From Bacillota bacterium (GTDB lineage: Bacteria; Bacillota; UBA4882; UBA8346): a stretch of DNA of 64,000 nt. This document shows, one piece after another, positions 1 to 64,000 of the stretch. The stretch spans positions 195,771-259,770 of the forward strand of contig JAKOTQ010000096.1 in the NCBI GenBank assembly GCA_029776205.1, written 5' to 3'. The first letter of the stretch is position 1. The number at the start of each line of letters is the position of its first letter. The position numbers and the translations under genes are program-made. The notes below the pieces were generated by a model that had not been told where the DNA came from, did not search any database, and saw only the letters and a list, made by a program, of their open reading frames with translations.

Positions 1-524
1 CCAGGTTGGACTGGAAGAACCATCGTTTCAACTTCAATGTTTCCTTTCGTCCCTAACGCGCGGGTCAACATATTACGGTGGGGATGTTCCTTTGCTTCTA
101 TTTCCGTAAGCTCTCCCCGTTTGACTAACTCTGCCACTAATGAATGATCATCTGTCAACCGAATTAATTCACCTTTCGCGGTATACCGGTAAATACGACT
201 ATCTCCGATATGAGCCACAATGGCTTTATGAGGAAAAAGTACCAAAACAGCCACTGTCGTCCCCATCCCGGCTAACTCCGGATTTTTCTCCGCTTCAGCC
301 AAAATCGCATTATTAGCTTCTAAAATCAGCTGTTTTAAACCTGCTTCATCGATCTGGGAGATATTGCCCGCCAAAATCGTTTCAACAGCAATCGAACTGG
401 CAACTTCGCCTGCCCGATGGCCTCCCATGCCGTCGGCTACCACAAACAGATTATCTTTACAACCAAAGGAGTCTTCATTATGTTCCCGCACTTTACCAAT
501 GTCCGTTTTTGCTCCAAATATCAT
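1..524 (-). CDS. PP2C-family protein serine/threonine phosphatase, 3' end cut by the window
   Basis: Metal-dependent phosphatase of the Stp/PrpC type, which reverses Ser/Thr kinase phosphorylation in the cytoplasm. About 174 N-terminal residues are visible. Translation gives MIFGAKTDIGKVREHNEDSF, with the HNED motif and then VVADGMGGHRAGEVAS, the metal-binding DGMGGH signature; GDSRIYR follows further on. The ATG at 522-524 is preceded by AAGGAG. The frame stays open to position 1, so the C-terminus lies outside the window. It follows an FHA-domain gene by 11 bases, which fits a phosphosignalling operon whose kinase may lie beyond the edge. Family certain; exact partner inferred. Confidence 0.93.
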   Translation of the reverse strand, partial: MIFGAKTDIGKVREHNEDSFGCKDNLFVVADGMGGHRAGEVASSIAVETILAGNISQIDEAGLKQLILEANNAILAEAEKNPELAGMGTTVAVLVLFPHKAIVAHIGDSRIYRYTAKGELIRLTDDHSLVAELVKRGELTEIEAKEHPHRNMLTRALGTKGNIEVETMVLPVQP

Positions 525-535
525 CTGCTCACTCC

Positions 536-1108
536 TTACAAGGCGTCCGATGTACAGAAAGAAACACGTTCCAACTGAATCACCGTATCTCCCAGCTGTA
601 TCAACTCTCCCGCAAATAGCTCCCGTTCACCGAAAACTTTTCCATCATTCACTTTGGTTCCATTGGTACTTCCAAGATCCTTGATATATAGTTGATCGCC
701 ACGTATGGTGATTAAAGCATGATAACGGGATACCTTGGGATCTTTCAAATATATATGATTATCGCTTTTACGTCCTATCTTCACCAACGGAGTCGTCGCG
801 ATATACTGTCGCCCGGCATCCAGACCAGATACCACTTTAAAAATCCATCCCTCTGTCATCCGTCGATTGGATGAATGAAGCGCACTAAATTTTTTGGTTT
901 GATCTTCCCTATCCGCAGCGACTTCTCTCCGGGTAATATTCGGGTGGAGTTTCAATCTGCACAAGGTGTTTTCATTGTCCGGCGGGCACTCGCTCATCAA
1001 AGATTCTTGAAATGGCTTCAAACCATTAATAGGCTCTCTTTGGCCCCGCTGCAAGAATCGGGTGCGTGCCTTAATAAAGTGCAATAACCGAGACAGTCCC
1101 ACCGTCAT
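536..1108 (-). CDS. FHA-domain protein with a long N-terminal extension
   Basis: A forkhead-associated domain, which binds phosphothreonine peptides, occupies roughly residues 85-185. Its hallmarks are VKIGRKSDNHIYL, VSRYHA and DLGSTNGTKVN (the GR, SxxH and NG motifs). The preceding 84 residues are basic, with a cysteine pair near the centre, and match nothing I know. The ATG overlaps the rlmN stop (ATGA), with GAGGTGA directly before it; a GTG at 1102 is an alternative start. An internal ATG at 856 would give only the FHA domain but has no ribosome site. The gene lies just upstream of the PP2C phosphatase, which supports a shared role in Ser/Thr phosphorylation signalling. Confidence 0.85.
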   Translation of the reverse strand: MTVGLSRLLHFIKARTRFLQRGQREPINGLKPFQESLMSECPPDNENTLCRLKLHPNITRREVAADREDQTKKFSALHSSNRRMTEGWIFKVVSGLDAGRQYIATTPLVKIGRKSDNHIYLKDPKVSRYHALITIRGDQLYIKDLGSTNGTKVNDGKVFGERELFAGELIQLGDTVIQLERVSFCTSDAL

Positions 1109-2144
1109 TCACCTCGAAACTTTCCTTGAAGTTGTCCGCAAGCAGCAGTGAGTGTGGTACCCCGTTCTTTACGGATCGTCGTTTCAATATGAGCCCGGTT
1201 TAATTCCGCAGCAAACCAATGGATTTGAGACGGAGTTGAACGGCGAAATGGCGACCCGGGAACCGGATTAAACGGAATTAAATTGACGTGACAGAGCATT
1301 CCCCGAAGCAGCCGAATGAGATTAGCCGCATCTTGAGGCCGGTCATTTATACCATCGATTAACGTATATTCAAAGGTAACACGACGGCCGGTCCGTTCAA
1401 TATACTCCTGGCAAGCTTTGAGCAACGGAACGATCGGATATTTTTTATTTACCGGCATCAATCGGTTACGCAGATCATCATCAGCAGCATGCAGAGAAAT
1501 GGCCAGATTAACTTGTAACTGTTCCTCGGTTAACTTTAACACACCTGGAATTATGCCGCAAGTCGAAATCGTAATCCGCCGAGCCCCCATCGACAGTCCC
1601 TTCGGATCATTGATAATTCGTATTGCCTTTATTAAGGCATCATAATTTAACAATGGTTCCCCCTGACCCATCGCCACCAAATTGGTAAGGGTTACCCCTT
1701 GGAATTTGCTAATTCGCAAAATCTGATCAATGATCTCTCCTGTAGTTAAATTGCGAGTTAACCCATTTTGACCAGTAGCACAGAAAAGACATCCCATCGG
1801 ACAGCCAACCTGCGTCGAAAAACAGACCGTATGCCGATCATCATCGGGTAAATAAACACTTTCAACAGTAGAGCCGTCATCCAGTCCAAAGAGATATTTG
1901 ACTGTACCATCCGGAGCCGCTTCCCGCTCAACCACGGTTAAACATCCGATGGATAATCCCGCCTTATCCAACTGGTTCCTAAGCTCCATCGGTAAATTGG
2001 TCATCTCATCCCAACTGAAAACATTTTTTTATAAATCCATCCGAAAATCTGTTGAGCCCGATAACCGGGGATCCTACGTTCAACCAAATAATCCGATAAT
2101 TCCGTCAACGTTAAATCTTTAATATTCAATTTGAAACCATCCAT
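1105..2144 (-). CDS. rlmN: RlmN, dual-specificity 23S rRNA A2503 / tRNA A37 C2-methyltransferase, with a -1 frameshift near the N-terminus
   Basis: Radical-SAM enzyme that methylates A2503 of 23S rRNA. The intact part (from an ATG at 2004, 299 codons) carries the cluster motif CPMGCLFC, the GQGEPLLN block and a C-terminal AACGQL with the catalytic cysteine. It lacks the usual first 45 or so residues. These are encoded upstream from an ATG at 2144 (MDGFKLNIKDLTLTELSDYL through QIFGWIYKK) but in another frame. The two frames meet at an A7 run at 2024-2030. One more A would read WIYKKNVFSWDEMTNLP, matching the family. The downstream FHA gene overlaps its stop. Identity certain; whether the frameshift is genuine is open. 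Confidence 0.88.
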
Positions 2145-2190
2145 TTCTGCTGTAAAAGTATTGAATCTTCCCCAATTTTATCCAGATTAA

Positions 2191-2220
2191 CAATAAATCC
2201 CTATGAATAGGGATTTATTG
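2191..2220 (-). terminator. Stem-loop downstream of spo0A
   Basis: A perfect 13-base-pair inverted repeat (CAATAAATCCCTA / TAGGGATTTATTG) with a TGAA loop begins 14 bases after the spo0A stop. There is no long T-run, so its strength as an intrinsic terminator is uncertain. Confidence 0.6.
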
Positions 2221-2234
2221 TTGGGTGCTTTTAT

Positions 2235-3032
2235 TTAACTTATTTTTGATTCTAACCGTAATTTATCCGCAACTTTAGCAATAAATGCAGCAGTTGTCGG
2301 GAATCGCCCTTTTTGACTGTCAACTCCAAAAAACTCCTCAATAAATTCGGAATTACCCCGTTCCCAGCCAATTTCAATGGTATGGCGAATCGCCGATTCA
2401 ACACCACTGGGCGTCGAATTATATTTTTCAGCAATTCTCGGATAAAGGTTTTTGGTGATGTTACCAAGCACTTCAACCTCTTTGGTGGAGATGATAATGG
2501 CATCCCGTAAATAAGAGTAACCCCGAAAATGTGCCGGTATTCCCATTTCATGAAACAAACGGCTTACCTCAAGCTCCAACTCGGTCACTGATTTTTCCCG
2601 CGGACCATTGGAGTAGGAAGGACGCTCCTCTTGAATTCTCGACGAAGAAGGATGAGCTGCATTTCCGTTGGCGAACTGACGAATACGAGCAAACAGAGTT
2701 TTCGCATCAAAGGGCTTCACCATATAATAAGTGGCTCCGAGAGCGATTAAACGTTGGATCATTGAATCCTGTTCAAAGGCAGTCAACACAATGACCATCG
2801 GTTTCCTTTCCATTTCACCAATGCGCTCCATGACGCCAATACCGTCCAGATACGGCATGGTAATGTCTAAAATAAGAACATCCGGCTTGACCTGTTCCAC
2901 CAATTGGGTCGCTTCTATCCCATCATAAGCGACTCCCACCAACTCCATATCTTCTTGAATTTCAATAAGTTCTGACAGTGTGGAACATAATTCTCGATTG
3001 TTATCGGCAATAGCAATTCGTATTTTAGACAT
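2235..3032 (-). CDS. spo0A: Spo0A, master response regulator of sporulation
   Basis: Phosphorylation-activated DNA-binding protein that commits the cell to sporulation. The receiver domain (residues 1-125) has the phosphoacceptor in LILDITMPYLDGIGV, acidic residues near IADNN and a conserved Lys in VKPFD. The C-terminal effector domain carries the Spo0A-specific HEMGIPAHFRGYSYLRDAI segment and a recognition helix near STPSGVESAIRHTIE. The ATG at 3032 has GGAGG at good spacing; the longer frame to 3086 has none. At 265 aa it is the normal family length. A sigma-H-like promoter and a Spo0A box lie directly upstream, so autoregulation is likely. Assignment certain. Confidence 0.98.
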   Translation of the reverse strand: MSKIRIAIADNNRELCSTLSELIEIQEDMELVGVAYDGIEATQLVEQVKPDVLILDITMPYLDGIGVMERIGEMERKPMVIVLTAFEQDSMIQRLIALGATYYMVKPFDAKTLFARIRQFANGNAAHPSSSRIQEERPSYSNGPREKSVTELELEVSRLFHEMGIPAHFRGYSYLRDAIIISTKEVEVLGNITKNLYPRIAEKYNSTPSGVESAIRHTIEIGWERGNSEFIEEFFGVDSQKGRFPTTAAFIAKVADKLRLESKIS

Positions 3033-3064
3033 TAATTTCCCTCCTTCACATAACTGACGGATTA

Positions 3065-3093
3065 CTATTCGACAAGAGGGAATCAATTCCTTT
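3065..3093 (-). promoter_or_regulatory. Sigma-H-type promoter of spo0A with an overlapping Spo0A box
   Basis: On the minus strand, AAAGGAATT (3093-3085), 11 bases, then GTCGAATAG (3073-3065) match the sigma-H consensus RnAGGAwWW-N11/12-RnnGAATwW except in the last base. TGTCGAA (3074-3068), a perfect Spo0A box, overlaps the -10 element. In Bacillus subtilis spo0A has a sigma-H promoter under Spo0A control; here the arrangement is inferred from sequence. Confidence 0.75.
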
Positions 3094-3172
3094 TTTCGTA
3101 AATTCCGGCTTATAGATTGGAATCTCTTACTAAAGCCAGTCTTTAGCTGCTTGAAAATTTTTTACATTTTTT

Positions 3173-3703
3173 TCAAGCGACGTGTAACCTCTTCTTAAAC
3201 AAACAAGCACTGGTCTCCATTAAAATAATATCCTTCCATTCTGGATCATGACGTTGTAATATTCCAACCTGTTTAAACCCATTCTTTTGATAACACCGAA
3301 TCGCCCGCCGGTTAAAATGATAAACTCTCAAATAAATCCGGTTAAAGTTCTTTTCAATAAGCCATTGGTGTAAAATCAATTGCATTGCTTCGGTACCACA
3401 TCCTTGGCCCCAATATTCCTTTTCGCCAATCCGGATTCGAACCTCCGCCTCATGTTTCTTCCAGCAGATATGATCCAATTCCAAATCACCGATTAGTTCA
3501 CCATCCAGTGTTTCAATGGCAAAAATTTGATATGAGCGTCCTGGAACGTTCTCCTCATACCAACGTTGTAATTGAGTAAGGTCCCCCGGAAGATCACAAT
3601 CCACAAAAAACTGCAATTCCTGATCACGATTCCATACAGCCATTTTGGCCAAATCTCTTTTTTCAAGCGGTCGAAGCCGTACCATCTTTCCTATCAGTTC
3701 CAT
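3173..3703 (-). CDS. GNAT-family N-acetyltransferase (RimJ/RimL-like)
   Basis: A 176-aa protein of the GNAT fold that transfers acetyl from acetyl-CoA to an amine; the substrate cannot be told. The N-terminus (MVRLRPLEKRDLAKMAVWNR) and the acetyl-CoA binding region (EYWGQGCGTEAMQLILHQWL, then FNRRAIRCYQKNGFKQVG) are typical of the RimJ/RimL branch, which includes ribosomal-protein and spermidine acetyltransferases. Translation starts at an ATG preceded by GGAGGGG. It stands alone between spo0A and spoVS on the same strand, with about 140 and 365 bases on either side, so it is probably transcribed separately. Confidence 0.85.
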   Translation of the reverse strand: MELIGKMVRLRPLEKRDLAKMAVWNRDQELQFFVDCDLPGDLTQLQRWYEENVPGRSYQIFAIETLDGELIGDLELDHICWKKHEAEVRIRIGEKEYWGQGCGTEAMQLILHQWLIEKNFNRIYLRVYHFNRRAIRCYQKNGFKQVGILQRHDPEWKDIILMETSACLFKKRLHVA

Positions 3704-3948
3704 GATGACCCCTCCAAATTGAAATAGTGTAATGTCTACGACGTTGAATCATTTGAGGGCTTTTACCTGATTGAAAAGATGATTCTCCTTAACAGTAACG
3801 ATTCCCTTTAAGCAAATCTAACCATAGTGCCATTTTTCTGGGAATATAAATATTGAATTGGAAACATAAAACTGCACACAGAAAAAGCATATTTCATCCT
3901 TGACAATAATCCGGGCGCTGGTACGAAGTCATGGATACAGCTATAGGT

Positions 3949-3971
3949 AAGGAACGCATAATGCGTTCCTT
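3949..3971. repeat. Perfect 11-base palindrome in the gap between the GNAT gene and spoVS
   Basis: AAGGAACGCAT and its exact complement are separated by one A, so it would fold as a 9-bp stem with a 5-base loop. There is no T-run on either side. It could be a weak terminator for the ymdB-spoVS transcript or a protein-binding site. It sits in the 365-base gap at 3704-4068, in which I see no gene or RNA gene and otherwise only a degenerate heptad array. Confidence 0.5.
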
Positions 3972-3976
3972 GATTA

Positions 3977-4052
3977 ACCCGGATCCCAAACCCTCGATTC
4001 AGATCTAGGACCCGGTATCCGGATTGTACTTTTCACTGTGTGCTATGTACTC
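3977..4052 (-). repeat. Degenerate seven-base periodic array following spoVS
   Basis: Read on the minus strand from 4052, the sequence splits into heptads GAGTACA, TAGCACA, CAGTGAA, AAGTACA and so on for about eleven units. The first unit lies 16 bases after the spoVS stop. This is the most diverged of the arrays in the window; membership rests on periodicity and on the shared RRGTACW first unit. Confidence 0.45.
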
Positions 4053-4068
4053 ATTCCGATGATGCTGT

Positions 4069-4329
4069 TCAACGCGGTTCCACCACCAGCCGGATAGCAG
4101 TCCGTGTCTCCCCGTCAATCATGATTTCTGTAAATGAAGGAACAAAAATCAAGTCGATCCCGGCCGGGGCCACAAACCCCCGGGCAATGGCAATCGCTTT
4201 CACCGCCTGATTAAGCGCTGCCGCACCCACCAATTGCATTTCCACTTTACCCCGTTCCCGGATAATACCGGCGATAGCTCCGGCTACAGCATTAGGATTG
4301 GATTGAGACGATACTTTAATAAGCTCCAT
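4069..4329 (-). CDS. spoVS: SpoVS, stage V sporulation protein S
   Basis: Small (86 aa) Alba-like protein needed for spore coat and cortex formation in Bacillus and nearly invariant in sequence. KVSSQSNPNAVAGAIAGIIR, ALNQAVKAIAIARGF and the ending TRTAIRLVVEPR match the family end to end at its usual length. The ATG at 4329 is preceded by GGAGAG; a TTG one codon upstream is less likely. It follows ymdB by 24 bases, the same ymdB-spoVS order as in many spore formers, so the two are probably co-transcribed. A degenerate heptad array begins just past the stop codon. Assignment certain. Confidence 0.97.
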   Translation of the reverse strand: MELIKVSSQSNPNAVAGAIAGIIRERGKVEMQLVGAAALNQAVKAIAIARGFVAPAGIDLIFVPSFTEIMIDGETRTAIRLVVEPR

Positions 4330-4353
4330 CAAGACTCTCCGTAAAATCCAAGA

Positions 4354-5133
4354 CTACTCCAACATCCGATGAATTCGCCGAATTGCGGTGGCTAACCCAT
4401 ACTCATTGGCTTCAATCACGACGCCATTCAGTTCGACCGGACCTCCGGCCAATTCAAAACGAACCGGACGTTTCGTCAAAAATTTCTCCAAAACGATCTC
4501 CGGCTTGATCCCGAGCACCGAATCCCTGGGCCCAGTCATGCCTACATCTGTAATATACCCGGTTCCTTGAGGCAAAATCCGGGCATCCGCCGTCGCAATA
4601 TGGGTATGAGTCCCTAACACTGCAGTGACTTGCCCGTCCAAATGCCAGCCCATGGCCACCTTCTCCGAAGTTGCCTCAGCATGCATGTCCACCAGGATAA
4701 TATGGGTCTTTTTCTTCAAGATGTTCACACACTGATCAGCCGTGCGAAATGGGCAGGCTAACGGATCCAGATACACTTGACCCATTAAATTGATAACGCC
4801 CACCAACATACCTGTTTGTGATTCAGCCAGATAATACCCAGACCCGGGAGTCCCTTCCGGATAATTTGCGGGTCTCACCACACAATCAACCTCTTCCAAT
4901 ACCCGATGAATATCCCGGTTGTCCCAGGTATGATTCCCCAATGTAATAACGTCTATGCCGGCATCCAAAAGTTCATGACAAACCTCTAGGGTAAGTCCAA
5001 AGCCTCCGGCAGCATTTTCACCGTTGGCTACGACAAAATCAATAGCTTCTTCGCGAATGATTTCTTTTAATAAAGTTTTCACGATCTTCCGTCCCGGACG
5101 GCCAACTATATCTCCGATAAACAATATATTCAT
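4354..5133 (-). CDS. ymdB: YmdB-family metallophosphoesterase (2',3'-cyclic nucleotide phosphodiesterase type)
   Basis: Cytoplasmic dinuclear metallophosphoesterase of 259 aa. In Bacillus the homologue hydrolyses 2',3'-cyclic nucleotides and influences biofilm and motility decisions. Metal-ligand motifs are visible in order: GDIVGRPGR at the N-terminus, NGENAAGGFG, ITLGNHTWDN, DMHAEATSEK and GTHTHIATAD. The ATG at 5133 has GGAGGTG at ideal spacing; a longer frame to 5160 has no such site. spoVS follows directly, and rny lies two genes upstream, an arrangement (rny, ymdB, spoVS) common in Bacillota. Family certain; the physiological substrate here is inferred from homologues. Confidence 0.93.
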   Translation of the reverse strand: MNILFIGDIVGRPGRKIVKTLLKEIIREEAIDFVVANGENAAGGFGLTLEVCHELLDAGIDVITLGNHTWDNRDIHRVLEEVDCVVRPANYPEGTPGSGYYLAESQTGMLVGVINLMGQVYLDPLACPFRTADQCVNILKKKTHIILVDMHAEATSEKVAMGWHLDGQVTAVLGTHTHIATADARILPQGTGYITDVGMTGPRDSVLGIKPEIVLEKFLTKRPVRFELAGGPVELNGVVIEANEYGLATAIRRIHRMLE

Positions 5134-5306
5134 ATGGGCACCTCCAAAAAAATAAACCATCGCAGCATTCTCTCCCCGGACGTACGATTTAGGTTCAGGA
5201 ATGCCGGGTATCTGCCGGTTTTTTTATCATCTTCCTGATACCCAAACTTAATACGCTATACCCACACAATCTGGGGAAAGCATCAAGCCATGATGGATTA
5301 AGGGAA

Positions 5307-5333
5307 GGGTAGCTTTGCTGAACAAAGCTACCC
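5307..5333 (-). terminator. Strong stem-loop after the unrecognised gene at 5365-5901
   Basis: GGGTAGCTTTG and CAAAGCTACCC form an 11-bp stem with a 5-base loop, 31 bases past the stop of the upstream minus-strand gene. In that direction the stem is followed by TTCCCTT; in the other by ATTTTT. Confidence 0.7.
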
Positions 5334-5364
5334 TCTAATTTTTGGATATTCGGCGTGGATGAAC

Positions 5365-5901
5365 TTACTTTTGAACATTAGCCCGATTAAATATGAAAAC
5401 CCGACCTTCTTCTCTAAACCCTATCAACCGTTTTTCCTGCTGGGAATCCTTGAGATCTTCCAACATATGTTCAATCATTTCTTCCTGCATCATGATGTCT
5501 TCTTCTTGCACAACATCCTCAGGATCCAACAGTAGCACACTTTCAAAGGTCTGCTTAACCAGGCTAATCATTAGTGTGATCTCTTCCTGACTTAATGAAT
5601 CAATATCCCGGATAATCTCAAGAAAAGTCATACTGCTATCATGAGCCGTTTGGATCTCAAACCGTTCCAGCTCCCGTCCGTGAAGTTCGACGATAGACTC
5701 CACACTCATCAAAAGATTGTCTTTAAACTCTTCCAACTGTGCCTCGCCAATATTCGACGTAACCACAAACGAAAACTGTAAGGTCTTTTGGTCGGGATCG
5801 AAGCGAACTGAAGCAATCTCTGGATATCTAACCAGCAAAAATGCTATCAAACTCATGGAATTGGAGAAGGCTTCTCCTTCTTTCCAGAAGATTCCTTTCA
5901 T
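5365..5901 (-). CDS. Unrecognised soluble protein next to rny
   Basis: A 178-aa protein I cannot assign. There is no signal peptide or membrane segment. The first 80 residues look like a compact alpha/beta unit (MSLIAFLLVRYPEIASVRFD then LQFSFVVTS). The middle is helical. A strongly acidic stretch (DPEDVVQEEDIMMQEEMIEH) precedes a final basic segment, EEGRVFIFNRANVQK. The ATG at 5901 has GGGGGAGGAAGC in front, a strong ribosome site, and a good terminator follows, so the gene is almost certainly expressed. It lies 73 bases after rny and may share its transcript. Function unknown. Confidence 0.8.
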   Translation of the reverse strand: MKGIFWKEGEAFSNSMSLIAFLLVRYPEIASVRFDPDQKTLQFSFVVTSNIGEAQLEEFKDNLLMSVESIVELHGRELERFEIQTAHDSSMTFLEIIRDIDSLSQEEITLMISLVKQTFESVLLLDPEDVVQEEDIMMQEEMIEHMLEDLKDSQQEKRLIGFREEGRVFIFNRANVQK

Positions 5902-5973
5902 GCTTCCTCCCCCTCTCCGGTAACTAAAGATACTATCATTGTATAACCCTAAACCCAAATTGGTGCGAAGCCT

Positions 5974-7524
5974 TTACTTTGCATAATCTACAGCACGGGT
6001 TTCACGAATAACCGTGACTTTAATTTGACCTGGATACTCCAATTCAGCTTCGATCCGTTTGGCAATTTCCCGAGCAATCCGGACGGAATTGACATCATCC
6101 ACTTTATCCGGCTTAACCATAATCCGGATTTCACGACCGGCCTGAATAGCATAAGCTTTCTCGACACCATCAAAGGAATCGGCAATATTTTCAAGTTTCT
6201 CCAAACGCTTAATATACGTTTCCAACGTTTCGCGACGGGCACCCGGCCTGGCAGCCGAAACAGCGTCGGCAGCCTGCACCAAAACGGCTTCAATGGACAT
6301 GGCTTCGACATCGCCGTGATGGGCCGCAATGGCATTCACAACCAGAGGACTCTCCCGATATTTTTTAGCCAGATCCGCGCCAATCGCTACGTGGGGACCT
6401 TCAACTTCATGGTTGACTGCTTTACCAATATCATGCAGTAAACCGGCACGTTTTGCCAACATTACATCAGCACCGAGTTCACTGGCCATCATGCCGCAAA
6501 GATGGGCAACTTCAATGGAGTGGTTCAAAACATTCTGACCATAACTGGTACGATATTTTAACCGTCCCAGCAATTTGATAAGCTCCGGATGTAAACCGTG
6601 AATCCCGGTTTCGAAGGTAGCACGTTCACCCTCTTCTTTAATAATAGTTTCGACCTCTTTTTGAGATTTCTCCACCATCTCTTCAATCCGCGCCGGATGA
6701 ATCCGTCCATCGGATATCAATTTCTCCAATGCCAGCCGGGCAACTTCCCGACGAACCGGGTCAAATCCGGATAAAATAACAGCCTCCGGAGTATCATCGA
6801 TAATCAAGTCAATTCCCGTTAAGGTTTCCAAAGCTCGGATATTGCGACCTTCCCGTCCGATAATTCTTCCTTTCATCTCATCGCTGGGGAGAGCCACCAC
6901 CGAAACCGTTGCTTCCGCAACGTGATCGGCAGCACATCGTTGAATGGCCAACGAAATGATTTCCCGCGCTCTACGATCGGATTCTTCCTTGGCTTTGGCT
7001 TCAATTTCCCGAATTTTGATAGCAACTTCCTGTTGAATCTCTTCTTCAACATCTTTCAGCAACAGCGCCTTCGCTTCCTCACTGGTTAATCCGGAGATAC
7101 GCTCGAGTTCACTGCGGTGGCGCTGGTGAATTTTTTGTAATTCGTTTTTAATCTTGTCGACTTCTGCTTCTTTTCTGGCTAAGGACTCTTCTTTCTTTTC
7201 TAAAACCTCATATTTCCGGTCTAATGATTCTTCCTTTTGAACAAGCCGTTTTTCCAGTCGTTGAATATCATTACGCCTTTCACGGACTTCCCGCTCCAGT
7301 TCGTTTTTTACTTTTAAAGCTTCTTCCTTGGCTTCTAACAAGGCCTCCCTTTTTAAGGATTCAACCTCTTTTTGGGCCTCGTCAATGATCTTCTTGGCAA
7401 GCTCCTTTGCAGACTGAATTTTGAGTTTTTCATAGATCATATATCCAAGGTATCCAATAATGATACCTATTCCTGCGTATAATAGTTGGACGATAGCAAC
7501 CACCTCCCGTTTTTTCAAATTCAA
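5974..7524 (-). CDS. rny: Ribonuclease Y
   Basis: Membrane-anchored endoribonuclease that starts mRNA decay in Bacillota. From the N-terminus: one membrane helix ([16 protein letters not shown]), a long coiled coil (residues about 40-200), a KH domain with [15 protein letters not shown], and an HD domain with [11 protein letters not shown] and [10 protein letters not shown]. Length is normal. The start is unclear. The first in-frame start codons (TTG at 7524 and 7518) lack a ribosome site, whereas a strong GGGAGG at 7503-7508 sits 8 bases before an in-frame ATC at 7494. Starting there would give a typical family N-terminus. Function certain. Confidence 0.97.
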
Positions 7525-7613
7525 ATATTCAATAAAACATCATTAGCAGGAAGAATTTTCCAATTAGCTAGCTTTCAGACGGAAATAGAGATAATAAAAA
7601 AAATATACAAAAC

Positions 7614-7635
7614 AAGCCGAGTTAGAACTCGGCTT
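7614..7635 (-). terminator. Terminator of the recA-recX operon
   Basis: AAGCCGAGTT and AACTCGGCTT are perfectly complementary around a two-base centre. On the minus strand the stem is followed by a T-rich tract (GTTTTGTATATTTTTTTT). It lies 57 bases after the recX stop. Confidence 0.85.
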
Positions 7636-7692
7636 ATGTTCTGTCCTCACGAAATCATTGTAATCTTTTTTATATAGAGTGTCAAGTGTCGT

Positions 7693-8133
7693 CTAGCGGT
7701 CGAATGGTTCGGGTAAACAACGGCGAATGGCCTCTTCATCGAAACCGGTTCTTACTAAATAATTCCATTCTTGGATATCCGAACGCCTTCTCGAACTCCG
7801 CTTTCGAAGCAGCGAAATGATTACTTGAATTTCGTCTTCCAGAGGATAGTAATCCTTTATAATGTTTTCAATTAAATCAGCATCCAAACCCGAATTCGCC
7901 AATACCATCCGGATATAATTGCGACTCTTGAGTTTCGCCTTCAAACTCTCGACCCGGGCAATCCCATACTTGCAATCATCCAAATACCCCCAACTGCGTA
8001 AACGCTCCAGGCTTTGAATGATCTCCGATTCTTCGAAACCCGCTTTCAAAAGTCTCCGGCATAACTCGGCCCGGCTATAATCCTGTTTTGCCAATAACTT
8101 CAAAGCCGCATCCAACACCCGTTGCTCGGTCAC
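7693..8133 (-). CDS. recX: RecX, modulator of RecA
   Basis: Regulatory protein that binds along RecA filaments and limits or tunes recombinase activity. At 146 aa it has the usual size and three-helix repeats. YSRAELCRRLLKAGFEESEI and WGYLDDCKYGIARVESLKAK are typical, as is NYIRMVLANSGLDADLIENI. The GTG start at 8133 comes 6 bases after the recA stop and uses the GAGGG at the end of recA as ribosome site, so translation is coupled. A terminator follows. Family assignment is firm from the sequence pattern and from its position after recA. Confidence 0.95.
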   Translation of the reverse strand: MTEQRVLDAALKLLAKQDYSRAELCRRLLKAGFEESEIIQSLERLRSWGYLDDCKYGIARVESLKAKLKSRNYIRMVLANSGLDADLIENIIKDYYPLEDEIQVIISLLRKRSSRRRSDIQEWNYLVRTGFDEEAIRRCLPEPFDR

Positions 8134-8139
8134 TGATCA

Positions 8140-9192
8140 TTAACCCTCTTTTTTACTGTCATTTTTTTCTTTAACAGCAGCTGTCTCATCCTGAAGTACC
8201 GTCAAACCCAAATCTTCCCGAACTTTCCGTTCAATCTCAGCAAGTATCGCCGGGTTTTTCTCCAAATATTCTTTTGCATTATCCCGACCCTGTCCGATCC
8301 GGATATCGCCATAAGAAAACCAGGCGCCGCTCTTATTGATGATATTCCGATCAACTGCCATATCTAAAATGCAACCAACCCGGGAAATACCCTGACCATA
8401 AATAATATCAAATTCCGCTTCTTTAAAAGGCGGTGCTACTTTGTTTTTTACGACTTTCACCCGGGTCCGGCTACCAATAACATCCGTTCCCTGCTTTAAT
8501 GTTTCGATCTTCCGGACTTCCAATCGAACCGAAGAATAAAACTTCAATGCCCGTCCACCCGTGGTGGTTTCCGGATTGCCGAACATAACGCCAACCTTCT
8601 CCCGGATCTGATTGATAAAGATTGCGATAGTATTGGATTTGCTGATAACCGCAGTTAACTTACGCAAGGCTTGAGACATGAGTCGGGCTTGCAAACCGAC
8701 ATGAGAGTCACCCATCTCGCCCTCGATTTCAGCCTGAGGCGTTAACGCAGCAACCGAGTCAATGACGATCACATCTACAGCGCCGCTCCGTACCAAAGCT
8801 TCGGTAATTTCCAGCGCCTGTTCCCCGTTATCCGGCTGAGAAATAAGCAGATTATCGATGTCGACTCCCAATTTTTTAGCATACAGCGGATCCAAAGCAT
8901 GCTCAGCGTCGATGAATGCTCCAATACCGCCCATCCGTTGTGCCTCAGCCACCATATGCAATGCCACCGTCGTCTTACCTGACGACTCTGGCCCATAAAT
9001 TTCAATAATTCTTCCCCGGGGAACACCTCCAACTCCAAGGGCTAAATCCAACGAAAGAGCTCCGGTGGGGATCACTTCAATATTCAATTTGTCAGCAGCT
9101 TCTCCCAGTTTCATAATGGAACCTTTGCCAAATTGCTTCTCAATTTGGAGCAAGGCAACCTCTAACGCTTTTTCTTTATTAGACACGGTCAT
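8140..9192 (-). CDS. recA: RecA recombinase
   Basis: ATP-dependent strand-exchange protein and SOS co-protease, 350 aa. Walker A GPESSGKT is at residues 67-74. Walker [13 protein letters not shown], the L2 region [20 protein letters not shown] and the acidic/basic C-terminal tail are all present. No intein is seen. The ATG at 9192 follows GGGAGG. A sigma-A promoter and an imperfect LexA-type box lie upstream, as expected for SOS control. recX follows in the same transcript. Certain. Confidence 0.99.
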
Positions 9193-9207
9193 ATCCTCCC
9201 ATCAGCC

Positions 9208-9253
9208 AAACATATGTTCTATTTAGTATATCAAAGTATACACTTTCTGTCAA
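9208..9253 (-). promoter_or_regulatory. recA promoter with LexA (DinR)-type operator
   Basis: On the minus strand, TTGACA (9253-9248), a 17-base spacer and TATACT (9230-9225) form a near-consensus sigma-A promoter. Just downstream, 9219-9208 reads GAACATATGTTT, one base from the perfect Gram-positive LexA palindrome GAACATATGTTC. Its place between the -10 element and the start codon fits repression of recA by LexA. Confidence 0.85.
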
Positions 9254-9257
9254 TTGA

Positions 9258-9809
9258 CTAACCATCTGGAAAATCAAAGTCAGCAATGGTCCGGTATACC
9301 GAACCACCCGGCTGCAAGCGGCTTTCGATCAATGAAAATGAAGCAACCGAAGTTTCGCTGTTAAAATGAGTTTTTTCCCCAGGGGCAAATACCGGCCGAA
9401 CCCCACGTACCACACGGGCAATGGTTAAATGGGGCTGAAATCGTTGCCCGGAAGGTTCAAGCCCCCAGTCCATGCCAACCGACTGAACCATGGTCGCCAA
9501 ATGTGTCAACTCTTTTGCCCCTTGTTTCACTCCGAGCCAAACCACCCGGGGTGAATAAGCATTGGGGAAAAAGCCAGTCTTTCCTAGCGTCAGCAAAAAT
9601 GGACGACAGCTCATGGCAGCCCGTTTCAAATCCTCTTTTAATCCAGCCACCCGTTCATCAGCAACTTCTCCCAAAAATCTCAATGTAAAATGGAGATTTT
9701 CCGGAGAAACCCAGCGCAATCCGGTGCTTCCTGATGATGCGGACCGAATATACTCCTGAATTTCAGAAACCATTTCCCTACTTGGCCAAACTCCGATAAA
9801 CAGGCGCAC
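9258..9809 (-). CDS. thpR: RNA 2',3'-cyclic phosphodiesterase (LigT/ThpR family)
   Basis: A 183-aa member of the 2H phosphoesterase family, which opens 2',3'-cyclic phosphates at RNA ends. The two catalytic HxTx motifs are HFTLRFLG (about residue 43) and HLTIARV (about residue 127). The start MVRLFIGVWPSREM is typical. The GTG at 9809 has GGGGGAG at suitable spacing; a TTG one codon upstream is the alternative. cinA precedes it by 12 bases, and the cinA-thpR-recA order is common in Bacillota. Its in vivo substrate is not known in most bacteria. Confidence 0.93.
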   Translation of the reverse strand: MRLFIGVWPSREMVSEIQEYIRSASSGSTGLRWVSPENLHFTLRFLGEVADERVAGLKEDLKRAAMSCRPFLLTLGKTGFFPNAYSPRVVWLGVKQGAKELTHLATMVQSVGMDWGLEPSGQRFQPHLTIARVVRGVRPVFAPGEKTHFNSETSVASFSLIESRLQPGGSVYRTIADFDFPDG

Positions 9810-9821
9810 CAACCACTCCCC

Positions 9822-11063
9822 CTATCTGAGCATCTTCCAAAGCAACGTCAAAACCGCTTGAGCAGCCGCTTCTTTGTTTCCTGAACGATCATAAGGGAAT
9901 ATCCGATGCTCCACAACGGTTTTATCAGACAAAGCAACACTATAATAAACCAGCCCCACCGGCTTCATCTCGGTTCCGCCGTCCGGACCGGCAATTCCAG
10001 TTACTCCAATTCCAACATCAGCTCCAGTTATCAGCCGAACTCCTTCAGCCATGGCTCTGGCAGTCTCTTCACTCACTGCACCATACTCCTGAAGGATCGA
10101 TTCCGGGACCTGAAGCAAGTCAGTTTTCAAACGATTGCTGTAACTAACCACTCCCCCTAGATAGTAAGCGGAACTTCCCGGAACAAGAGTCAACCGATGG
10201 CCGATTAAGCCTCCGGTGCAGGATTCGGCCGTGGCTAAAGTCCATCCTTTAGCTGTCAGTTGTCTACCGATAACCTCCTCTAAAGTCTCCTCATCGGTGC
10301 CGTAAATATATTCACCCAGACGCTCCTGGACGCGGTGATACATTTCATCGATCCGACGGTGGTTCTCAGCTTCCGAATTGCCCCGGGCAGTAATTCGTAA
10401 TAAAACATCGCCTTTCCCAACATAAGGTGCAATGGTCGGATTGGTTTGATTCTGGATCAAATCCATTACCCGCTCTTCCATGGCTGACTCGCCGATTCCG
10501 ATCATCCGAATCATCTTGGATGTCAATACTGGATGGCCGGTTTCGCTTAAAAGCCTCTTTAAAAACGGCCGGCCATGCTCCTCCCATAATCCGATCAATT
10601 CCCGGGGAACACCGGGAAAAGCAAACAGGTATTTGCCATTGCATTCAACAAATAAACCGGGAGCAGTCCCTAAGCGGTTAGACAACATCCGGGCCGATGC
10701 CGGAAACATAGCTTGTCGCCGGTTGCTTTCCGGAAGGGAGCGGCCAGTTTTCCGAAAATAAGAAAGGATCTCTTCCCAAGCCTCTTCCCGAAACTCCAGA
10801 GGCTCACCCAATAGTTCAGCAACGGCTTCCCGAGTCAAGTCATCCTGAGTCGGCCCCAGCCCGCCGGATAAAATAAGCACATCTGAACGATTCCAAGCCT
10901 GTCGCAACAGAGAGACGATTCGGTTCAAATTATCGCCCACTGTAGACTTGTGAAAAAGATTTATTCCGAGTTCAGCCAATTCCCGGGCCAAATAGGCAGA
11001 ATTGGTATCCACCGTATGACCCAGTAGCAATTCGGTACCGATACAAATAATCTCTGCATTCAT
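9822..11063 (-). CDS. cinA: CinA-family protein (competence/damage-inducible protein A)
   Basis: Two-domain protein of 413 aa. The N-terminal molybdopterin-binding-like domain starts MNAEIICIGTELLLG and includes GLGPTQDDLT. The C-terminal domain, with TAESCTGGLIGHRLT and GVTGIAGPDGG, resembles nicotinamide-nucleotide amidases (PncC). Members recycle NMN or act on ADP-ribose-type compounds, and the gene often travels with recA. It is the first gene of a cinA-thpR pair reading toward recA and diverges from speD. Family certain; whether amidase, pyrophosphatase or both act here cannot be read from sequence. Confidence 0.95.
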   Translation of the reverse strand: MNAEIICIGTELLLGHTVDTNSAYLARELAELGINLFHKSTVGDNLNRIVSLLRQAWNRSDVLILSGGLGPTQDDLTREAVAELLGEPLEFREEAWEEILSYFRKTGRSLPESNRRQAMFPASARMLSNRLGTAPGLFVECNGKYLFAFPGVPRELIGLWEEHGRPFLKRLLSETGHPVLTSKMIRMIGIGESAMEERVMDLIQNQTNPTIAPYVGKGDVLLRITARGNSEAENHRRIDEMYHRVQERLGEYIYGTDEETLEEVIGRQLTAKGWTLATAESCTGGLIGHRLTLVPGSSAYYLGGVVSYSNRLKTDLLQVPESILQEYGAVSEETARAMAEGVRLITGADVGIGVTGIAGPDGGTEMKPVGLVYYSVALSDKTVVEHRIFPYDRSGNKEAAAQAVLTLLWKMLR

Positions 11064-11192
11064 TAAGTTGCATCCCCCAGCCTGATTTCTTGGATCATTC
11101 GCTTTATAAAAAAGAATATCCTTTCACTTGAAGATCTTTTCATTGCGTAAAAATATCTTGAAAATTTTACAGTATTTAGTCGACAGATCATA

Positions 11193-11221
11193 TTGACAAG
11201 GGGGGGTGCATCTGATATTAT
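11193..11221 (+). promoter_or_regulatory. Sigma-A promoter of speD
   Basis: TTGACA (11193-11198), exactly 17 bases including a G7 run, then TATTAT (11216-11221). It reads toward speD and leaves a leader of roughly 170 bases before the main start codon. Confidence 0.85.
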
Positions 11222-11228
11222 TACCTTG

Positions 11229-11400
11229 TTTTCAAAAACCTTAGGGAGCGTGAAACCGTTTTTTCAACTGAATATCACCTGATCTAACATATATCCCGAG
11301 GTGAGCCGCAGTGCATCATCGGGTAAAGGGAAATCAGGGTGCTTATGGGTCAAACGTTCTTCCTACCAGGAAAAAAGATTACTATCGAGAGGTGAGGGGA
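11229..11400 (+). promoter_or_regulatory. Structured 5' leader of speD, candidate regulatory RNA
   Basis: The leader can form nested stems. CACCTGAT (11276-11283) pairs with ATCAGGGTG (11333-11341, one bulged G) and encloses CCCGA (11295-11299) paired with TCGGG (11319-11323). The inner stem overlaps a ribosome-site-like GAGGTG and encloses a GTG at 11311 that opens the speD frame 30 codons early. I do not recognise any known riboswitch class. Together with the promoter it fills the 337-base gap between cinA and the main speD start. Confidence 0.45.
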
Positions 11401-11781
11401 ATGCAGGATTTTGATACTGTAGGTGCTCACGTTCTGGCAGACTTTTGGGGTTGCCAGTTCGAAAAGCTCGATGATGAAAAGTTACTCATGGATTATTTAC
11501 GTCAGGCTGCAAAGAATGCTCAAATGACCGTTTTGGGTGAAGAATCCTACAAGTTTTCACCCCAAGGATTTACCGGATTACTCCTATTATCGGAAAGCCA
11601 TATTTCCATCCACACCTATCCGGAGCATGGTTATGCGGCCATCGATGTGTTTACCTGTGGCGGCGGCAAAACTCAAAAAGCCATCGATTTCTTGAAGGAA
11701 GTTCTTCAACCTGATCGCGTCAACCAAATGGTGGTACGACGGGGTATACCGGCATCCGTAGAAACAACATTATCAGCATAA
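11401..11781 (+). CDS. speD: S-adenosylmethionine decarboxylase proenzyme (class 1B)
   Basis: Makes decarboxylated SAM, the aminopropyl donor for spermidine. The proenzyme cleaves itself at Glu-Ser within SESHISIHTYPE. By analogy with the Thermotoga enzyme, Ser66 becomes the pyruvoyl group, and His71 and Cys86 (VFTCGGG) act in catalysis. The ATG at 11401 follows GAGGTGAGGGG and gives the usual 126-aa form. An in-frame GTG at 11311, also preceded by GAGGTG, would add 30 basic residues. No spermidine synthase gene is in the window. A compact terminator follows. Confidence 0.95.
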   Translation: MQDFDTVGAHVLADFWGCQFEKLDDEKLLMDYLRQAAKNAQMTVLGEESYKFSPQGFTGLLLLSESHISIHTYPEHGYAAIDVFTCGGGKTQKAIDFLKEVLQPDRVNQMVVRRGIPASVETTLSA

Positions 11782-11785
11782 AATA

Positions 11786-11807
11786 ACACCCGCAAGGGTG
11801 TTTTTTT
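11786..11807 (+). terminator. Intrinsic terminator of speD
   Basis: ACACCC-GCAA-GGGTGT followed by seven T, beginning 5 bases after the speD stop. Confidence 0.95.
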
Positions 11808-11819
11808 ATCGGCTTTTTT

Positions 11820-11849
11820 GAATGGTCTTCTCCCCCCTCGGCTATACTA
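11820..11849 (+). promoter_or_regulatory. Candidate promoter of ku (sigma-G-like or sigma-A)
   Basis: Between the speD terminator and ku only 61 bases remain. They hold GAATG, 18 bases, then TATACTA, close to the forespore sigma-G consensus (GHATR-N18-CATWMTA) with one mismatch. The same bases read as TTGAAT-N19-TATACT for sigma-A. Either would put the transcript start almost on the ribosome site. Confidence 0.4.
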
Positions 11850-11868
11850 CTTCCGAGGTGACACCTAC

Positions 11869-12687
11869 GTGCGAACGCTCTGGAAAGGCGCAATCAGTTT
11901 TGGTCTCGTGAATGTTCCGATTAAGCTTTATACCGCTACAGAACAAAAAACGATCCGATTTAACTATCTCCATGAAAAGTGCGGTACTCCCATCAAATAC
12001 GAACGTCGTTGTCCACATTGCAATATTGAGGTACCTCAGGAAGAAATCGTCCGGGGTTACGAATATCAAAAAGGGCAATATGTAATTCTCAAAGATGAAG
12101 ATTTTGAGAAAATTCCCGATGAGCGCAGCAAAACCATTGACATCATGGATTTTGTCGATCTGAACGAAATCGATCCGATCTATTTCGAAAAAAGCTACTA
12201 CCTTGAACCTAGTCAAGGCGGAGAAAAGGCTTACGCTCTTTTAAAAAAAGCCATGCAGGATACGGGAAAAATCGCTGTCGCCCGAGTTACGATCCGTTCG
12301 AGAGAGACTCTGGTGGTACTCCGGGTTTATCAAAATGTTCTGGCAATGACAACCATCTTTTATCCTGATGAAATCCGATCCACAGCAGAACTCACTGGTC
12401 TACAGACAGAACCTAAACTTCATGAAAATGAAATCCAAATGGCAACCAATTTGATCCAAAACCTTTCCAGCCATTTTGACGCTTCCAAATATACTGACAA
12501 ATATCGGGAATCGTTAATGGAGATTATTCAGGCAAAAATAGCCGGAGGTGAAATCACCCAGACTCCCCAACAGGAGACAGGCAAAATCATCGATCTCATG
12601 GAAGCGCTTCGCGCCAGTATCGCCGCCACCGAAAAGGCCAAAGAGCCCACTCCCAAAAAACGGACGAAACGCGCCCAAACCGGCTAA
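11869..12687 (+). CDS. ku: Ku, DNA double-strand-break end-binding protein for non-homologous end joining
   Basis: Prokaryotic Ku forms a ring on broken DNA ends and recruits ligase LigD. The 272-aa protein starts RTLWKGAISFGLVNVPIKLY, the family hallmark, and keeps the CGTPIKYERRCPHC segment. It ends in a Lys/Arg-rich tail (PKKRTKRAQTG) of the kind that aids DNA binding. The GTG at 11869 follows CGAGGTGACACCTAC; the frame runs upstream to a TTG at 11818 but without support. No ligD gene lies nearby, so the partner must be elsewhere. In Bacillus, Ku works in the spore, which fits the putative sigma-G promoter. Confidence 0.95.
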   Translation: MRTLWKGAISFGLVNVPIKLYTATEQKTIRFNYLHEKCGTPIKYERRCPHCNIEVPQEEIVRGYEYQKGQYVILKDEDFEKIPDERSKTIDIMDFVDLNEIDPIYFEKSYYLEPSQGGEKAYALLKKAMQDTGKIAVARVTIRSRETLVVLRVYQNVLAMTTIFYPDEIRSTAELTGLQTEPKLHENEIQMATNLIQNLSSHFDASKYTDKYRESLMEIIQAKIAGGEITQTPQQETGKIIDLMEALRASIAATEKAKEPTPKKRTKRAQTG

Positions 12688-12692
12688 CCGGA

Positions 12693-12884
12693 TTATTGGT
12701 TGTCGTGCATCATGATCTCATCCAACAAAGGACTGCGGGGCAATAGATTGCGTACCGGATTCCGATACAAACTAACCGCAGATTGTTCATATGACTCCAT
12801 CGTTTCTCCGGTACTATCCACCCAGTTCATTAGCCCCCAATCCAATTCCAACGGTAACTGACCCGGTAAGTTTTTCCGTTTCAT
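12693..12884 (-). CDS. Small unrecognised protein, 63 aa
   Basis: An ATG preceded by AGAGGGG opens a 63-codon frame beginning MKRKNLPGQLPLELDWGLMN. It has no membrane segment or known motif; LPGQLPLELDW and NPVRNLLPRSPLLDEIMMH look like short peptide-docking stretches rather than a fold. It converges on ku, its stop lying 5 bases from the ku stop. The good ribosome site is the main evidence that it is real. I cannot suggest a function. Confidence 0.5.
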   Translation of the reverse strand: MKRKNLPGQLPLELDWGLMNWVDSTGETMESYEQSAVSLYRNPVRNLLPRSPLLDEIMMHDNQ

Positions 12885-12908
12885 CAGTACCCCTCTTTTT
12901 TCTTAATT

Positions 12909-12970
12909 TACTGTACATAGTTGACAGTGCATCGAGATTCCAGGCAACCCAGTACCTAGTACCATAAACC
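12909..12970. repeat. Short degenerate heptad array upstream of the 63-aa gene
   Basis: The plus strand divides into seven-base units ending CCCAGTA, CCTAGTA, CC. It is part of the 465-base gap 12885-13349, which also holds a terminator and the larger array after dtd; no gene is seen there. Confidence 0.45.
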
Positions 12971-13156
12971 CTTTCCGTTATACCCATTTTCCTCCATTTT
13001 TTCGCGACAACACAGGCAAATCCTTCATAAATTTTCCGTTATTTTCCATGCAAAAGCGGCTATACAACAGCCTTTTAACGTATTTGGCCGAACTAAGCCA
13101 AAAAATGAATGGCTCCCGTCAATCTCCGGCAATTACCGAAAAAAGACATAAAAAAA

Positions 13157-13170
13157 GCAGGGTATCCTGC
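13157..13170 (-). terminator. Terminator downstream of the recJ-relA-dtd operon
   Basis: GCAGG-GTAT-CCTGC stem. On the minus strand it is followed by seven T (GCTTTTTTTATG). It lies 180 bases past the dtd stop, on the far side of the heptad array, so the array would be transcribed. Confidence 0.75.
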
Positions 13171-13176
13171 TTCTTG

Positions 13177-13341
13177 TCAGTTCAAGTTCTTAGTTCATAG
13201 TGCACAGATCACCGTTCATAGTACACAATCCTTTTTACTTATTAATTTATTAACCGTCCACTGTCCCAAATGTCAACTGAGATAAAGCTCCTGACTCCTC
13301 TCTTACTAAACCCAGCACCTAGTACCTAGTATTCAGTACCC
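13177..13341 (-). repeat. Degenerate seven-base periodic array following dtd
   Basis: On the minus strand, starting 8 bases after the dtd stop: GGGTACT, GAATACT, AGGTACT, AGGTGCT, GGGTTTA and onward to about 13255. A second block at 13177-13231 reads on the plus strand as TCAGTTC, AAGTTCT, TAGTTCA, TAGTGCA, CAGATCA, CCGTTCA, TAGTACA. About 23 bases of AT-rich sequence separate the two. The units resemble those at 29142-29378 and 54322-54560. Confidence 0.65.
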
Positions 13342-13349
13342 ATGGCTGT

Positions 13350-13796
13350 TCATTTTTCACTACTATCCAACCAAATCGTTACCGGTCCGTCATTGCATAA
13401 TTCCACTTCCATATGGGCTTGAAATATGCCTTTCTCCACATGAACTCCGCGGTTCCGCAAGGCTATACAGAATTGCTCATACATTTCAACCGCTTTATCC
13501 GGAGGAGCAGCTTCACCGAAATAGGGACGCCTTCCCTTCCGACAGTCAGCATATAAGGTAAACTGAGAGACGGCTAGGATCGGAAGACCCCGATCTATCA
13601 ATGATAAATTCAATTTTCCTGCTTCATCGGCAAAAATCCGTAAATGGACGATTTTTTCTGTCAGATAATTCAGATCTTCCAGGGTATCAGAATTTCCCAC
13701 GCCAAGAAGGACCAACAACCCCTCGTCAATCCGGCCGACAATTTCACCGGACACCCGAACCCGGGCCCAACTAACCCGCTGAATCAATGCTCTCAT
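13350..13796 (-). CDS. dtd: D-aminoacyl-tRNA deacylase
   Basis: Removes D-amino acids (and glycine mischarged on tRNA-Ala) from tRNA. It is 148 aa, the standard length. The N-terminus [15 protein letters not shown], the active-site loop [17 protein letters not shown] and the C-terminal [11 protein letters not shown] correspond to the family signatures, including the SQFTL and GP dipeptide motifs. The ATG at 13796 overlaps the relA stop (TAATG), giving tight coupling in a recJ-relA-dtd operon of a kind common in Bacillota. A heptad array follows the stop codon. Confidence 0.97.
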
Positions 13797-15943
13797 TATC
13801 GCACCAACCGGCTGACCCGATAAACATCCTGGATCCCCTCGACCTTTTTGATCCGATTGCAAATATGCCGGATTTGCTCAGAATTGGCAATCTCCAAGGT
13901 CAAGTTGATATACGCCGTTCCTTTCTTATTTCTCGCTTTAGCAGCATTTAAATATAACTTCATTTCCGAAATGGCATTCATCACATCGGCCAGAAGATTC
14001 ACCCGGTCTGAACCGACAATCTCGAAATCCACCGGATAGGTTCCTTGATAATCCTTGTCCCAGGCAACCTCGATCATTCGCTCCTGATCTTCGTTGACCA
14101 GATTGATACAGTCACTGCGGTGGATGGAAACCCCTTTTCCCCGGGTAATAAATCCGATAATTTCATCGCCGGGAACCGGATTACAACACTTCGAAAAGCG
14201 AACCAGCAAATTCTCGACGCCCTTAACCGTCACTCCGTAACTGGGTTTACGACTTTTCCGCTTATCTTCACTTTCCGTCCGAACCTGGACCGGCCGGACA
14301 GGCTCCTTTTCCCCGGCGATCTTTCCGATAAACATCGCCGGTGTAACTTTAAGGTCGCCGATAGCAGCTAACAAATCATCCGTATTATTAAAACCAAGCT
14401 TTTTTGCACCATCCAACAATACTTCCTGGCGCAGGTTTTCTTGGAGATCCATGCCCTGTTTACGGAGTTCCCGTTCTAAAAGATCCCGGCCGATCTGAAT
14501 GTTTTCTTCCCGGTTTTGCTCCCGCAGCCACTGACGGATCCGGTTTTTAGCCTTAGACGTCTTCACAAACTGCAACCAGTCCCGGCTTGGCCCGGCTGAT
14601 TGTTTGGAACTGATAATTTGAACAATATCCCCGTTTTTTAATTGGTAATCTAACGGGACCAAACGGCCGTTAACCTTAGCGCCGGTACACTGATGGCCTA
14701 ACGCAGTATGGACACTATACGCAAAATCAACCGGTGTAGAACCGGCCGGCAAGTTCTTCACATCTCCCCGGGGGGTAAACACAAACACCTCATCCATAAA
14801 AAGGCCGATTCGCAGAGTTTCCATAAACTCTTCCGAATCTCTCATATCGCCTTGCAATTCAATAAGGTGCCGTAACCAAGCGATCTTTTCCCGAAGGTCC
14901 TTATCATTAGTGCCATTTTCTTTATAAATCCAGTGGGCTGCAATACCGTACTCCGCGATCCGATGCATCTCCCGCGTCCGAATTTGAACCTCAAAGGGTT
15001 CGCCCTCCGGACCGATCACCGTCGTATGCAAAGATTGATACATATTGGATTTGGGCATAGCCACATAATCTTTAAAACGCCCCGGAATCGGTTTCCAAAG
15101 GGTATGAACGATACCCAATACCTCATAGCAATCCTGAACCGTATCCACAATGACCCGGATTCCCAACAGATCATAGATCTCTCCAAAGGTCTTGCCCTGA
15201 TTATGCATCTTGTGATAAATACTATAAAAATGTTTGGGACGTCCCTGGATTTCTGCATGAATGTTGGTCTCTTTCAAAGCATTGGCTAAAGCCTCTTCCA
15301 CGGAACGGACAAAACCTTCCCGCTCCTGACGTTTTTGGCCAACCTTCTGAACCAAGTCATAGTAGGCTTCCGGATCCAGATAACGTAGAGCTAAATCCTC
15401 CAGCTCCCATTTGATTTTCCACATTCCAAGCCGATGGGTCAACGGAGCATAAATCTCCAAGGTTTCTTTGGCTATCTTTTTTTGCCGTTCTTCCGGCAAA
15501 GCTTTTAACGTCCGCATATTGTGAAGCCGATCAGCCAGCTTGATGATAATCACCCGGAGATCTTGCGTCATTGCCAAGAACATTTTTCGCAAGTTTTCCA
15601 TCTGTTGCTCTTGCTGGGTTTGAAAGTTCAAACGGGTCAATTTGGTCACCCCGTCAACCAGCATGGCAACATCCGGACCAAACCGATGTTTAATTTCTTC
15701 CAGATCAATCGCAGTATCTTCCACCACATCGTGCAATAAGGCAGCCACCACCGATGTAGTGTCCATGCCCAAATCATACACAATGACCGCCACTTCCAAC
15801 GGATGCTGAATAAAATCCTCACCGGAATCTCGTTTTTGCCCCCGGTGTGCCTCGGCCGCAAACTCATAAGCAGCCCGGATCTGCCCTCCGTCAAAGTCGG
15901 GTTTCGTTGACTTTATTTTATCCAACAGTTCATCAATGGTCAT
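13796..15943 (-). CDS. relA: Bifunctional (p)ppGpp synthetase/hydrolase (Rel)
   Basis: Makes and degrades the alarmone (p)ppGpp in response to uncharged tRNA on ribosomes. The 715-aa protein has, in order, an HD hydrolase domain ([31 protein letters not shown]), a synthetase domain ([18 protein letters not shown]), a TGS domain ([20 protein letters not shown]), a conserved Cys region ([13 protein letters not shown]) and a C-terminal ACT domain. The hydrolase motif is intact, so both activities are expected. The ATG at 15943 overlaps the recJ stop (TGATG) and has AGGTGAG before it. dtd is coupled downstream. Confidence 0.98.
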
Positions 15944-17685
15944 CAACTCACCTGCTTTATCTGTTCGCCTGCAACGCGTAGATCTTTCAAATTCAACTGT
16001 ACTGAAGACATTCCGTTCCAGACATTTTCCTCTAAAGAAAAAGCCACATCCACCTCTTGGGCAACTGCCAATTGTTCATAAATGGCACCCAAGTTAAAAC
16101 CGATACCTTCCCGGATAATCCGTGAATCGGAGACTTTAACCTTCAGATGCCTGCCATTCTCCCCGACACTGCGATAATCCACCAAACTGATGGACTTGCA
16201 GCCCAAGACAGGCGTAGGATTGCTGGGCCCGCACGGCGCCAACCGGGTTAACTCCCGAGCCAAATCCAACGTGGCATGGCTCAAATCGATCACACTCTCT
16301 ATTTTCAAAACCGGCTGCAAATCCGCCGGCGTCAGACGACATTTAGCCAGCTCCAAAAAAGCCTTTTGAAAACTGGGAAGCATCTCGCGTTTTACAGACA
16401 ATCCGGCTGCAAACTCATGTCCTCCAAAACGGATCAGATATTCACTGCAGCTTTCAATGGCATCGAACAGATTAAAACCATCTATACTACGGCCGGATCC
16501 TCTGCCTTCATCGCCATCCATTCCAATCAGAATCACCGGCTTATGGTAAAGGTCGACCAGCTTGGACGCAACGATCCCGATCACCCCCAGATGCCAGCCT
16601 TCACCGGCCAAAACCAGGGCATGCTCGGATTTCCAGTCCGGATTAGCTTCGATCTGGGCCTGGGCTTCTTCCAGGACCGCCATTTCAATCTCCTGCCGGT
16701 TTGTATTTTCTTTTTCCAAACTACGGGCATAATCCAAGGCATGAAGAGGATCCTTGCTTAAAAAAAGCTTCACTCCAATACTGGAGTTTCCCATGCGCCC
16801 CGCGGCATTGATCCGCGGCGCCAGAATATATCCGATATGTCCGGAATTGATTTCGCGTCCCCGTAAGCCAGCCACTTCAATGAGGGCCCGTAGTCCTATA
16901 TTATTCGTTTGATTCAGCTGTTCCAAACCGTATTTCACCAATACCCGGTTCTCGTCCAACAATGGTACAATATCCGCTACTGTTCCGAAAGCAACCAAAT
17001 CCAAATTAGCAAATAAATCGTTTTGAATCTCGGGAAGCTGATTACTTAAGCCTTGCAACACCTTAAAGGCGACACCGACTCCCGCCAACTGTGTGAAGGG
17101 ATAGCCCGAATCCGAAATTTTTGGATCAATAATGGCATAAGCATCCGGTAAAATACCTTGAGGTTCATGATGATCCGTGATAATCAAATCAATCCCTTTT
17201 TCTTTCAAAAAAGCCGCTTCATCCCGTGCACTGATACCGCAATCTACGGTAATAACCAACGAAACCCCTTTGGCAATTGCTTTTTCCAATGAAGTCAGAT
17301 GTAAGCCATAACCCTCTTCCAATCGTTTCGGAATATAATATAATAGTCGTCCCGGAAAATATTTGTTCAAAATCCGTATCATCAGCGAAGTAGAAGTTAT
17401 CCCGTCCACATCATAGTCTCCATATATCAAAACGGTTTCTTCATTGGCAATGGCTTGCCGGATTCGGGAAACCGCTTTTTTCATGTCTGGGAGCAAATAA
17501 GGGTCATAAAGTTGATTGAGGGCGGGGGTTAAAAACCGTTCCGCCTGCAAAACATCGGTAATTCCACGGTTTATTAGCAATTGGGCAATTAAAGGAGAAA
17601 CACCTAAATGATCTGCTAATTGCCTGGCATTATCACTGATTTCACTTGCAACTTTCCATATTTTTTTAACCATCATTAATCCCAT
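15943..17685 (-). CDS. recJ: Single-stranded-DNA-specific exonuclease RecJ
   Basis: 5'-to-3' ssDNA exonuclease acting in recombinational and mismatch repair. The DHH catalytic domain shows LIYGDYDVDGITSTSLM, VITVDCGIS and ITDHHEPQG. The DHHA1 domain follows with GRGSGRSIDGFNLFDA and FGGHEFAAGLS, then a C-terminal OB-like domain. At 580 aa it is close to the usual core length, without the extra C-terminal domain of Bacillus RecJ. The start is uncertain: ATG codons at 17685 and 17676 both have weak ribosome sites. First gene of the recJ-relA-dtd operon. Confidence 0.95.
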   Translation of the reverse strand: MGLMMVKKIWKVASEISDNARQLADHLGVSPLIAQLLINRGITDVLQAERFLTPALNQLYDPYLLPDMKKAVSRIRQAIANEETVLIYGDYDVDGITSTSLMIRILNKYFPGRLLYYIPKRLEEGYGLHLTSLEKAIAKGVSLVITVDCGISARDEAAFLKEKGIDLIITDHHEPQGILPDAYAIIDPKISDSGYPFTQLAGVGVAFKVLQGLSNQLPEIQNDLFANLDLVAFGTVADIVPLLDENRVLVKYGLEQLNQTNNIGLRALIEVAGLRGREINSGHIGYILAPRINAAGRMGNSSIGVKLFLSKDPLHALDYARSLEKENTNRQEIEMAVLEEAQAQIEANPDWKSEHALVLAGEGWHLGVIGIVASKLVDLYHKPVILIGMDGDEGRGSGRSIDGFNLFDAIESCSEYLIRFGGHEFAAGLSVKREMLPSFQKAFLELAKCRLTPADLQPVLKIESVIDLSHATLDLARELTRLAPCGPSNPTPVLGCKSISLVDYRSVGENGRHLKVKVSDSRIIREGIGFNLGAIYEQLAVAQEVDVAFSLEENVWNGMSSVQLNLKDLRVAGEQIKQVS

Positions 17686-18042
17686 CGCCGTTATTTTTGT
17701 AAATTATTTTAAAACGTCTTTATTTATTTCGGCAATAGCCGGTTTTCTTCCTGCAAATCCCTTCAAAAGCCGCACTTCCCTACGATATTAACAAATCTCC
17801 GCCGAGCAACAGTTCATAAATTGCTCCGGCCCCCGGTTCAGTCTTTTACAAAATCTTAATCTACTATTTTTCCCGTTTTGAACAGGAATGTTTACCGTAA
17901 ACTTGCCGAATACGGCTAAAGCTTTGTTGACAAACGAACGATATTTTCGATATACTCCAACAAGTATAAAACAATAAGTTTTTAATAACATCCTAATCTT
18001 CAGAATAATAATTTAAAATCTGAAGAAAACGGAGGTTTAGCC
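17686..18042 (+). promoter_or_regulatory. Divergent intergenic region with the promoter of the lytic transglycosylase gene
   Basis: The region separates recJ (minus) from the transglycosylase gene (plus). TTGACA at 17927-17932, an 18-base spacer and TATACT at 17951-17956 form a good sigma-A promoter reading right. Two small inverted repeats precede it (GTTTACCGTAAAC and GCCG-AATA-CGGC, near 17890-17917), possibly regulator sites. No gene is convincing in this 357-base gap. Confidence 0.7.
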
Positions 18043-18633
18043 ATGAATTTTTTAAAATTACCGTTTAACTCCGAAAAAAAGATTCTCATTCTTTTTGTAC
18101 TGATTTCTATCATCATTTTAGCCAATTTTTACTTTTTGTTTCAATCAAATAAACCGACTGAGCTTCACCAACCTGAGCCCGATCTGACGGCGAAGAAAGT
18201 ATCTATGATTATGCAAATGTACGGCTGCGACAACCCGGAGATTTTTCAAGCTATTATGCAAACCTTCGATCCGGTATTAATCGCAACCGTTATTGCCATT
18301 GAAAGTGAATTTCGAATCGATGCCGTCAGTCCGTCGGGTGCCCGGGGACTGATGCAATTAACCCCCGAGAAGCTGGATGACTGGAAAAATGTATCCAAAA
18401 ACATTCAAGTCGGCGCTTCCTACCTCAAAGAACAACTGGACCGCTTTGGCGACCTGGATCTGGCTATGGCCGCTTACAATGCGGGTCCTACCACTGTTGC
18501 CCGCTATCGTGGTATCCCCCCCTATAAAGAAACCATTCAGTATGTCAAAAAAGCCAAACTTGTTGCATTAACCCTCGAAAAACTCCTTTCCCAAATGGAA
18601 CCCGAGTCAGTAGAGCCCGAACCGAAAGCATAA
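18043..18633 (+). CDS. Membrane-anchored lytic transglycosylase (SLT domain)
   Basis: Cleaves the glycan strands of peptidoglycan, leaving 1,6-anhydro ends. It is 196 aa. A single N-terminal membrane anchor (ILILFVLISIIILANFYFLF) is followed by a short linker and the SLT domain: catalytic Glu in IAIESEF, then SPSGARGLMQLTPE, NIQVGASYLKEQL and LAMAAYNAGPTTVARY. The ATG follows GGAGG. It has its own promoter and no operon partners. The role in growth or sporulation cannot be told; small SLT proteins of this kind are common in spore formers. Confidence 0.92.
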   Translation: MNFLKLPFNSEKKILILFVLISIIILANFYFLFQSNKPTELHQPEPDLTAKKVSMIMQMYGCDNPEIFQAIMQTFDPVLIATVIAIESEFRIDAVSPSGARGLMQLTPEKLDDWKNVSKNIQVGASYLKEQLDRFGDLDLAMAAYNAGPTTVARYRGIPPYKETIQYVKKAKLVALTLEKLLSQMEPESVEPEPKA

Positions 18634-18743
18634 TGCCATAATCCCAACCATCGACTGGTGCATTATACTTAGTGCAGCAAAAGAAAGAACCAGTCCTTTA
18701 GCATGAACTAACGAACTGGTTAAGGTTAATTTTCGTAACAAAT

Positions 18744-19535
18744 TTAGGGAGTAATTTCAGCTACTGAGTTCATCACTTTATTGGGTCGGTAGGGCGACTT
18801 TCCAATCATCTCCCGGCTGGTTACACCGCTGAGTACTAAAATGGTTTCCAAACCTGATTCCAAGCCCACTTTCATATCGGTATTCATATTGTCACCAACC
18901 ATGACCGCATTTTCCGAATGTTCACCTAGATACCGGAGAGCCAGCCGCATGATTAGAGGGTTGGGTTTGCCGACATAATACGGAGTGTATCCAGTCGCCT
19001 TCTCTAAGAGCGAAGCCACTGCACCGCATCCAGGGATGATTCCCGATTCTGCCGGACCGGCCGGATCCGGATTGGTCGCGATAAACGGCACGCCGGCAGA
19101 GATTAATTGAGTAGCCCGAATGATTCGATCATACGATAAAGAATCGGTTTCACCGAGAATCACATAATCGGGATTGTAATCCGACAGCGTATATCCCACT
19201 TCCGTTAAGGCCTGGTATAATCCGGTACCTCCCAAAACAAAGGCAGAACCGTTCGGCTTTTGCGATTGGACAAAAGAAGCCGTAGCCATGGCACTACTGT
19301 ATAAATTCTTAGAATCCACCATAATCCCGATACTGTTTAAACGATGCTGCAAATCACTGGGTGTATACCGGGAGTTGTTCGTTAAAATTAAAAATTTGTG
19401 TCCGCCGTCTTTCAAGCGTTGAATGAAGTCCCCGGCTCCAGGAATCGGCCGTTCCCCGTGAACCAAAACGCCATCCATATCAATAATATACGTCTTTTTT
19501 GTTTCCTGACGGGATTGAATTTTCTCTTCACCCAT
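18744..19535 (-). CDS. HAD-superfamily phosphatase, subfamily IIA (NagD-like)
   Basis: Cytoplasmic sugar-phosphate or nucleotide phosphatase of 263 aa. The HAD motifs are visible: DMDGVLVHGERPIPGA with the nucleophilic Asp, ILTNNSRYT (motif II), then GKPNPLIMRLAL and VMVGDNMNTDMKVGLESGL (motifs III and IV). The IIA-type cap domain lies between, including FVLGGTGLYQALTEVGY. The closest characterised relatives are NagD and the 4-nitrophenyl-phosphatase-like proteins; the substrate is undetermined. It overlaps nothing and starts 15 bases after the end of the HD-domain gene, so they are probably co-transcribed. Confidence 0.9.
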   Translation of the reverse strand: MGEEKIQSRQETKKTYIIDMDGVLVHGERPIPGAGDFIQRLKDGGHKFLILTNNSRYTPSDLQHRLNSIGIMVDSKNLYSSAMATASFVQSQKPNGSAFVLGGTGLYQALTEVGYTLSDYNPDYVILGETDSLSYDRIIRATQLISAGVPFIATNPDPAGPAESGIIPGCGAVASLLEKATGYTPYYVGKPNPLIMRLALRYLGEHSENAVMVGDNMNTDMKVGLESGLETILVLSGVTSREMIGKSPYRPNKVMNSVAEITP

Positions 19536-19550
19536 GTTTTATTCCTCCAT

Positions 19551-20750
19551 TTACCGATAATAATCAAACATTCCACCGAAATTGATCCCGCCAATTTCAG
19601 CGTCGCGGTATAACTCCGATAACCGGCGAATGCCTTCTTGCAGGTGATGGGACTGAACCCCATGTTTTATCGACAAAGACGCTTCGATAAATGCCGCTAA
19701 ATGGTCGCAAGCCTGCACCAACTGGCCATCGATCACGTCAAATTGATCCTCATTATAATAACGGTTCAGTTCATCGCAGGATATGCCTTTCACCGTCTTT
19801 CCATCGATCTTCACCTTGTTTTCAAATTCATCCTCGATAAAATAACGGATGGACTCATGCCATGAAGACGGAAGCAATGGTAATAACCGCTCTTCAATTT
19901 GGAGTTCCTCATATTCTTTGATCAATTCCTGAAGCCCTTCAATGGAACTTTTGACTGGTGAAACAATATCTCGGGTCAACACCTCCGGCAAATCATGAAA
20001 CAAAGCGGCAAAATAGTTGTTGACCACCCGTTTGCGGCATGCACGGATCTCCATCGAACACAGATAGACGAGCATCGCTACAATGAGCATATGTCCCAGG
20101 ACAGACGTTTTTGGCAAACGAGGTGACTGGGCCCAACGCTGCTGAAAACGAAGTTGCCCGCACAGATCAACGAAACCAAAGGATTTTTTCCCGAGGGCAA
20201 TCTTTTGAACACCCACCAAATCACAATAATCCTCCAGTTCATTTTCAATATCGGCTTTGGTTTTTTCAATACCATATATAAACGGATTCATCGCATAAAT
20301 GATTCGAAATTCCCAACTTGTGGCCAAGTAGTGGGCAGCCCGTAAGATTCGCTTTTCCAACCGGTATTTTCCAGGATCTTCGCCAAGGAAATATTCGCAA
20401 AACTTTCCGATAAAATCCCCTTTCAAATCCGCAATATCCGGTTCCAGGACTTTAAGCACCCATTGATTAAGTTCCCGCCCCTTTTTTTGCATCATCTTAT
20501 GAAATACCGGCGGTTTGATATCGGTCAAAATTACCCGCTGTAAAAATTCAAAAAGGCCGCCTTCAATCAATGCATTCCAATCAATGGCAGCCCCTCGTTC
20601 CGACTCTTCAAACCGGGCCAGCACATAAGCAATGACCATCTTGTGGGCTTGTTTATCCAATTCGGTGAGCTCCACCGGCCGGACATGATCATTCCACCGT
20701 TGAATGCTGGCAGCTTCATAAAAACGGTCAATAATCCCCTTTCGAATCAT
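19551..20750 (-). CDS. HD-domain protein, probable metal-dependent phosphohydrolase
   Basis: A 399-aa soluble protein. Its central HD domain has VLGHMLIVAMLVYL, then NYFAALFHDLPEVLTRDIVS and a later CDHLAAFIEAS, the H...HD...D metal-binding arrangement of the YfbR/HD_3 group (nucleotide phosphohydrolases). The N-terminal 180 residues are helical and unfamiliar. The ATG at 20750 has AAGGTGAAAGC before it. The HAD phosphatase follows directly, which suggests linked nucleotide or sugar-phosphate turnover. Substrate unknown; annotation beyond the HD fold would be a guess. Confidence 0.85.
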   Translation of the reverse strand: MIRKGIIDRFYEAASIQRWNDHVRPVELTELDKQAHKMVIAYVLARFEESERGAAIDWNALIEGGLFEFLQRVILTDIKPPVFHKMMQKKGRELNQWVLKVLEPDIADLKGDFIGKFCEYFLGEDPGKYRLEKRILRAAHYLATSWEFRIIYAMNPFIYGIEKTKADIENELEDYCDLVGVQKIALGKKSFGFVDLCGQLRFQQRWAQSPRLPKTSVLGHMLIVAMLVYLCSMEIRACRKRVVNNYFAALFHDLPEVLTRDIVSPVKSSIEGLQELIKEYEELQIEERLLPLLPSSWHESIRYFIEDEFENKVKIDGKTVKGISCDELNRYYNEDQFDVIDGQLVQACDHLAAFIEASLSIKHGVQSHHLQEGIRRLSELYRDAEIGGINFGGMFDYYR

Positions 20751-20889
20751 GCTTTCACCTTCCACTCACCATGGGTTCACATTCTTGCATAAGTTTCTCT
20801 TTCAAACCCGTTAAATCCTTCTCTATCCATTAAGACTTAGGAAACATCCGGTTAACTCCAGGTTATAAATTGCAAACAACTCTTTAAGA

Positions 20890-20919
20890 TATAAAAGAAA
20901 AAGGCCGTAAACGGCCTTT
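20890..20919 (-). terminator. Terminator of uppP
   Basis: GGCCG-TAAA-CGGCC, extended by AAA/TTT. On the minus strand it is followed by TTTTTCTTTT. It begins 16 bases past the uppP stop. Confidence 0.9.
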
Positions 20920-20934
20920 CGTTCAATTTATCGG

Positions 20935-21738
20935 CTAGCGAATTAAAAAATAGGCTAAAATGAAGCCGCCTAATGCCATCCGATAATAAGCAAACGGTTT
21001 AAAACTGTGTTTTCGAATAAAATTCATAAACCCGGCAATGACCACCCAAGCCACCAGGAAAGAGACGATGAAGCCAATAGCAAGTGTCATTAACTCAACG
21101 GAGGTTAATTCAGCTCCGCTTTTCATCAGTGCATACACCGACGCCCCTAGCATTGTCGGTATTGCCAAAAAAAACGAAAATTCCGCCGCCACCGTCCGGG
21201 AAGCTCCAAGCAACATCGCACCGATAATGGTCGCAGCCGAACGAGACGTCCCCGGGATCATTGCCAAACATTGGATTATCCCGATCATGAACGCCGTTGA
21301 ATAGCTTAACGCTTCCAACGTTCGAATCCGTCCTCCATTATTCCGGCTTTCTAAATACAAAAGGAAAATCCCGCCGAATAATAAAGCCATAGAAACAACC
21401 AGCGGATTGAAGAGATATTCTTCAATAACATCACCAAACAGCCCTCCTAAAATACCAGCCGGTATGATCGCCACTACCGTCTTTTTCCACAAGTTAATGA
21501 TGTTTTGGCGTTCTGTTTTTGTAAGATTATCTCCCCACGGATTGAGTTTACTTCGGAAATAAACGATCACCGAAAGAATGGCTCCCAGCTGAATGACGAT
21601 GTTAAACATATTTGTAAACGGGCTGTCAAAAGCGATCCACTGATTGATCAAGATCAAATGACCAGTAGAAGAAATAGGCAAAAACTCGGTTAACCCCTCA
21701 ACAACGCCTAAAATCACTGCTTTAATAAACTGGTGCAC
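20935..21738 (-). CDS. uppP: Undecaprenyl-diphosphatase (BacA type)
   Basis: Integral membrane phosphatase that recycles the lipid carrier undecaprenyl pyrophosphate to the monophosphate for wall synthesis; its excess gives bacitracin resistance. The 267-aa protein has about eight membrane helices and both conserved blocks: GVVEGLTEFLPISSTGHLIL near the N-terminus and MIPGTSRSAATIIGAMLLGA in the middle. The GTG start at 21738 is preceded by AAGGAGAGACATC. It appears monocistronic, with its own terminator. Certain family assignment. Confidence 0.97.
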   Translation of the reverse strand: MHQFIKAVILGVVEGLTEFLPISSTGHLILINQWIAFDSPFTNMFNIVIQLGAILSVIVYFRSKLNPWGDNLTKTERQNIINLWKKTVVAIIPAGILGGLFGDVIEEYLFNPLVVSMALLFGGIFLLYLESRNNGGRIRTLEALSYSTAFMIGIIQCLAMIPGTSRSAATIIGAMLLGASRTVAAEFSFFLAIPTMLGASVYALMKSGAELTSVELMTLAIGFIVSFLVAWVVIAGFMNFIRKHSFKPFAYYRMALGGFILAYFLIR

Positions 21739-21894
21739 GATGTCTCTCCTTAGTCATTAAACTCATTGTTGGTATTTATATGCCAATGAACCTCAAATTA
21801 TGTTCGCTTTGAATCAGAGCCCAACCCTTTCTATTTTCATACTTTCTCCATCTTTTGTCTACTACTTTTTTACATTCTGTCCACTCCCGTTCCA

Positions 21895-21923
21895 TTGCTA
21901 TTCCAGAGTGTCCAAGCTATAAT
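21895..21923 (+). promoter_or_regulatory. Sigma-A promoter of the TPR-protein gene
   Basis: TTGCTA (21895-21900), a 17-base spacer, then TATAAT (21918-21923), about 30 bases before the start codon. Confidence 0.75.
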
Positions 21924-21952
21924 AAGATTGATTACAAATCGGAGGTATCGTT

Positions 21953-22771
21953 ATGCGTATCAAAAGATTTTGGGAGACTATTCTCCCCTTTTTACTGGTA
22001 GGATGGGGCGTTATTGCCTTTTTCACCAAGCCAGGATGGCTCATTTTTATCGCTGGATGTTTGCTGTGGATCATCCTATTACGCCTGACAGCGCCTGGCC
22101 TTTTCTGGACAATTCTCGCCTTCATCAACAATCATCCGGATCAAGCACTAACTCGTCTCCGAAAAGCCGTCCAATATCAACCGGCCATGATTTACCCCTA
22201 TTTCACCCTGGGTATCATGAACGCCAAGCAAAAAAATTGGGAGGAAGCAATTCCTCTCTTGGAAAAGACAGTTTCCATGGCATCCGGACGCAATCAAATT
22301 TACTACCAAACAGTCTTAGCGGAGGCTTATCGGGAGAGCGGTGCCGCTGATAAAGCGTTAGCCATCTTAACTCAATTATTGGAATCCGGTTTGGAATCTT
22401 TCAAAATCTATACCGATCTGGCCATCACCAACCTACGGCTCGAAAACTTCGCTGACGCCTTGTTCTTCGCAGAAAAAGCACGGGCCTTGGAGCCTACTTC
22501 TGTCCAACCGGTATTAATCATGGGAAAAGCTCACTTTGGGGTGAAAGAATTTCAAAAAGCCAAAGAAGATTATGAATGGGCTATCGCCCGAATTAAATAC
22601 CCGACCGAATCCTACTATTGGCTGGGCCGCGCCGAATTGGAACTTGGCCATAAAACCGAAGGAATTCAGTATTTGCAAAAAGCGGTGGAACGAATCTCTG
22701 AAGATCCCCTGCTTTCCGATGTAACGCTCGAGGAAGCCCAATACTGGCTTGAAAAAGCTTTAGAATCGTAA
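21953..22771 (+). CDS. Membrane-anchored TPR-repeat protein
   Basis: A 272-aa protein with two N-terminal hydrophobic segments (residues about 9-25, ILPFLLVGWGVIAFF, and 30-45, LIFIAGCLLWIILL) followed by about five tetratricopeptide repeats, including MIYPYFTLGIMNAKQKNWEE and YYWLGRAELELGHKTEGIQY. Such proteins act as scaffolds for complexes; no enzyme domain is present. The ATG has GGAGG before it. It precedes the HD-GYP gene on the same strand by 136 bases and may share its transcript. Specific function unknown. Confidence 0.85.
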   Translation: MRIKRFWETILPFLLVGWGVIAFFTKPGWLIFIAGCLLWIILLRLTAPGLFWTILAFINNHPDQALTRLRKAVQYQPAMIYPYFTLGIMNAKQKNWEEAIPLLEKTVSMASGRNQIYYQTVLAEAYRESGAADKALAILTQLLESGLESFKIYTDLAITNLRLENFADALFFAEKARALEPTSVQPVLIMGKAHFGVKEFQKAKEDYEWAIARIKYPTESYYWLGRAELELGHKTEGIQYLQKAVERISEDPLLSDVTLEEAQYWLEKALES

Positions 22772-22907
22772 CGATTGTAGGATCCGAAAATAACCATCGG
22801 CTTGAGCAAAAGTTTTTAACTTCGATTACTGTCATAAGTTGGTCAAGGCCGTTATTCCATTTAAAAGTGAATATCATACAGAATTAACTCAATCGGGAAG
22901 TGATATA

Positions 22908-24179
22908 ATGCATCTAAGAACAGCTGTTAATCTCGGTAACCTGCTATTATCTTTATCCGAAATCACCGATAGTACTCCGGCCATCGCCCAACATCAATTA
23001 AGAACAGCATTTATCGCATTAGAAATATCAAAAGTCGCTGGTGTCGACCGTTCCCTTACCGAAGATATTTTCGCTGCTTCGTTACTTCATGATATCGGTG
23101 CCCTTACGGTCGAGGAAAAAATCGCCCTCCATCAGTCGGAAGACGTTGATTCTAACCCGCATTGTATTCGTGGTTCCTTACTTTTGGGGAAAACCTCCTG
23201 GTTTTCATCGATTGCCCCGATCGTCCGTTTTCATCATACCCCATGGAACGAATGGCATCAGCCGATCACCAGTCCTATGGTCTTTGCCTCTCAAGTTATT
23301 TACTTGGCGGACTTTGTGGAACGGCTGATCGATCGCAATCAATATATCCTTTACCAACATCAATCTATCATCGATCAAGTATCCGCAATGAGAAATATCT
23401 CCGTCCATCAAGAAATTATCGATGCTTTCCTCGAGGTTTCACGCTACGAAGAATTTTGGTTGGATCTTGATTCTTCCCGGTTATACTCGTCACTATTTTA
23501 TGAAGGGCCTTATCGACACATTGAAATCGATATACAAGGCGTTTCAGAAATCGCCAAATTGTTCAGGGACATTATCGATTTTAAATCCAGTTTTACCGCT
23601 ACCCATACAGCCGGTGTTGCGGCCTGCGCCGCAAAAATGGGAGCCTTTTTTGGTTTCACTCCTTTAGAAGTCACTATGCTTGAGATCGCCGGCAATCTTC
23701 ATGATATCGGAAAACTGATCATTCCCAATGCAATTTTGGAAAAACCGGGAAAACTAACTGAAAATGAATACGCCCTTATCAAAAGCCATACCTATTACAC
23801 CTATCACACAATCCATAACATTAAGGGTTTGGAACAAATTGCCCATTGGGCAGCCATGCACCATGAAAGGCTTGATGGTTCCGGGTATCCCTTCCATTAC
23901 AACAGCAGCCAATTGGACATTGGAGCCCGCATCATGGCAGTCGCCGATATTTTCACGGCGCTATCCGAAGATCGGCCTTACCGTAAAGGAATGCCCCAAA
24001 ACGAAATCTATCAATTACTGAACAGCCAGGTTCGTCAAAACTATATCGATGGAAAAATCGTCGCTCTCCTTTTCGATCATTATGACGAAATCAACACCTA
24101 TGTCCGGGAAAATCAGGAACAAGCCCGCCAATTTTATGAGCGTCGTTTTAAAACCATTAATTTCTGCCATACAGCTTAA
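22908..24179 (+). CDS. HD-GYP-domain phosphodiesterase with a second, N-terminal HD domain
   Basis: Putative cyclic-dinucleotide phosphodiesterase of 423 aa without receiver or membrane domains. The C-terminal HD-GYP domain is complete: NLHDIGKLIIPNAILEKPGK, HHERLDGSGYP and MAVADIFTALSEDRPYRKGM. The N-terminal half carries another HD-type domain (HQLRTAFIALEI, ASLLHDIGAL, VRFHHTPWNEW) that lacks the GYP motif. Length and duplicated layout resemble two-domain HD-GYP proteins of Bacillota and Thermotogota. The ATG at 22908 is chosen for its GGGAAGTGAT ribosome site; the frame is open from 22839. Substrate (c-di-GMP or other) inferred only. Confidence 0.88.
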   Translation: MHLRTAVNLGNLLLSLSEITDSTPAIAQHQLRTAFIALEISKVAGVDRSLTEDIFAASLLHDIGALTVEEKIALHQSEDVDSNPHCIRGSLLLGKTSWFSSIAPIVRFHHTPWNEWHQPITSPMVFASQVIYLADFVERLIDRNQYILYQHQSIIDQVSAMRNISVHQEIIDAFLEVSRYEEFWLDLDSSRLYSSLFYEGPYRHIEIDIQGVSEIAKLFRDIIDFKSSFTATHTAGVAACAAKMGAFFGFTPLEVTMLEIAGNLHDIGKLIIPNAILEKPGKLTENEYALIKSHTYYTYHTIHNIKGLEQIAHWAAMHHERLDGSGYPFHYNSSQLDIGARIMAVADIFTALSEDRPYRKGMPQNEIYQLLNSQVRQNYIDGKIVALLFDHYDEINTYVRENQEQARQFYERRFKTINFCHTA

Positions 24180-24205
24180 GGCTCATACCTTTCCATCATA
24201 AAGCA

Positions 24206-24238
24206 AAAGCGGTTTTAGTCGATTACTAAAACCGCTTT
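24206..24238. terminator. Bidirectional terminator between the HD-GYP gene and secF
   Basis: AAAGCGGTTTTAGT and its exact complement form a 14-bp stem with a 5-base loop. It is followed by CTTCTTT on the plus strand and by TGCTTTA on the minus strand. It serves the convergent HD-GYP and secF genes. Confidence 0.88.
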
Positions 24239-24274
24239 CTTCTTTAGCACTGATTTATCACTGACTCAAGAGAA

Positions 24275-25219
24275 TCAACGGGACACAGCTTGTTGTTTAC
24301 GCTTGCTTTCCTGCCATTCTTTAAAAACGGTCCAAATGGGGCTGGCCACAAAGATCGAAGAGTAGGTTCCAGCCACCAAACCAACGATCAACGCAAAACA
24401 AAATTCTTGAACGCTCGGAACCATCAAAAACAGAACACAAACAGCCAAGATGGTCGTTAAGCCGGTATTTAACGAACGGCGGAACGTTTGCAAAATACTA
24501 TCGTTTGCCAACTCTGAGAAAGAAATATCTTTCGACTTAAACTGCTGATTTTCCCGGATCCGGTCGAAAACCACGATGGTATCATTGATGGAATAACCGA
24601 CGATGGTTAACAGGGCACCGATAATCGTAGCATTGAATTCCTGTCCAAACAAGGCGAACATTCCTAGCACCACGACAGAGTCATGAATCAAAGCGATAAT
24701 CGAGGCGATACCGGATGCCAGTTCAAACCGGAACCAGATATAAATCAGCATCAACAGTGAAGCAATAGCAACAGCCGTTACCGCGTTTCTTACCAGCTCC
24801 TGTCCAATCAGCGGATCCACGCGGGTAATGTCAATATGCTCAGAAGTTTTCCCAAAGGCATCTTCTAATGCTTTAACGACAATATCCTGTTCCGTATCAT
24901 TTAAAAAACTGGTATAAACAATAACCTGGTATTTCCGTTCTCCCTTGGAATCGTAAAACTCATTGGGCTGAGGCGGATTGTACTTGAAATTAGGAAGATC
25001 AATCTTATCCAACACAACAGCCACTTCATCTGAGGAGACCGGCCGGGATACGGGAAAATAAATCTTAGTTCCACCGGTAAAATCGATTCCCAAATTTATC
25101 GACGGTCCCGGTTTGGTTCCCCAGTTGTTATATGGGTTCACAAACAAGAACGTAACACTTAAAACCATCGTTATAATAAAGATACCAATAAAAAACCATC
25201 GGTATTTGAGAATATTCAT
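24275..25219 (-). CDS. secF: Protein translocase subunit SecF
   Basis: Membrane partner of SecD that uses the proton gradient to help pull secreted proteins across the membrane. The 314-aa protein has the N-terminal membrane segment, the LGIDFTGGTKIYF motif and a periplasmic domain. A block of five further helices follows, including GYSINDTIVVFDRIRENQ and TFRRSLNTGLTTILAV, both typical of SecF. The ATG overlaps the secD stop by four bases, so translation is coupled. Last gene of the secDF transcript, followed by a strong terminator. Confidence 0.98.
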   Translation of the reverse strand: MNILKYRWFFIGIFIITMVLSVTFLFVNPYNNWGTKPGPSINLGIDFTGGTKIYFPVSRPVSSDEVAVVLDKIDLPNFKYNPPQPNEFYDSKGERKYQVIVYTSFLNDTEQDIVVKALEDAFGKTSEHIDITRVDPLIGQELVRNAVTAVAIASLLMLIYIWFRFELASGIASIIALIHDSVVVLGMFALFGQEFNATIIGALLTIVGYSINDTIVVFDRIRENQQFKSKDISFSELANDSILQTFRRSLNTGLTTILAVCVLFLMVPSVQEFCFALIVGLVAGTYSSIFVASPIWTVFKEWQESKRKQQAVSR

Positions 25220-26712
25220 ACCTGTTCTACCTCCTTGCCCCCGAAATGTTTAAGGTAACGGTCAGGGTCATGGTCTACACGCCATTCGATAAACACCCGG
25301 GTTACAAAGATGGCGGTAAACATACTGATGATAACGCCCAATCCCAAGGTAACAGCAAAACCTTTTACCGGTCCGGTACCATAGAACAGCAATACGAAAG
25401 CAGAAATCAGCGTAGTCAGGTTCGAGTCCAGAATCGTGGTGAACGCCCGATGGAAACCGCCTTGGATCGCAGCCCGAACCCGTTTACCATTCCGGATTTC
25501 ATCCTTAATCCGTTCAAAAATGATGATATTGGCATCGACCGCCATTCCAAGCGAGAGGATAAACCCAGCTACACCCGGTAAAGTTAAAACTCCCCGGAAT
25601 AAAGCCATCACGCCCAAAACCATAATTCCGTAAAGAATTAAAGCAAAATCAGCCATCAAACCCGGCATACCGTAGAAAACCAGCATGAACAGGATGACCA
25701 TGGCCAAACTGATAATACCTGCCACGATACTTTGATGAACGATCTCTTTCCCCAAGGTTGGTGCAACTTGTGTCGACTGAACCACTCTTACAGAAATCGG
25801 AAGAGCACCGGATTTCATCAAAATGGCATAATTTTCAGCCTCAGCCTTTGTCCGTCCGCCAAGAGAGATATACCCTTGTCCACCCGTAATCGGCTGTTTA
25901 ATCAAAGGTTCCATCAGCTTCTCTTCATCCAGATAAATAGCCATGGTTTTATTCACATTTTCGCTGGTAATTTTAGCGAATTGTCTGGCGCCTTTACCTT
26001 TAAACTCAAAATTAATGACATATCCTTCGCCCTGCTGTAAACTGACATAAACCTCTTTCAAGTCAGTTCCGTCAAGCACGATCTGATTGTTGATCCGGAA
26101 CGTTAAACGGCCGGTGGCAGCAATCAGTTCCCGAGCTTCTTCCAGATTACGGATGCCAGGAAGCTGCACATTAATACGGCCTTTTCCGTCTAGCCGCACA
26201 TCGGCTTCAGCCATACCAGCAGAGACCTCATCGATCCGGTGGCTGATGATCGTCATCGACCGTTCCAAAGCATCCTCCGGGAAATCACCGGCATCTTGTA
26301 ATACAGTCAGTTCCACCACATTACCCTTAACTTTCCGGATAAGATTCAAGTTTTTAATCTCCCCTGAAACGTTCAATTGATATCTCTGGGGAAATACTCC
26401 GGCATTGACAGCCCGTTCCGCCTCTTCGGTGCTGGCAAACGTAAATTTCAAACCGTCATACCGATCGCCGTCCAAAGTACCCAGCGGACTAACCTCCGGT
26501 TGAGTAATATTGGCCTCTTTCGCCTTTGCACTCAGCAAATCGCCGAGTTTATAAATATTGGCCGAACTAATCCGATAATCCGGAGCAAGTAAGAGTTCAA
26601 TTCCACCTTTGAGGTCCAAACCCAAACGAATCGGCGATATATAGAGCATTATCGCAAATAAGGCTACTACCAGGAAGATCACCAAGGACTTCCAACGCAA
26701 ATCATGCCTCAA
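25216..26712 (-). CDS. secD: Protein translocase subunit SecD
   Basis: SecD works with SecF and YajC to complete Sec-dependent export. It is 498 aa. An N-terminal helix and LGLDLKGGIELLL open the large extracytoplasmic head domain (with SAGMAEADVRLDGKGRINVQ). Six C-terminal helices follow, including GFILSLGMAVDANIIIFERI and HRAFTTILDSNLTTLISAF, the conserved family blocks. Translation uses a TTG preceded by GGAGG at 8 bases. It is coupled to secF downstream and lies behind two small membrane-protein genes. Confidence 0.98.
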   Translation of the reverse strand: MRHDLRWKSLVIFLVVALFAIMLYISPIRLGLDLKGGIELLLAPDYRISSANIYKLGDLLSAKAKEANITQPEVSPLGTLDGDRYDGLKFTFASTEEAERAVNAGVFPQRYQLNVSGEIKNLNLIRKVKGNVVELTVLQDAGDFPEDALERSMTIISHRIDEVSAGMAEADVRLDGKGRINVQLPGIRNLEEARELIAATGRLTFRINNQIVLDGTDLKEVYVSLQQGEGYVINFEFKGKGARQFAKITSENVNKTMAIYLDEEKLMEPLIKQPITGGQGYISLGGRTKAEAENYAILMKSGALPISVRVVQSTQVAPTLGKEIVHQSIVAGIISLAMVILFMLVFYGMPGLMADFALILYGIMVLGVMALFRGVLTLPGVAGFILSLGMAVDANIIIFERIKDEIRNGKRVRAAIQGGFHRAFTTILDSNLTTLISAFVLLFYGTGPVKGFAVTLGLGVIISMFTAIFVTRVFIEWRVDHDPDRYLKHFGGKEVEQV

Positions 26713-26726
26713 TTTGATTTCCTCCT

Positions 26727-27158
26727 TTAAACTAAAAATTCAATTCCCAGAGTTCGGTTCAACCAGCTGTCTTCTTCAGAACTGCAACGCGCTAACTGAT
26801 AATAGATAAAAAATAGTAAAAGGACGGCAGCCGTAAAATACATCTGACGAGAATAAGGCCGAATATTAGTCATTTTAGGCGCTTTCTGCCAGACATAGAC
26901 AGCAGTCCGTAATAACATCACCTGATAATCTACAGGATAAAGGCCGCTGGCCATATACATGGCTTCAGTCGGAGCCTGTCCCGAAACATTGGCATCTCCA
27001 AAAAAGTTGATCATCCGGATCGGGGCATAATAAGGCACATCGTGCGTTAACGGTAACGCTCCGATTTCATTGGATATCTCAAACGGAACGATAACCAAAA
27101 CGCAGATGATCAATAATACCAAATAAACCCTATCCATATTCCCGTAAAACTTCCCCAC
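26727..27158 (-). CDS. Unrecognised two-helix membrane protein between yajC and secD
   Basis: About 143 aa with two membrane helices (VYLVLLIICVLVIVPFEI near the start and MYFTAAVLLLFFIYYQLARC near residue 115). Between them is a loop of about 75 residues with no known motif, likely outside the cytoplasm. The start is uncertain: a GTG at 27158 has GAGG before it, a GTG at 27194 overlaps the preceding stop, and an ATG at 27137 is also in frame. It lies 14 bases before secD and just after the 52-aa gene, inside the secretion operon. Function unknown; a link to protein export is suggested only by position. Confidence 0.7.
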   Translation of the reverse strand: MGKFYGNMDRVYLVLLIICVLVIVPFEISNEIGALPLTHDVPYYAPIRMINFFGDANVSGQAPTEAMYMASGLYPVDYQVMLLRTAVYVWQKAPKMTNIRPYSRQMYFTAAVLLLFFIYYQLARCSSEEDSWLNRTLGIEFLV

Positions 27159-27190
27159 ACCAGTCCTCACTATGCCTGTCCTAATCCAAA

Positions 27191-27349
27191 TCACTTTTTA
27201 CTTTTATTTTTATTGAGCGCAGCCCGAGTTTGCCGCATCTCTTTGGCTTTACTTTCAACGATCCTCTCGGCTTTATAGGCTCCCATCGCAAACAACCCCA
27301 AAATCACAATGACAACAGCAACTGTTACAATTTTAAATGTCGTAAACAT
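27191..27349 (-). CDS. Small single-helix membrane protein, 52 aa
   Basis: The ATG at 27349 follows GGGGGAGGACGATCA, a very strong ribosome site; the longer frame to 27430 has no support. The protein has an N-terminal membrane helix (FKIVTVAVVIVILGLFAMGA) and a highly basic tail rich in Lys and Arg. Topology would put the tail in the cytoplasm. It is the first gene behind a near-perfect sigma-A promoter and leads into the two-helix protein and secDF. I do not recognise a family. Confidence 0.7.
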   Translation of the reverse strand: MFTTFKIVTVAVVIVILGLFAMGAYKAERIVESKAKEMRQTRAALNKNKSKK

Positions 27350-27475
27350 TGATCGTCCTCCCCCACATTTTGCAGTAATGAAAAAACTCCGCCAACTCAT
27401 CCCAAAACAAGAGCTATGCGGATATAACATTGAACAAACACTTTTCCTTCAACAATACCGATAAAAGACTTTTTC

Positions 27476-27504
27476 ATTATAGCCTTTTAAAAATTTCTTG
27501 TCAA
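27476..27504 (-). promoter_or_regulatory. Sigma-A promoter of the secDF operon
   Basis: On the minus strand, TTGACA (27504-27499), 17 bases, TATAAT (27481-27476): a perfect consensus promoter. It lies after the yajC terminator, so secDF and its two small upstream genes form a transcript separate from yajC. Confidence 0.92.
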
Positions 27505-27596
27505 TTCTTAGGAACATCCTGCACATCGCTGTTATTCCTATTTTTGTTAAATCACGGAACGATATACGTTTTATGTATCGAACATTTATAAAGAAA

Positions 27597-27612
27597 GAGA
27601 GTTTGCACTCTC
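27597..27612 (-). terminator. Terminator of yajC
   Basis: GAGAGT-TTGC-ACTCTC directly at the yajC stop. On the minus strand it is followed by TTCTTTAT. Confidence 0.8.
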
Positions 27613-27924
27613 TCATTTTTTAACCCGCGCAATAGCGCTTTTGCTGAATTTAATCTCGACTTTATCCGCCACCCGCAGTTTAACGTCTTCATCGTCAAAC
27701 TCCACGATTTCTCCATGGATTCCGCCGATTGTGACAATTTTATCTCCTTTTTTCAAACTGGCGAGCATTTCATTTCGTTGTTTTTGCTGTTTCTTTTGAG
27801 GCACATACACCAGAAACCAAAATACCACCAGAAGAATGATCATTGGAAGAAACCCAATAATACCTCCGGCAACTGTTTCCGCACCCGATTGCGTTGCAGT
27901 TGCGGATAGAATCCATCCGGTCAT
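27613..27924 (-). CDS. yajC: Preprotein translocase subunit YajC
   Basis: Small accessory subunit of the SecDF complex, 103 aa. One N-terminal membrane helix (FLPMIILLVVFWFLVYVPQK) ends in the family's basic boundary PQKKQQKQRNEML, followed by the compact cytoplasmic domain with LKKGDKIVTIGGIHGEIV. The ATG has AAAGGGGGTGAATGA before it. The order queA, tgt, yajC, secDF is classical, although here a terminator and a new promoter separate yajC from secD. Confidence 0.97.
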   Translation of the reverse strand: MTGWILSATATQSGAETVAGGIIGFLPMIILLVVFWFLVYVPQKKQQKQRNEMLASLKKGDKIVTIGGIHGEIVEFDDEDVKLRVADKVEIKFSKSAIARVKK

Positions 27925-27980
27925 TCATTCACCCCCTTTAATTCGTTCTACAACATTCGACAAAACAGGGAGATTTCCCT

Positions 27981-29378
<1,398 letters not shown>

Positions 29379-29381
29379 TAC

Positions 29382-30407
29382 TTATAAGATCAACATCGCA
29401 TCGCCAAAGCTGAAAAAGCGGTAACCGGAAGCGATGGCCCGTTGGTATTGCTCCATGATAAAGTCTTTTCCTGCAAAAGCTGATACCAGCATCAACAGCG
29501 AGGATTTGGGTAAATGAAAGTTCGTAATTAAGCCGTCAATCACTTTAAAATGATATCCAGGATAAATAAAGATAGAAGTTTCCCCGGCTCCCGGCTGTAG
29601 CTGGCCGTCAGGAGAAGATTGCGACTCCAGCACCCGCACAGTAGTCGTTCCAACCGCAATTACCCGGCCTCCCCGGGCCTTGGTTTCTCTCACTGCTTCA
29701 ACCAGTTCCTCCGACAACATAAACCATTCGGAATGCATCCGGTGATCTTCCACCCGATCCACTTGGACCGGCCGGAAGGTGCCCAAACCGACGTGAAGCG
29801 TTAAAAAACCGGTCTGGACCCCTTTGGATTTAAGTCGCTCCAACAACTCCGGAGTAAAATGCAAACCGGCAGTTGGCGCTGCCACCGAGCCTTCATGCTT
29901 GGAATACACCGTTTGATACCGTTCCGGTTGATCCAAACGGGAGGTAATATAAGGAGGCAACGGCGTTTCGCCGTTTTGAAGCAGCCAGGTATGAAAATTA
30001 ATCTCCGGATCAAACTGAATGATCCGGTTTCCGTCTTCCTGTACCGCAACAACTTCAGCAGACATCCCATGTTCAAAAACCAACCGTATGCCAGCCCGGG
30101 CCCGTTTGCCCGGACGTACTAAGCACTCCCAACGACTTGGTCCTTGCTCTCTTAATAAAAAAACTTCAATCTTCGCTCCGCCGGGATGTTCTTTCCGGGC
30201 CCGCAACCGGGCAGGTATAACCCGGGTATCATTGAAAACCAACAAATCCCCGGCTTTTAAAAAGTCGCCAATCTCATAAAAATACCGCTCGAAAACCTCG
30301 CGGCTGTCACGATAAATCACCATTAACCGGGAATGGTCCCTGGGTTCAACCGGTGTTTGAGCGATAAGTTCCACTGGCAAATCATAATCAAATTCACTGA
30401 CAAGCAT
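29382..30407 (-). CDS. queA: S-adenosylmethionine:tRNA ribosyltransferase-isomerase
   Basis: Transfers and rearranges the ribosyl moiety of SAM onto preQ1-tRNA, giving epoxyqueuosine. The 341-aa sequence starts MLVSEFDYDLPVELIAQTP and has HSRLMVIYR, LVFNDTRVIPARL, VAAPTAGLHFTPELL, LHVGLGTFRPV and LITNFHLPKSSLLMLVSAF, the family's conserved blocks. The ATG at 30407 follows GAAGGTG. With tgt it supplies the queuosine pathway; the preQ1-making genes are not in the window. A heptad array starts 3 bases after its stop. Confidence 0.98.
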   Translation of the reverse strand: MLVSEFDYDLPVELIAQTPVEPRDHSRLMVIYRDSREVFERYFYEIGDFLKAGDLLVFNDTRVIPARLRARKEHPGGAKIEVFLLREQGPSRWECLVRPGKRARAGIRLVFEHGMSAEVVAVQEDGNRIIQFDPEINFHTWLLQNGETPLPPYITSRLDQPERYQTVYSKHEGSVAAPTAGLHFTPELLERLKSKGVQTGFLTLHVGLGTFRPVQVDRVEDHRMHSEWFMLSEELVEAVRETKARGGRVIAVGTTTVRVLESQSSPDGQLQPGAGETSIFIYPGYHFKVIDGLITNFHLPKSSLLMLVSAFAGKDFIMEQYQRAIASGYRFFSFGDAMLIL

Positions 30408-30447
30408 CCATGACACCTTCTGAAACGTTTAATAAACTCCATGAATT

Positions 30448-31734
30448 TCAACGAACTTCATCTAATGAAACGATCCGGACCCCTTTGTAATAGTATTCCA
30501 GGATCTGCCGTTCATTAAAACCGGCATCCGCCATTCCTTTAGCTCCCCATTGACTCAGCCCAACACCATGTCCATAACCGGCCCCTTTAATCACCAACTG
30601 AACCGGTTCTTTATCCCGTAACCAAGCCCAAGCATCCGGTTGATCCCACGGCGGGCTCAGAACCTCGACCGTCATTCCGGTAGCACTATTTCCGAGAATA
30701 ATAGCTTCCGGGTAATTCCGGCCGGGGACCCACCACAGATGAATCCAGGGTTCCGGTCCGTAAACCATTCCCAATTGAACATTGGCACTGGGCAAACCGA
30801 GCAACACTCTAAACTGTTCAGCGGTAACCGTCACTGTCCCTAAATCGCCAAGAAGCTTTATCTTTGTGCAGTATCCCAAAGAATTATACGCCTCCGGAAC
30901 AACCCGGTAAGCTCTCCCGATCTTCGGATAACTTCGGCTGATCAATCCCTGGACTTGATTCCAATCCAGCGCCCGGTTCCAAGCAGTATAGGGAGAGTTT
31001 TGATCCCAATCCGGCACTGAAACCAGATACGGTGTGGAAAAACCCCATACTCCGGCTGCATCCTTGGTATAACCGCCACTGGAGGCATGATAGGCCGCAG
31101 AAATGATCTTCCCGTTGTAAACGATCACCTGTCCGGCCGTTTCCAATACAGCTTCATCCGTCATCGGTGTTTCCCCGTCCGCTCCACCATAGACCTGGCA
31201 ATGGGTTGCCGCACAAAGATCAAATCCATCTTTACCATGGCGGTTAAAAGAAGCGGCCGTATATGTACGGGCGGCAATGGCCTGAGCTTTTAGAGCGGCA
31301 AGAGGCCAAGCCGGAGGAACCTCTTTCGGCACCACACCCCGTAAATAGTCCTCAAGAAGCAATCGGTTAACCAGTTGCAGTTTACCATTGATCGCGGTCA
31401 CGATCAATTCCCCGCGGTATCGACGTTGATTCCATCCCAACAGTGACGTCCCGGGCTTGAGAATAATCCGTCCCGCAGAGACCGGCACATTATTCACAAG
31501 AATCTGCTGACCGTCCCAGGTAAAGATGAGTTGCGTCCCTTCAAAAGGGATCGCCTGTTCAATACCATCTATAACCGCAACCAGTTGTTCCCCTGCTTGA
31601 AAAGTGGTAAGTTCCAAGGTTGACTGGTTTTGAATCAACCCAATCCGGATCCATCGCTCCTCCTCACCAAAAACTGAAGGACCCAAAATACCTATCGTCA
31701 ACAAAACGAAAGTGACCCAAAGAATTCTACGCAT
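30448..31734 (-). CDS. SpoIID/LytB-domain protein, probable secreted lytic transglycosylase
   Basis: The 428-aa protein has a signal peptide (ILWVTFVLLTIGILGPSVFG) and the SpoIID/LytB domain with its marks: NRLLLEDYLRGVVPKEVP, WPLAALKAQAIAARTY, CQVYGG and the C-terminal GAGYGHGVGLSQWGAKGMA. In Bacillus, SpoIID degrades glycan strands during engulfment of the forespore. Whether this is SpoIID itself or a LytB-like paralogue cannot be decided, as spoIID normally sits elsewhere, near spoIIIGA or murA. The second ATG (31734) has AGAGGA at better spacing than the first. It follows era by 41 bases. Confidence 0.9.
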   Translation of the reverse strand: MRRILWVTFVLLTIGILGPSVFGEEERWIRIGLIQNQSTLELTTFQAGEQLVAVIDGIEQAIPFEGTQLIFTWDGQQILVNNVPVSAGRIILKPGTSLLGWNQRRYRGELIVTAINGKLQLVNRLLLEDYLRGVVPKEVPPAWPLAALKAQAIAARTYTAASFNRHGKDGFDLCAATHCQVYGGADGETPMTDEAVLETAGQVIVYNGKIISAAYHASSGGYTKDAAGVWGFSTPYLVSVPDWDQNSPYTAWNRALDWNQVQGLISRSYPKIGRAYRVVPEAYNSLGYCTKIKLLGDLGTVTVTAEQFRVLLGLPSANVQLGMVYGPEPWIHLWWVPGRNYPEAIILGNSATGMTVEVLSPPWDQPDAWAWLRDKEPVQLVIKGAGYGHGVGLSQWGAKGMADAGFNERQILEYYYKGVRIVSLDEVR

Positions 31735-31781
31735 ATCCATTCCTCTTCGGCTTCCCGAATCACAATAGCCATGTTTTAAAG

Positions 31782-32675
31782 TTAATCCTGATCCCCGTAT
31801 CCAAACTCATTCAGGGAAGAAAGATTATTTCGCCAATTTTTTCTGACTTTAACCCATAAATTCAAAAAAACCGGAGCATCCAATAGCGCCTCAATCGCCT
31901 GACGGGCATCTCGGCCGATAGCTTTCAACCGGCTTCCTTTAGAACCAATGACGATACCTTTTTGAGAATCCCGTTCCACATAAATAACAGCATCAATGTA
32001 AATCATCCCATTGTCCCGCTCTTTCATCTCATTGACTTGAACGGCAACCGAATGGGGCACTTCATCTTCTGTATGTAGCAATAACTGCTCCCTTATCAAT
32101 TCCGCCGCGATATAACGTTCCGGATGATCCGTCACCATATCTTCCGGGTAATACGCCGGCCCTTCCGGTAATAATCCGACAATGGCCTCCAGCAACCCTT
32201 CGATCCCTTCCCCGGTATGCGCCGATACTCTGAAGATACGGTCAAACCCGTCCACTTGCGGGAATTCTACGCTTCTCTCCAACAGATCGATTTTATTCCA
32301 TACCACCAATACCGGGACATCACAAGCTGCCAATTCCGACGCAATCTTTTCATCACCGGCTGTATATCCTTTACTGGCATCAAGGACCCACAATACCAAA
32401 TCGACGCTGCTCAAAGCCGCTTTGGCTTTCTCATTCATCTTTGTCCCCAATTTATGAAGGGGTTTATGAATCCCCGGCGTATCCAACCATACAATTTGAT
32501 AGTTTTCGCCAGTTAGAATTCCCCGGATCTGATTACGGGTTGTTTGGGGTTTGTCCGAGATGATCGTTATTTTTTGTCCCACAAAGGTATTCATCAGGCT
32601 CGATTTACCAACATTGGGCCGTCCGATTAAAGCCACAAATCCCGACTTAAAATCCTGTTTCATCTTATTCAGCAT
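31782..32675 (-). CDS. era: GTPase Era, 30S ribosomal subunit assembly factor
   Basis: Essential GTPase that binds the 3' end of 16S rRNA during 30S maturation. It is 297 aa. The G domain has GRPNVGKSS (residues 18-26), DTPGIHKPLHKLG, NKID and SAHTGEG. The C-terminal KH domain has GIVIGSKGSRLKAIGRDAR. The final residues are a little longer than usual (LSSLNEFGYGDQD). It overlaps the acetyltransferase gene by 11 bases and belongs to the conserved yqfC-to-era block. Certain. Confidence 0.98.
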   Translation of the reverse strand: MLNKMKQDFKSGFVALIGRPNVGKSSLMNTFVGQKITIISDKPQTTRNQIRGILTGENYQIVWLDTPGIHKPLHKLGTKMNEKAKAALSSVDLVLWVLDASKGYTAGDEKIASELAACDVPVLVVWNKIDLLERSVEFPQVDGFDRIFRVSAHTGEGIEGLLEAIVGLLPEGPAYYPEDMVTDHPERYIAAELIREQLLLHTEDEVPHSVAVQVNEMKERDNGMIYIDAVIYVERDSQKGIVIGSKGSRLKAIGRDARQAIEALLDAPVFLNLWVKVRKNWRNNLSSLNEFGYGDQD

Positions 32676-33147
32676 TCCACTCCATCACCCAGCGATCCTC
32701 GCCAAATCCGTAATAATTATTGATAAACTCAACCTGCCGCATTCGGAACTTGTCCCGGTAAATATGAATCGCCGTTTGATTCTCCGGATGAACTGTTAAC
32801 TGTAACCGTCTAAAACCGGACCGAGGAAGGGACTCTAAAATAGTCCGTAACAATGCTGTCCCAATGCCATGGCCCTGATACTCCCGCATTACCGCATAAC
32901 CATAAAGATAGGCCAATTCCGGATCTCGCCAATCCCGCATCAATTCGGCAATACCTACAGGTTTTCCGTTATAACGGGCTAAATAAACCCGGCCGTAGTG
33001 AAGAAAAGGGGGCAAAGACCATTCATTCAAGCTTCCTAACCCGAAAGCCTCTTCATCAATACGCAAGATAGCATCCCGTAATTCATCATCTACTTGTGTC
33101 ACGATTTCCACCGTTATTTTAGGTTTGAGATAGTCCAATTGAATCAC
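32665..33147 (-). CDS. GNAT-family N-acetyltransferase (RimI-like)
   Basis: A 160-aa acetyltransferase. The acetyl-CoA loop YGYAVMREYQGHGIGTALLR and the final RLQLTVHPENQTAIHIYRDKFR are characteristic of the RimI group. The target (protein N-terminus or small amine) is not evident. It overlaps the end of cdd by 29 bases and the start of era by 11, so it is firmly part of this operon. In other Bacillota this position usually holds nothing or recO, so the gene looks like a lineage-specific insertion. Confidence 0.85.
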   Translation of the reverse strand: MIQLDYLKPKITVEIVTQVDDELRDAILRIDEEAFGLGSLNEWSLPPFLHYGRVYLARYNGKPVGIAELMRDWRDPELAYLYGYAVMREYQGHGIGTALLRTILESLPRSGFRRLQLTVHPENQTAIHIYRDKFRMRQVEFINNYYGFGEDRWVMEWNAE

Positions 33148-33550
33148 GTCCTTCGTTCAGATTATCCGGAGTAAATGCGCCAGGCAGATAATCCCGCAAC
33201 CTGCATTCGATCCGTTTCCCATCCATGTTTACCAAGATTAACTGGAGATCCAGCCCAAACTCTGCTAAAAACTGTCGGCAAATTCCGCACGGCGAGCTCG
33301 GCTGATCTCCGCCGACCGCAACCGCTAACATTTCAAAGGCTGTCTCTCCTTCGGAAACCGCTTTAACACAAGCGGAACGTTCGGCACAGATCGTTGCTCC
33401 ATAGGAAGCATTTTCAACATTACATCCAGTATAAATTTTCCCGGATTTGCCTAACAAGGCTGCACCCACCTTATACCGGGAATATGGCGCATAAGCCTTT
33501 TCCCTTGCTTCAATTGCCGCCTGTATCAGTGCTTCCTTCATTTCCTTCAT
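33119..33550 (-). CDS. cdd: Cytidine deaminase
   Basis: Deaminates cytidine and deoxycytidine in pyrimidine salvage. Homotetrameric type with all zinc ligands: GCNVENASYGATICAERSA (C, AE) and SSPCGICRQFLAEF (PCxxC). At 143 aa it is slightly longer at the C-terminus than the usual 130-136, because the tail overlaps the next gene. The ATG at 33550 has GGGGTGAGAAA before it. Found between dgkA and era as in Bacillus. Certain. Confidence 0.97.
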   Translation of the reverse strand: MKEMKEALIQAAIEAREKAYAPYSRYKVGAALLGKSGKIYTGCNVENASYGATICAERSACVKAVSEGETAFEMLAVAVGGDQPSSPCGICRQFLAEFGLDLQLILVNMDGKRIECRLRDYLPGAFTPDNLNEGRDSIGLSQT

Positions 33551-33562
33551 TTTCTCACCCCA

Positions 33563-34261
33563 TCACACCATGATCTGAAAAACCAGCAGCGTGACCAAAA
33601 AACCAAGCAAGATTCCAGCCAATACTTCATCCCAAGAATGTACCTTATTTTCAATCCGGCTTTCAGCTACCATTAACAATAAAAACGTAGCTAAAACCGT
33701 CACCAAACCATTTCTGGTGATAAAAAAAATAGCTGTGGCAGCTGCGGAGCTCAATGCCGTATGCCCGCTGGGCATCCCACCTTGCATCGGAGTCCCCCGC
33801 CGTGTCAGTGCTTTCCCGGTAATCACCAAAACGATGGTTAACAATAACGCTATCAAGCTCAGATGGGCCGGCGCTTTTTGCAGCGTCGAGATCACCCTGG
33901 GTATCATGGGATCAATCACCGGAAAAAAGATTAGGTAACCCACGATAACAGCCACCGTCGCAGCGATCAAGACTGCGCCAGCAGCCACATTTTTGGCAAT
34001 AGCCGCCAATGGATGATATTCCTTGGTAAACATATCCACTACTGCCTCAATCGCAGTGTTGATCATCTCAGCCATCAACACAAAAGCGATGGTTATGAAG
34101 AGCATCAAGATTTCCAATTTGGACAACTTAAACACCAAAGAAGCCCCGAGAACAGCGGCAGTTGCTAAAAAATGCAGACGGATATTACGCTGAGTTTTAA
34201 AAGCATAGATGATGCCTTCGAAAGCATAATTAAAGGATTCTAACAAGTTACGGGATTTCAA
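33563..34261 (-). CDS. DgkA-type undecaprenol/diacylglycerol kinase fused to a PAP2 phosphatase domain
   Basis: Residues 1-115 are a membrane lipid kinase of the Gram-positive DgkA family: [35 protein letters not shown] and [13 protein letters not shown]. Residues 120-232 form a type-2 phosphatidic-acid phosphatase with [14 protein letters not shown] and [17 protein letters not shown], the PSGH and SRxxxxxHxxxD motifs. One polypeptide therefore carries a kinase and a phosphatase that may act on lipid carriers such as undecaprenol phosphate. The TTG start overlaps the ybeY stop and has GGGAGGG before it. Activities are inferred from motifs. Confidence 0.92.
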
Positions 34262-34734
34262 AACCCGGCCCTCCCTAAAGCGAACTGCTCCATAATTTGC
34301 TCCTCAGCCTCCCGCATCTTGGCAGTATCCTCAGGAGTCTGATGATCATACCCCATTAAATGCAATAAACCGTGAATTGCCAAATAACACAGTTCCCGTT
34401 CGAACGAGTGGCCAAACCGTTCACTCTGTTCATAAGCTCTTTCCACAGAAATGTAGATATCTCCCAACAAATCGGGAATATCTTCGTCCGGGCTCAAGAT
34501 AATATTGGCTTCAGCTTCATGAAAAGCAAAGGAAAGGACATCGGTAGGCTGGTCCAGCCCCCGGTATTCCAGGTTTAACTCCCGAATATAATCATCATCA
34601 ACCAAAACCAGGCTAACCTCAGCATTTTTCTGTTGATGCCGCTCCAATCCAAACTTCAAAACCGCTTCCACCAACGTAAACTGTTCCTCAGTAAGTTTCC
34701 GCTTTTCCTGAATATTATTTAGCAATACTGGCAT
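34258..34734 (-). CDS. ybeY: Endoribonuclease YbeY (rRNA maturation factor)
   Basis: Metal-dependent RNase needed for 16S rRNA 3' processing and ribosome quality control. The 158-aa protein ends with the zinc motif [20 protein letters not shown] (HxxxHxxGYDH). Also present are [19 protein letters not shown] and [15 protein letters not shown]. The ATG lies inside the end of pgpH (20-base overlap), and the dgkA-PAP2 start overlaps its stop, so the genes are tightly coupled. Certain. Confidence 0.98.
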
Positions 34735-36919
34735 TGGTCTTTTTCCGCTCCATTTCTTTAAGGACTTTTTCCGGATACTCTACCCGGGTATGCAATGACC
34801 CTTCTAAAATTTTGAGAAAACTGTTTTTAACAACGGTCAATTCCTTTAACGTCAGGTTACATTCATCAAATTGGCCATCATCCAACCGTTCCCGGATAAT
34901 CTTTTGAATCAAGGCTTCAATCTTTGCCGGCGTTGGCTTGGGCATGGATCTAACCGCCGCTTCCACCGAATCCGCCAGCATCACCAAAGCGGCTTCCTTA
35001 GTCTGAGGTTTAGGACCGTCGTATCGGAAATCCTCTTCGACCAATACCCCTTTTTCATCCGAAAGATTCTCACTGGCTTTATTATAGAAATAGCGTACCA
35101 GATCGGTTCCATGATGTTGCTCGATAATTTCAATGATCTTATCCGGAAGTCCATGTTCCTTGGCGATCTCGACGCCTTCCTTCACATGATAGGTGATAAT
35201 CAACGTGCTCAGCGTCGGATTAAGCCTCTCGTGGGGATTTTCCTGACCAAATTGATTCTCAACGAAAAAGTACGGACGCTTTATCTTACCGATATCATGA
35301 TAGTAAGAGCCAACCCGAACCCATAACGCATCCGCTCCAATTCCTTGAGCCGCCGCCTCAGCCAGGTTTCCAACCATGATACTATGGTGATAAGTTCCCG
35401 GAGCTTCGATCTGAAGCCGGCGGAGTAGCGGATGGCCGGGATTGGATAATTCCAGAAGCCGTATCGGTGAAGTCATCTTAAAGATATTCTCAATAAAGGG
35501 CAATGAACCGATAGCAAGCACGGCTGAGAAAAAACCGTTACCTACCGCCAGAACCACTGAAACATAATCAAAGGTTGTCCGGAAGAGCAAATTTAACAGA
35601 ATCACCGTCACAGCATTGGAAACCATCAGGATCGAGCCGCTTCGTACCAAATCCCGTTGGCGACTGAAGTTAACCAGCGTCAGCACAGCCACAATACCAC
35701 TGACAAAGAAAAAGATGGATAACGCCAGATTATACTCGACGATCATTCCACACAACAAACTGATGACACAGGTCATGGCTAACGCCAATTGAGGATTGAC
35801 CAATATGGTCATTAACATGCTCGCAAAGCTTACCGGCGCCAAATACGGCAATGTCAAACTGTCCACCAGTGACAGCGCTTTCACGATTCCCAAGACCAGC
35901 AACAATAAAAGGAGAATTAGATATAACATCCGCTCCTGTCTGAACAAAGCACTGTAAAACTGAAACATATAGATTAACACCAATCCGACCAAAAGCAAAA
36001 CCAATAAGGAAAGGCTTAAAAATACCTTTACCCTGTTGGATTCATCGACAATCAGGTGAAGTTCATTGAGCATCTTGAGATCATTGTCGGTAACCACCTG
36101 ATTTTTGGCAATGATCAGATCATCACGGCGATGAATCACCGGAGGAACCTTACTCATAACCTCATTTTTGAGCTTACTGATCTTCCCCTCGTCCAAGACT
36201 AAATTGGGCCGAACGGCAAGCTTGAGCAATCCCGTCAATATCTCTTTAACTTTGGGACTTACCTGATACTCGGAGATTATTTCCGGAAGAGCATCCCGAA
36301 ATGCTTCAATATTTGTATTGGTTATTTTATAATCCGATTCCAGCCTGGCCAAGATCTGATAGGCCTTTTCTTTCAACTCCTGATAATGCTCAGCCTCAAG
36401 CCCCAAAATGCTTTTAATCAGGGAAAAATCAGGTGTTTGAGCAAAATAGGATTGATATCGGGAAGCTTGAAAATTCTCTTTTGTAAACGAACTGCCTTCA
36501 TGAACCCCTAAGTTCTCTCTATCGTAGTTGATGGTCTCAAAAAATTGATTGAGTTTATAGGTGACCGATTTGGCCACCGTCTCATCAATCAAATAATAGT
36601 TCAGATCCTGTTTGGCAATAGCCAGAGCATTATCAACCGCTTCTTTCTGGGCAAGTTTAGTCGCTTCCCGGTCAATCACATCTCGGGGAGCCCGAATATC
36701 CAGTTTACTGACCTGGCCTACCTTTATGTCAAGGGCCCGCGGAAAAAGGTTAATCTGTAACAAAGTAATTAATAAACCAAAACAAACTGCAATTAAAAGA
36801 CCTTCCCGAAAGGTCGGCAATTTAAAAACTTCCGCAACTTTCGCCGCCAATTCCAAGGATTGAGCCGTTTTCACTTTCCGGTTGTAATTTTGGTTTTCAT
36901 TGGGTTCCACCAATGTCAC
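34715..36919 (-). CDS. pgpH: 7TM-HD membrane phosphodiesterase (PgpH type, c-di-AMP)
   Basis: Polytopic receptor-like phosphodiesterase of 734 aa. It has an N-terminal helix, a large extracytoplasmic domain (residues about 70-290), seven membrane helices (about 300-480) and a cytoplasmic HD domain with [35 protein letters not shown] and HHGTDLV. In Listeria, PgpH hydrolyses c-di-AMP. The start is ambiguous: a GTG at 36919 overlaps the phoH stop, and a TTG at 36913 or GTG at 36910 would fit the GAGAGG better. Located between phoH and ybeY as usual. Confidence 0.95.
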
Positions 36920-37887
36920 CTCTCTTCTTTCATTTCATGCTGATAACGTTCATAGGCCCGGATGATCTTTTGCACCAGCTCATGACGGACGATATCCTGT
37001 TCGGAAAGATATACAACCCCAATTCCCGGTATTCCATTGAAAATCGTTCCAACATGGGCTAACCCCGATACACTTCCTTTAGGCAAGTCCACTTGAGTTA
37101 TATCGCCGGTAACCACGACCTTCGACCCAAAACCCATCCGGGTCAGAAACATCTTCATCTGTTCCGGCGTTGTATTTTGAGCTTCATCCAATATAATGAA
37201 AGCGTCATCCAAAGTCCGCCCCCGCATATAAGCCAAGGGGGCAATTTCGATAATACCCCTTTCAAAATATTTTTGAAAAAGCTCAACGCCCATAATATCA
37301 TATAAAGCATCATAGAGGGGTCGTAAATACGGGTCTACCTTATCTTGAAGATCTCCCGGAAGAAAACCCAACTTTTCCCCGGCTTCAACTGCCGGCCGGG
37401 TAAGAATCAACCGGCTAACCTCTTTGGCCTGCAGCGCTGCAACCGCCATCGCCACTGCCAGATAGGTTTTTCCACTTCCGGCCGGCCCAATTCCAAAAGT
37501 GACCCCATTCTTACGAATGGTATCCACATATATTTTCTGTCCAATGGTTCGGGCAAAAATCTTTTTTCCCCGGGAAGTAATCGCCACGATGTCATCGGCT
37601 AAGACGGAGGCCCGTTGCAATTTGCCGGTCTTCGCCAACTGGATCAGATACGTGATTTCAGAAGTTCCGGGATTGTAGCCTTTCTTCAGCTGCTCATGGA
37701 GGATCTGATAAAACTCCAGACCATTATCTACCGATTCATCCTCACCGGTCAATGTAATTTCATTGCCCCGGGAGAAAACCTTTATCTGTAATCCTTCCTC
37801 AATAAGCCCGGCGTTTTCTTCAAACAAACTCAGCAACTGGTTTGCCAGGCGCGGTTCTACTTCCAATTTCAGTTCTTTATGCGGCAA
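36916..37887 (-). CDS. phoH: PhoH-family ATPase
   Basis: Cytoplasmic P-loop ATPase, probably RNA-associated, in the conserved phoH-pgpH-ybeY block. It is 323 aa. The Walker A motif is GPAGSGKTYLA (about residue 135), Walker B is FIILDEAQNTTPEQMKMFLT, and further family blocks are LILTRPAVEAGEKLGFLPGD and GSKVVVTGDITQVDLPKGS. The TTG start is preceded by AAGGAG. The position next to ybeY suggests a part in rRNA or mRNA metabolism, but its biochemical role remains unsettled in all bacteria. Confidence 0.96.
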   Translation of the reverse strand: MPHKELKLEVEPRLANQLLSLFEENAGLIEEGLQIKVFSRGNEITLTGEDESVDNGLEFYQILHEQLKKGYNPGTSEITYLIQLAKTGKLQRASVLADDIVAITSRGKKIFARTIGQKIYVDTIRKNGVTFGIGPAGSGKTYLAVAMAVAALQAKEVSRLILTRPAVEAGEKLGFLPGDLQDKVDPYLRPLYDALYDIMGVELFQKYFERGIIEIAPLAYMRGRTLDDAFIILDEAQNTTPEQMKMFLTRMGFGSKVVVTGDITQVDLPKGSVSGLAHVGTIFNGIPGIGVVYLSEQDIVRHELVQKIIRAYERYQHEMKEER

Positions 37888-37891
37888 AAAA

Positions 37892-39091
37892 TTAAAACTC
37901 CTTTCTGCGAGGGACTGCCATCGCGATATCCTGTGTTGTTTCGAGAGTCGTAATTAATTTCACGAACTCACCTTCATCGGTCCAAGCTTCCATCTGACGT
38001 TCTATGGTTAGGTTTTTCAATTGCTTCTTTTTTAAAACGGTCTCAGCCAAAGCGGCCCGTTTGATTTCTTCCGGCGAACGCCGGACCTGTCGCCAGGATA
38101 CTTCTCTGAACGAATCTTTAATAAGTTCTACACCCTGTCCATGATTCCTCCCTCGATAAATCCGTTTGACGCTCCTCTCCCAAAAATAATTATTGGCAGG
38201 CTTTTTGCCAAAGCAAAACAGCGGGATCCACCGCCCATTCCACCGCAGCCTGTAACAAGTCCATTGTTGGCGATCTAAACGCGGTTTCCAAATGATTTTA
38301 GGTTCGATCACTTCAATATCATACCAAACCCGGGCTTCAACAATTCCTCCGGCCGGTACCTCTTCCGTTACCATAGCACCGGTTTCCGAGTCTTGATGCC
38401 AACGGATTCCGCTGATCAATAGATCACCCCGGGCTACCGTATCCCCTTCCCGCACTGCCGGAACGCCGCGAATGGTCACCACCTTGGTAACCACACCATC
38501 CACAGCTGCAACCAAATCCGACGGCCCGGCTGCAAGAGCAGGAGTTTTCCGGGGAACCGCTTTGATCTCAGCCACAACTCCTTTGACTGAAATCCCCAAC
38601 CACACCGCTTCGGGAGTAACCAACATCATCTCCCGTTCCATACGCCGCTTTTGGCTTAACAGTTCCTGACGAGTCATCCCCGGACGCAGTCCTGCCCGTC
38701 TCAATGACTCCAAAAGCTTATCACGATGACGCTCCTCAAAACCTTCAATCCTAACAAACAACACCAACGAGGACAAATACATGATCAAACCGATAAAAAG
38801 AAGCGCACCGATTAAAAACATCCGGCGTTCCGCTAATTTTCGGCGCAAAAACGGCCAGCCATGCTTACGATGAATTTTAACATAGCAACCCGACCGTCGC
38901 ATCATCTCCCGAATCCGCAAATAACCGTGAGCCCGTATTTTGGCATGGACAATACCTGGAGCAACCCGGCGAATATGCCAGAGATATAAACCGGAACCGG
39001 TAACCAAATTGATGAACTTTTCCGGCTGAGAACCACGGATTAATATTTCAACATATCCAGTGAGATAGGATATGATCTTCTCAAAAGCCAC
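37892..39091 (-). CDS. yqfD: Sporulation protein YqfD
   Basis: Mother-cell sporulation protein required for engulfment in Bacillus. The 399-aa sequence begins with the YqfD core (YLTGYVEILIRGSQPEKFIN). One membrane helix lies near residue 90 (MFLIGALLFIGLIMYLSSLVL), followed by a large extracytoplasmic domain with GFEERHRDKLLESLRRAGLR, PRKTPALAAGPSDLVAAVDG and DLLISGI. The GTG at 39091 has GGAGGTAACCGGT at ideal spacing and is preferred over an upstream TTG inside yqfC. Its place after yqfC and before phoH is the classical order. Confidence 0.95.
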   Translation of the reverse strand: MAFEKIISYLTGYVEILIRGSQPEKFINLVTGSGLYLWHIRRVAPGIVHAKIRAHGYLRIREMMRRSGCYVKIHRKHGWPFLRRKLAERRMFLIGALLFIGLIMYLSSLVLFVRIEGFEERHRDKLLESLRRAGLRPGMTRQELLSQKRRMEREMMLVTPEAVWLGISVKGVVAEIKAVPRKTPALAAGPSDLVAAVDGVVTKVVTIRGVPAVREGDTVARGDLLISGIRWHQDSETGAMVTEEVPAGGIVEARVWYDIEVIEPKIIWKPRLDRQQWTCYRLRWNGRWIPLFCFGKKPANNYFWERSVKRIYRGRNHGQGVELIKDSFREVSWRQVRRSPEEIKRAALAETVLKKKQLKNLTIERQMEAWTDEGEFVKLITTLETTQDIAMAVPRRKEF

Positions 39092-39096
39092 ACCGG

Positions 39097-39378
39097 TTAC
39101 CTCCAATCCACCAATTCAACCTGGTTTATCTTTCCATCGATCACAATTTCATCTTTCAAAGCCGACACCAAGGATAAATTACTCCCTGAAATCTTCACTT
39201 CACCGAATTTCGTATTGATTCGAACCGTATTACGATCATACTCAATGACGCCCCGATGGTTTTCAATAACCAAATGCCGGTTGGCGGTCAATTCCACCTT
39301 CGGCCAGTCTAATGTCGTATCCAGCGGAATATCCAACATCTGGGCCAACCGTTCGCCGATCGAAGTCTCTTTTCCCAT
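39097..39378 (-). CDS. yqfC: Sporulation protein YqfC
   Basis: Small (93 aa) sporulation protein of the YabP/YqfC family, made in the mother cell under sigma-E in Bacillus. LAQMLDIPLDTTLDWPKVEL, RHLVIENHRGVIEYDRNTV and VKISGSNLSLVSALKDEIVI follow the family pattern. The ATG at 39378 has GGAGGG before it; the frame continues to 39417 without support. First gene of the long block running down to era. I looked for a sigma-E promoter upstream and found no convincing match. Confidence 0.95.
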   Translation of the reverse strand: MGKETSIGERLAQMLDIPLDTTLDWPKVELTANRHLVIENHRGVIEYDRNTVRINTKFGEVKISGSNLSLVSALKDEIVIDGKINQVELVDWR

Positions 39379-39515
39379 GGCCACATCCCTCCTCATATAA
39401 GGTGTATGCGGGTCCAATGGGTTTTACTCATCATTTTCCACTCTGTCGGATGTAAGATATATGTTAGGATTTGTTGGCAAATAACATAAACTTGATCTTG
39501 TTTACAAGAAATTTA

Positions 39516-39544
39516 TTGTAATTCATATTCAGTCAACGTAATAT
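39516..39544 (+). promoter_or_regulatory. Promoter of the first barrel-protein gene
   Basis: TTGTAA (39516-39521), 17 bases, TAATAT (39539-39544), reading right, about 45 bases before the start codon. Confidence 0.6.
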
Positions 39545-39590
39545 AAGATTGTGTGAACAGGTATTCACTCATTACAAAGGAGGCAATACC

Positions 39591-40217
39591 ATGAAAAAAT
39601 TAATTGTACTTATGTTAACCCTCGCCTTAACCCTTTCTTTCGCCACCGTTTCCATGGCAAGCACATTGGGCGTCAACGTTAGTAAAGGAAACTCGGTTTC
39701 GATTGAGAAAGATGTCATCGACGAAGATCCCTTCACGATCACTGGAAACTTTGGAATCAATGATCAATGGCTGATCTCCGTCGGTTACAACTTTAACAAT
39801 GATAATTCCGACGACAATACTTACTTTTTAAAAGCTCGGTATGAAATCGTTGAAAATCTCGCCACTTCGTTCGGATATTTCAAAAGCGACAATGCTGACG
39901 GCTGGCAAATTGATCTCCGCGCCAAATATCCTTACAGTGATAACCTGGCATTTACCGGCAAAGTTTCCTACACAGATGACGATGGCACCGATGTATTTGG
40001 TCTTTTCGCCCAAGCCGAATACGCTGTCAGCGATATGTTCATTCCGACCTTCGGTTTTGATTTCTCCCACGAAGAACATGCAGATGACGTAACCTATGTC
40101 ATTTTAGGAATGGACTTTTATCCCACCGAGAATTTCTTCATCTATCTTGACTACGGCGTCAACGTCGATGACAGCGATGATGACTTCGTCTATCTCGGTG
40201 TGGAATTTGCATTTTAA
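39591..40217 (+). CDS. Small outer-membrane beta-barrel protein, paralogue 1
   Basis: A 208-aa exported protein. The signal peptide (KKLIVLMLTLALTLSFATV, then SMAS) precedes a mature part opening TLGVNVSKGNSVSIEK and made of alternating amphipathic strands joined by acidic Asp/Asn-rich turns. It ends LGVEFAF; a C-terminal Phe after alternating hydrophobics is the usual outer-membrane barrel sorting signal. About ten strands can be drawn, so an 8-10-stranded barrel is likely. A strong GGAGG precedes the ATG and a good terminator follows. It is paralogous to the next gene. Pore or structural role unknown. Confidence 0.82.
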   Translation: MKKLIVLMLTLALTLSFATVSMASTLGVNVSKGNSVSIEKDVIDEDPFTITGNFGINDQWLISVGYNFNNDNSDDNTYFLKARYEIVENLATSFGYFKSDNADGWQIDLRAKYPYSDNLAFTGKVSYTDDDGTDVFGLFAQAEYAVSDMFIPTFGFDFSHEEHADDVTYVILGMDFYPTENFFIYLDYGVNVDDSDDDFVYLGVEFAF

Positions 40218-40249
40218 TCAGTTTAATTGCTGAAGTACCTGTTCATATC

Positions 40250-40280
40250 AGAGGCTTCCCTTACGGGCAGCCTCTTTTTT
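40250..40280 (+). terminator. Terminator of barrel gene 1
   Basis: AGAGGCTTCCC-TTAC-GGGCAGCCTCT with one mismatch, then six T. Confidence 0.9.
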
Positions 40281-40426
40281 ATCCAACGAAAACAACCACT
40301 TCCATATTTTACATTTTTTAATGTATATTTTTCCTTGTTTTTCCTTAAATTTGAAGGATTTTAATTATGTCAATCCGAATAAGGTGTTTCAATCAGACCA
40401 AAATTTTTTAGCAAGGAGTGAATTTC

Positions 40427-41064
40427 ATGAAAAATTATTAGTTTTGGGTTTAGCCGTGATGATGACGATCGCTTTTGCATCCGTCACCATGGCAGGCACT
40501 TTGGGCGTGAACGTCAGCGAAGGATGGTCCGTATCCGTTGAAAAAGCTAATGTCGATATCGATCGAGTTGAAATCACTGGTAACTATGGAGTCAGTGATC
40601 TATTAAAGCTCTCCATTGGTTTTGTCACAGATGTCGATGCCATCTCTTTCGGTGCCCGTTATCAAATCGCTGAAAATACCGCCATCAACTTCAAATACTA
40701 CACCTACGACACCTTAGGCGTTGACATTTCCGAATACAGCATTGATTTGCGGGGTAAAAAGCACCTCAATGACAACTTGGCTTTAGCCGGTAAAATTGGA
40801 TATTACAAATATGACTGCGAATTTTCTATTTTAGATTTCGATGGTTTCGAGGCATTAGGCCAGATTGAATACAGCTTCAACGAGTTCGTCACCGGAAACC
40901 TGGGTGTTATCTATTATGACTACGATATTGACGACGGAACCGACATCACTCTCGGTATCGAAATCTACCCGACCGAGAAGTTTACCATCTGGGCTGATTA
41001 CACCTTTGATGCTGATGATATCGATAACAATTTATTCGGAATCGGTGTTGAATTCGCTTTCTAA
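40427..41064 (+). CDS. Small outer-membrane beta-barrel protein, paralogue 2, frameshifted just after the start codon
   Basis: About 212 aa if repaired. A good ribosome site (AAGGAG) precedes ATG at 40427, but the ATG frame reads MKNY and then a stop. The barrel frame begins 2-3 codons later. Adding one A to the A5 run at 40430-40434 gives MKKLLVLGLAVMMTIAFASV followed by TMAGTLGVNVSEGWSVSVEK, closely matching the signal peptide and mature start of paralogue 1. The rest is intact and ends LFGIGVEFAF. The cause may be a sequencing error, real inactivation or on/off slippage. The pair looks like a tandem duplication that has since diverged. Confidence 0.75.
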
Positions 41065-41096
41065 TTCAATCTCTCATTTTTATCAGGTCTGATTAC

Positions 41097-41129
41097 AAAC
41101 GGCTGCTTTTTCAAGCAGCCGTTTTGTTT
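41097..41129 (+). terminator. Terminator of barrel gene 2
   Basis: AAACGGCTGCTT and AAGCAGCCGTTT stem with a four-base loop, then TGTTTA. Confidence 0.9.
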
Positions 41130-41172
41130 ATTTGGATAGCTTATTGGGGGAAGCAGCAACAGTCAGTATAAC

Positions 41173-41204
41173 CAAAGGGGATGCCGAAAGGCATCCCCTT
41201 TTCA
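41173..41204. terminator. Strong stem-loop after dnaB
   Basis: AAAGGGGATGCC-GAAA-GGCATCCCCTTT, a 12-bp stem with a GNRA loop, 20 bases past the dnaB stop. It could act in both directions, ending dnaB and blocking read-through from the barrel genes. Confidence 0.85.
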
Positions 41205-41223
41205 TACCATAGATATTTATTAT

Positions 41224-42564
41224 TTATGGCTTCCTGAACTTGTCCAACCCCACAAACTTTCCATACTCTTTCTGGAAGAGAAATTCGACGGTCCCGACGG
41301 GGCCATTTCGTTGCTTGGCGATGATCAGATCGGTGATATTCTTCCGGTCGGTGTCTTGATTGTAATAATCTTCGCGATAAAGGAAAGCAACGATATCCGC
41401 ATCCTGCTCCAAAGATCCGGATTCCCGCAGGTCCGACATTGACGGCTTTTTGTCCGCCCGCTGCTCAACCGCACGCGACAACTGGGAAAGTGCCACCACC
41501 GGCACTTCCAGTTCCCGTGCCAATCCCTTCAAAGCACGGGAGATTTCCGAAACTTCCTGTTGACGGTTTTCCGTCTTAGTCCGGCTGCTCATCAATTGCA
41601 GATAGTCGATCATAATCATTCCAAGTCCGTATTCGGCTTTGATCCGGCGACACTTGGCCCGTACATCGAGAACGGTTGTTCCTGGCGTATCATCAATAAA
41701 CATCATCGAATCCGATAATTTCCCCATCGCATGGGAAATCCGTTGCCAGTCGGAATCCAACAGCGTTCCGGTACGGATACGCTGATTGTCCACACCGGCT
41801 TCAGAACACAAAAGTTTCAAAGCCAACTGCTCTTTGGACATCTCCAAACTGAACATAACCACCGGGATTTTCAGATCAATCGCCGCATGGCTTGCCATAT
41901 TCAGCGCAAAAGTGGTTTTTCCCATCGAAGGACGGGCCGCCAGAATAATCAAATCCGAAGGCTGTAAGCCGGCAGTCATCCGGTCCAGATCGGCAAAGCC
42001 TGTGGGCAATCCGGTAACACCGCCTTTGGCATATAAGGCTTCGATCCGTTCGAAGGTATCGATCAAAATGCTTTTCAAACTGACATAGCCTTTGACATTT
42101 CGTTTCTGAGTGATTTGAAAGATCTGTTTCTCAGCTTCGTCAAGGACCACATCTACTTCCTGGGTTCCTTCATAACCCATTTTGACAATATCCGTCGCAA
42201 CCCGGATAATCGAACGAAGCAACGATTTCTCCTCGACAATCTTCGCATAATATTCAACATTAGCAGCCGTTGGAACCGAGTTGGCAAGCGATGTCAAATA
42301 CGCAATCCCGCCGACCTTGTCCAGCATATTGCGTTGCTTCAACTCTTCGGAGACAGTAATGATATCCACCGGCTCCCCTTTGTTATTTAAATGCACCACG
42401 ACTTCAAAAATGATTCGGTGCGCTTCCCGGTAAAAATCCTCCGGTTGCAACATCTCCTGCGCCCTGTAGATTGCTTCTTTTTCCAGCAACATTGAGCCCA
42501 GGGTCGAACGCTCCGCATCGATATTTTGCGGCGGGATTCGTTCCACAATAGATGCGATACTCAT
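41224..42564 (-). CDS. dnaB: Replicative DNA helicase DnaB
   Basis: Hexameric helicase at the replication fork (called DnaC in Bacillus). It is 446 aa. The N-terminal helical domain begins RIPPQNIDAERSTLGSMLLE. The RecA-like C-terminal domain has ILAARPSMGKTTFALNMA (Walker A), MIMIDYLQLMSS and LRESGSLEQDADIVAFLYRE. No intein is present. The ATG at 42564 has GGAGGGAGAC before it; an upstream ATG at 42624 lacks support. dnaB is often in one operon with rplI; here a reverse-strand gene lies between them. Confidence 0.98.
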   Translation of the reverse strand: MSIASIVERIPPQNIDAERSTLGSMLLEKEAIYRAQEMLQPEDFYREAHRIIFEVVVHLNNKGEPVDIITVSEELKQRNMLDKVGGIAYLTSLANSVPTAANVEYYAKIVEEKSLLRSIIRVATDIVKMGYEGTQEVDVVLDEAEKQIFQITQKRNVKGYVSLKSILIDTFERIEALYAKGGVTGLPTGFADLDRMTAGLQPSDLIILAARPSMGKTTFALNMASHAAIDLKIPVVMFSLEMSKEQLALKLLCSEAGVDNQRIRTGTLLDSDWQRISHAMGKLSDSMMFIDDTPGTTVLDVRAKCRRIKAEYGLGMIMIDYLQLMSSRTKTENRQQEVSEISRALKGLARELEVPVVALSQLSRAVEQRADKKPSMSDLRESGSLEQDADIVAFLYREDYYNQDTDRKNITDLIIAKQRNGPVGTVEFLFQKEYGKFVGLDKFRKP

Positions 42565-42687
42565 GTCTCCCTCCAAAATCCGCTGATTATTGATAATTTC
42601 CAAAGCTAATTTTAATTTGGTCAATAAAGGAATTCACCGGTTGCCGGTTGAATTGTATACGTGAATCCGGCAGGCAACACCAAATAA

Positions 42688-42718
42688 TTGATGTGTTCTT
42701 TCGGATATTAATTATAAT
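42688..42718 (+). promoter_or_regulatory. Possible promoter of the beta-propeller gene
   Basis: TATAAT at 42713-42718 with TTGATG at 42688-42693; the 19-base spacing is longer than ideal. Confidence 0.4.
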
Positions 42719-42758
42719 TTATTGTGACAAAAAATGAAACCCATTTAGGAGGATTGTA

Positions 42759-44432
42759 ATGAAACGCTATCTCATCATCGGACTGTTGTTGTCGATTCTC
42801 TTGACAACAGCCACTTTCGCCGCCTCTCAGTCCCAATGGTTGGCTTTAAATCCCATCAACGATACAATGGAATTATTTGGAGCTAATTTCAAATCCGGCG
42901 GCATCGAAAAAAGCGGCCCCCGTCCCTTCAGCATCCAAGCTCTGCCAGACAAGAGCGGTTATGCTTTGCTTTATCTCGGCTCAACCAAAACCTTCGGCGG
43001 AATGAAAGACCCGGGAGGAATCCTCTACTTTGATACATCTTTAAAACCTATGTCCAAAAGACTGACATTCACCGGTTTGGTTATCGATCAATTTTATCAC
43101 AACGAATCGCAAACCTGGTTTATCTTTACCACTGGCGGGAAAAGCAGCAACAATATGTTGAACATCGTTAATCTCAACCAAGGCAATGTGCAATCGGTCC
43201 CTTTACCATCCGAACCTTCCGTTTATCAGTTCAACGACCAAAACCTCTTAGCCATCGCTACTAGCGGAGATACCGAAGTCCAAATCAAACCGGAGCTAGT
43301 ATTGGTAGATTTAGCTTCCATGGCAGTGGATCGGTATCCGCTAACCGCCAATCCGGGAGCCATCTTCTACAAAGACGACGATCAATTACTGGTGGCTTGC
43401 GGCGGTTACCGCGAAGGGCAGAAATTTTTCAACTTCTTTTCGGATACGCCTGTCGAAACATCTGCAGAACCAGCCCAACTGCATCTGATTGATATCCGGT
43501 CCAAATCCGCCAAAAGTTTACCGGTTGGATATGCACCACTCGCCATCATCCAGGACAATAGCGATAAGGCAAGATTTTTCTTAACCAGCAACACAGAACC
43601 CGTTCCTGGAGAACCCTCCGGAATGTTGCAAATCCTGTCCGATGATACCATAACATCGACTGTTAAATTTGCTGCCGAACCCGTTTTTTTGATTCAGGCT
43701 TCTTCCGGTAATTTATGCGTTCTCGGACGGAATGCATTTTTCTTAATCCATCCGGAGCAGGCAAAAATACTCAATGAATCCCGTTACGAAATGGATATTG
43801 ACGAACTTTACATGAGCAAGGACGGAAAAACCGGATATATCACCAACGTTAACAGTAATTATATTGACGCCATCCAATTGGAGACTGGCGAACACCTGGC
43901 TAAGATCAAAATCGGAAAAAACAACTTCCTGGGAAACTTCTCCCTCAACAAGGTCATTCCCAAATCTTACCCTCCGGTTATTAGTAAAAATGGGAAACTC
44001 GAAATCAAACCGGACAGAATTTCGGCCAACTCCCGGATGATCTTAGCCGAAAACACGGGACTGATTTATGTCTTAGCCGGAGACGCCCGAGTTGATATCG
44101 TTGATATCTCAACTCATACCGTTAAGCGCTCCATCGGTTTTGATGGGAATGCTTACGGCATTCATCTCACGCCAAATTCCAAATTTATCGTGGTACCTAC
44201 CGAAACCTATTGGCATTTGCTCGATCCTAATAAGAACAAGCCGATACTGAGTATCCTCATCAACAGCGAAGAAAGCAAAAAAGCGCCCCAAACAGCCTAT
44301 TACAGTCCTGATGGCAGCCAATTGATTATCCCCTTCGAAAACACGCTGTACATCATCGATACAGTTCAGGGGAAACTGGCTGGAAAAGTAAAAACCAAGA
44401 TGCATGATGCCCGGATTACCTGGCTGCCGTAA
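42759..44432 (+). CDS. Secreted beta-propeller-like protein
   Basis: A 557-aa exported protein with signal peptide (RYLIIGLLLSILLTTATFAA). The mature part consists of blade-like repeats typical of YVTN/WD-type propellers: LYMSKDGKTGYITNVNSNYI, DARVDIVDISTHTVKRSIGF, GIHLTPNSKFIVVPTETYWH and APQTAYYSPDGSQLIIPFEN. There is no enzymatic motif, anchor or lipobox. It likely works outside the inner membrane, perhaps in the periplasm. GGAGG precedes the ATG and a strong terminator follows. It is inserted against the reading direction between dnaB and lonC. Function unknown. Confidence 0.8.
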   Translation: MKRYLIIGLLLSILLTTATFAASQSQWLALNPINDTMELFGANFKSGGIEKSGPRPFSIQALPDKSGYALLYLGSTKTFGGMKDPGGILYFDTSLKPMSKRLTFTGLVIDQFYHNESQTWFIFTTGGKSSNNMLNIVNLNQGNVQSVPLPSEPSVYQFNDQNLLAIATSGDTEVQIKPELVLVDLASMAVDRYPLTANPGAIFYKDDDQLLVACGGYREGQKFFNFFSDTPVETSAEPAQLHLIDIRSKSAKSLPVGYAPLAIIQDNSDKARFFLTSNTEPVPGEPSGMLQILSDDTITSTVKFAAEPVFLIQASSGNLCVLGRNAFFLIHPEQAKILNESRYEMDIDELYMSKDGKTGYITNVNSNYIDAIQLETGEHLAKIKIGKNNFLGNFSLNKVIPKSYPPVISKNGKLEIKPDRISANSRMILAENTGLIYVLAGDARVDIVDISTHTVKRSIGFDGNAYGIHLTPNSKFIVVPTETYWHLLDPNKNKPILSILINSEESKKAPQTAYYSPDGSQLIIPFENTLYIIDTVQGKLAGKVKTKMHDARITWLP

Positions 44433-44448
44433 CCCTTCTCTTTGATAC

Positions 44449-44486
44449 AAAAAGGAGTATCCGCTTTAAAGCGATACTCCTTTTTT
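44449..44486. terminator. Bidirectional terminator between the propeller gene and lonC
   Basis: AAAAAGGAGTAT and ATACTCCTTTTTT close around an inner CGCTTTAAAGCG hairpin. A-run and T-run flank it, so it can serve both convergent genes. Confidence 0.9.
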
Positions 44487-44508
44487 ATTCAAGATAAAAA
44501 CCTTTATA

Positions 44509-46455
44509 TTACGCCGTTACCCCTTGAAGCGCCCATTCCATCATTTCCGAAATGCTATCTACAGTAATGATCTCGATATCAGAAATATCAACGGGTTTAT
44601 CCTTCTCATTTTCTTTCGGGATCAACACCCGTTTCATCCCAGCCTGCCTGGCTCCATAAATTTTTTCAATGATCCCGCCGACCGCTTTGACTCTACCCCG
44701 AACCGAAATCTCTCCGGTAATCGCTATATTTTGGTAAATCGGACGTTGGGTCAGACAGCTGATAATCGCCAAAGTAATGGCTGCTCCGGCCGAAGGGCCG
44801 TCAATCCGACCGCCTCCGACAATATTCACATGGACATCAAAATCGGCCAAATCCAATCCAGTGACCAACCGGACCACCGATGCGGCATTAAATACCGAAT
44901 CTTTGGCCATACTCCCGGCTGTTTCGTTAAAACGCAGCCGTCCTTTACCTTTCTCCGCAGCCGGAAAAGAGATCGCTTCAATCTCCAGGACAGAACCGAC
45001 AAAGCCACTGACCCCCAGCCCGAAGACTTTACCGCATTCCACTTTATCAGAGGCCTTAACTTGCACATAAGGGGAGAAACGGCTTGCTTGGAAGATCTCT
45101 AACAGATCTTCTCTGGTAATCTCTATTTTGGAATCGGCTCCCTCCCGATTACTGTGCTTATACAAAGCCAATCCGTAAGCATCTGATAAAATACCGGCCG
45201 CTTTCCGTCCTTCAATCGTATATTCACTGATCAACGCAGCGTTTTCCGGACTGATCACAACATCCAGGCGTTGAGCAGCATTTTGAACAATAGTCACTAT
45301 ATCAGCCGGATCTAACGGTTCAAAGAACACTTCAGCACAACGGGAACGTATCGCCGGATTAATCTCCGACGGATCCCTCGTGGTGGCCGATACCAGCACA
45401 AAGTCAGCCGGAGCCCCTTCAGTAAATAGTTTTTTAATATATTTCGGAACATTTGGATCATTCGGATCGAAATAAGCCGAATCAAAGGTTACCCGTTTAT
45501 CCTCAAGTACCTTTAAGAGTTTATTGAGAAGCATCGGATCCATCTCGCCGATTTCATCAATGAACAATACCCCGCCATGGGCTTCCGTAACTAAACCCGG
45601 TTTAGGTTCAGGCACACCTCCCTCGGCCAAATCCCGTCTTGCGCCCTGATAAATCGGATCATGAACCGAACCCAGCAACGGATTGGTTACTTCCCGAGGA
45701 TCCCATCGCAGAGTAGTTCCGTCCACCTCGACAAAAGGAGCATCTTCCCGAAAAGGCGTAAATGGCAATTTTTTAGCCTCTTCCAGCACCAGACGGGCCA
45801 CGGTGGTTTTCCCTACACCCGGAGGGCCGTATAAAATAACATGTTGCGGAAAAGGGGAAGCCAATTTCGAAAGCAATGCTTTCACAGCGCGCTCCTGTCC
45901 AACTACTTCCTGAAGTTTCGTAGGCCTTAACTTCTCCAAAGCCGATTTGGAGAGGCTAATCTCCTCCAAACGTTCCAAATCCGCCAGTTTCTTTAATGTC
46001 ATCGGATTCTCCGGACCGGCAGATTCCCGCAATACTTGGGACTTGATCTCCTTCAAATACTCCTCATGCCGCTCTTGCATCCGTTCGGCGATTTTTTTCT
46101 CGATCTTCTCTTCCACCGTTTTTCTAGCGATCAAGTCCGCGATCTCTTCTTCGATCTCATTCAAAACCTCCGGAATCTCCGACGGTTTTGGAGGATTTTC
46201 AATGGTTGGATCTTCAAAGACGATCCGTTGCAACGCCAAAATCTTTTCTCCCAAGACCGAAGAGCGCATTAATTTTAAGGCTTCCAACTTGCCCGCTTTC
46301 AGCACCAATTTATCCGAACCATAGAGATTGGCAAGCAAAGCAAAGATAGCAGACACCTGGCGTCCTAATTGTTCTTCATCATCTAAGCGGTCCTGCAAGG
46401 ATATATTCAGCTTGGAAGGGGACGTCAGCTTTTGGAACAGTTTTTTCATCAACAT
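44509..46455 (-). CDS. lonC: Lon-family ATP-dependent protease, LonC type of spore formers
   Basis: AAA+ serine protease of 648 aa, lacking the long N-terminal substrate domain of LonA. The AAA module has VILYGPPGVGKTTVARL and GGVLFIDEIGEMDP. Between the two Walker motifs is an inserted segment. The proteolytic domain carries GGGRIDGPSAGAAITLA with the catalytic Ser and VGGIIEKIYGAR with the Lys. The architecture matches the Lon-like family found in clostridial spore formers outside Bacillus. It follows rplI by 17 bases. Two ATGs (46455, 46449) are possible starts. Substrates unknown. Confidence 0.9.
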   Translation of the reverse strand: MLMKKLFQKLTSPSKLNISLQDRLDDEEQLGRQVSAIFALLANLYGSDKLVLKAGKLEALKLMRSSVLGEKILALQRIVFEDPTIENPPKPSEIPEVLNEIEEEIADLIARKTVEEKIEKKIAERMQERHEEYLKEIKSQVLRESAGPENPMTLKKLADLERLEEISLSKSALEKLRPTKLQEVVGQERAVKALLSKLASPFPQHVILYGPPGVGKTTVARLVLEEAKKLPFTPFREDAPFVEVDGTTLRWDPREVTNPLLGSVHDPIYQGARRDLAEGGVPEPKPGLVTEAHGGVLFIDEIGEMDPMLLNKLLKVLEDKRVTFDSAYFDPNDPNVPKYIKKLFTEGAPADFVLVSATTRDPSEINPAIRSRCAEVFFEPLDPADIVTIVQNAAQRLDVVISPENAALISEYTIEGRKAAGILSDAYGLALYKHSNREGADSKIEITREDLLEIFQASRFSPYVQVKASDKVECGKVFGLGVSGFVGSVLEIEAISFPAAEKGKGRLRFNETAGSMAKDSVFNAASVVRLVTGLDLADFDVHVNIVGGGRIDGPSAGAAITLAIISCLTQRPIYQNIAITGEISVRGRVKAVGGIIEKIYGARQAGMKRVLIPKENEKDKPVDISDIEIITVDSISEMMEWALQGVTA

Positions 46456-46472
46456 TCCTTCCTCAATGATAT

Positions 46473-46922
46473 TTAATTGGCAGCTGTTACGCTGACCACA
46501 ATTTCCGTGTATACACCTTTATAGAGATGAAGGCGAACTGTATGTTTTCCCAATGTTTTGATGGGTTCTTCCAGTTCCACTTTACGCTTATCAAACTCAC
46601 TGCCCAGCTGTTTTTGAATAGCTTCTGCCACATCTTTGGCAGTCAGCGAACCAAACAACCGGCCACCTTCGCCGACTTTCAATGAAAATTCAAATTCTCT
46701 CCCTTTAAGCTTTTCAGCAAGCGCCCGGGCTTCAGCTTCTTCTACCTGTTGACGCTTTGCTTGACTAGCCTTTTGGTCTGAAAGCAGTTTCAGATTGCTG
46801 GCAGTCGCCTCTATCGCCAAACCCCTGGGAATTAAGTAATTAAATGCATACCCGTCGGCAACTTCTTTAACCTCTCCTTGTTTACCCAGAGCACGAACAT
46901 CCTTTTTTAAAATGACTTTCAT
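46473..46922 (-). CDS. rplI: 50S ribosomal protein L9
   Basis: Two-domain L9, 149 aa, standard length. [20 protein letters not shown] and [16 protein letters not shown] form the N-terminal 23S-binding domain, a long linker helix follows ([20 protein letters not shown]), and the C-terminal domain has [17 protein letters not shown]. It binds domain V of 23S rRNA and helps keep the reading frame. It follows rpsR across a terminator and probably shares a transcript with lonC downstream. Certain. Confidence 0.98.
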
Positions 46923-46992
46923 CTATCACACCTGCCTAAACTTAGTTTATTCGAGATACAACATTTTTTCCCTGCGACGAAAGGATATATTA

Positions 46993-47020
46993 AAAGAAAA
47001 AAGAGGCTTGGCTGCCTCTT
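46993..47020 (-). terminator. Terminator of the rpsF-ssb-rpsR operon
   Basis: AAGAGGC-TTGGCT-GCCTCTT overlapping the rpsR stop. On the minus strand it is followed by TTTTCTTTTAA. Confidence 0.85.
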
Positions 47021-47282
47021 AATCACTGGTGAAAGGAAGTAACGCAATTTGTCTTGCCCGTTTAACCGCTACGGTTAATTGGCGTTGATGCACGGCACAA
47101 TTCCCCGAAATTCGGCGAGGCAATATTTTTCCACGCTCAGTTATATATTTACGTAATTTGGCCACATCTTTATAATCAATACTCTCTACTTTGTCAACGC
47201 AAAAGGAACATACTTTACGTTTCCGACGCGGACTAACGTTCTTCCGGCTATCGTCATTGTTATTCGCATTATTTTTCGCCAT
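47019..47282 (-). CDS. rpsR: 30S ribosomal protein S18
   Basis: An 87-aa S18 with an Asn/Asp-rich N-terminus and the conserved core [20 protein letters not shown], then [13 protein letters not shown]. It keeps CSFC plus a later CAVH, the four-ligand zinc form of S18. It assembles with S6 on 16S rRNA. The ATG at 47282 has GGAGGTGACATTT; the upstream frame to 47291 is not needed. Third gene of rpsF-ssb-rpsR, the classical order, with a terminator directly at the stop. Certain. Confidence 0.98.
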
Positions 47283-47308
47283 AAATGTCACCTCCGTTTA
47301 CCTATCCT

Positions 47309-47710
47309 TTAGAAAGGAAGATCATCAAGATTGATACCTTCCAAGTCATCTCCCGTCTGGCTGAAAGCAGTTGATTTGGAGCTCGCCCCATCCTGGGCTC
47401 GATCCAGGAACTGAACTTGATTGGCTACAACTTCAGCAACACGACGTTTTTGGCCATCCTGAGTTTCATAACTCCGAATTTGAAGCCGACCTTCAACAGC
47501 GACCAGACGGCCCTTTTTCAAATAATTTGCACAATGTTCGGCCTGCTTCTGCCAGACAACTATCCGAATGAAATCGGTTTCCCGTTCCCTCTGTTGATTG
47601 GGAACGGGCCGATCAACTGCCAAATCAAAGTTGGCTACAGCCACACCGTTCGGAGTATAACGAAGTTCAGGATCTCGGGTTAATCTTCCGATTAGGACTA
47701 TATGGTTCAT
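47309..47710 (-). CDS. ssb: Single-stranded DNA-binding protein
   Basis: OB-fold protein of 133 aa coating ssDNA in replication and repair. [20 protein letters not shown] starts the fold; [20 protein letters not shown] and [16 protein letters not shown] follow. A flexible linker leads to the acidic partner-binding tail [11 protein letters not shown]. The ATG at 47710 has AAGGTGAC before it. Lies between rpsF and rpsR, as in most Bacillota. Certain. Confidence 0.98.
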
Positions 47711-47727
47711 CCCATTGTCACCTTCGT

Positions 47728-48015
47728 TCACTCATCTTTTTTAATGACCAAATGACGAATGACGTCATCTTGAATCTTGAAGATACGGTCTAACTCTTGG
47801 CTTAAGTTATTCGGTGCTTTAAATTCCATTAATACATAGAAGCCTTCCAAATAACCCTTGACCTCATACGCGAGACGCCGCTTACCCCAGCGGTCAGTTT
47901 TGACAACTTCACCGCCGTTATTGGTTACAACTTCTTCAAACCGAGCAATCGCAGCGTTCAGCGCTTCTTCTTCAAGTTCAGGTTTGAGGATGTACATCGC
48001 TTCATAATTCCTCAC
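47728..48015 (-). CDS. rpsF: 30S ribosomal protein S6
   Basis: A 95-aa S6, normal length: [40 protein letters not shown] and [20 protein letters not shown] are family blocks. It binds S18 and 16S rRNA in the 30S platform. The GTG start at 48015 has GGAGGTGAATTCGG before it. First gene of rpsF-ssb-rpsR, with its own sigma-A promoter about 90 bases upstream. Certain. Confidence 0.98.
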
Positions 48016-48107
48016 CCGAATTCACCTCCTCCCTATGGACTAACGGCTCTGAATCTGCTGGTTTGTATTTTTATCCAGAAAAACAGAGCAGGGAAGTCAC
48101 TTAAAAA

Positions 48108-48135
48108 ATTATACCATTTTCCATAATTATTGCAA
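48108..48135 (-). promoter_or_regulatory. Promoter of the rpsF-ssb-rpsR operon
   Basis: On the minus strand, TTGCAA (48135-48130), 16 bases, TATAAT (48113-48108). Confidence 0.8.
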
Positions 48136-48144
48136 GTAAATTTT

Positions 48145-48354
48145 CTATTCGCTATTAAGAATCTCCAAATCACCCATAGATTTAACGATGGATTTAACGC
48201 CCTTTTCAAATTTGGGCCGAGGCAACATCACAACACGACCGCAGGTAAGACACCGAATCCGGAAATCCATACCAACTCGCATCACTTCCCACTCACTGCC
48301 TCCACAAGGATGGACTTTTCGCATCTTGACAATATCTCCGACATAAAATTTCAT
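48145..48354 (-). CDS. DUF951-family small protein
   Basis: A 69-aa protein of a conserved, uncharacterised Bacillota family (homologue of Bacillus YyzM). [40 protein letters not shown] and [16 protein letters not shown] are typical; the CGG and CLTCGR cysteines suggest metal binding or nucleic-acid contact. The ATG at 48354 has GAGAGGTGAACTC before it. It lies before rpsF, near dnaB and rplI, the family's usual position. Function unknown. Confidence 0.92.
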
Positions 48355-48387
48355 GAGTTCACCTCTCGAACCATTCAACCCATTATA

Positions 48388-48767
48388 TTATTTCTCCCCT
48401 ACCAGTTCACTGTAAGCGGTAGCATCCATCAAACTTTGAAGCTCGGCAGGCTCCGAAGGCTCGATCACCGCAATCCACCCTTTACCGTAAGGATCCTGGT
48501 TCACCAATTCTGGGCTGTGTTCCAGATTATCATTGATCTCTTAATTTCGCCGCTGAGCGGTGCAGCTATATCCGAAACCGTCGTAATGGATTCAATCGTA
48601 GCCATCGTATTCCTGATGACAAATTGCTCACCGATTGCCGGCAAATCTACAAAAACGATATCCCCCAGCTGTTTCTGGGCATAATCCGTAATCCCAATCC
48701 TTACTTTTTTACCTTCGATTTTTACCCACTCATGACTCACTGAATACTTAAGCTCTTTGGGTACCAC
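48388..48767 (-). pseudogene. gcvH: Glycine cleavage system H protein, frameshifted and lacking the lipoyl-lysine
   Basis: GcvH carries the aminomethyl group on a lipoyl-lysine. Here a GTG at 48767 (after GGGAGG) opens VPKELKYSVSHEWVKIEGKK and ITDYAQKQLGDIVFVDLPAI, clearly GcvH. The frame then breaks at 48541-48542, where AAG stands for an expected AAAG. Downstream in the other frame come NDNLEHSPELVNQDPYGKGW and, before TAA at 48388, AYSELVGEK. Separately, the invariant ESVK is read as ESIT (codon ACG), so the lipoylated lysine is missing. Two independent faults suggest a decaying gene. No gcvT or gcvP is in the window. Confidence 0.85.
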
Positions 48768-48928
48768 GATGATAACCTCCCTTTGATTCCGGTGCCATCT
48801 TTATCCTTCCCAAATGATTACGTATTTTTTCCTTTTCGACAAGAGCCCCCTCTTTCCTTCCGTAACATCTGAATTCCAGTCTAAACCAGCTTTTTAAGAC
48901 TGCAAACACCTCTGTCTCCATCATTTCA

Positions 48929-48934
48929 TATAAT
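48929..48934 (+). promoter_or_regulatory. -10 element upstream of the 29-codon gene
   Basis: TATAAT with flanking A/T, about 33 bases before the start codon. No good -35 hexamer is visible, so confidence is limited. Confidence 0.5.
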
Positions 48935-48966
48935 ATCGGGAGCATCACCTGGAGGAGGGTCTTTCA

Positions 48967-49056
48967 ATGGAAAAACTATTGTCTACCATACTCAATCCGT
49001 ACTTGAAAAAACATAAAAAAACGATGATTCTCATTTGGCGAAAAAAGAAAGCATAA
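48967..49056 (+). CDS. Very small basic protein, 29 aa, with its own expression signals
   Basis: The ATG at 48967 is preceded by GGAGGAGGGTCTTTCA, one of the strongest ribosome sites in the window. The frame reads MEKLLSTILNPYLKKHKKTM and then ILIWRKKKA to TAA at 49054-49056: a short amphipathic helix with a Lys/Arg-rich C-terminal half. A TATAAT lies upstream and a compact terminator follows after 37 bases, so it looks like an independent unit between gcvH (divergent) and mlaE. Basic amphipathic peptides of this size may bind membranes or nucleic acid; I cannot assign a function. Confidence 0.6.
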   Translation: MEKLLSTILNPYLKKHKKTMILIWRKKKA

Positions 49057-49093
49057 TTTTAAAAAGCCCGTAACAATCTTCGGGCACCTTCCC

Positions 49094-49118
49094 AACCATG
49101 GCCAGACCATGGTTTTTT
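49094..49118 (+). terminator. Terminator of the 29-codon gene
   Basis: AACCATGG-CCAGA-CCATGGTT followed by four more T. A preceding small hairpin (GCCCG...CGGGC, 49066-49085) may add to it. Confidence 0.9.
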
Positions 49119-49247
49119 GTTTACAGAGATAACCGTACTGGAAAAAAATATACATCGGAAGTTGCAGGAATTATTTTGGAGTTGAAGAATAACCATACAT
49201 CAATTAATGCTTGATATTTCGGCTAAAACGACTATTCGGAGTAACTG

Positions 49248-50045
49248 ATGTCTATTTCGAAAAAGAACAACGCGGATTTTATCGGGGCCTTCGGAAAAAC
49301 GATCATTGCCCTTCTGGCCGACATTGGACGCTTAACCCAACTGTTGCTTCGTTCCGGAAATGCCGTTTTTCGTAATACAATCTTTTGGAAAAATACTTTG
49401 ATTGAAATGGAATCCATCGGTATTCGTTCGATGCCGATCGTCCTTATTATCTCGGTATTTACCGGAATGGTTTTCTCATTACAGATCGCCAAAATATTCG
49501 CAGCTTTTGGTTTATCTTCCCAATTGGGACAAGGGCTTACTCTGGCCTTTGCCAGAGAACTTGGTCCGGTTCTAGTCGGCGTCGTTGTGGCCGGACGCGT
49601 CGGTTCATCCATTTCAGCTGAAATTGGTTCCATGAAAGTTACCGAGCAAATTGACGCCTTGGAAACTCTGTCAACGGATCCCGTTGATTACCTGGTTGCT
49701 CCGCGAATCGTTGCCGGCTGTCTGATGTTACCCATATTGGTAACCTTCGCCGATCTGATCGGTATCGCCGGCGGTTTCGCCGTTGCGGTGTTTTATGCCC
49801 AAATTCCTTTCAGCAACTTTGTTGACGGCATTCTAACTTTCGTTACTTTTTGGGATTTTATGGGCGGTATCATAAAATCTTTCTTTTTTGGTTTAACTAT
49901 TACCTCAATAGCCACCTATAAAGGATTGGTCACCGAAAACGGTGCGGTTGGGGTAGGAAAAGCAACCACCGAATCCGTAGTCCACTCTACGATCGTTATT
50001 TTTATTCTAAATTACTTCTTATCCATGTTTCTTTACCAGCTGTAA
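49248..50045 (+). CDS. mlaE: MlaE-type ABC transporter permease (phospholipid transport)
   Basis: Inner-membrane permease of the MCE-linked lipid transporter that moves phospholipids between inner and outer membranes. The 265-aa protein has about five helices and the conserved coupling segment ELGPVLVGVVVAGRVGSSIS followed by AEIGSMKVTEQIDAL, plus AFGLSSQLGQGLTLAFARE. The ATG follows GGAGTAACTG. mlaF and mlaD follow within 20 bases each. Presence of this system implies an outer membrane. Certain family. Confidence 0.95.
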   Translation: MSISKKNNADFIGAFGKTIIALLADIGRLTQLLLRSGNAVFRNTIFWKNTLIEMESIGIRSMPIVLIISVFTGMVFSLQIAKIFAAFGLSSQLGQGLTLAFARELGPVLVGVVVAGRVGSSISAEIGSMKVTEQIDALETLSTDPVDYLVAPRIVAGCLMLPILVTFADLIGIAGGFAVAVFYAQIPFSNFVDGILTFVTFWDFMGGIIKSFFFGLTITSIATYKGLVTENGAVGVGKATTESVVHSTIVIFILNYFLSMFLYQL

Positions 50046-50054
50046 AGGTGAACA

Positions 50055-50789
50055 ATGATTAAACTTTATAATCTAGGCTTCCAAATAGGCCATCAAACCA
50101 TCTTGGACCATATTGACCTGGAATTTAAAGCCGGCGAAACTTTTGTCATCATGGGCCCAAGCGGCTGCGGTAAAAGCACGCTGCTCCGGCTGATCATGGG
50201 ACTGATCAAACCCACTTCCGGCTGGATTGAAATTGACGGCACCAATACGCTCACTTTGGACCGGAACGGATGGCAGCAACTTCGTCAAAAAATGGGGATG
50301 GTCTTTCAATCGGCTGCGTTATTCGATTCATTGACCGTCTATGACAACATCGCCTTCGGACTGCGCCGGAGACGCATGGATGAATCAATGATCCGAAAAA
50401 AAGTAACCCAAGCCTTAATGACCGTTGACCTGGACCCGGCGATTGCCGATAAAATGCCCGCCGACTTAAGCGGCGGCATGAAAAAAAGAACGGCTATAGC
50501 CCGGGCCATAGCCATTGAACCCCCGATCTTATTGTACGACGAACCAACCACTGGCCTGGATCCGATCGTTGCCGGAACCATCAATGATTTGATTTGCAAT
50601 CTCCAAAAGAAACTAGGGATTACTTCCATTGTGGTCACCCATGATGTCATTAGTGCTTTAACTGTAGCCGACCGGGTCGGTTTATTGCACGGAGGAAGAC
50701 TGGCAGAACTGCGGGAACGCCCCGATTTGAAAAATGCAACTCATCCGTTATTAAAAGAATTTTTACGCGATTATCATACGCTATTGTAA
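50055..50789 (+). CDS. mlaF: MlaF-type ABC transporter ATPase
   Basis: ATPase subunit of the lipid transporter, 244 aa. Walker A is GPSGCGKSTLLRL, the Q-loop is MGMVFQSAALFDSLTVYDN, the signature is LSGGMKKRTAIARAIA, Walker B is ILLYDEPTTGLDP and the switch His is in VVTHDV. SAALFDSLTV is typical of the MlaF branch. It drives lipid movement through MlaE, with MlaD as the extracytoplasmic part. Located 9 bases after mlaE and 16 before mlaD. Confidence 0.96.
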   Translation: MIKLYNLGFQIGHQTILDHIDLEFKAGETFVIMGPSGCGKSTLLRLIMGLIKPTSGWIEIDGTNTLTLDRNGWQQLRQKMGMVFQSAALFDSLTVYDNIAFGLRRRRMDESMIRKKVTQALMTVDLDPAIADKMPADLSGGMKKRTAIARAIAIEPPILLYDEPTTGLDPIVAGTINDLICNLQKKLGITSIVVTHDVISALTVADRVGLLHGGRLAELRERPDLKNATHPLLKEFLRDYHTLL

Positions 50790-50805
50790 ATATGGAGGAA
50801 AACGA

Positions 50806-52152
50806 ATGCATATGGTAAGTACAGAGACCAAGGTAGGCCTGTTTGCCATAACCGCAATTATCGCGATGGTCTCTTTATTTATGTGGTTAAACAGCACAGA
50901 GCTTTTCAAAAGTGGGCCGGAAATGGAAGCAGCTTTTGAACGGATCGAAGGTTTACGGCCGGGAGCCCCAGTTAAATATGCCGGTGTGGATGTGGGACGA
51001 GTTACCCGCATTTATTTCGATCGGCAATCTGTCATTGTTGTCTTCCGTATGAATACCAAAGTCGAACTGCCCCAAGACATCGAAGCCGGTATCGCCAGCA
51101 CCGGAGTAGTCGGTGATAAACACCTGGAATTACGCCCTGCTACCAGAGAAAAACGGCCAGATAACCGGATTCCCGGGAAAAGTCCGGCAAGCATGGAAGA
51201 ACTTTATACATCAGCCGCCGAAATCCTGGAATCGGTTAAGCATCTTACCGCCTCCCTCAATACTCTTTTGGGAGATAAAGAAGTCGCCACTTCTCTAAAA
51301 AATACGATTATTCGAATCGATCGCTTAACAATGGCGTTGGAAAGGGTTGCCGCTCAAAGCGAGCCGAAGATCCATGAACTGCTAAACAATATTAACTTAG
51401 CATCATCCCGGCTGGCCGAAGCCGGGCTCACAGCAAACCGATTGCTCAGTCAAATTGATAATAACGGACAAACCGCAGCCGATATTCGGGAGGCCCTTGC
51501 CCATATTAAGTCGGTATCTGCCAATTTAGATCGGTTTTCTAAATTCCTGGCAGATAACGATTCAAAGATCGAGCTCCTGATGGATGACGCCCACCGAACC
51601 ATGGAATCTATCAATCAAGCTGCCCAAACTATTGACGAAGCGGTAAAAGAGTTTTCTAACAACAACGATCTATCTCAGTTACAACAGACGTTAACCCAAG
51701 CCGGAGAAGCTGCCCAAAAAGTGGATGAATACGTTAAAAAACTGGAAAGTATAAAGATAAGCCAAGGCATCGGCGCAGGTTATCAAAGAAAGAAGCAAAT
51801 TGGAGTCGATTATTCTCTCCAGGTGAAATTTAATGAGAAAAACTCATTATTATTCGCCTTTGAAGACATTGGCGATCAAAACTTAGGATCGGTCCAAATG
51901 ACAACCGTCCTTCCCAACGGCTCTTATCAGGGACGAGCCGGCCTATTCCGCAACAAATTCGGCCTCGGACTCGATTATCGCCCGAACTCAAAATGGTCAT
52001 TGGGATTAGATGCCTGGAATGTGGACTCTCCCAATGTAGGCCTGTCAACCCGGTGGAAACCAACGGACCAATGGTCGTTACAGTTATCAACCGAAACCAA
52101 TCTGGATACGCATAAGGACTCTTGGAGTATCGAGTGGTGGTATCATTTTTAG
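50806..52152 (+). CDS. mlaD: MlaD-type MCE protein with a C-terminal beta-barrel-like domain
   Basis: A 448-aa protein. Residues 10-30 form one membrane helix (LFAITAIIAMVSLFMWL). The MCE domain (about 35-115) has RIEGLRPGAPVKYAGVDVGR. A long helical region (120-325) could span the periplasm. The last 115 residues alternate hydrophobic and polar (LLFAFEDIGDQNLGSVQMTT, FGLGLDYRPNSKWSLGLDAW, WSLQLSTETNLD) and end WWYHF, with the terminal aromatic of outer-membrane barrels. MlaD of Escherichia coli is only about 180 aa. A fused barrel was described for the diderm Firmicute Veillonella, so a one-protein bridge is likely. Confidence 0.9.
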   Translation: MHMVSTETKVGLFAITAIIAMVSLFMWLNSTELFKSGPEMEAAFERIEGLRPGAPVKYAGVDVGRVTRIYFDRQSVIVVFRMNTKVELPQDIEAGIASTGVVGDKHLELRPATREKRPDNRIPGKSPASMEELYTSAAEILESVKHLTASLNTLLGDKEVATSLKNTIIRIDRLTMALERVAAQSEPKIHELLNNINLASSRLAEAGLTANRLLSQIDNNGQTAADIREALAHIKSVSANLDRFSKFLADNDSKIELLMDDAHRTMESINQAAQTIDEAVKEFSNNNDLSQLQQTLTQAGEAAQKVDEYVKKLESIKISQGIGAGYQRKKQIGVDYSLQVKFNEKNSLLFAFEDIGDQNLGSVQMTTVLPNGSYQGRAGLFRNKFGLGLDYRPNSKWSLGLDAWNVDSPNVGLSTRWKPTDQWSLQLSTETNLDTHKDSWSIEWWYHF

Positions 52153-52198
52153 GTTGAAATTATACCAATTTAACATTTAATGTTTTAATCCTAATAGA

Positions 52199-52226
52199 TA
52201 AGATCCGAAAACCCGGATCTTTTTTC
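52199..52226 (+). terminator. Terminator of the mlaEFD operon
   Basis: AAGATCCG and CGGATCTT pair around a six-base loop, followed by TTTTCTTT. Confidence 0.9.
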
Positions 52227-52275
52227 TTTATAATACAAAATTGCTATTTGCCAACAAAAGGCCTGTTCACCTCCT

Positions 52276-52518
52276 TCACCTCCTAAAATCAAGACGGGAC
52301 CGTTCACCCCTAACCCCCGTTGGAGAAGTATCCCCAATCCCCTTATCCCGCGGGCAGGATGATTGCGGGTTCAACTACGCTAGAATAACCATCCATGACG
52401 GGTTTGCCAGTTTATGCTCCTTTGCCGACATCAGGGATACGTCCATGTATCCATCGCGCACCAGCTTTCTTTCATTGAGCTCAACATGATAGGCCAGCAA
52501 GCTGAGATAATCAAACAT
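52276..52518 (-). pseudogene. Degenerate ORF fragment with an in-frame stop, possibly of phage origin
   Basis: An ATG at 52518 opens MFDYLSLLAYHVELNERKLV, then RDGYMDVSLMSAKEHKLANP and SWMVILA before TAG at 52377-52375. The same frame then stays open (including RGERSRLDFRR) to TGA at 52276. Leu codons are mostly CTG/CTC, unlike neighbours. The pattern of a helical stretch, a short turn, KLANP and a further helix recalls P27-type small terminase subunits, but the likeness is weak. No ribosome site precedes the ATG. With the mla terminator and a long hairpin it fills the 508-base gap at 52153-52660. Confidence 0.35.
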
Positions 52519-52561
52519 TATCGATACAAAAGTAAAATTCGATATCTATTAAACCAAATAA

Positions 52562-52618
52562 GCCATTGAAACTTCTCATGGGTTTCCCATTTCGAAGTTC
52601 CAATGGCATTCTTTTTTT
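52562..52618 (+). terminator. Long interrupted stem-loop with a T-run
   Basis: GCCATTG pairs with CAATGGC (52601-52607), AACTT with AAGTT, and ATGGG with CCCAT around a TTT loop; ATTC and eight T follow. It is shaped like a plus-strand terminator, yet no intact plus-strand gene precedes it after the mlaD terminator. Confidence 0.6.
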
Positions 52619-52660
52619 TAATCAATTTTTATAAATTATCATATTAAAGACTATTTTAAT

Positions 52661-53236
52661 TTACGATTGAAACATCGCCTGTGTCGCTTTTAGCTCACGC
52701 ATCAACACCGGTACGACCAACGTGAGAGCGAATGATTTGATCAAGTCCCCCACGATCATCAACGGCAGCGTTGAAACAATTGCAGACCAGGCTGCCAGAT
52801 CATTTCCATACACCATGGCTCCAAAAGGAATATACAATAATCCTACCCCGTACATAAAGATGAGTGCCGATAGCGCTCCTACAAAGCAACGGACTTGATC
52901 CGATTTGATCACCGGCATCTGATAAACGGCTCCGGCAGACCAGGCTGCCGGGATAAACCCGATTAGAAACCCGAAGGTCGGTTTGAAGAGATAACCTAGT
53001 CCTCCGCCCGTGCTAAAAAAGGGTAATCCGGCCAATCCCATCACCAAATACAACATCGGCACCATCCAACCCCGTTTCGGCCCTAATAAGATTCCGGCCA
53101 AAATAACAACCATGGATTGAAACGTCATGGGAATGGGTCCAATAGCTACATTTATACGTGCACTCAGTACCGTCAGTGCAATGAATATGGCAGTCAGCAC
53201 CATCTCGAACAGAGTAAACCGCGATCCATTCTTCAT
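52661..53236 (-). CDS. bioY: Biotin transporter substrate-binding subunit BioY
   Basis: S-component of an ECF-type biotin importer, 191 aa with six helices. LTVLSARINVAIGPIPMTFQ, VVILAGILLGPKRGWMVPML and YLVMGLAGLPFFSTGGGLGY, then FLIGFIPAAW, are BioY hallmarks. The ATG at 53236 has GGAGG before it and overlaps the birA stop (ATGA). The ECF energising module is not in the window. Being cotranscribed with birA behind a BirA operator, it should be repressed when biotin is plentiful. Confidence 0.96.
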   Translation of the reverse strand: MKNGSRFTLFEMVLTAIFIALTVLSARINVAIGPIPMTFQSMVVILAGILLGPKRGWMVPMLYLVMGLAGLPFFSTGGGLGYLFKPTFGFLIGFIPAAWSAGAVYQMPVIKSDQVRCFVGALSALIFMYGVGLLYIPFGAMVYGNDLAAWSAIVSTLPLMIVGDLIKSFALTLVVPVLMRELKATQAMFQS

Positions 53237-54216
53237 GGATTTTCCTCCATCTCTTCGATGATTTCTCCGGAAAAGACTTTCACCTCTTTTCCGGTTGTAT
53301 CTCTTATCCATAAACTTCCGTCATCATCCAGAGCCAACGCCTCGCCCATCAAACCTTGTCCAAATCCGGAACGAATCGTTACCCATTTCCCTAACGTCGC
53401 TGAATGCTCTCGGGCGTAAGCCATGACATCCTGGAGATTTCCATCAGTCATCTGATGATATGCTCTCTCAAATTGCTCTAAATAACGTTGTAAAATAAGT
53501 TTACGATCCAGGATTTCTCCCCGTATCATCCTGAGCGATGTGGCCCGATCCGCCAATTCCTCCGGGAATTCATCGTGTAACTGGTTGACATTCAAACCAA
53601 CTCCAACAATAAGAAAGTGGATACGGTCCATCTCTCCGTGAAGTTCAGCCAAAATCCCGGCTAATTTTCGGCCTTCATACAACAAGTCATTGGGCCACTT
53701 CACCTGAACCTGAATACCGGTGGTTTCAAAAATAGCCCGAGCCATGGATACAGCAGTCAGAACCGTAATTCCGGCAATGGCCGAGGTGGCAATTTGCGGC
53801 CGCAATATTAAGCTGCTCCATAACCCTTTGCCCTTTACCGAGGACCAGGTCCGTCCCAGTCGGCCCCTACCGGCGGTCTGCTCTTCAGCTATGACCAAAG
53901 TTCCATCGGGAGCTCCTTCTTTGGCTAACGTTTTAGCCAAGATATTGGTGGAATCGACTGTATCCCGATAATGAATCGTCCTTCCAATCCGCTGAGTTTT
54001 CAAGCCCTCCTGAATCTCAAAGGGATGCAAAACTTGAGTCGCCATCACTAAACAATAGCCTTTTCGTGGTGAAGAATCGATCTTGTATCCTAAATCCCGG
54101 AGTTGATTAATCTGCTTCCAAATCGCCGCTCGGGTTAAGCCGGACATTGTTGCCAAGGATTCCCCGGATACGTAATGTCCTTGATTCGCCTTTAAAACAT
54201 CGAGTACCGACTTCAT
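53233..54216 (-). CDS. birA: BirA, biotin-protein ligase and biotin repressor
   Basis: Bifunctional 327-aa protein. The N-terminal winged helix (MKSVLDVLKANQGHYVSGES, LTRAAIWKQINQLRDLGYKI) binds DNA. The ligase core has DSTNILAKTLAKEGAPDGTL, VIAEEQTAGRGRLGRTWSS and VQVKWPNDLLYEGRKLAGIL, followed by the small C-terminal SH3-like domain. It attaches biotin to carboxylase carrier proteins and represses biotin genes as biotinyl-AMP complex. The ATG follows GAGAGGAGAAGACGG. An operator for itself overlaps its promoter. Certain. Confidence 0.97.
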   Translation of the reverse strand: MKSVLDVLKANQGHYVSGESLATMSGLTRAAIWKQINQLRDLGYKIDSSPRKGYCLVMATQVLHPFEIQEGLKTQRIGRTIHYRDTVDSTNILAKTLAKEGAPDGTLVIAEEQTAGRGRLGRTWSSVKGKGLWSSLILRPQIATSAIAGITVLTAVSMARAIFETTGIQVQVKWPNDLLYEGRKLAGILAELHGEMDRIHFLIVGVGLNVNQLHDEFPEELADRATSLRMIRGEILDRKLILQRYLEQFERAYHQMTDGNLQDVMAYAREHSATLGKWVTIRSGFGQGLMGEALALDDDGSLWIRDTTGKEVKVFSGEIIEEMEENP

Positions 54217-54231
54217 CCGTCTTCTCCTCTC

Positions 54232-54285
54232 ATTATATCATCGCCAAAACAATTGTCAACTTATATTAATTTTGCGGTTTACAAT
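54232..54285 (-). promoter_or_regulatory. birA-bioY promoter with BirA operator
   Basis: On the minus strand, TTGACA (54259-54254), 16 bases, TATAAT (54237-54232). Overlapping the -35 is an inverted repeat ATTGTAAACC-N14-AGTTGACAAT (54285-54252), close to the BirA box TTGTTAACC...GGTTAACAA. It predicts autorepression by biotinyl-AMP-bound BirA. The region starts the 350-base gap 54217-54566, the rest of which is the heptad array. Confidence 0.8.
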
Positions 54286-54321
54286 TTCAGTATGGGATAC
54301 AAAGGTTTTAAGGAGGAGGCA

Positions 54322-54560
54322 GTAGACAGGAGTCAGGAGTCGACCAAAAGAAGACAGAATACAGAAGTCAGAAGACAGAAGCAAACTAAAACTATACTTG
54401 CGCCTCGTGTCTTATATAAGAACTGTGAACTAGTGTACTTGACTTAGAGTTCAATACTTACAATTATCTCCTGGCTCCTACCTCCTAACTCCCATATCCC
54501 AGAACCCAGTACCTCGGACCTGAATTCTACTGTGAACTGTGCACTATGAACTGTGTACCC
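54322..54560 (-). repeat. Degenerate seven-base periodic array following folB
   Basis: The clearest array. On the minus strand from 54560, 6 bases after the folB stop: GGGTACA, CAGTTCA, TAGTGCA, CAGTTCA, CAGTAGA, ATTCAGG, TCCGAGG, TACTGGG, TTCTGGG, ATATGGG, AGTTAGG, AGGTAGG, AGCCAGG. After a weaker stretch, the far end reads on the plus strand GTAGACA, GGAGTCA, GGAGTCG and, further on, GAAGACA, GAATACA, GAAGTCA, GAAGACA. The seven-base phase is kept while units drift. Confidence 0.75.
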
Positions 54561-54566
54561 TTTATG

Positions 54567-54932
54567 TTATTGTTTGTCTTTCACAATCTCAAACTCCGAA
54601 GCAGCAACGATACCCCCCAGTGGAGGATGGGGTTTTCGAACCCGGACTATCACCCGGTCAACCTCAAAGTTTTCCAAAATCCGCTCGGCAATCCCAGTCC
54701 CCAAAGCTTCAATCAAGTTAAAACTGCCCTTTTCCACCAACTCCTTAACCACATTGTACAAATTCACATAATTTACGGTCTGAGCCAAATCATCAGTGTG
54801 GCCTGCACACGTGAAATCCCCTTCCACTTCCACATCGATCTCCAGATGTTGCCCTAACTCCTTTTCTGCTGCAAACACTCCGTGATATCCGTAAAACACC
54901 ATATTTCTCAAGGTTATTTTGGTTGAAGTCAC
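54567..54932 (-). CDS. folB: Dihydroneopterin aldolase
   Basis: Folate-pathway enzyme that cleaves 7,8-dihydroneopterin to 6-hydroxymethyl-dihydropterin and glycolaldehyde. The 121-aa protein has the canonical ITLRNMVFYGYHGVFAAEKE, the catalytic Glu/Tyr regions with VNYVNLYNVVKELVEKGSFN, and VRVRKPHPPLGGIVAASEFE. The GTG start at 54932 has AGGAGGGTTTTGAG before it. It stands alone; other folate genes are not nearby. A heptad array begins right after the stop codon. Certain. Confidence 0.97.
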   Translation of the reverse strand: MTSTKITLRNMVFYGYHGVFAAEKELGQHLEIDVEVEGDFTCAGHTDDLAQTVNYVNLYNVVKELVEKGSFNLIEALGTGIAERILENFEVDRVIVRVRKPHPPLGGIVAASEFEIVKDKQ

Positions 54933-55037
54933 CTCAAAACCCTCCTTTTTATTACCGACTCTTCCATCATAGCTTATTTACATTTCTGAAGCAATCCGAT
55001 GAAAAAGGAGTATTAAAACAAGGATAACCCCAAAACG

Positions 55038-55066
55038 TTGACAAACAAACCCTTCAAAAGTAAAAT
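55038..55066 (+). promoter_or_regulatory. Promoter of the nadABC operon
   Basis: TTGACA (55038-55043), 17 bases, TAAAAT (55061-55066). It fits a sigma-A promoter 40 bases before nadA. Confidence 0.8.
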
Positions 55067-55105
55067 TAGGATAATTATTATAAGATAAATGGGGGTTTCA
55101 GTTCA

Positions 55106-56026
55106 TTGTCATCCGAAACGTTAGCCCAGGCATTGGCCGAAATCGAAGAACTTAAAAAGAAACACCAGGCCATAATCTTAGCGCATAATTATCAAAACGA
55201 TGAGATTCAGGATTTGGCGGATTTTGTCGGTGATTCATTAGCCTTAAGTCAACAAGCTGCTCAAACCGATGCCAAGGTAATTGTCTTCTGTGGCGTACAC
55301 TTTATGGCAGAGAGCGCCGCCATTTTAGCACCGGATAAAACTGTCTTATTACCTGCTGTTGATGCGGGATGTCCCATGTCCGATATGGCCGAACCGGAAG
55401 CAGTCTTAGAATGGCGTAAGCAATATCCTAACGCGGCCGTTGTCGCTTATGTGAACTCATCCGCCGCAGTGAAAAGCGTCAGTGACTACTGCTGTACGTC
55501 CGCCAATGCTGTCAACTTAGTGCGAAATATTCCGGAATCCGAGATCATTTTCCTGCCTGATCAAAACCTTGGACGTTTTGTGGCTGAACAAGTCCCTGAA
55601 AAAACCATTCATCTGTGGCCAGGATATTGTATCACCCATTACCGGATTACACCGGAAGAAGTCACGAAAATCAAAAATCTCTACCCCGAAGCAGAAGTTC
55701 TGGTTCATCCGGAATGTCGTCACGAAGTGACTGCATTAGCCGATTTCGTAGGAAGTACATCCCAAATCATTCAATATGTACGCAAATCTCAGGCAACCGA
55801 ATTTATTATTGGAACGGAAATGGGGATCCTTCACAGTCTGAAGAAGGACAATCCCTCAAAACGATTTTATTTGATGAGCCCCGGGCTAATCTGTCCAAAC
55901 ATGAAACAGACGACGGTTGCAAAGATTTTAGATGCACTTCGGCACCTAACACCGGTGATCAGCGTCGACTCTCAGATTCGGGAAAAAGCCGTTGCAGCTC
56001 TCAATCGAATGTTAAAATTCGTATAA
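55106..56026 (+). CDS. nadA: Quinolinate synthase NadA
   Basis: 4Fe-4S enzyme condensing iminoaspartate with dihydroxyacetone phosphate to quinolinate in de novo NAD synthesis. The 306-aa sequence has AIILAHNYQNDEIQDLADFV, the cluster cysteines in VFCGVHFMAESAAIL, DYCCTSANAV and GLICPNMKQTT, and VHPECRHEV. The start is a TTG at 55106 preceded by GGGGG. nadB and nadC follow in the same operon. Certain. Confidence 0.98.
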   Translation: MSSETLAQALAEIEELKKKHQAIILAHNYQNDEIQDLADFVGDSLALSQQAAQTDAKVIVFCGVHFMAESAAILAPDKTVLLPAVDAGCPMSDMAEPEAVLEWRKQYPNAAVVAYVNSSAAVKSVSDYCCTSANAVNLVRNIPESEIIFLPDQNLGRFVAEQVPEKTIHLWPGYCITHYRITPEEVTKIKNLYPEAEVLVHPECRHEVTALADFVGSTSQIIQYVRKSQATEFIIGTEMGILHSLKKDNPSKRFYLMSPGLICPNMKQTTVAKILDALRHLTPVISVDSQIREKAVAALNRMLKFV

Positions 56027-56038
56027 ACTGGAGGTCCC

Positions 56039-57625
56039 ATGCTAACATCCTATCCTTCGCAGTTACCTCCTCTTTATGATACTGCACCATACATCATTGT
56101 CGGCAGTGGTATTGCCGGCCTCGCGATGGCTCTGGAATTGAGCAAACATCACCGGGTCATCTTACTCACGAAATCGTCTCTAAATGAGAGCAACAGCACC
56201 TATGCTCAAGGTGGAATTGCGGCAGCATTAGACCTTCATGATTCACCGGAACTTCATTATCAGGATACTATAATGGCCGGAGCTGGTCTCTGCGATCCTG
56301 AAGCAGTTTTATCGTTGGTCTATGATGGTCCGAAATGTGTTCGTCGTCTCATTGAGGTCGGAGTTCCCTTCGATCGGGACAGCGAGTCCAACCTGTCATT
56401 GACCCGGGAAGCCGCCCACAGCCGACGGAGAATTCTGCACGCCAACGGTGATGCTACGGGCCGGGCCATCACCCAAACCTTAATTCACCAAGTTATTAAC
56501 TCACCTCACATAACGGTTTATGAAAACCATTTCGGATTGGCATTAGCTACGATTAACGAACGCTGTTGTGGCCTGGTGGCCCTTTACCAAAATGAACCTC
56601 GCTTATTTTTAAGCAGTGCCGTAGCACTTTGTACCGGTGGCTTAGGACAGATCTACGGTAGCACTACCAACCCGTCAATCGCTACCGGTGATGGAATGGC
56701 CCTGGCCTATCTGGCAGGTGCCCGGCTGAAAGATTTGGAATTCGTACAATTTCATCCAACAGCCTTAGCATTGCCCCCGGCCCCTCCTTTTCTCATCTCC
56801 GAAGCAGTCCGCGGCGAAGGGGCTATCCTTTTAAACGGTAAAGGCCAACGTTTTATGCCGGAGTATCACCCCCTGGCTGAACTGGCTCCGCGGGACGTTG
56901 TCGCCCGTGGCATTTTTGCGGAAATCCAAAAAGGAAATCAACCGGTTTATCTTGATTTGTCCAAAATTCCGCCTGCTACCATCCGTAGCCGGTTCCCCAA
57001 CATTTACGAAACCTGCCTCCGCTACGGACTGGATATTTCGACGAACCCTATTCCGGTGGCTCCGGCTTCTCATTATGTAATGGGCGGAATCGAAACGGAT
57101 CTATTGGGCAGGACTGCCGTTCCCGGATTGTTTGCCGCAGGAGAATCAGCCTGTACCGGAGTTCATGGTGCCAACCGCCTGGCCAGCAACTCTCTCCTGG
57201 AAGGATTGGTTTTTGGAAGCAGAGCAGCTGATTATCTTAAAGAGCAACCCGTTGACATCCCGGAAATATCGGAACAAATCCAAATCCATTATCCCAAGCG
57301 CTACACCGAATACGCCAATATGACGGATGATTATCACCGGCTACATGAGCTGACCGATAATTTCCTTGGAATCGTGCGAAATGCCGCCGGCCTCCAATAT
57401 GCCAAAGAGCAATTGGAGAAAAATTCACCGGCTATCGGCGAATTCACCTGGGATCCAGCCTATTTTGAATTACAAAATATGCTTTTACTGGCATCATTGA
57501 TGTTTGATGCTGCGCTTACCCGCACGGAAAGCCGGGGCGGACATTACCGTGAGGACTATCCTCAACCCCATTCCGATTGGCATAAGCATATTATTTTTTA
57601 TCATTCAACCAAGGAGGTTATTTAA
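56039..57625 (+). CDS. nadB: L-aspartate oxidase NadB
   Basis: FAD enzyme oxidising L-aspartate to iminoaspartate for NadA. The 528-aa protein has the dinucleotide motif IVGSGIAGLAMALELSKHHR, NESNSTYAQGGIAAALD, SRRRILHANGDATGRAI, EFVQFHPTALALPPAP and GVHGANRLASNSLLEGLVFG, all hallmarks of NadB rather than succinate dehydrogenase. The ATG follows GGAGGTCCC. Its stop overlaps the nadC start (TAATG). Certain. Confidence 0.98.
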   Translation: MLTSYPSQLPPLYDTAPYIIVGSGIAGLAMALELSKHHRVILLTKSSLNESNSTYAQGGIAAALDLHDSPELHYQDTIMAGAGLCDPEAVLSLVYDGPKCVRRLIEVGVPFDRDSESNLSLTREAAHSRRRILHANGDATGRAITQTLIHQVINSPHITVYENHFGLALATINERCCGLVALYQNEPRLFLSSAVALCTGGLGQIYGSTTNPSIATGDGMALAYLAGARLKDLEFVQFHPTALALPPAPPFLISEAVRGEGAILLNGKGQRFMPEYHPLAELAPRDVVARGIFAEIQKGNQPVYLDLSKIPPATIRSRFPNIYETCLRYGLDISTNPIPVAPASHYVMGGIETDLLGRTAVPGLFAAGESACTGVHGANRLASNSLLEGLVFGSRAADYLKEQPVDIPEISEQIQIHYPKRYTEYANMTDDYHRLHELTDNFLGIVRNAAGLQYAKEQLEKNSPAIGEFTWDPAYFELQNMLLLASLMFDAALTRTESRGGHYREDYPQPHSDWHKHIIFYHSTKEVI

Positions 57626-58458
57626 TGAATACGCTCCTGTTAAAAGAGATTATCCGCTATGCAATCAATGAAGACTCCGGTTATGGAGATATCACGTCAG
57701 AAGCCATTTTTGACAAAAATTTCGAAATATCCGGTACGTTTATTGCCAAAGCCGACGGTATTATCGCCGGGCTTCCTGTGGTTTCCGCCGTATTTGACGA
57801 GATCGACCCCCGGATCGTCTTTTCACCGTTGATCAGCGATGGAACTCCGGTCAGCCCCGGAATGAAAATCGCCACAGTGCAAGGGCCCGTCAAACCGATC
57901 CTAGCCGGCGAACGTATTGCCCTCAATTTTTTGCAACGCCTGTCGGGCATCGCCACTTATACGTCTTCATTGGCAAAACTGATTAAGGACTATCCAGCCA
58001 AAATTGTCGATACCCGTAAAACAACACCCGGCCTACGGATGTTGGAGAAATATGCTGTCCGGCAAGGCGGCGGCCACAATCACCGGTTTAATCTGAGCGA
58101 TGCAGTATTGATCAAGGACAACCACATTGCAGCCTGTGGTTCTATCACCAAGGCCATCGAACGCTGCCGTGCCTATATCCCCCACACCATGCGGATCGAA
58201 GTGGAAGTCGAAAACGAGACCCAAGTCCGTGAAGCGTTAGCGGCCAAGGCCGATATCATCATGCTGGATAATATGACACCGGCAGAAATGAAACGCATGG
58301 TTGAGCTGATCAACGGACAAGCCATCGTCGAAGCTTCCGGAAATGTCAACGAGAAAAATATCGTTGAAATCGCTGCGACCGGTGTGGATATCATTTCTAT
58401 CGGCTCCCTTACCCATTCCGTCCGGGCTCTGGATATCAGCCTGAAATTCGAAGGATAA
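57625..58458 (+). CDS. nadC: Nicotinate-nucleotide diphosphorylase NadC (carboxylating)
   Basis: Converts quinolinate and PRPP to nicotinate mononucleotide, completing the de novo branch. The 277-aa enzyme has NEDSGYGDITSEAIF, GERIALNFLQRLSGIATYTS, DTRKTTPGLRMLEKYAVRQG followed by GGHNHRFNLSDAVLIKDNH, and IIMLDNMTPAEMKRMV. AAGGAGG precedes the ATG, which is coupled to nadB. A terminator follows. Certain. Confidence 0.98.
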   Translation: MNTLLLKEIIRYAINEDSGYGDITSEAIFDKNFEISGTFIAKADGIIAGLPVVSAVFDEIDPRIVFSPLISDGTPVSPGMKIATVQGPVKPILAGERIALNFLQRLSGIATYTSSLAKLIKDYPAKIVDTRKTTPGLRMLEKYAVRQGGGHNHRFNLSDAVLIKDNHIAACGSITKAIERCRAYIPHTMRIEVEVENETQVREALAAKADIIMLDNMTPAEMKRMVELINGQAIVEASGNVNEKNIVEIAATGVDIISIGSLTHSVRALDISLKFEG

Positions 58459-58494
58459 TCATATGCCACTCAAATTCATTTTTGATTCAGACAT

Positions 58495-58524
58495 AAAAAA
58501 GCAACCGTTTTCGGTTGCTTTTTG
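58495..58524. terminator. Bidirectional terminator between nadC and ftsH
   Basis: AAAAAAGCAACCG-TTTT-CGGTTGCTTTTTG, with A-run and T-run on either side of a 7-bp GC-rich core. Confidence 0.93.
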
Positions 58525-58531
58525 TTTTTAC

Positions 58532-60352
58532 TTAGGCCAAACTCTCTTCCTTTTTAGGCTTTTCACCGATTAAGGCGATAAATTCTTCACTCTCAATCGT
58601 CTCTTTCTCCAGTAACAACTTGGCAATCTGGTCCAACTGATCCCGATGTTCGTTGATGATGTCTTTGGCCCGTTGGAATGATTCATCCATGATCCGCCGG
58701 ATTTCACGGTCAATGGCCGCGGCAATCTCTTCGCTGTAATTCTTATCCCTGGAAATATCCCGACCTAAGAATACTTGCTCCTCATGGCCATGGCCAAAAG
58801 TCATATAACCCAGATTGTCACTCATACCATATTCAGTGATCATTTTTCGGACCATTCGGGTTGCCCGTTCCAGATCGTTGCGGGCTCCGGTGCTGATCTC
58901 TCCCAACGCGATAACCTCAGCAGCCCGTCCGCCCAAATACATTACGATATCTTCTAAGAGTTCGGTCCGAGTCTGATAATGTCTATCCTCCAGCGGAAAC
59001 GCCAACGTATATCCTCCGGCCATTCCCCGAGGAATAATGGAGATTTTATGAATCGGATCGACCGTCGGCAAATAATGTCCAACCAAAGCATGGCCAGCCT
59101 CATGATAAGCCGTTAGTTCCCGTTCTTTTTGGCTCATAATTTTGCTCTTTTTCTCAGGACCAGCAATGACCCGTTCGATAGCTTCCTCACAATCGGACAT
59201 CTCAATTTTCTTCTTATTGCGGCGGGCAGCCAGCAAAGCGGCTTCATTTAAAACATTGGCCAAGTCCGCCCCGGTAAACATCGGGGTTCTGCGGGCAAGA
59301 ACCTGAAGATCCACATCGGAGGAAAGGGGTTTTCCTTTGGCATGAACTTTTAAAATCTCTTCCCGCCCTTTGATATCCGGAATATCCAAGGTCACCTGCC
59401 GGTCAAAACGGCCCGGCCGTAATAATGCCGGATCCAGAACATCAGGCCGGTTAGTAGCAGCCAGAATAATGATACCGGCATTCGGCTCAAAACCATCCAT
59501 CTCCACGAGAAGTTGGTTTAAGGTCTGTTCCCGTTCATCATGTCCGCCACCAAGTCCGGCACCCCGTTGTCGTCCAACAGCATCGATCTCATCCACAAAA
59601 ACGATACATGGTGCATTTTTCTTAGCTTGCTCAAACAAGTCACGTACCCGGGAAGCACCGACACCGACAAACATCTCCACAAAATCCGAACCACTGATAC
59701 TGAAGAAAGGTACTCCTGCTTCTCCGGCAACGGCTTTCGCTAATAACGTTTTACCGGTTCCCGGAGAACCGATCAGTAAAACTCCCTTCGGGATTTTTGC
59801 TCCCAATTCTGTAAAGCGACGTGGCTGCCGAAGAAATTCAACGATCTCCACTAACTCTTCTTTCGCTTCATCTTCCCCTTGAACATCATCAAAAGTCACT
59901 TTGGTTTTATCTTCAGTATGCAGCCTGGCCCGGCTTTTTCCGAAAGACATCGCCTTATTGCTGGAATTTTGCATTTGATTTAGGATAAAAAACCAGAAAA
60001 TCAGGAATAAAACAAAAAAGCCCAAATTCGGCAGGATAATAGCCCACCAGCCGTTACCGGCATTGGAGAAAGAAACCTTCACCCCATGTTCCCTTAATAA
60101 ATCATAGTATAAATCAGGGTGATTGGCCGGCCCTTCGGTACGGTACCGTTTGTCTCCCTCCTGACGTCCCTGGATGGTTCCGTCGTTATTATTAATCTCC
60201 GCATCGATGATTTTGCCGGATTCAACCCGCTTCACGAATTCATTATAGTTAATCTGTTCGACAGAATCCTTATTTAAAAAATTCGCAACTAAAAACAAGG
60301 TGATAACGGCAATCACAAAATAAAGTACAATCTCACGTGCTACTTTGAACAA
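58532..60352 (-). CDS. ftsH: ATP-dependent zinc metalloprotease FtsH
   Basis: Membrane-bound AAA+ protease, 606 aa. Two membrane helices ([19 protein letters not shown] and [15 protein letters not shown]) flank a small extracytoplasmic domain. Walker A is [10 protein letters not shown] (residues 193-202), Walker B is [16 protein letters not shown], the second region of homology is [19 protein letters not shown] and the zinc motif is [11 protein letters not shown]. It degrades membrane and regulatory proteins and aids sporulation in Bacillus. The TTG start has GGGAGG before it. tilS precedes it, as in many Bacillota. Confidence 0.98.
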
Positions 60353-60388
60353 TTAGAAACCTCCCTCCGGCAAATAACCATGTTAAAT

Positions 60389-60417
60389 ATTATACCATAG
60401 TCAAAAAGTGAATACAA
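60389..60417 (-). promoter_or_regulatory. Promoter of ftsH
   Basis: On the minus strand, TTGTAT (60417-60412), 17 bases, TATAAT (60394-60389), beginning directly after the tilS stop. Confidence 0.75.
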
Positions 60418-61821
60418 TTAATCTCCTTCGGATATCCCGGTACTGACGGCAGATATCCGCCAGATATTTTGGGTCTTTTGGGTTACTTTGACATCATCGG
60501 CCATCCGATAGCCAACCACCCAGATAATCCGATCATCAGAAGTCAGTAACAAAGGTATCTTTCCCCGTAATCGTCGGGATATTTTTTGGTTAATGAAAAA
60601 ATCATGTAATTTTTGAGAACCGGTCATCCCAAAGGGTCGAAACACATCTCCCGGTTGCCAATATCGAACTTTCAGCGGCAAATTAAGCTTTTCCCGGTCA
60701 ACATAAATCTCATTTGGAGCGACTTTCGACCAATCTCCCGGGATTGAAGCCTCCTCAATCACCAATTCCATTGGAACTGCTCCCAACCTGGTAATTCCCG
60801 GAGCATTTACTGCAACCAGTTCCAAGCAACTTTTTTCATCCCAATCCGGTCTTTGGAAATAAAGGACCCCACCTTCCAAATATACCAGCGTCTTATGGCA
60901 AATATGAGTCTTTTTGAATTGATAGTTCTCCGCTGTGATTTTACTTCGCAACTTTTGCAAAGCCTGAAGTTCCATCCGGTATTCTACGCCGAGTTCAGCC
61001 AGAGTATCCCGTAAAACATGATATTGGAGATAAGGATCCAGGGTTAAAAAAAGGTCGAGACGCAGGCCAACTCGGTCGCTTTCCCCTATCCTTACTTCCG
61101 AAAAGGATTGTCTTAATAATGCCTGTATAAACCGATTATGCTCTCGGGCCAATTCCCCCAGCCGATTTAAAGCTTCTTTAAACCGGGGATTATAATCCTG
61201 TTCTATCTGGGGAATTAATTGGTGGCGTAAACGATTGCGCTGATAAAGCAACTTGTGATTGGAAGAATCTTCAACCCATTTCAAATTATGGGCAGTAACA
61301 TAATCCCGAATTTCGGCGCGGGTTACTCCTAGAAGCGGCCGTACATATACTCCATCCCGCTCCACAGGTATTCCAGCCAGTCCGTCCAGACCTGTTCCCC
61401 GGATTAGCCGATATAAGATGGTTTCAGCCTGATCATCCCGATGATGAGCCAGAGCAATCTTGGATGCAGAAAACTCCCGCCGTACCTCTTCAAAGATTCG
61501 ATATCGTTCATTCCTGGCTAATAACTGCAATGATTGCGGTTTACTCCGCAACCGTCCTGGAATGTCGATAATGACCTGTTTGGTCAAAAGACCATACTGT
61601 CGGCCATATTGCTCCAAAAGTTCGACCTCAGCTCGGTTTTCCTCCGGCCGTAAAGAATGATTTACATATAAGACCACTAATTGAAGTCGATATTCAGCGA
61701 GACTTTGCAATACATGAAGCAAGCATACAGAATCAATACCACCTGAAAAGCCAACGACTACTGTTTCCCCAGGCTTAAACAATCCATATTGGACTATCGT
61801 CTTTTTGACTTTAGTAATCAA
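60418..61821 (-). CDS. tilS: tRNA(Ile)-lysidine synthetase TilS
   Basis: Adds lysine to C34 of the CAU-anticodon tRNA-Ile so that it reads AUA; essential. The 467-aa protein has the PP-loop VVGFSGGIDSVCLLHVLQSL, ALAHHRDDQAETILYRLIRG and GLAGIPVERDGVYVRPLLGV, then a C-terminal domain with KVRYWQPGDVFRPFGMTGSQ followed by KLHDFFINQKI. A TTG at 61821 preceded by GGAG is the likely start. Lies between spoIIE and ftsH, the same neighbourhood as in Bacillus. Certain. Confidence 0.97.
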   Translation of the reverse strand: MITKVKKTIVQYGLFKPGETVVVGFSGGIDSVCLLHVLQSLAEYRLQLVVLYVNHSLRPEENRAEVELLEQYGRQYGLLTKQVIIDIPGRLRSKPQSLQLLARNERYRIFEEVRREFSASKIALAHHRDDQAETILYRLIRGTGLDGLAGIPVERDGVYVRPLLGVTRAEIRDYVTAHNLKWVEDSSNHKLLYQRNRLRHQLIPQIEQDYNPRFKEALNRLGELAREHNRFIQALLRQSFSEVRIGESDRVGLRLDLFLTLDPYLQYHVLRDTLAELGVEYRMELQALQKLRSKITAENYQFKKTHICHKTLVYLEGGVLYFQRPDWDEKSCLELVAVNAPGITRLGAVPMELVIEEASIPGDWSKVAPNEIYVDREKLNLPLKVRYWQPGDVFRPFGMTGSQKLHDFFINQKISRRLRGKIPLLLTSDDRIIWVVGYRMADDVKVTQKTQNIWRISAVSTGISEGD

Positions 61822-61965
61822 CGGTAACTCCTACACGATGGTTTACAATGATAACGTCCCCTTTAATTCTTTAGTTCCCTGGGATTTGGAACGTTCATCA
61901 AATTGTAATCAGTTTTTTTCATTATTTCGCTTAATCGTCCTTTTTACCCTTTTTCCCTAAAAATA

Positions 61966-62005
61966 AACACTAAAAGAAAAGCACTACCATTCGAATGGTA
62001 GTGCT
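61966..62005 (-). terminator. Terminator of spoIIE
   Basis: AGCACTACCATTC and GAATGGTAGTGCT form a perfect palindrome. On the minus strand it is followed by TTTCTTTTAG. It begins 24 bases past the spoIIE stop. Confidence 0.85.
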
Positions 62006-62028
62006 CAGGAAAACAGGATTGAAACCCA

Positions 62029-64000
62029 TCAGTTTGAAAAAACTTTATTCTCAGTTAACTGCATTACAATCACTGTCATGTCATCTTTAGGGAGCCCATC
62101 TTGATTGATCTTGGCTAAATTCAACAAATATTCGCCGAGCGCTTCCGGGCCGACCACTTCTACTTTACTCAGTGCCCGTTTTATCCATTCATCATTTCCG
62201 GAAGGATCCAATTTGCTGTCGACCACACCATCTGTAACCATCACCACCAAATCGCCTGGCATCAAATTGATGGTTGTTTTCTCAATATCCACTGTATTCA
62301 AGATTCCGGCAGGCAACGATGTGGATTTGATGGTCCAAACTTCGCGGCCCCGTTTTACATACGTTGCTGCAGCACCGATCTTTAGGAATTCAGCAGCTCC
62401 GCTGTAAAGATCGATCCATGCTAAATCAACCGTTGCAAAAGACTCTTCCGGTGAACGCAACGACATCATGGAATTTACCATTTTCACAGCAAAGTTACGA
62501 TCAATTCCAGTATCCAATAACTGTTCCAAAATCGTCACTGTCGAGTTGCTCTCCGATGCCGCCTTGCTGCCATGGCCCATACCATCACTTAGTATGGCTA
62601 CAAAATATCCATCTTTCAGTTCATGAAGGGCATGACTGTCTCCGGAAAATTCGTTGCCGGCTTTTGGAAGTTTACATACCGTAGTTTTCACTTCATAGGT
62701 CCGTTTAGGAATAAGACAATAAGCACATTCGTCTTTCCCCAGAGAGCATTTCTTTTCCCATACAATATATTCAAGTCCCAGCAAAGAACTGATAAATGGC
62801 ACCATCACATGTTGACATTCATGTCTTTGATTACATTTACGCCGCTTCACATAGATTTCCAATCCATCTTCTCCAAAAGAACTGACTCCGATTTCTTTGA
62901 CATATATACCAGCCCGGTTGAGACCACTTTTGATTTTCGTTTCCAATTCCGATCTAAAAATACTGTCTCGGGATATTTGCTTACCCAACTTTTGAACTAG
63001 CCCTGAGATTCCCTCCATTTGGCCGATGAGGTATTGAGTATGTTCTTCCAGTTTGCGTCTCCAATAATTATCTCCATGACAGCTTTCCAACAATTGATTT
63101 ATCGTATTAACCAATTTGAACTGTTGAAAACAATCTTTACTCAATCGCCCTTTCACGTGAGATGCATAAATCTCTCCTTGCAATTCAGCATGGGCGATCA
63201 AATCAAACAGTTCACGGTAAGTCTGATAAAAATTTTCTCCCCAACACTTTTCGTATCCCGTACAATGCTGACAGATTTGATTACAGACCTGATCCAATAA
63301 CGAATATAAATCGGTCCGGACCGGCGGAATACTTGCCTCACGTTCAGACAATGTCTTGGCTATCTCGGCAAACGCACTCGAGACTGCATTCAGACGAGTG
63401 GTAACCAAATCCTCCAACTGCATCTGCTTTTGCTCGGCTTCCTCTTTCGACGCAATCTCCGGAAAACAACCTGAAATGTGGGACAAATGATGACGCGGTA
63501 TCAAGATAAATCCCGCTAAACCCATGCCAACTGACCAGGCATGTCCGGCAATTTCTGCTTCGCCCCCCAGTTGAATCGTCAGAAGATAGAGACCGAGGAC
63601 ACCTCCGATAATCGTACCCCATCGGCCCAGTCCTCGCAAAAAACCGCCTAACATTCCGGGAATGGCATAAACTGCAATTAACATCAAAAAACTTCCAGCT
63701 GTAAGACTAAGTATCCAACCGATTAGGATCCCCATCATCGCACCTGCTCCTCCTCCACCTAAATAAGCAACTGCTGCCAAAAAGGTCACTGAAAGCATCT
63801 CTGAAATATTTACCGAATAAACGGTCAGATCTTGAGCCCCGCATATTCCCATCATTATCATGGCTAACAAAGAGCCTGACGCTAAAGTTGTACTTGTCAA
63901 GGGATAAGCTATATATTTAAATGCCATTTGATATACCTGACTCAAGAAAGCCACCAATAAACATTCGGCAAGGACAATAGTCAAGCTATTTCTTTCCGGA
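62029..64000 (-). CDS. spoIIE: SpoIIE, stage II sporulation phosphatase, N-terminus cut by the window
   Basis: Bifunctional sporulation protein: it helps place the polar septum and dephosphorylates SpoIIAA to activate sigma-F in the forespore. About 657 C-terminal residues are visible; the frame stays open to position 64000 and full-length family members have about 800. Visible parts are the end of the multi-helix membrane domain (about 160 residues), a Cys-rich linker (CNQICQHCTGYEKCWG and CNQRHECQHV) and the PP2C domain with VAILSDGMGHGSKAASESN, VNSMMSLRSPEESFATVDLA and DLVVMVTDGVVDSK. Neighbour of tilS-ftsH as in Bacillus. Certain. Confidence 0.96.
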   Translation of the reverse strand, partial: PERNSLTIVLAECLLVAFLSQVYQMAFKYIAYPLTSTTLASGSLLAMIMMGICGAQDLTVYSVNISEMLSVTFLAAVAYLGGGGAGAMMGILIGWILSLTAGSFLMLIAVYAIPGMLGGFLRGLGRWGTIIGGVLGLYLLTIQLGGEAEIAGHAWSVGMGLAGFILIPRHHLSHISGCFPEIASKEEAEQKQMQLEDLVTTRLNAVSSAFAEIAKTLSEREASIPPVRTDLYSLLDQVCNQICQHCTGYEKCWGENFYQTYRELFDLIAHAELQGEIYASHVKGRLSKDCFQQFKLVNTINQLLESCHGDNYWRRKLEEHTQYLIGQMEGISGLVQKLGKQISRDSIFRSELETKIKSGLNRAGIYVKEIGVSSFGEDGLEIYVKRRKCNQRHECQHVMVPFISSLLGLEYIVWEKKCSLGKDECAYCLIPKRTYEVKTTVCKLPKAGNEFSGDSHALHELKDGYFVAILSDGMGHGSKAASESNSTVTILEQLLDTGIDRNFAVKMVNSMMSLRSPEESFATVDLAWIDLYSGAAEFLKIGAAATYVKRGREVWTIKSTSLPAGILNTVDIEKTTINLMPGDLVVMVTDGVVDSKLDPSGNDEWIKRALSKVEVVGPEALGEYLLNLAKINQDGLPKDDMTVIVMQLTENKVFSN

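What the first reader, a model, noticed from the sequence alone, without database searches (positions are those of the whole stretch)
54322..54560. Family of degenerate intergenic arrays with strict seven-base periodicity
At 54322-54560, 29142-29378, 13177-13341, 12909-12970 and (weaker) 3977-4052 the sequence falls into heptads such as TGTGAAC/TGTGCAC/TATGAAC/TGTGTAC, CTCCTGG/CTCCTAC/CTCCTAA/CTCCCAT and GAAGACA/GAATACA/GAAGTCA/GAAGACA. Neighbouring units share 4-6 bases while the motif drifts along the array, as if copied by slippage with mutation. They encode nothing. The nearest known parallel I can name is the heptanucleotide short tandem repeats (STRR) of filamentous cyanobacteria. I know of no described equivalent in diderm spore-forming Bacillota.
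Basis: partly seen in the sequence, partly recalled or inferred. Interest (0 to 1): 0.75.

Follow-up and report, generated by a model that had tools for sequence, protein, structure and literature searches.

The report
Inward-facing seven-base repeat arrays
The gaps between genes of this bacterium hold many worn arrays of seven-base repeats that almost always face each other in the same direction and are rewritten quickly between species; the seven-base period is a known bacterial curiosity, but the strict facing rule, seen here also in unrelated bacteria, is a new clue to how such repeats arise.

Summary
Period 7 is the only excess period in the window's gaps and genome-wide (94 intergenic segments against 1-4 in shuffles). 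The arrays are not simple slippage tracts. They are mosaics of about seven heptad families (AGTnCAC, AGTTGAC, AGAAGAC, AGGAGTC, TGGGTAC, AGGCATG, AAAGGGA) arranged as inverted arms. "AG" heptads always come first and their complements second: 144 ordered pairs to 0 in two species. Arrays sit next to gene 3' ends and share linkers and long segments with arrays elsewhere in the genome. They usually occupy the same gaps in the sister species (82% identical genes), but with different content. The AG-first rule also holds for period-7 inverted arms in unrelated genomes (64:6 loci), not for ordinary inverted repeats (78:77). A small unselected follow-up was inconclusive. Period 7 and convergent heptads near gene ends were already reported (Xanthomonas, Nostoc; most abundant intergenic repeat in prokaryotes), so this is a new variant of a known kind. 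Neither reverse transcriptase nor REP-type transposase was found, so those generators are unlikely. Most likely mechanism (inferred): replication slippage in sevens plus fold-back and between-array template switching, tolerated downstream of genes.

The parts
54310..54381 (+). AG-first (left) arm of the main array: D heptads (AGGAGTC, AGTAGAC) at about 54314-54341, then C heptads (AGAAGAC, AGAATAC, AGAAGTC) at 54349-54381
54390..54445 (-). Inner, worn F-type (GCGCCTCGTGTC) and A-type (ACTGTGAACTAGTGTAC) heptads in CT orientation
   Evidence: sequence; module calls
54468..54560 (-). CT-second (right) arm: D- (CTCCTGGCTCCTACCTCCT), E- (CCCAGAACCCAGTACC), A- (ACTGTGAACTGTGCACTATGAACTGTGTAC), ending next to the 3' end of folB
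29142..29378 (.). Composite heptad array between tgt and queA; it abuts the queA stop. The sister species has a different array in the same gap
13161..13369 (.). Composite heptad array (A+ then B-, D-, E-) in the convergent gap between Ku and D-aminoacyl-tRNA deacylase genes; the sister species has a different array in the same gap
12909..12970 (.). Short worn heptad stretch in the same convergent gap; individually weak (4 of 5000 shuffles at any lag), but its heptads belong to the genome's vocabulary
   Evidence: sequence
3977..4052 (.). Weak worn heptad stretch (7 of 5000 shuffles at any lag), E- and A-like units
   Evidence: sequence

Best explanation
These are inverted heptad-repeat arrays. 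Each has a left arm of AG-bearing heptads and a right arm of the complementary CT-bearing heptads, placed just downstream of genes. The most likely mechanism has three steps. (1) Tandem units are gained and lost in steps of seven by replication slippage (inferred). (2) A nascent strand carrying AG heptads folds back and copies itself, or copies across the hairpin arms, which makes and maintains the inverted CT arm (inferred from the polarity and from foldability). (3) Arrays exchange segments with other arrays through their shared heptads, so content is rewritten while period, polarity and gap are kept (shared segments and turnover are shown; the exchange step is inferred). Placement at gene 3' ends is probably tolerance and not a dedicated function. 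The bias towards AG might reflect the AG start of DnaG primers on CT templates (speculative).
For: Strict phase: 383 of 419 same-family neighbours. Polarity: module runs (+ before -) 101:0 in G000 and 43:0 in G001. In other genomes and viral contigs the left arm is AG-rich in 64 of 70 loci, and AG:CT dinucleotides are 340:55, against 295:256 for non-periodic inverted repeats from the same loci. Inverted arms occur in 121 of 755 period-7 arrays but 7 of 412 period-6 arrays. Arrays with both arms fold better than shuffles (mean z -2.2; single-arm arrays -1.2). Segments of 130-204 bp at 70-85% identity, with linkers, are shared between loci; composite seeds with linkers give up to 35 hits of 60 bp or more, against 0-2 in reversed DNA. 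Of 17 orthologous gaps with an array in G001, 13 also have one in G000 (background 72 of 471 gaps), yet alignment scores are close to those of non-orthologous arrays. Arrays lie a median 17.5 bp from gene ends and 86.5 bp from starts; 14 of 66 are in convergent gaps, against 34 of 405 gaps overall. G000, 99.4% complete, has no RVT_1 and no Y1_Tnp.
Against: No event was caught in the act: the only same-genus genome is 82% identical, so slippage, fold-back and exchange are inferred. A pre-stated follow-up on stretches not chosen for arrays gave only 7 periodic arms (AG:CT 2:2) and a weak 21:10 trend for whole arrays. One control motif (ATGCGTN) leaned the other way, 1:3. Nothing explains why the unit is seven. 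The main window array folds no better than shuffles (z 0.06). G001 contigs were mostly picked because they hold arrays.
Confidence: 0.42

Rival explanations
1. The arrays are worn copies of a non-autonomous palindromic mobile element (MITE- or REPIN-like) whose terminal inverted repeats happen to be heptad arrays; polarity is inherited from the founding element.
For: Dispersed copies with shared linkers and a recurrent hairpin tip GGAACGC..GCGTTCC; fixed polarity within the genus.
Against: No Y1_Tnp/RAYT in G000 or G001. No constant ends were seen in the alignment of the youngest copies. Same gaps are occupied in both species but with different content. Insertion of elements beside each other would give some CT-before-AG order; none was seen in 144 pairs.
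Confidence: 0.25
2. The arms are selected as RNA or DNA hairpins, for example bidirectional terminators, Rho-loading C-rich tracts or mRNA 3'-end stabilisers.
For: Position next to 3' ends, excess in convergent gaps; both-arm arrays fold better than shuffles.
Against: Single-arm arrays in tandem gaps show no orientation preference relative to transcription (10 AG-type, 8 CT-type in mRNA). Sequence and arm content are not conserved between orthologous gaps. Promoter avoidance alone predicts the placement.
Confidence: 0.17
3. Plain replication slippage with mutation, at each gap independently.
For: Unit of exactly seven, neighbouring units 4-6 of 7 identical, strict phase; published polymerase-footprint idea (Mrazek 2007, cited in PMC4679880 and PMC4692102).
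Against: Independent slippage would give unrelated heptads at each locus and no inverted polarity; instead about 7 families and shared linker-containing segments recur with 144:0 polarity.
Confidence: 0.1
4. A templating reverse transcriptase (telomerase-like, DRT10-like) writes the heptads.
For: DRT10 makes tandem-repeat DNA from a short RNA template (9-nt repeats in Eco3DRT10, PMC12632851).
Against: No RVT_1 match in G000 (99.4% complete) or G001; the units are degenerate and of several families.
Confidence: 0.02

Closest known systems
GGGAATC heptamer repeats of Xanthomonas and GGGGA(C/T)T of Nostoc (PMC4692102)
   Same: Exact period 7, intergenic, close to the upstream gene's end (28 versus 160 nt in Xanthomonas), few in divergent gaps, two arrays in convergent orientation close together (70 and 75 cases), same gaps occupied in sister species with differing length and sequence.
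   Different: There one G-rich motif that forms G-quadruplexes and near-identical units; here about seven motif families, heavy degeneracy, composite mosaics, no quadruplex requirement, and a different phylum.
Long heptanucleotide SSRs and STRR of cyanobacteria; heptamers in the SPADE survey (PMC6344855)
   Same: Unit of seven, intergenic, widespread, function unknown.
   Different: Those surveys describe periodic tandem repeats; inverted composite architecture and a general polarity rule are not described in the text read.
TAACTGA direct repeats of Beggiatoaceae, cyanobacteria and Bacteroidetes (PMC4679880)
   Same: Heptamer unit containing ACTG, intergenic.
   Different: Single motif, 2-6 copies per set in the genome described, mostly just upstream of start codons, one indirect repeat beside 169 direct sets.
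REP/BIME/REPIN elements
   Same: Dispersed extragenic palindromic repeats near gene ends, mosaic arrangement.
   Different: No RAYT transposase; heptad arms and not a 20-40 bp tagged palindrome.
DRT10 tandem-repeat synthesis (PMC12632851)
   Same: Produces short tandem repeats.
   Different: 9-nt units in the case read, reverse transcriptase required; none found here.

Membership tests
Heptameric intergenic simple sequence repeats (LSSR/STRR) | Tandem unit of exactly seven bases in excess of other periods | tested here: met
   94 lag-7 intergenic segments against 2-12 at other lags (53 at lag 14) and 1-4 in shuffles
Heptameric intergenic simple sequence repeats (LSSR/STRR) | Intergenic location | tested here: met
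   5% of array bases coding, genome 86% coding
Heptameric intergenic simple sequence repeats (LSSR/STRR) | Long runs of identical or near-identical units | tested here: not met
   Lag-7 identity about 0.5; Tandem Repeats Finder reports at most 6.4 period-7 copies at 71% match in the window
Xanthomonas-type GGGAATC arrays | Neighbouring arrays in convergent orientation | tested here: met
   144:0 AG-before-CT pairs in G000 and G001; published as convergent in PMC4692102
Xanthomonas-type GGGAATC arrays | Four G-tracts able to form a quadruplex | tested here: not met
   The right arm of the main array has three C3 tracts and the left arm has no G3 tract (sequence); only E-type (TGGGTAC) runs elsewhere could qualify
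REP/REPIN | RAYT (Y1_Tnp) transposase in the genome | tested here: not met
   0 matches in G000 and G001, present in several relatives
MITE | Target-site duplications and clean empty sites | tested here: inconclusive
   Only an 82% identical relative is available; gaps are not alignable
Reverse-transcriptase-templated repeats (DRT10, telomerase-like) | Reverse transcriptase gene | tested here: not met
   0 RVT_1 matches in G000 and G001

The most novel reading that the evidence does not exclude
Inverted heptad arrays of unrelated bacteria obey one strand rule, AG heptads on the 5' arm and CT on the 3' arm, because they are by-products of one conserved replication step, such as primer initiation on CT templates by DnaG followed by fold-back of the nascent fragment. 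The unit of seven and the polarity would then be fingerprints of that step.
Probability: 0.17. Interest if true: 0.82.

Novelty: new variant of a known kind. Interest (0 to 1): 0.55.

Why it matters
Heptamers were reported as the commonest intergenic tandem repeat in prokaryotes, with no explanation of the period (PMC6344855). A polarity rule absent from ordinary inverted repeats in the same DNA, together with fast rewriting at fixed gaps, gives that open question testable handles: any explanation must now account for the AG-first order, the exchange of segments between loci, and their persistence in a genome without reverse transcriptase or REP transposase.

Tried and rejected
(1) A universal or horizontally shared heptad vocabulary. 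The A motif is found in at least 120 stretches across many phyla, but in viral contigs A, B and D motifs give 13, 31 and 45 hits against 55, 22, 29 and 24 for anagram controls, so the sharing is what generic heptad abundance predicts. In the phylum only 1 of 398 genomes has the triple A pattern. (2) Loss of SbcCD as a precondition: true SbcD is missing in G000 and G001 and present in several family members, but also present in array-bearing G009, G046, G060 and 8 of 39 other array-bearing genomes. (3) NHEJ Ku as a generator: in 10 of 40 array-bearing genomes only. (4) RAYT and reverse transcriptase: absent. (5) G/C or purine skew as the general discriminator of arms: halves of arrays from other phyla did not separate clearly by GC skew (88:65); the AG dinucleotide is the better discriminator. 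(6) Rho or terminator orientation test: 10 versus 8, no preference. (7) Known RNA families in the window: none.

Full report
Observation. The reported intervals are real. Lag-7 identity is 0.46-0.50 against 0.25-0.27 in shuffles, and no shuffle of 5000 reaches it at lag 7; 12909-12970 and 3977-4052 are individually weak once other lags are allowed. Across the window lag 7 is the only lag with a real excess of repetitive 60-base windows. I took 1.2 Mb of the 2.73 Mb host genome as stretches. Its 166 kb of intergenic DNA holds 94 period-7 segments, against 1-4 in ten dinucleotide-shuffled sets, and 72 of 471 gaps of at least 100 bp carry one.

Anatomy. Units fall into about seven heptad families: A AGTnCAC, B AGTTGAC/AGTTTAC, C AGAAGAC/AGAATAC, D AGGAGTC, E TGGGTAC, F AGGCATG, G AAAGGGA. 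Units of one family are in phase in 383 of 419 neighbouring pairs, and several family changes keep the register (D-C, C-D, A-B). The main array reads D+ C+, then F- A-, then D- E- A-.

Polarity. Taking the AG strand as plus, runs of two or more heptads are always plus before minus: 78:0 pairs in 27 arrays and, with arrays merged over wider gaps, 101:0 in G000 and 43:0 in the same-genus genome G001. The families were named by eye, but each family occurs in both orientations, and a choice of seven signs cannot produce this result. Polarity is independent of which strand is read, because the reverse complement of plus-minus is plus-minus.

Generality of polarity. In loci from unrelated genomes and viral contigs, period-7 inverted arms have AG on the left in 64 loci and CT on the left in 6, including 18:4 in loci fetched with anagram control motifs. 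Non-periodic inverted repeats from the same loci show none (AG:CT 295:256; loci 78:77), while periodic ones show 340:55. Inverted arms are common only at period 7 (121 of 755; period 6: 7 of 412; period 8: 8 of 96). A follow-up stated beforehand, on stretches not chosen for arrays, was too small: 7 arms, 2:2, and 21:10 for whole arrays. The rule therefore needs an unbiased survey. Published Xanthomonas arrays are also convergent.

Dispersal and turnover. Arrays share segments of up to 204 bp at 70-85% identity with linkers that are not heptads. Linker-containing composite seeds recover up to 35 hits of 60 bp or more, against 0-2 in reversed sequence. Between G000 and G001 (genes about 82% identical), 13 orthologous gaps carry arrays in both, 4 only in G001 and 3 only in G000. 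G001 contigs were mostly chosen for having arrays, but 13 of 17 still exceeds the 15% background. Content is largely unrelated: orthologous local alignment scores average 28 against 22 for unrelated pairs. At the main locus G001 keeps only a short remnant.

Context. Array edges lie a median 17.5 bp from gene 3' ends and 86.5 bp from starts; convergent gaps are over-represented (14 of 66 against 34 of 405) and divergent ones under-represented (6 of 66 against 82 of 405). Gene calls here are my own ORF-based predictions. In the window, arrays abut folB, queA, and the convergent pair Ku and D-aminoacyl-tRNA deacylase. Both-arm arrays fold better than shuffles (mean z -2.2), single-arm arrays less (-1.2), although the main window array does not.

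Mechanism. Shown: period, phase, polarity, dispersal of segments, turnover at fixed gaps, and absence of detectable reverse transcriptase and RAYT in a 99.4% complete genome. Inferred: slippage in sevens, fold-back or arm-to-arm template switching as the source of the inverted arm, and exchange between arrays. Speculative: that AG reflects primase initiation (from general knowledge that bacterial DnaG primers commonly start with AG on CT templates; not tested here). SbcCD loss and Ku were considered and do not track with arrays in general.

Known or new. Heptamer repeats were reported as the most abundant tandem repeats in prokaryotic intergenic DNA, function unknown (PMC6344855), and the Xanthomonas and Nostoc arrays share placement, convergent pairs and gap-conserved variability (PMC4692102). 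What I did not find described, in the open library searched, is the composite multi-family architecture, the strict polarity with its control, and the cross-phylum AG-first tendency. I therefore rate it a new variant of a known kind, with a polarity rule worth an unbiased test.

Noticed in passing
L284:8648-9237: A 590 bp array of GTTCCGGGTTCCGCG-type heptads in a same-family genome (G009), with a different vocabulary from the window's genome.
   Followed up: partly
L288:10359-10478 and L288:13881-14002: Two near-copies 3.5 kb apart in another family (G060) with CAGTACTCAGTACT and ACTGAGTACTGGGT arms around a shared loop AAAAAACCGGGAAACCAAAGCCC: inverted heptad arms in CAG-first order.
   Followed up: partly
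L260:13382-13738: The youngest-looking array in the sister species has a central hairpin tip GGAACGCTAACGCGTTCC that recurs at other loci; it folds strongly (z -3.55).
   Followed up: partly
window:11818-12687: A bacterial Ku gene lies beside two of the arrays; true SbcD is not detected in this genome or its sister although most near-complete relatives in the family have it.
   Followed up: yes
L361-L382: Arrays fetched with the control motif ATGCGTN leaned to the opposite polarity (1:3); too few to judge.
   Followed up: no
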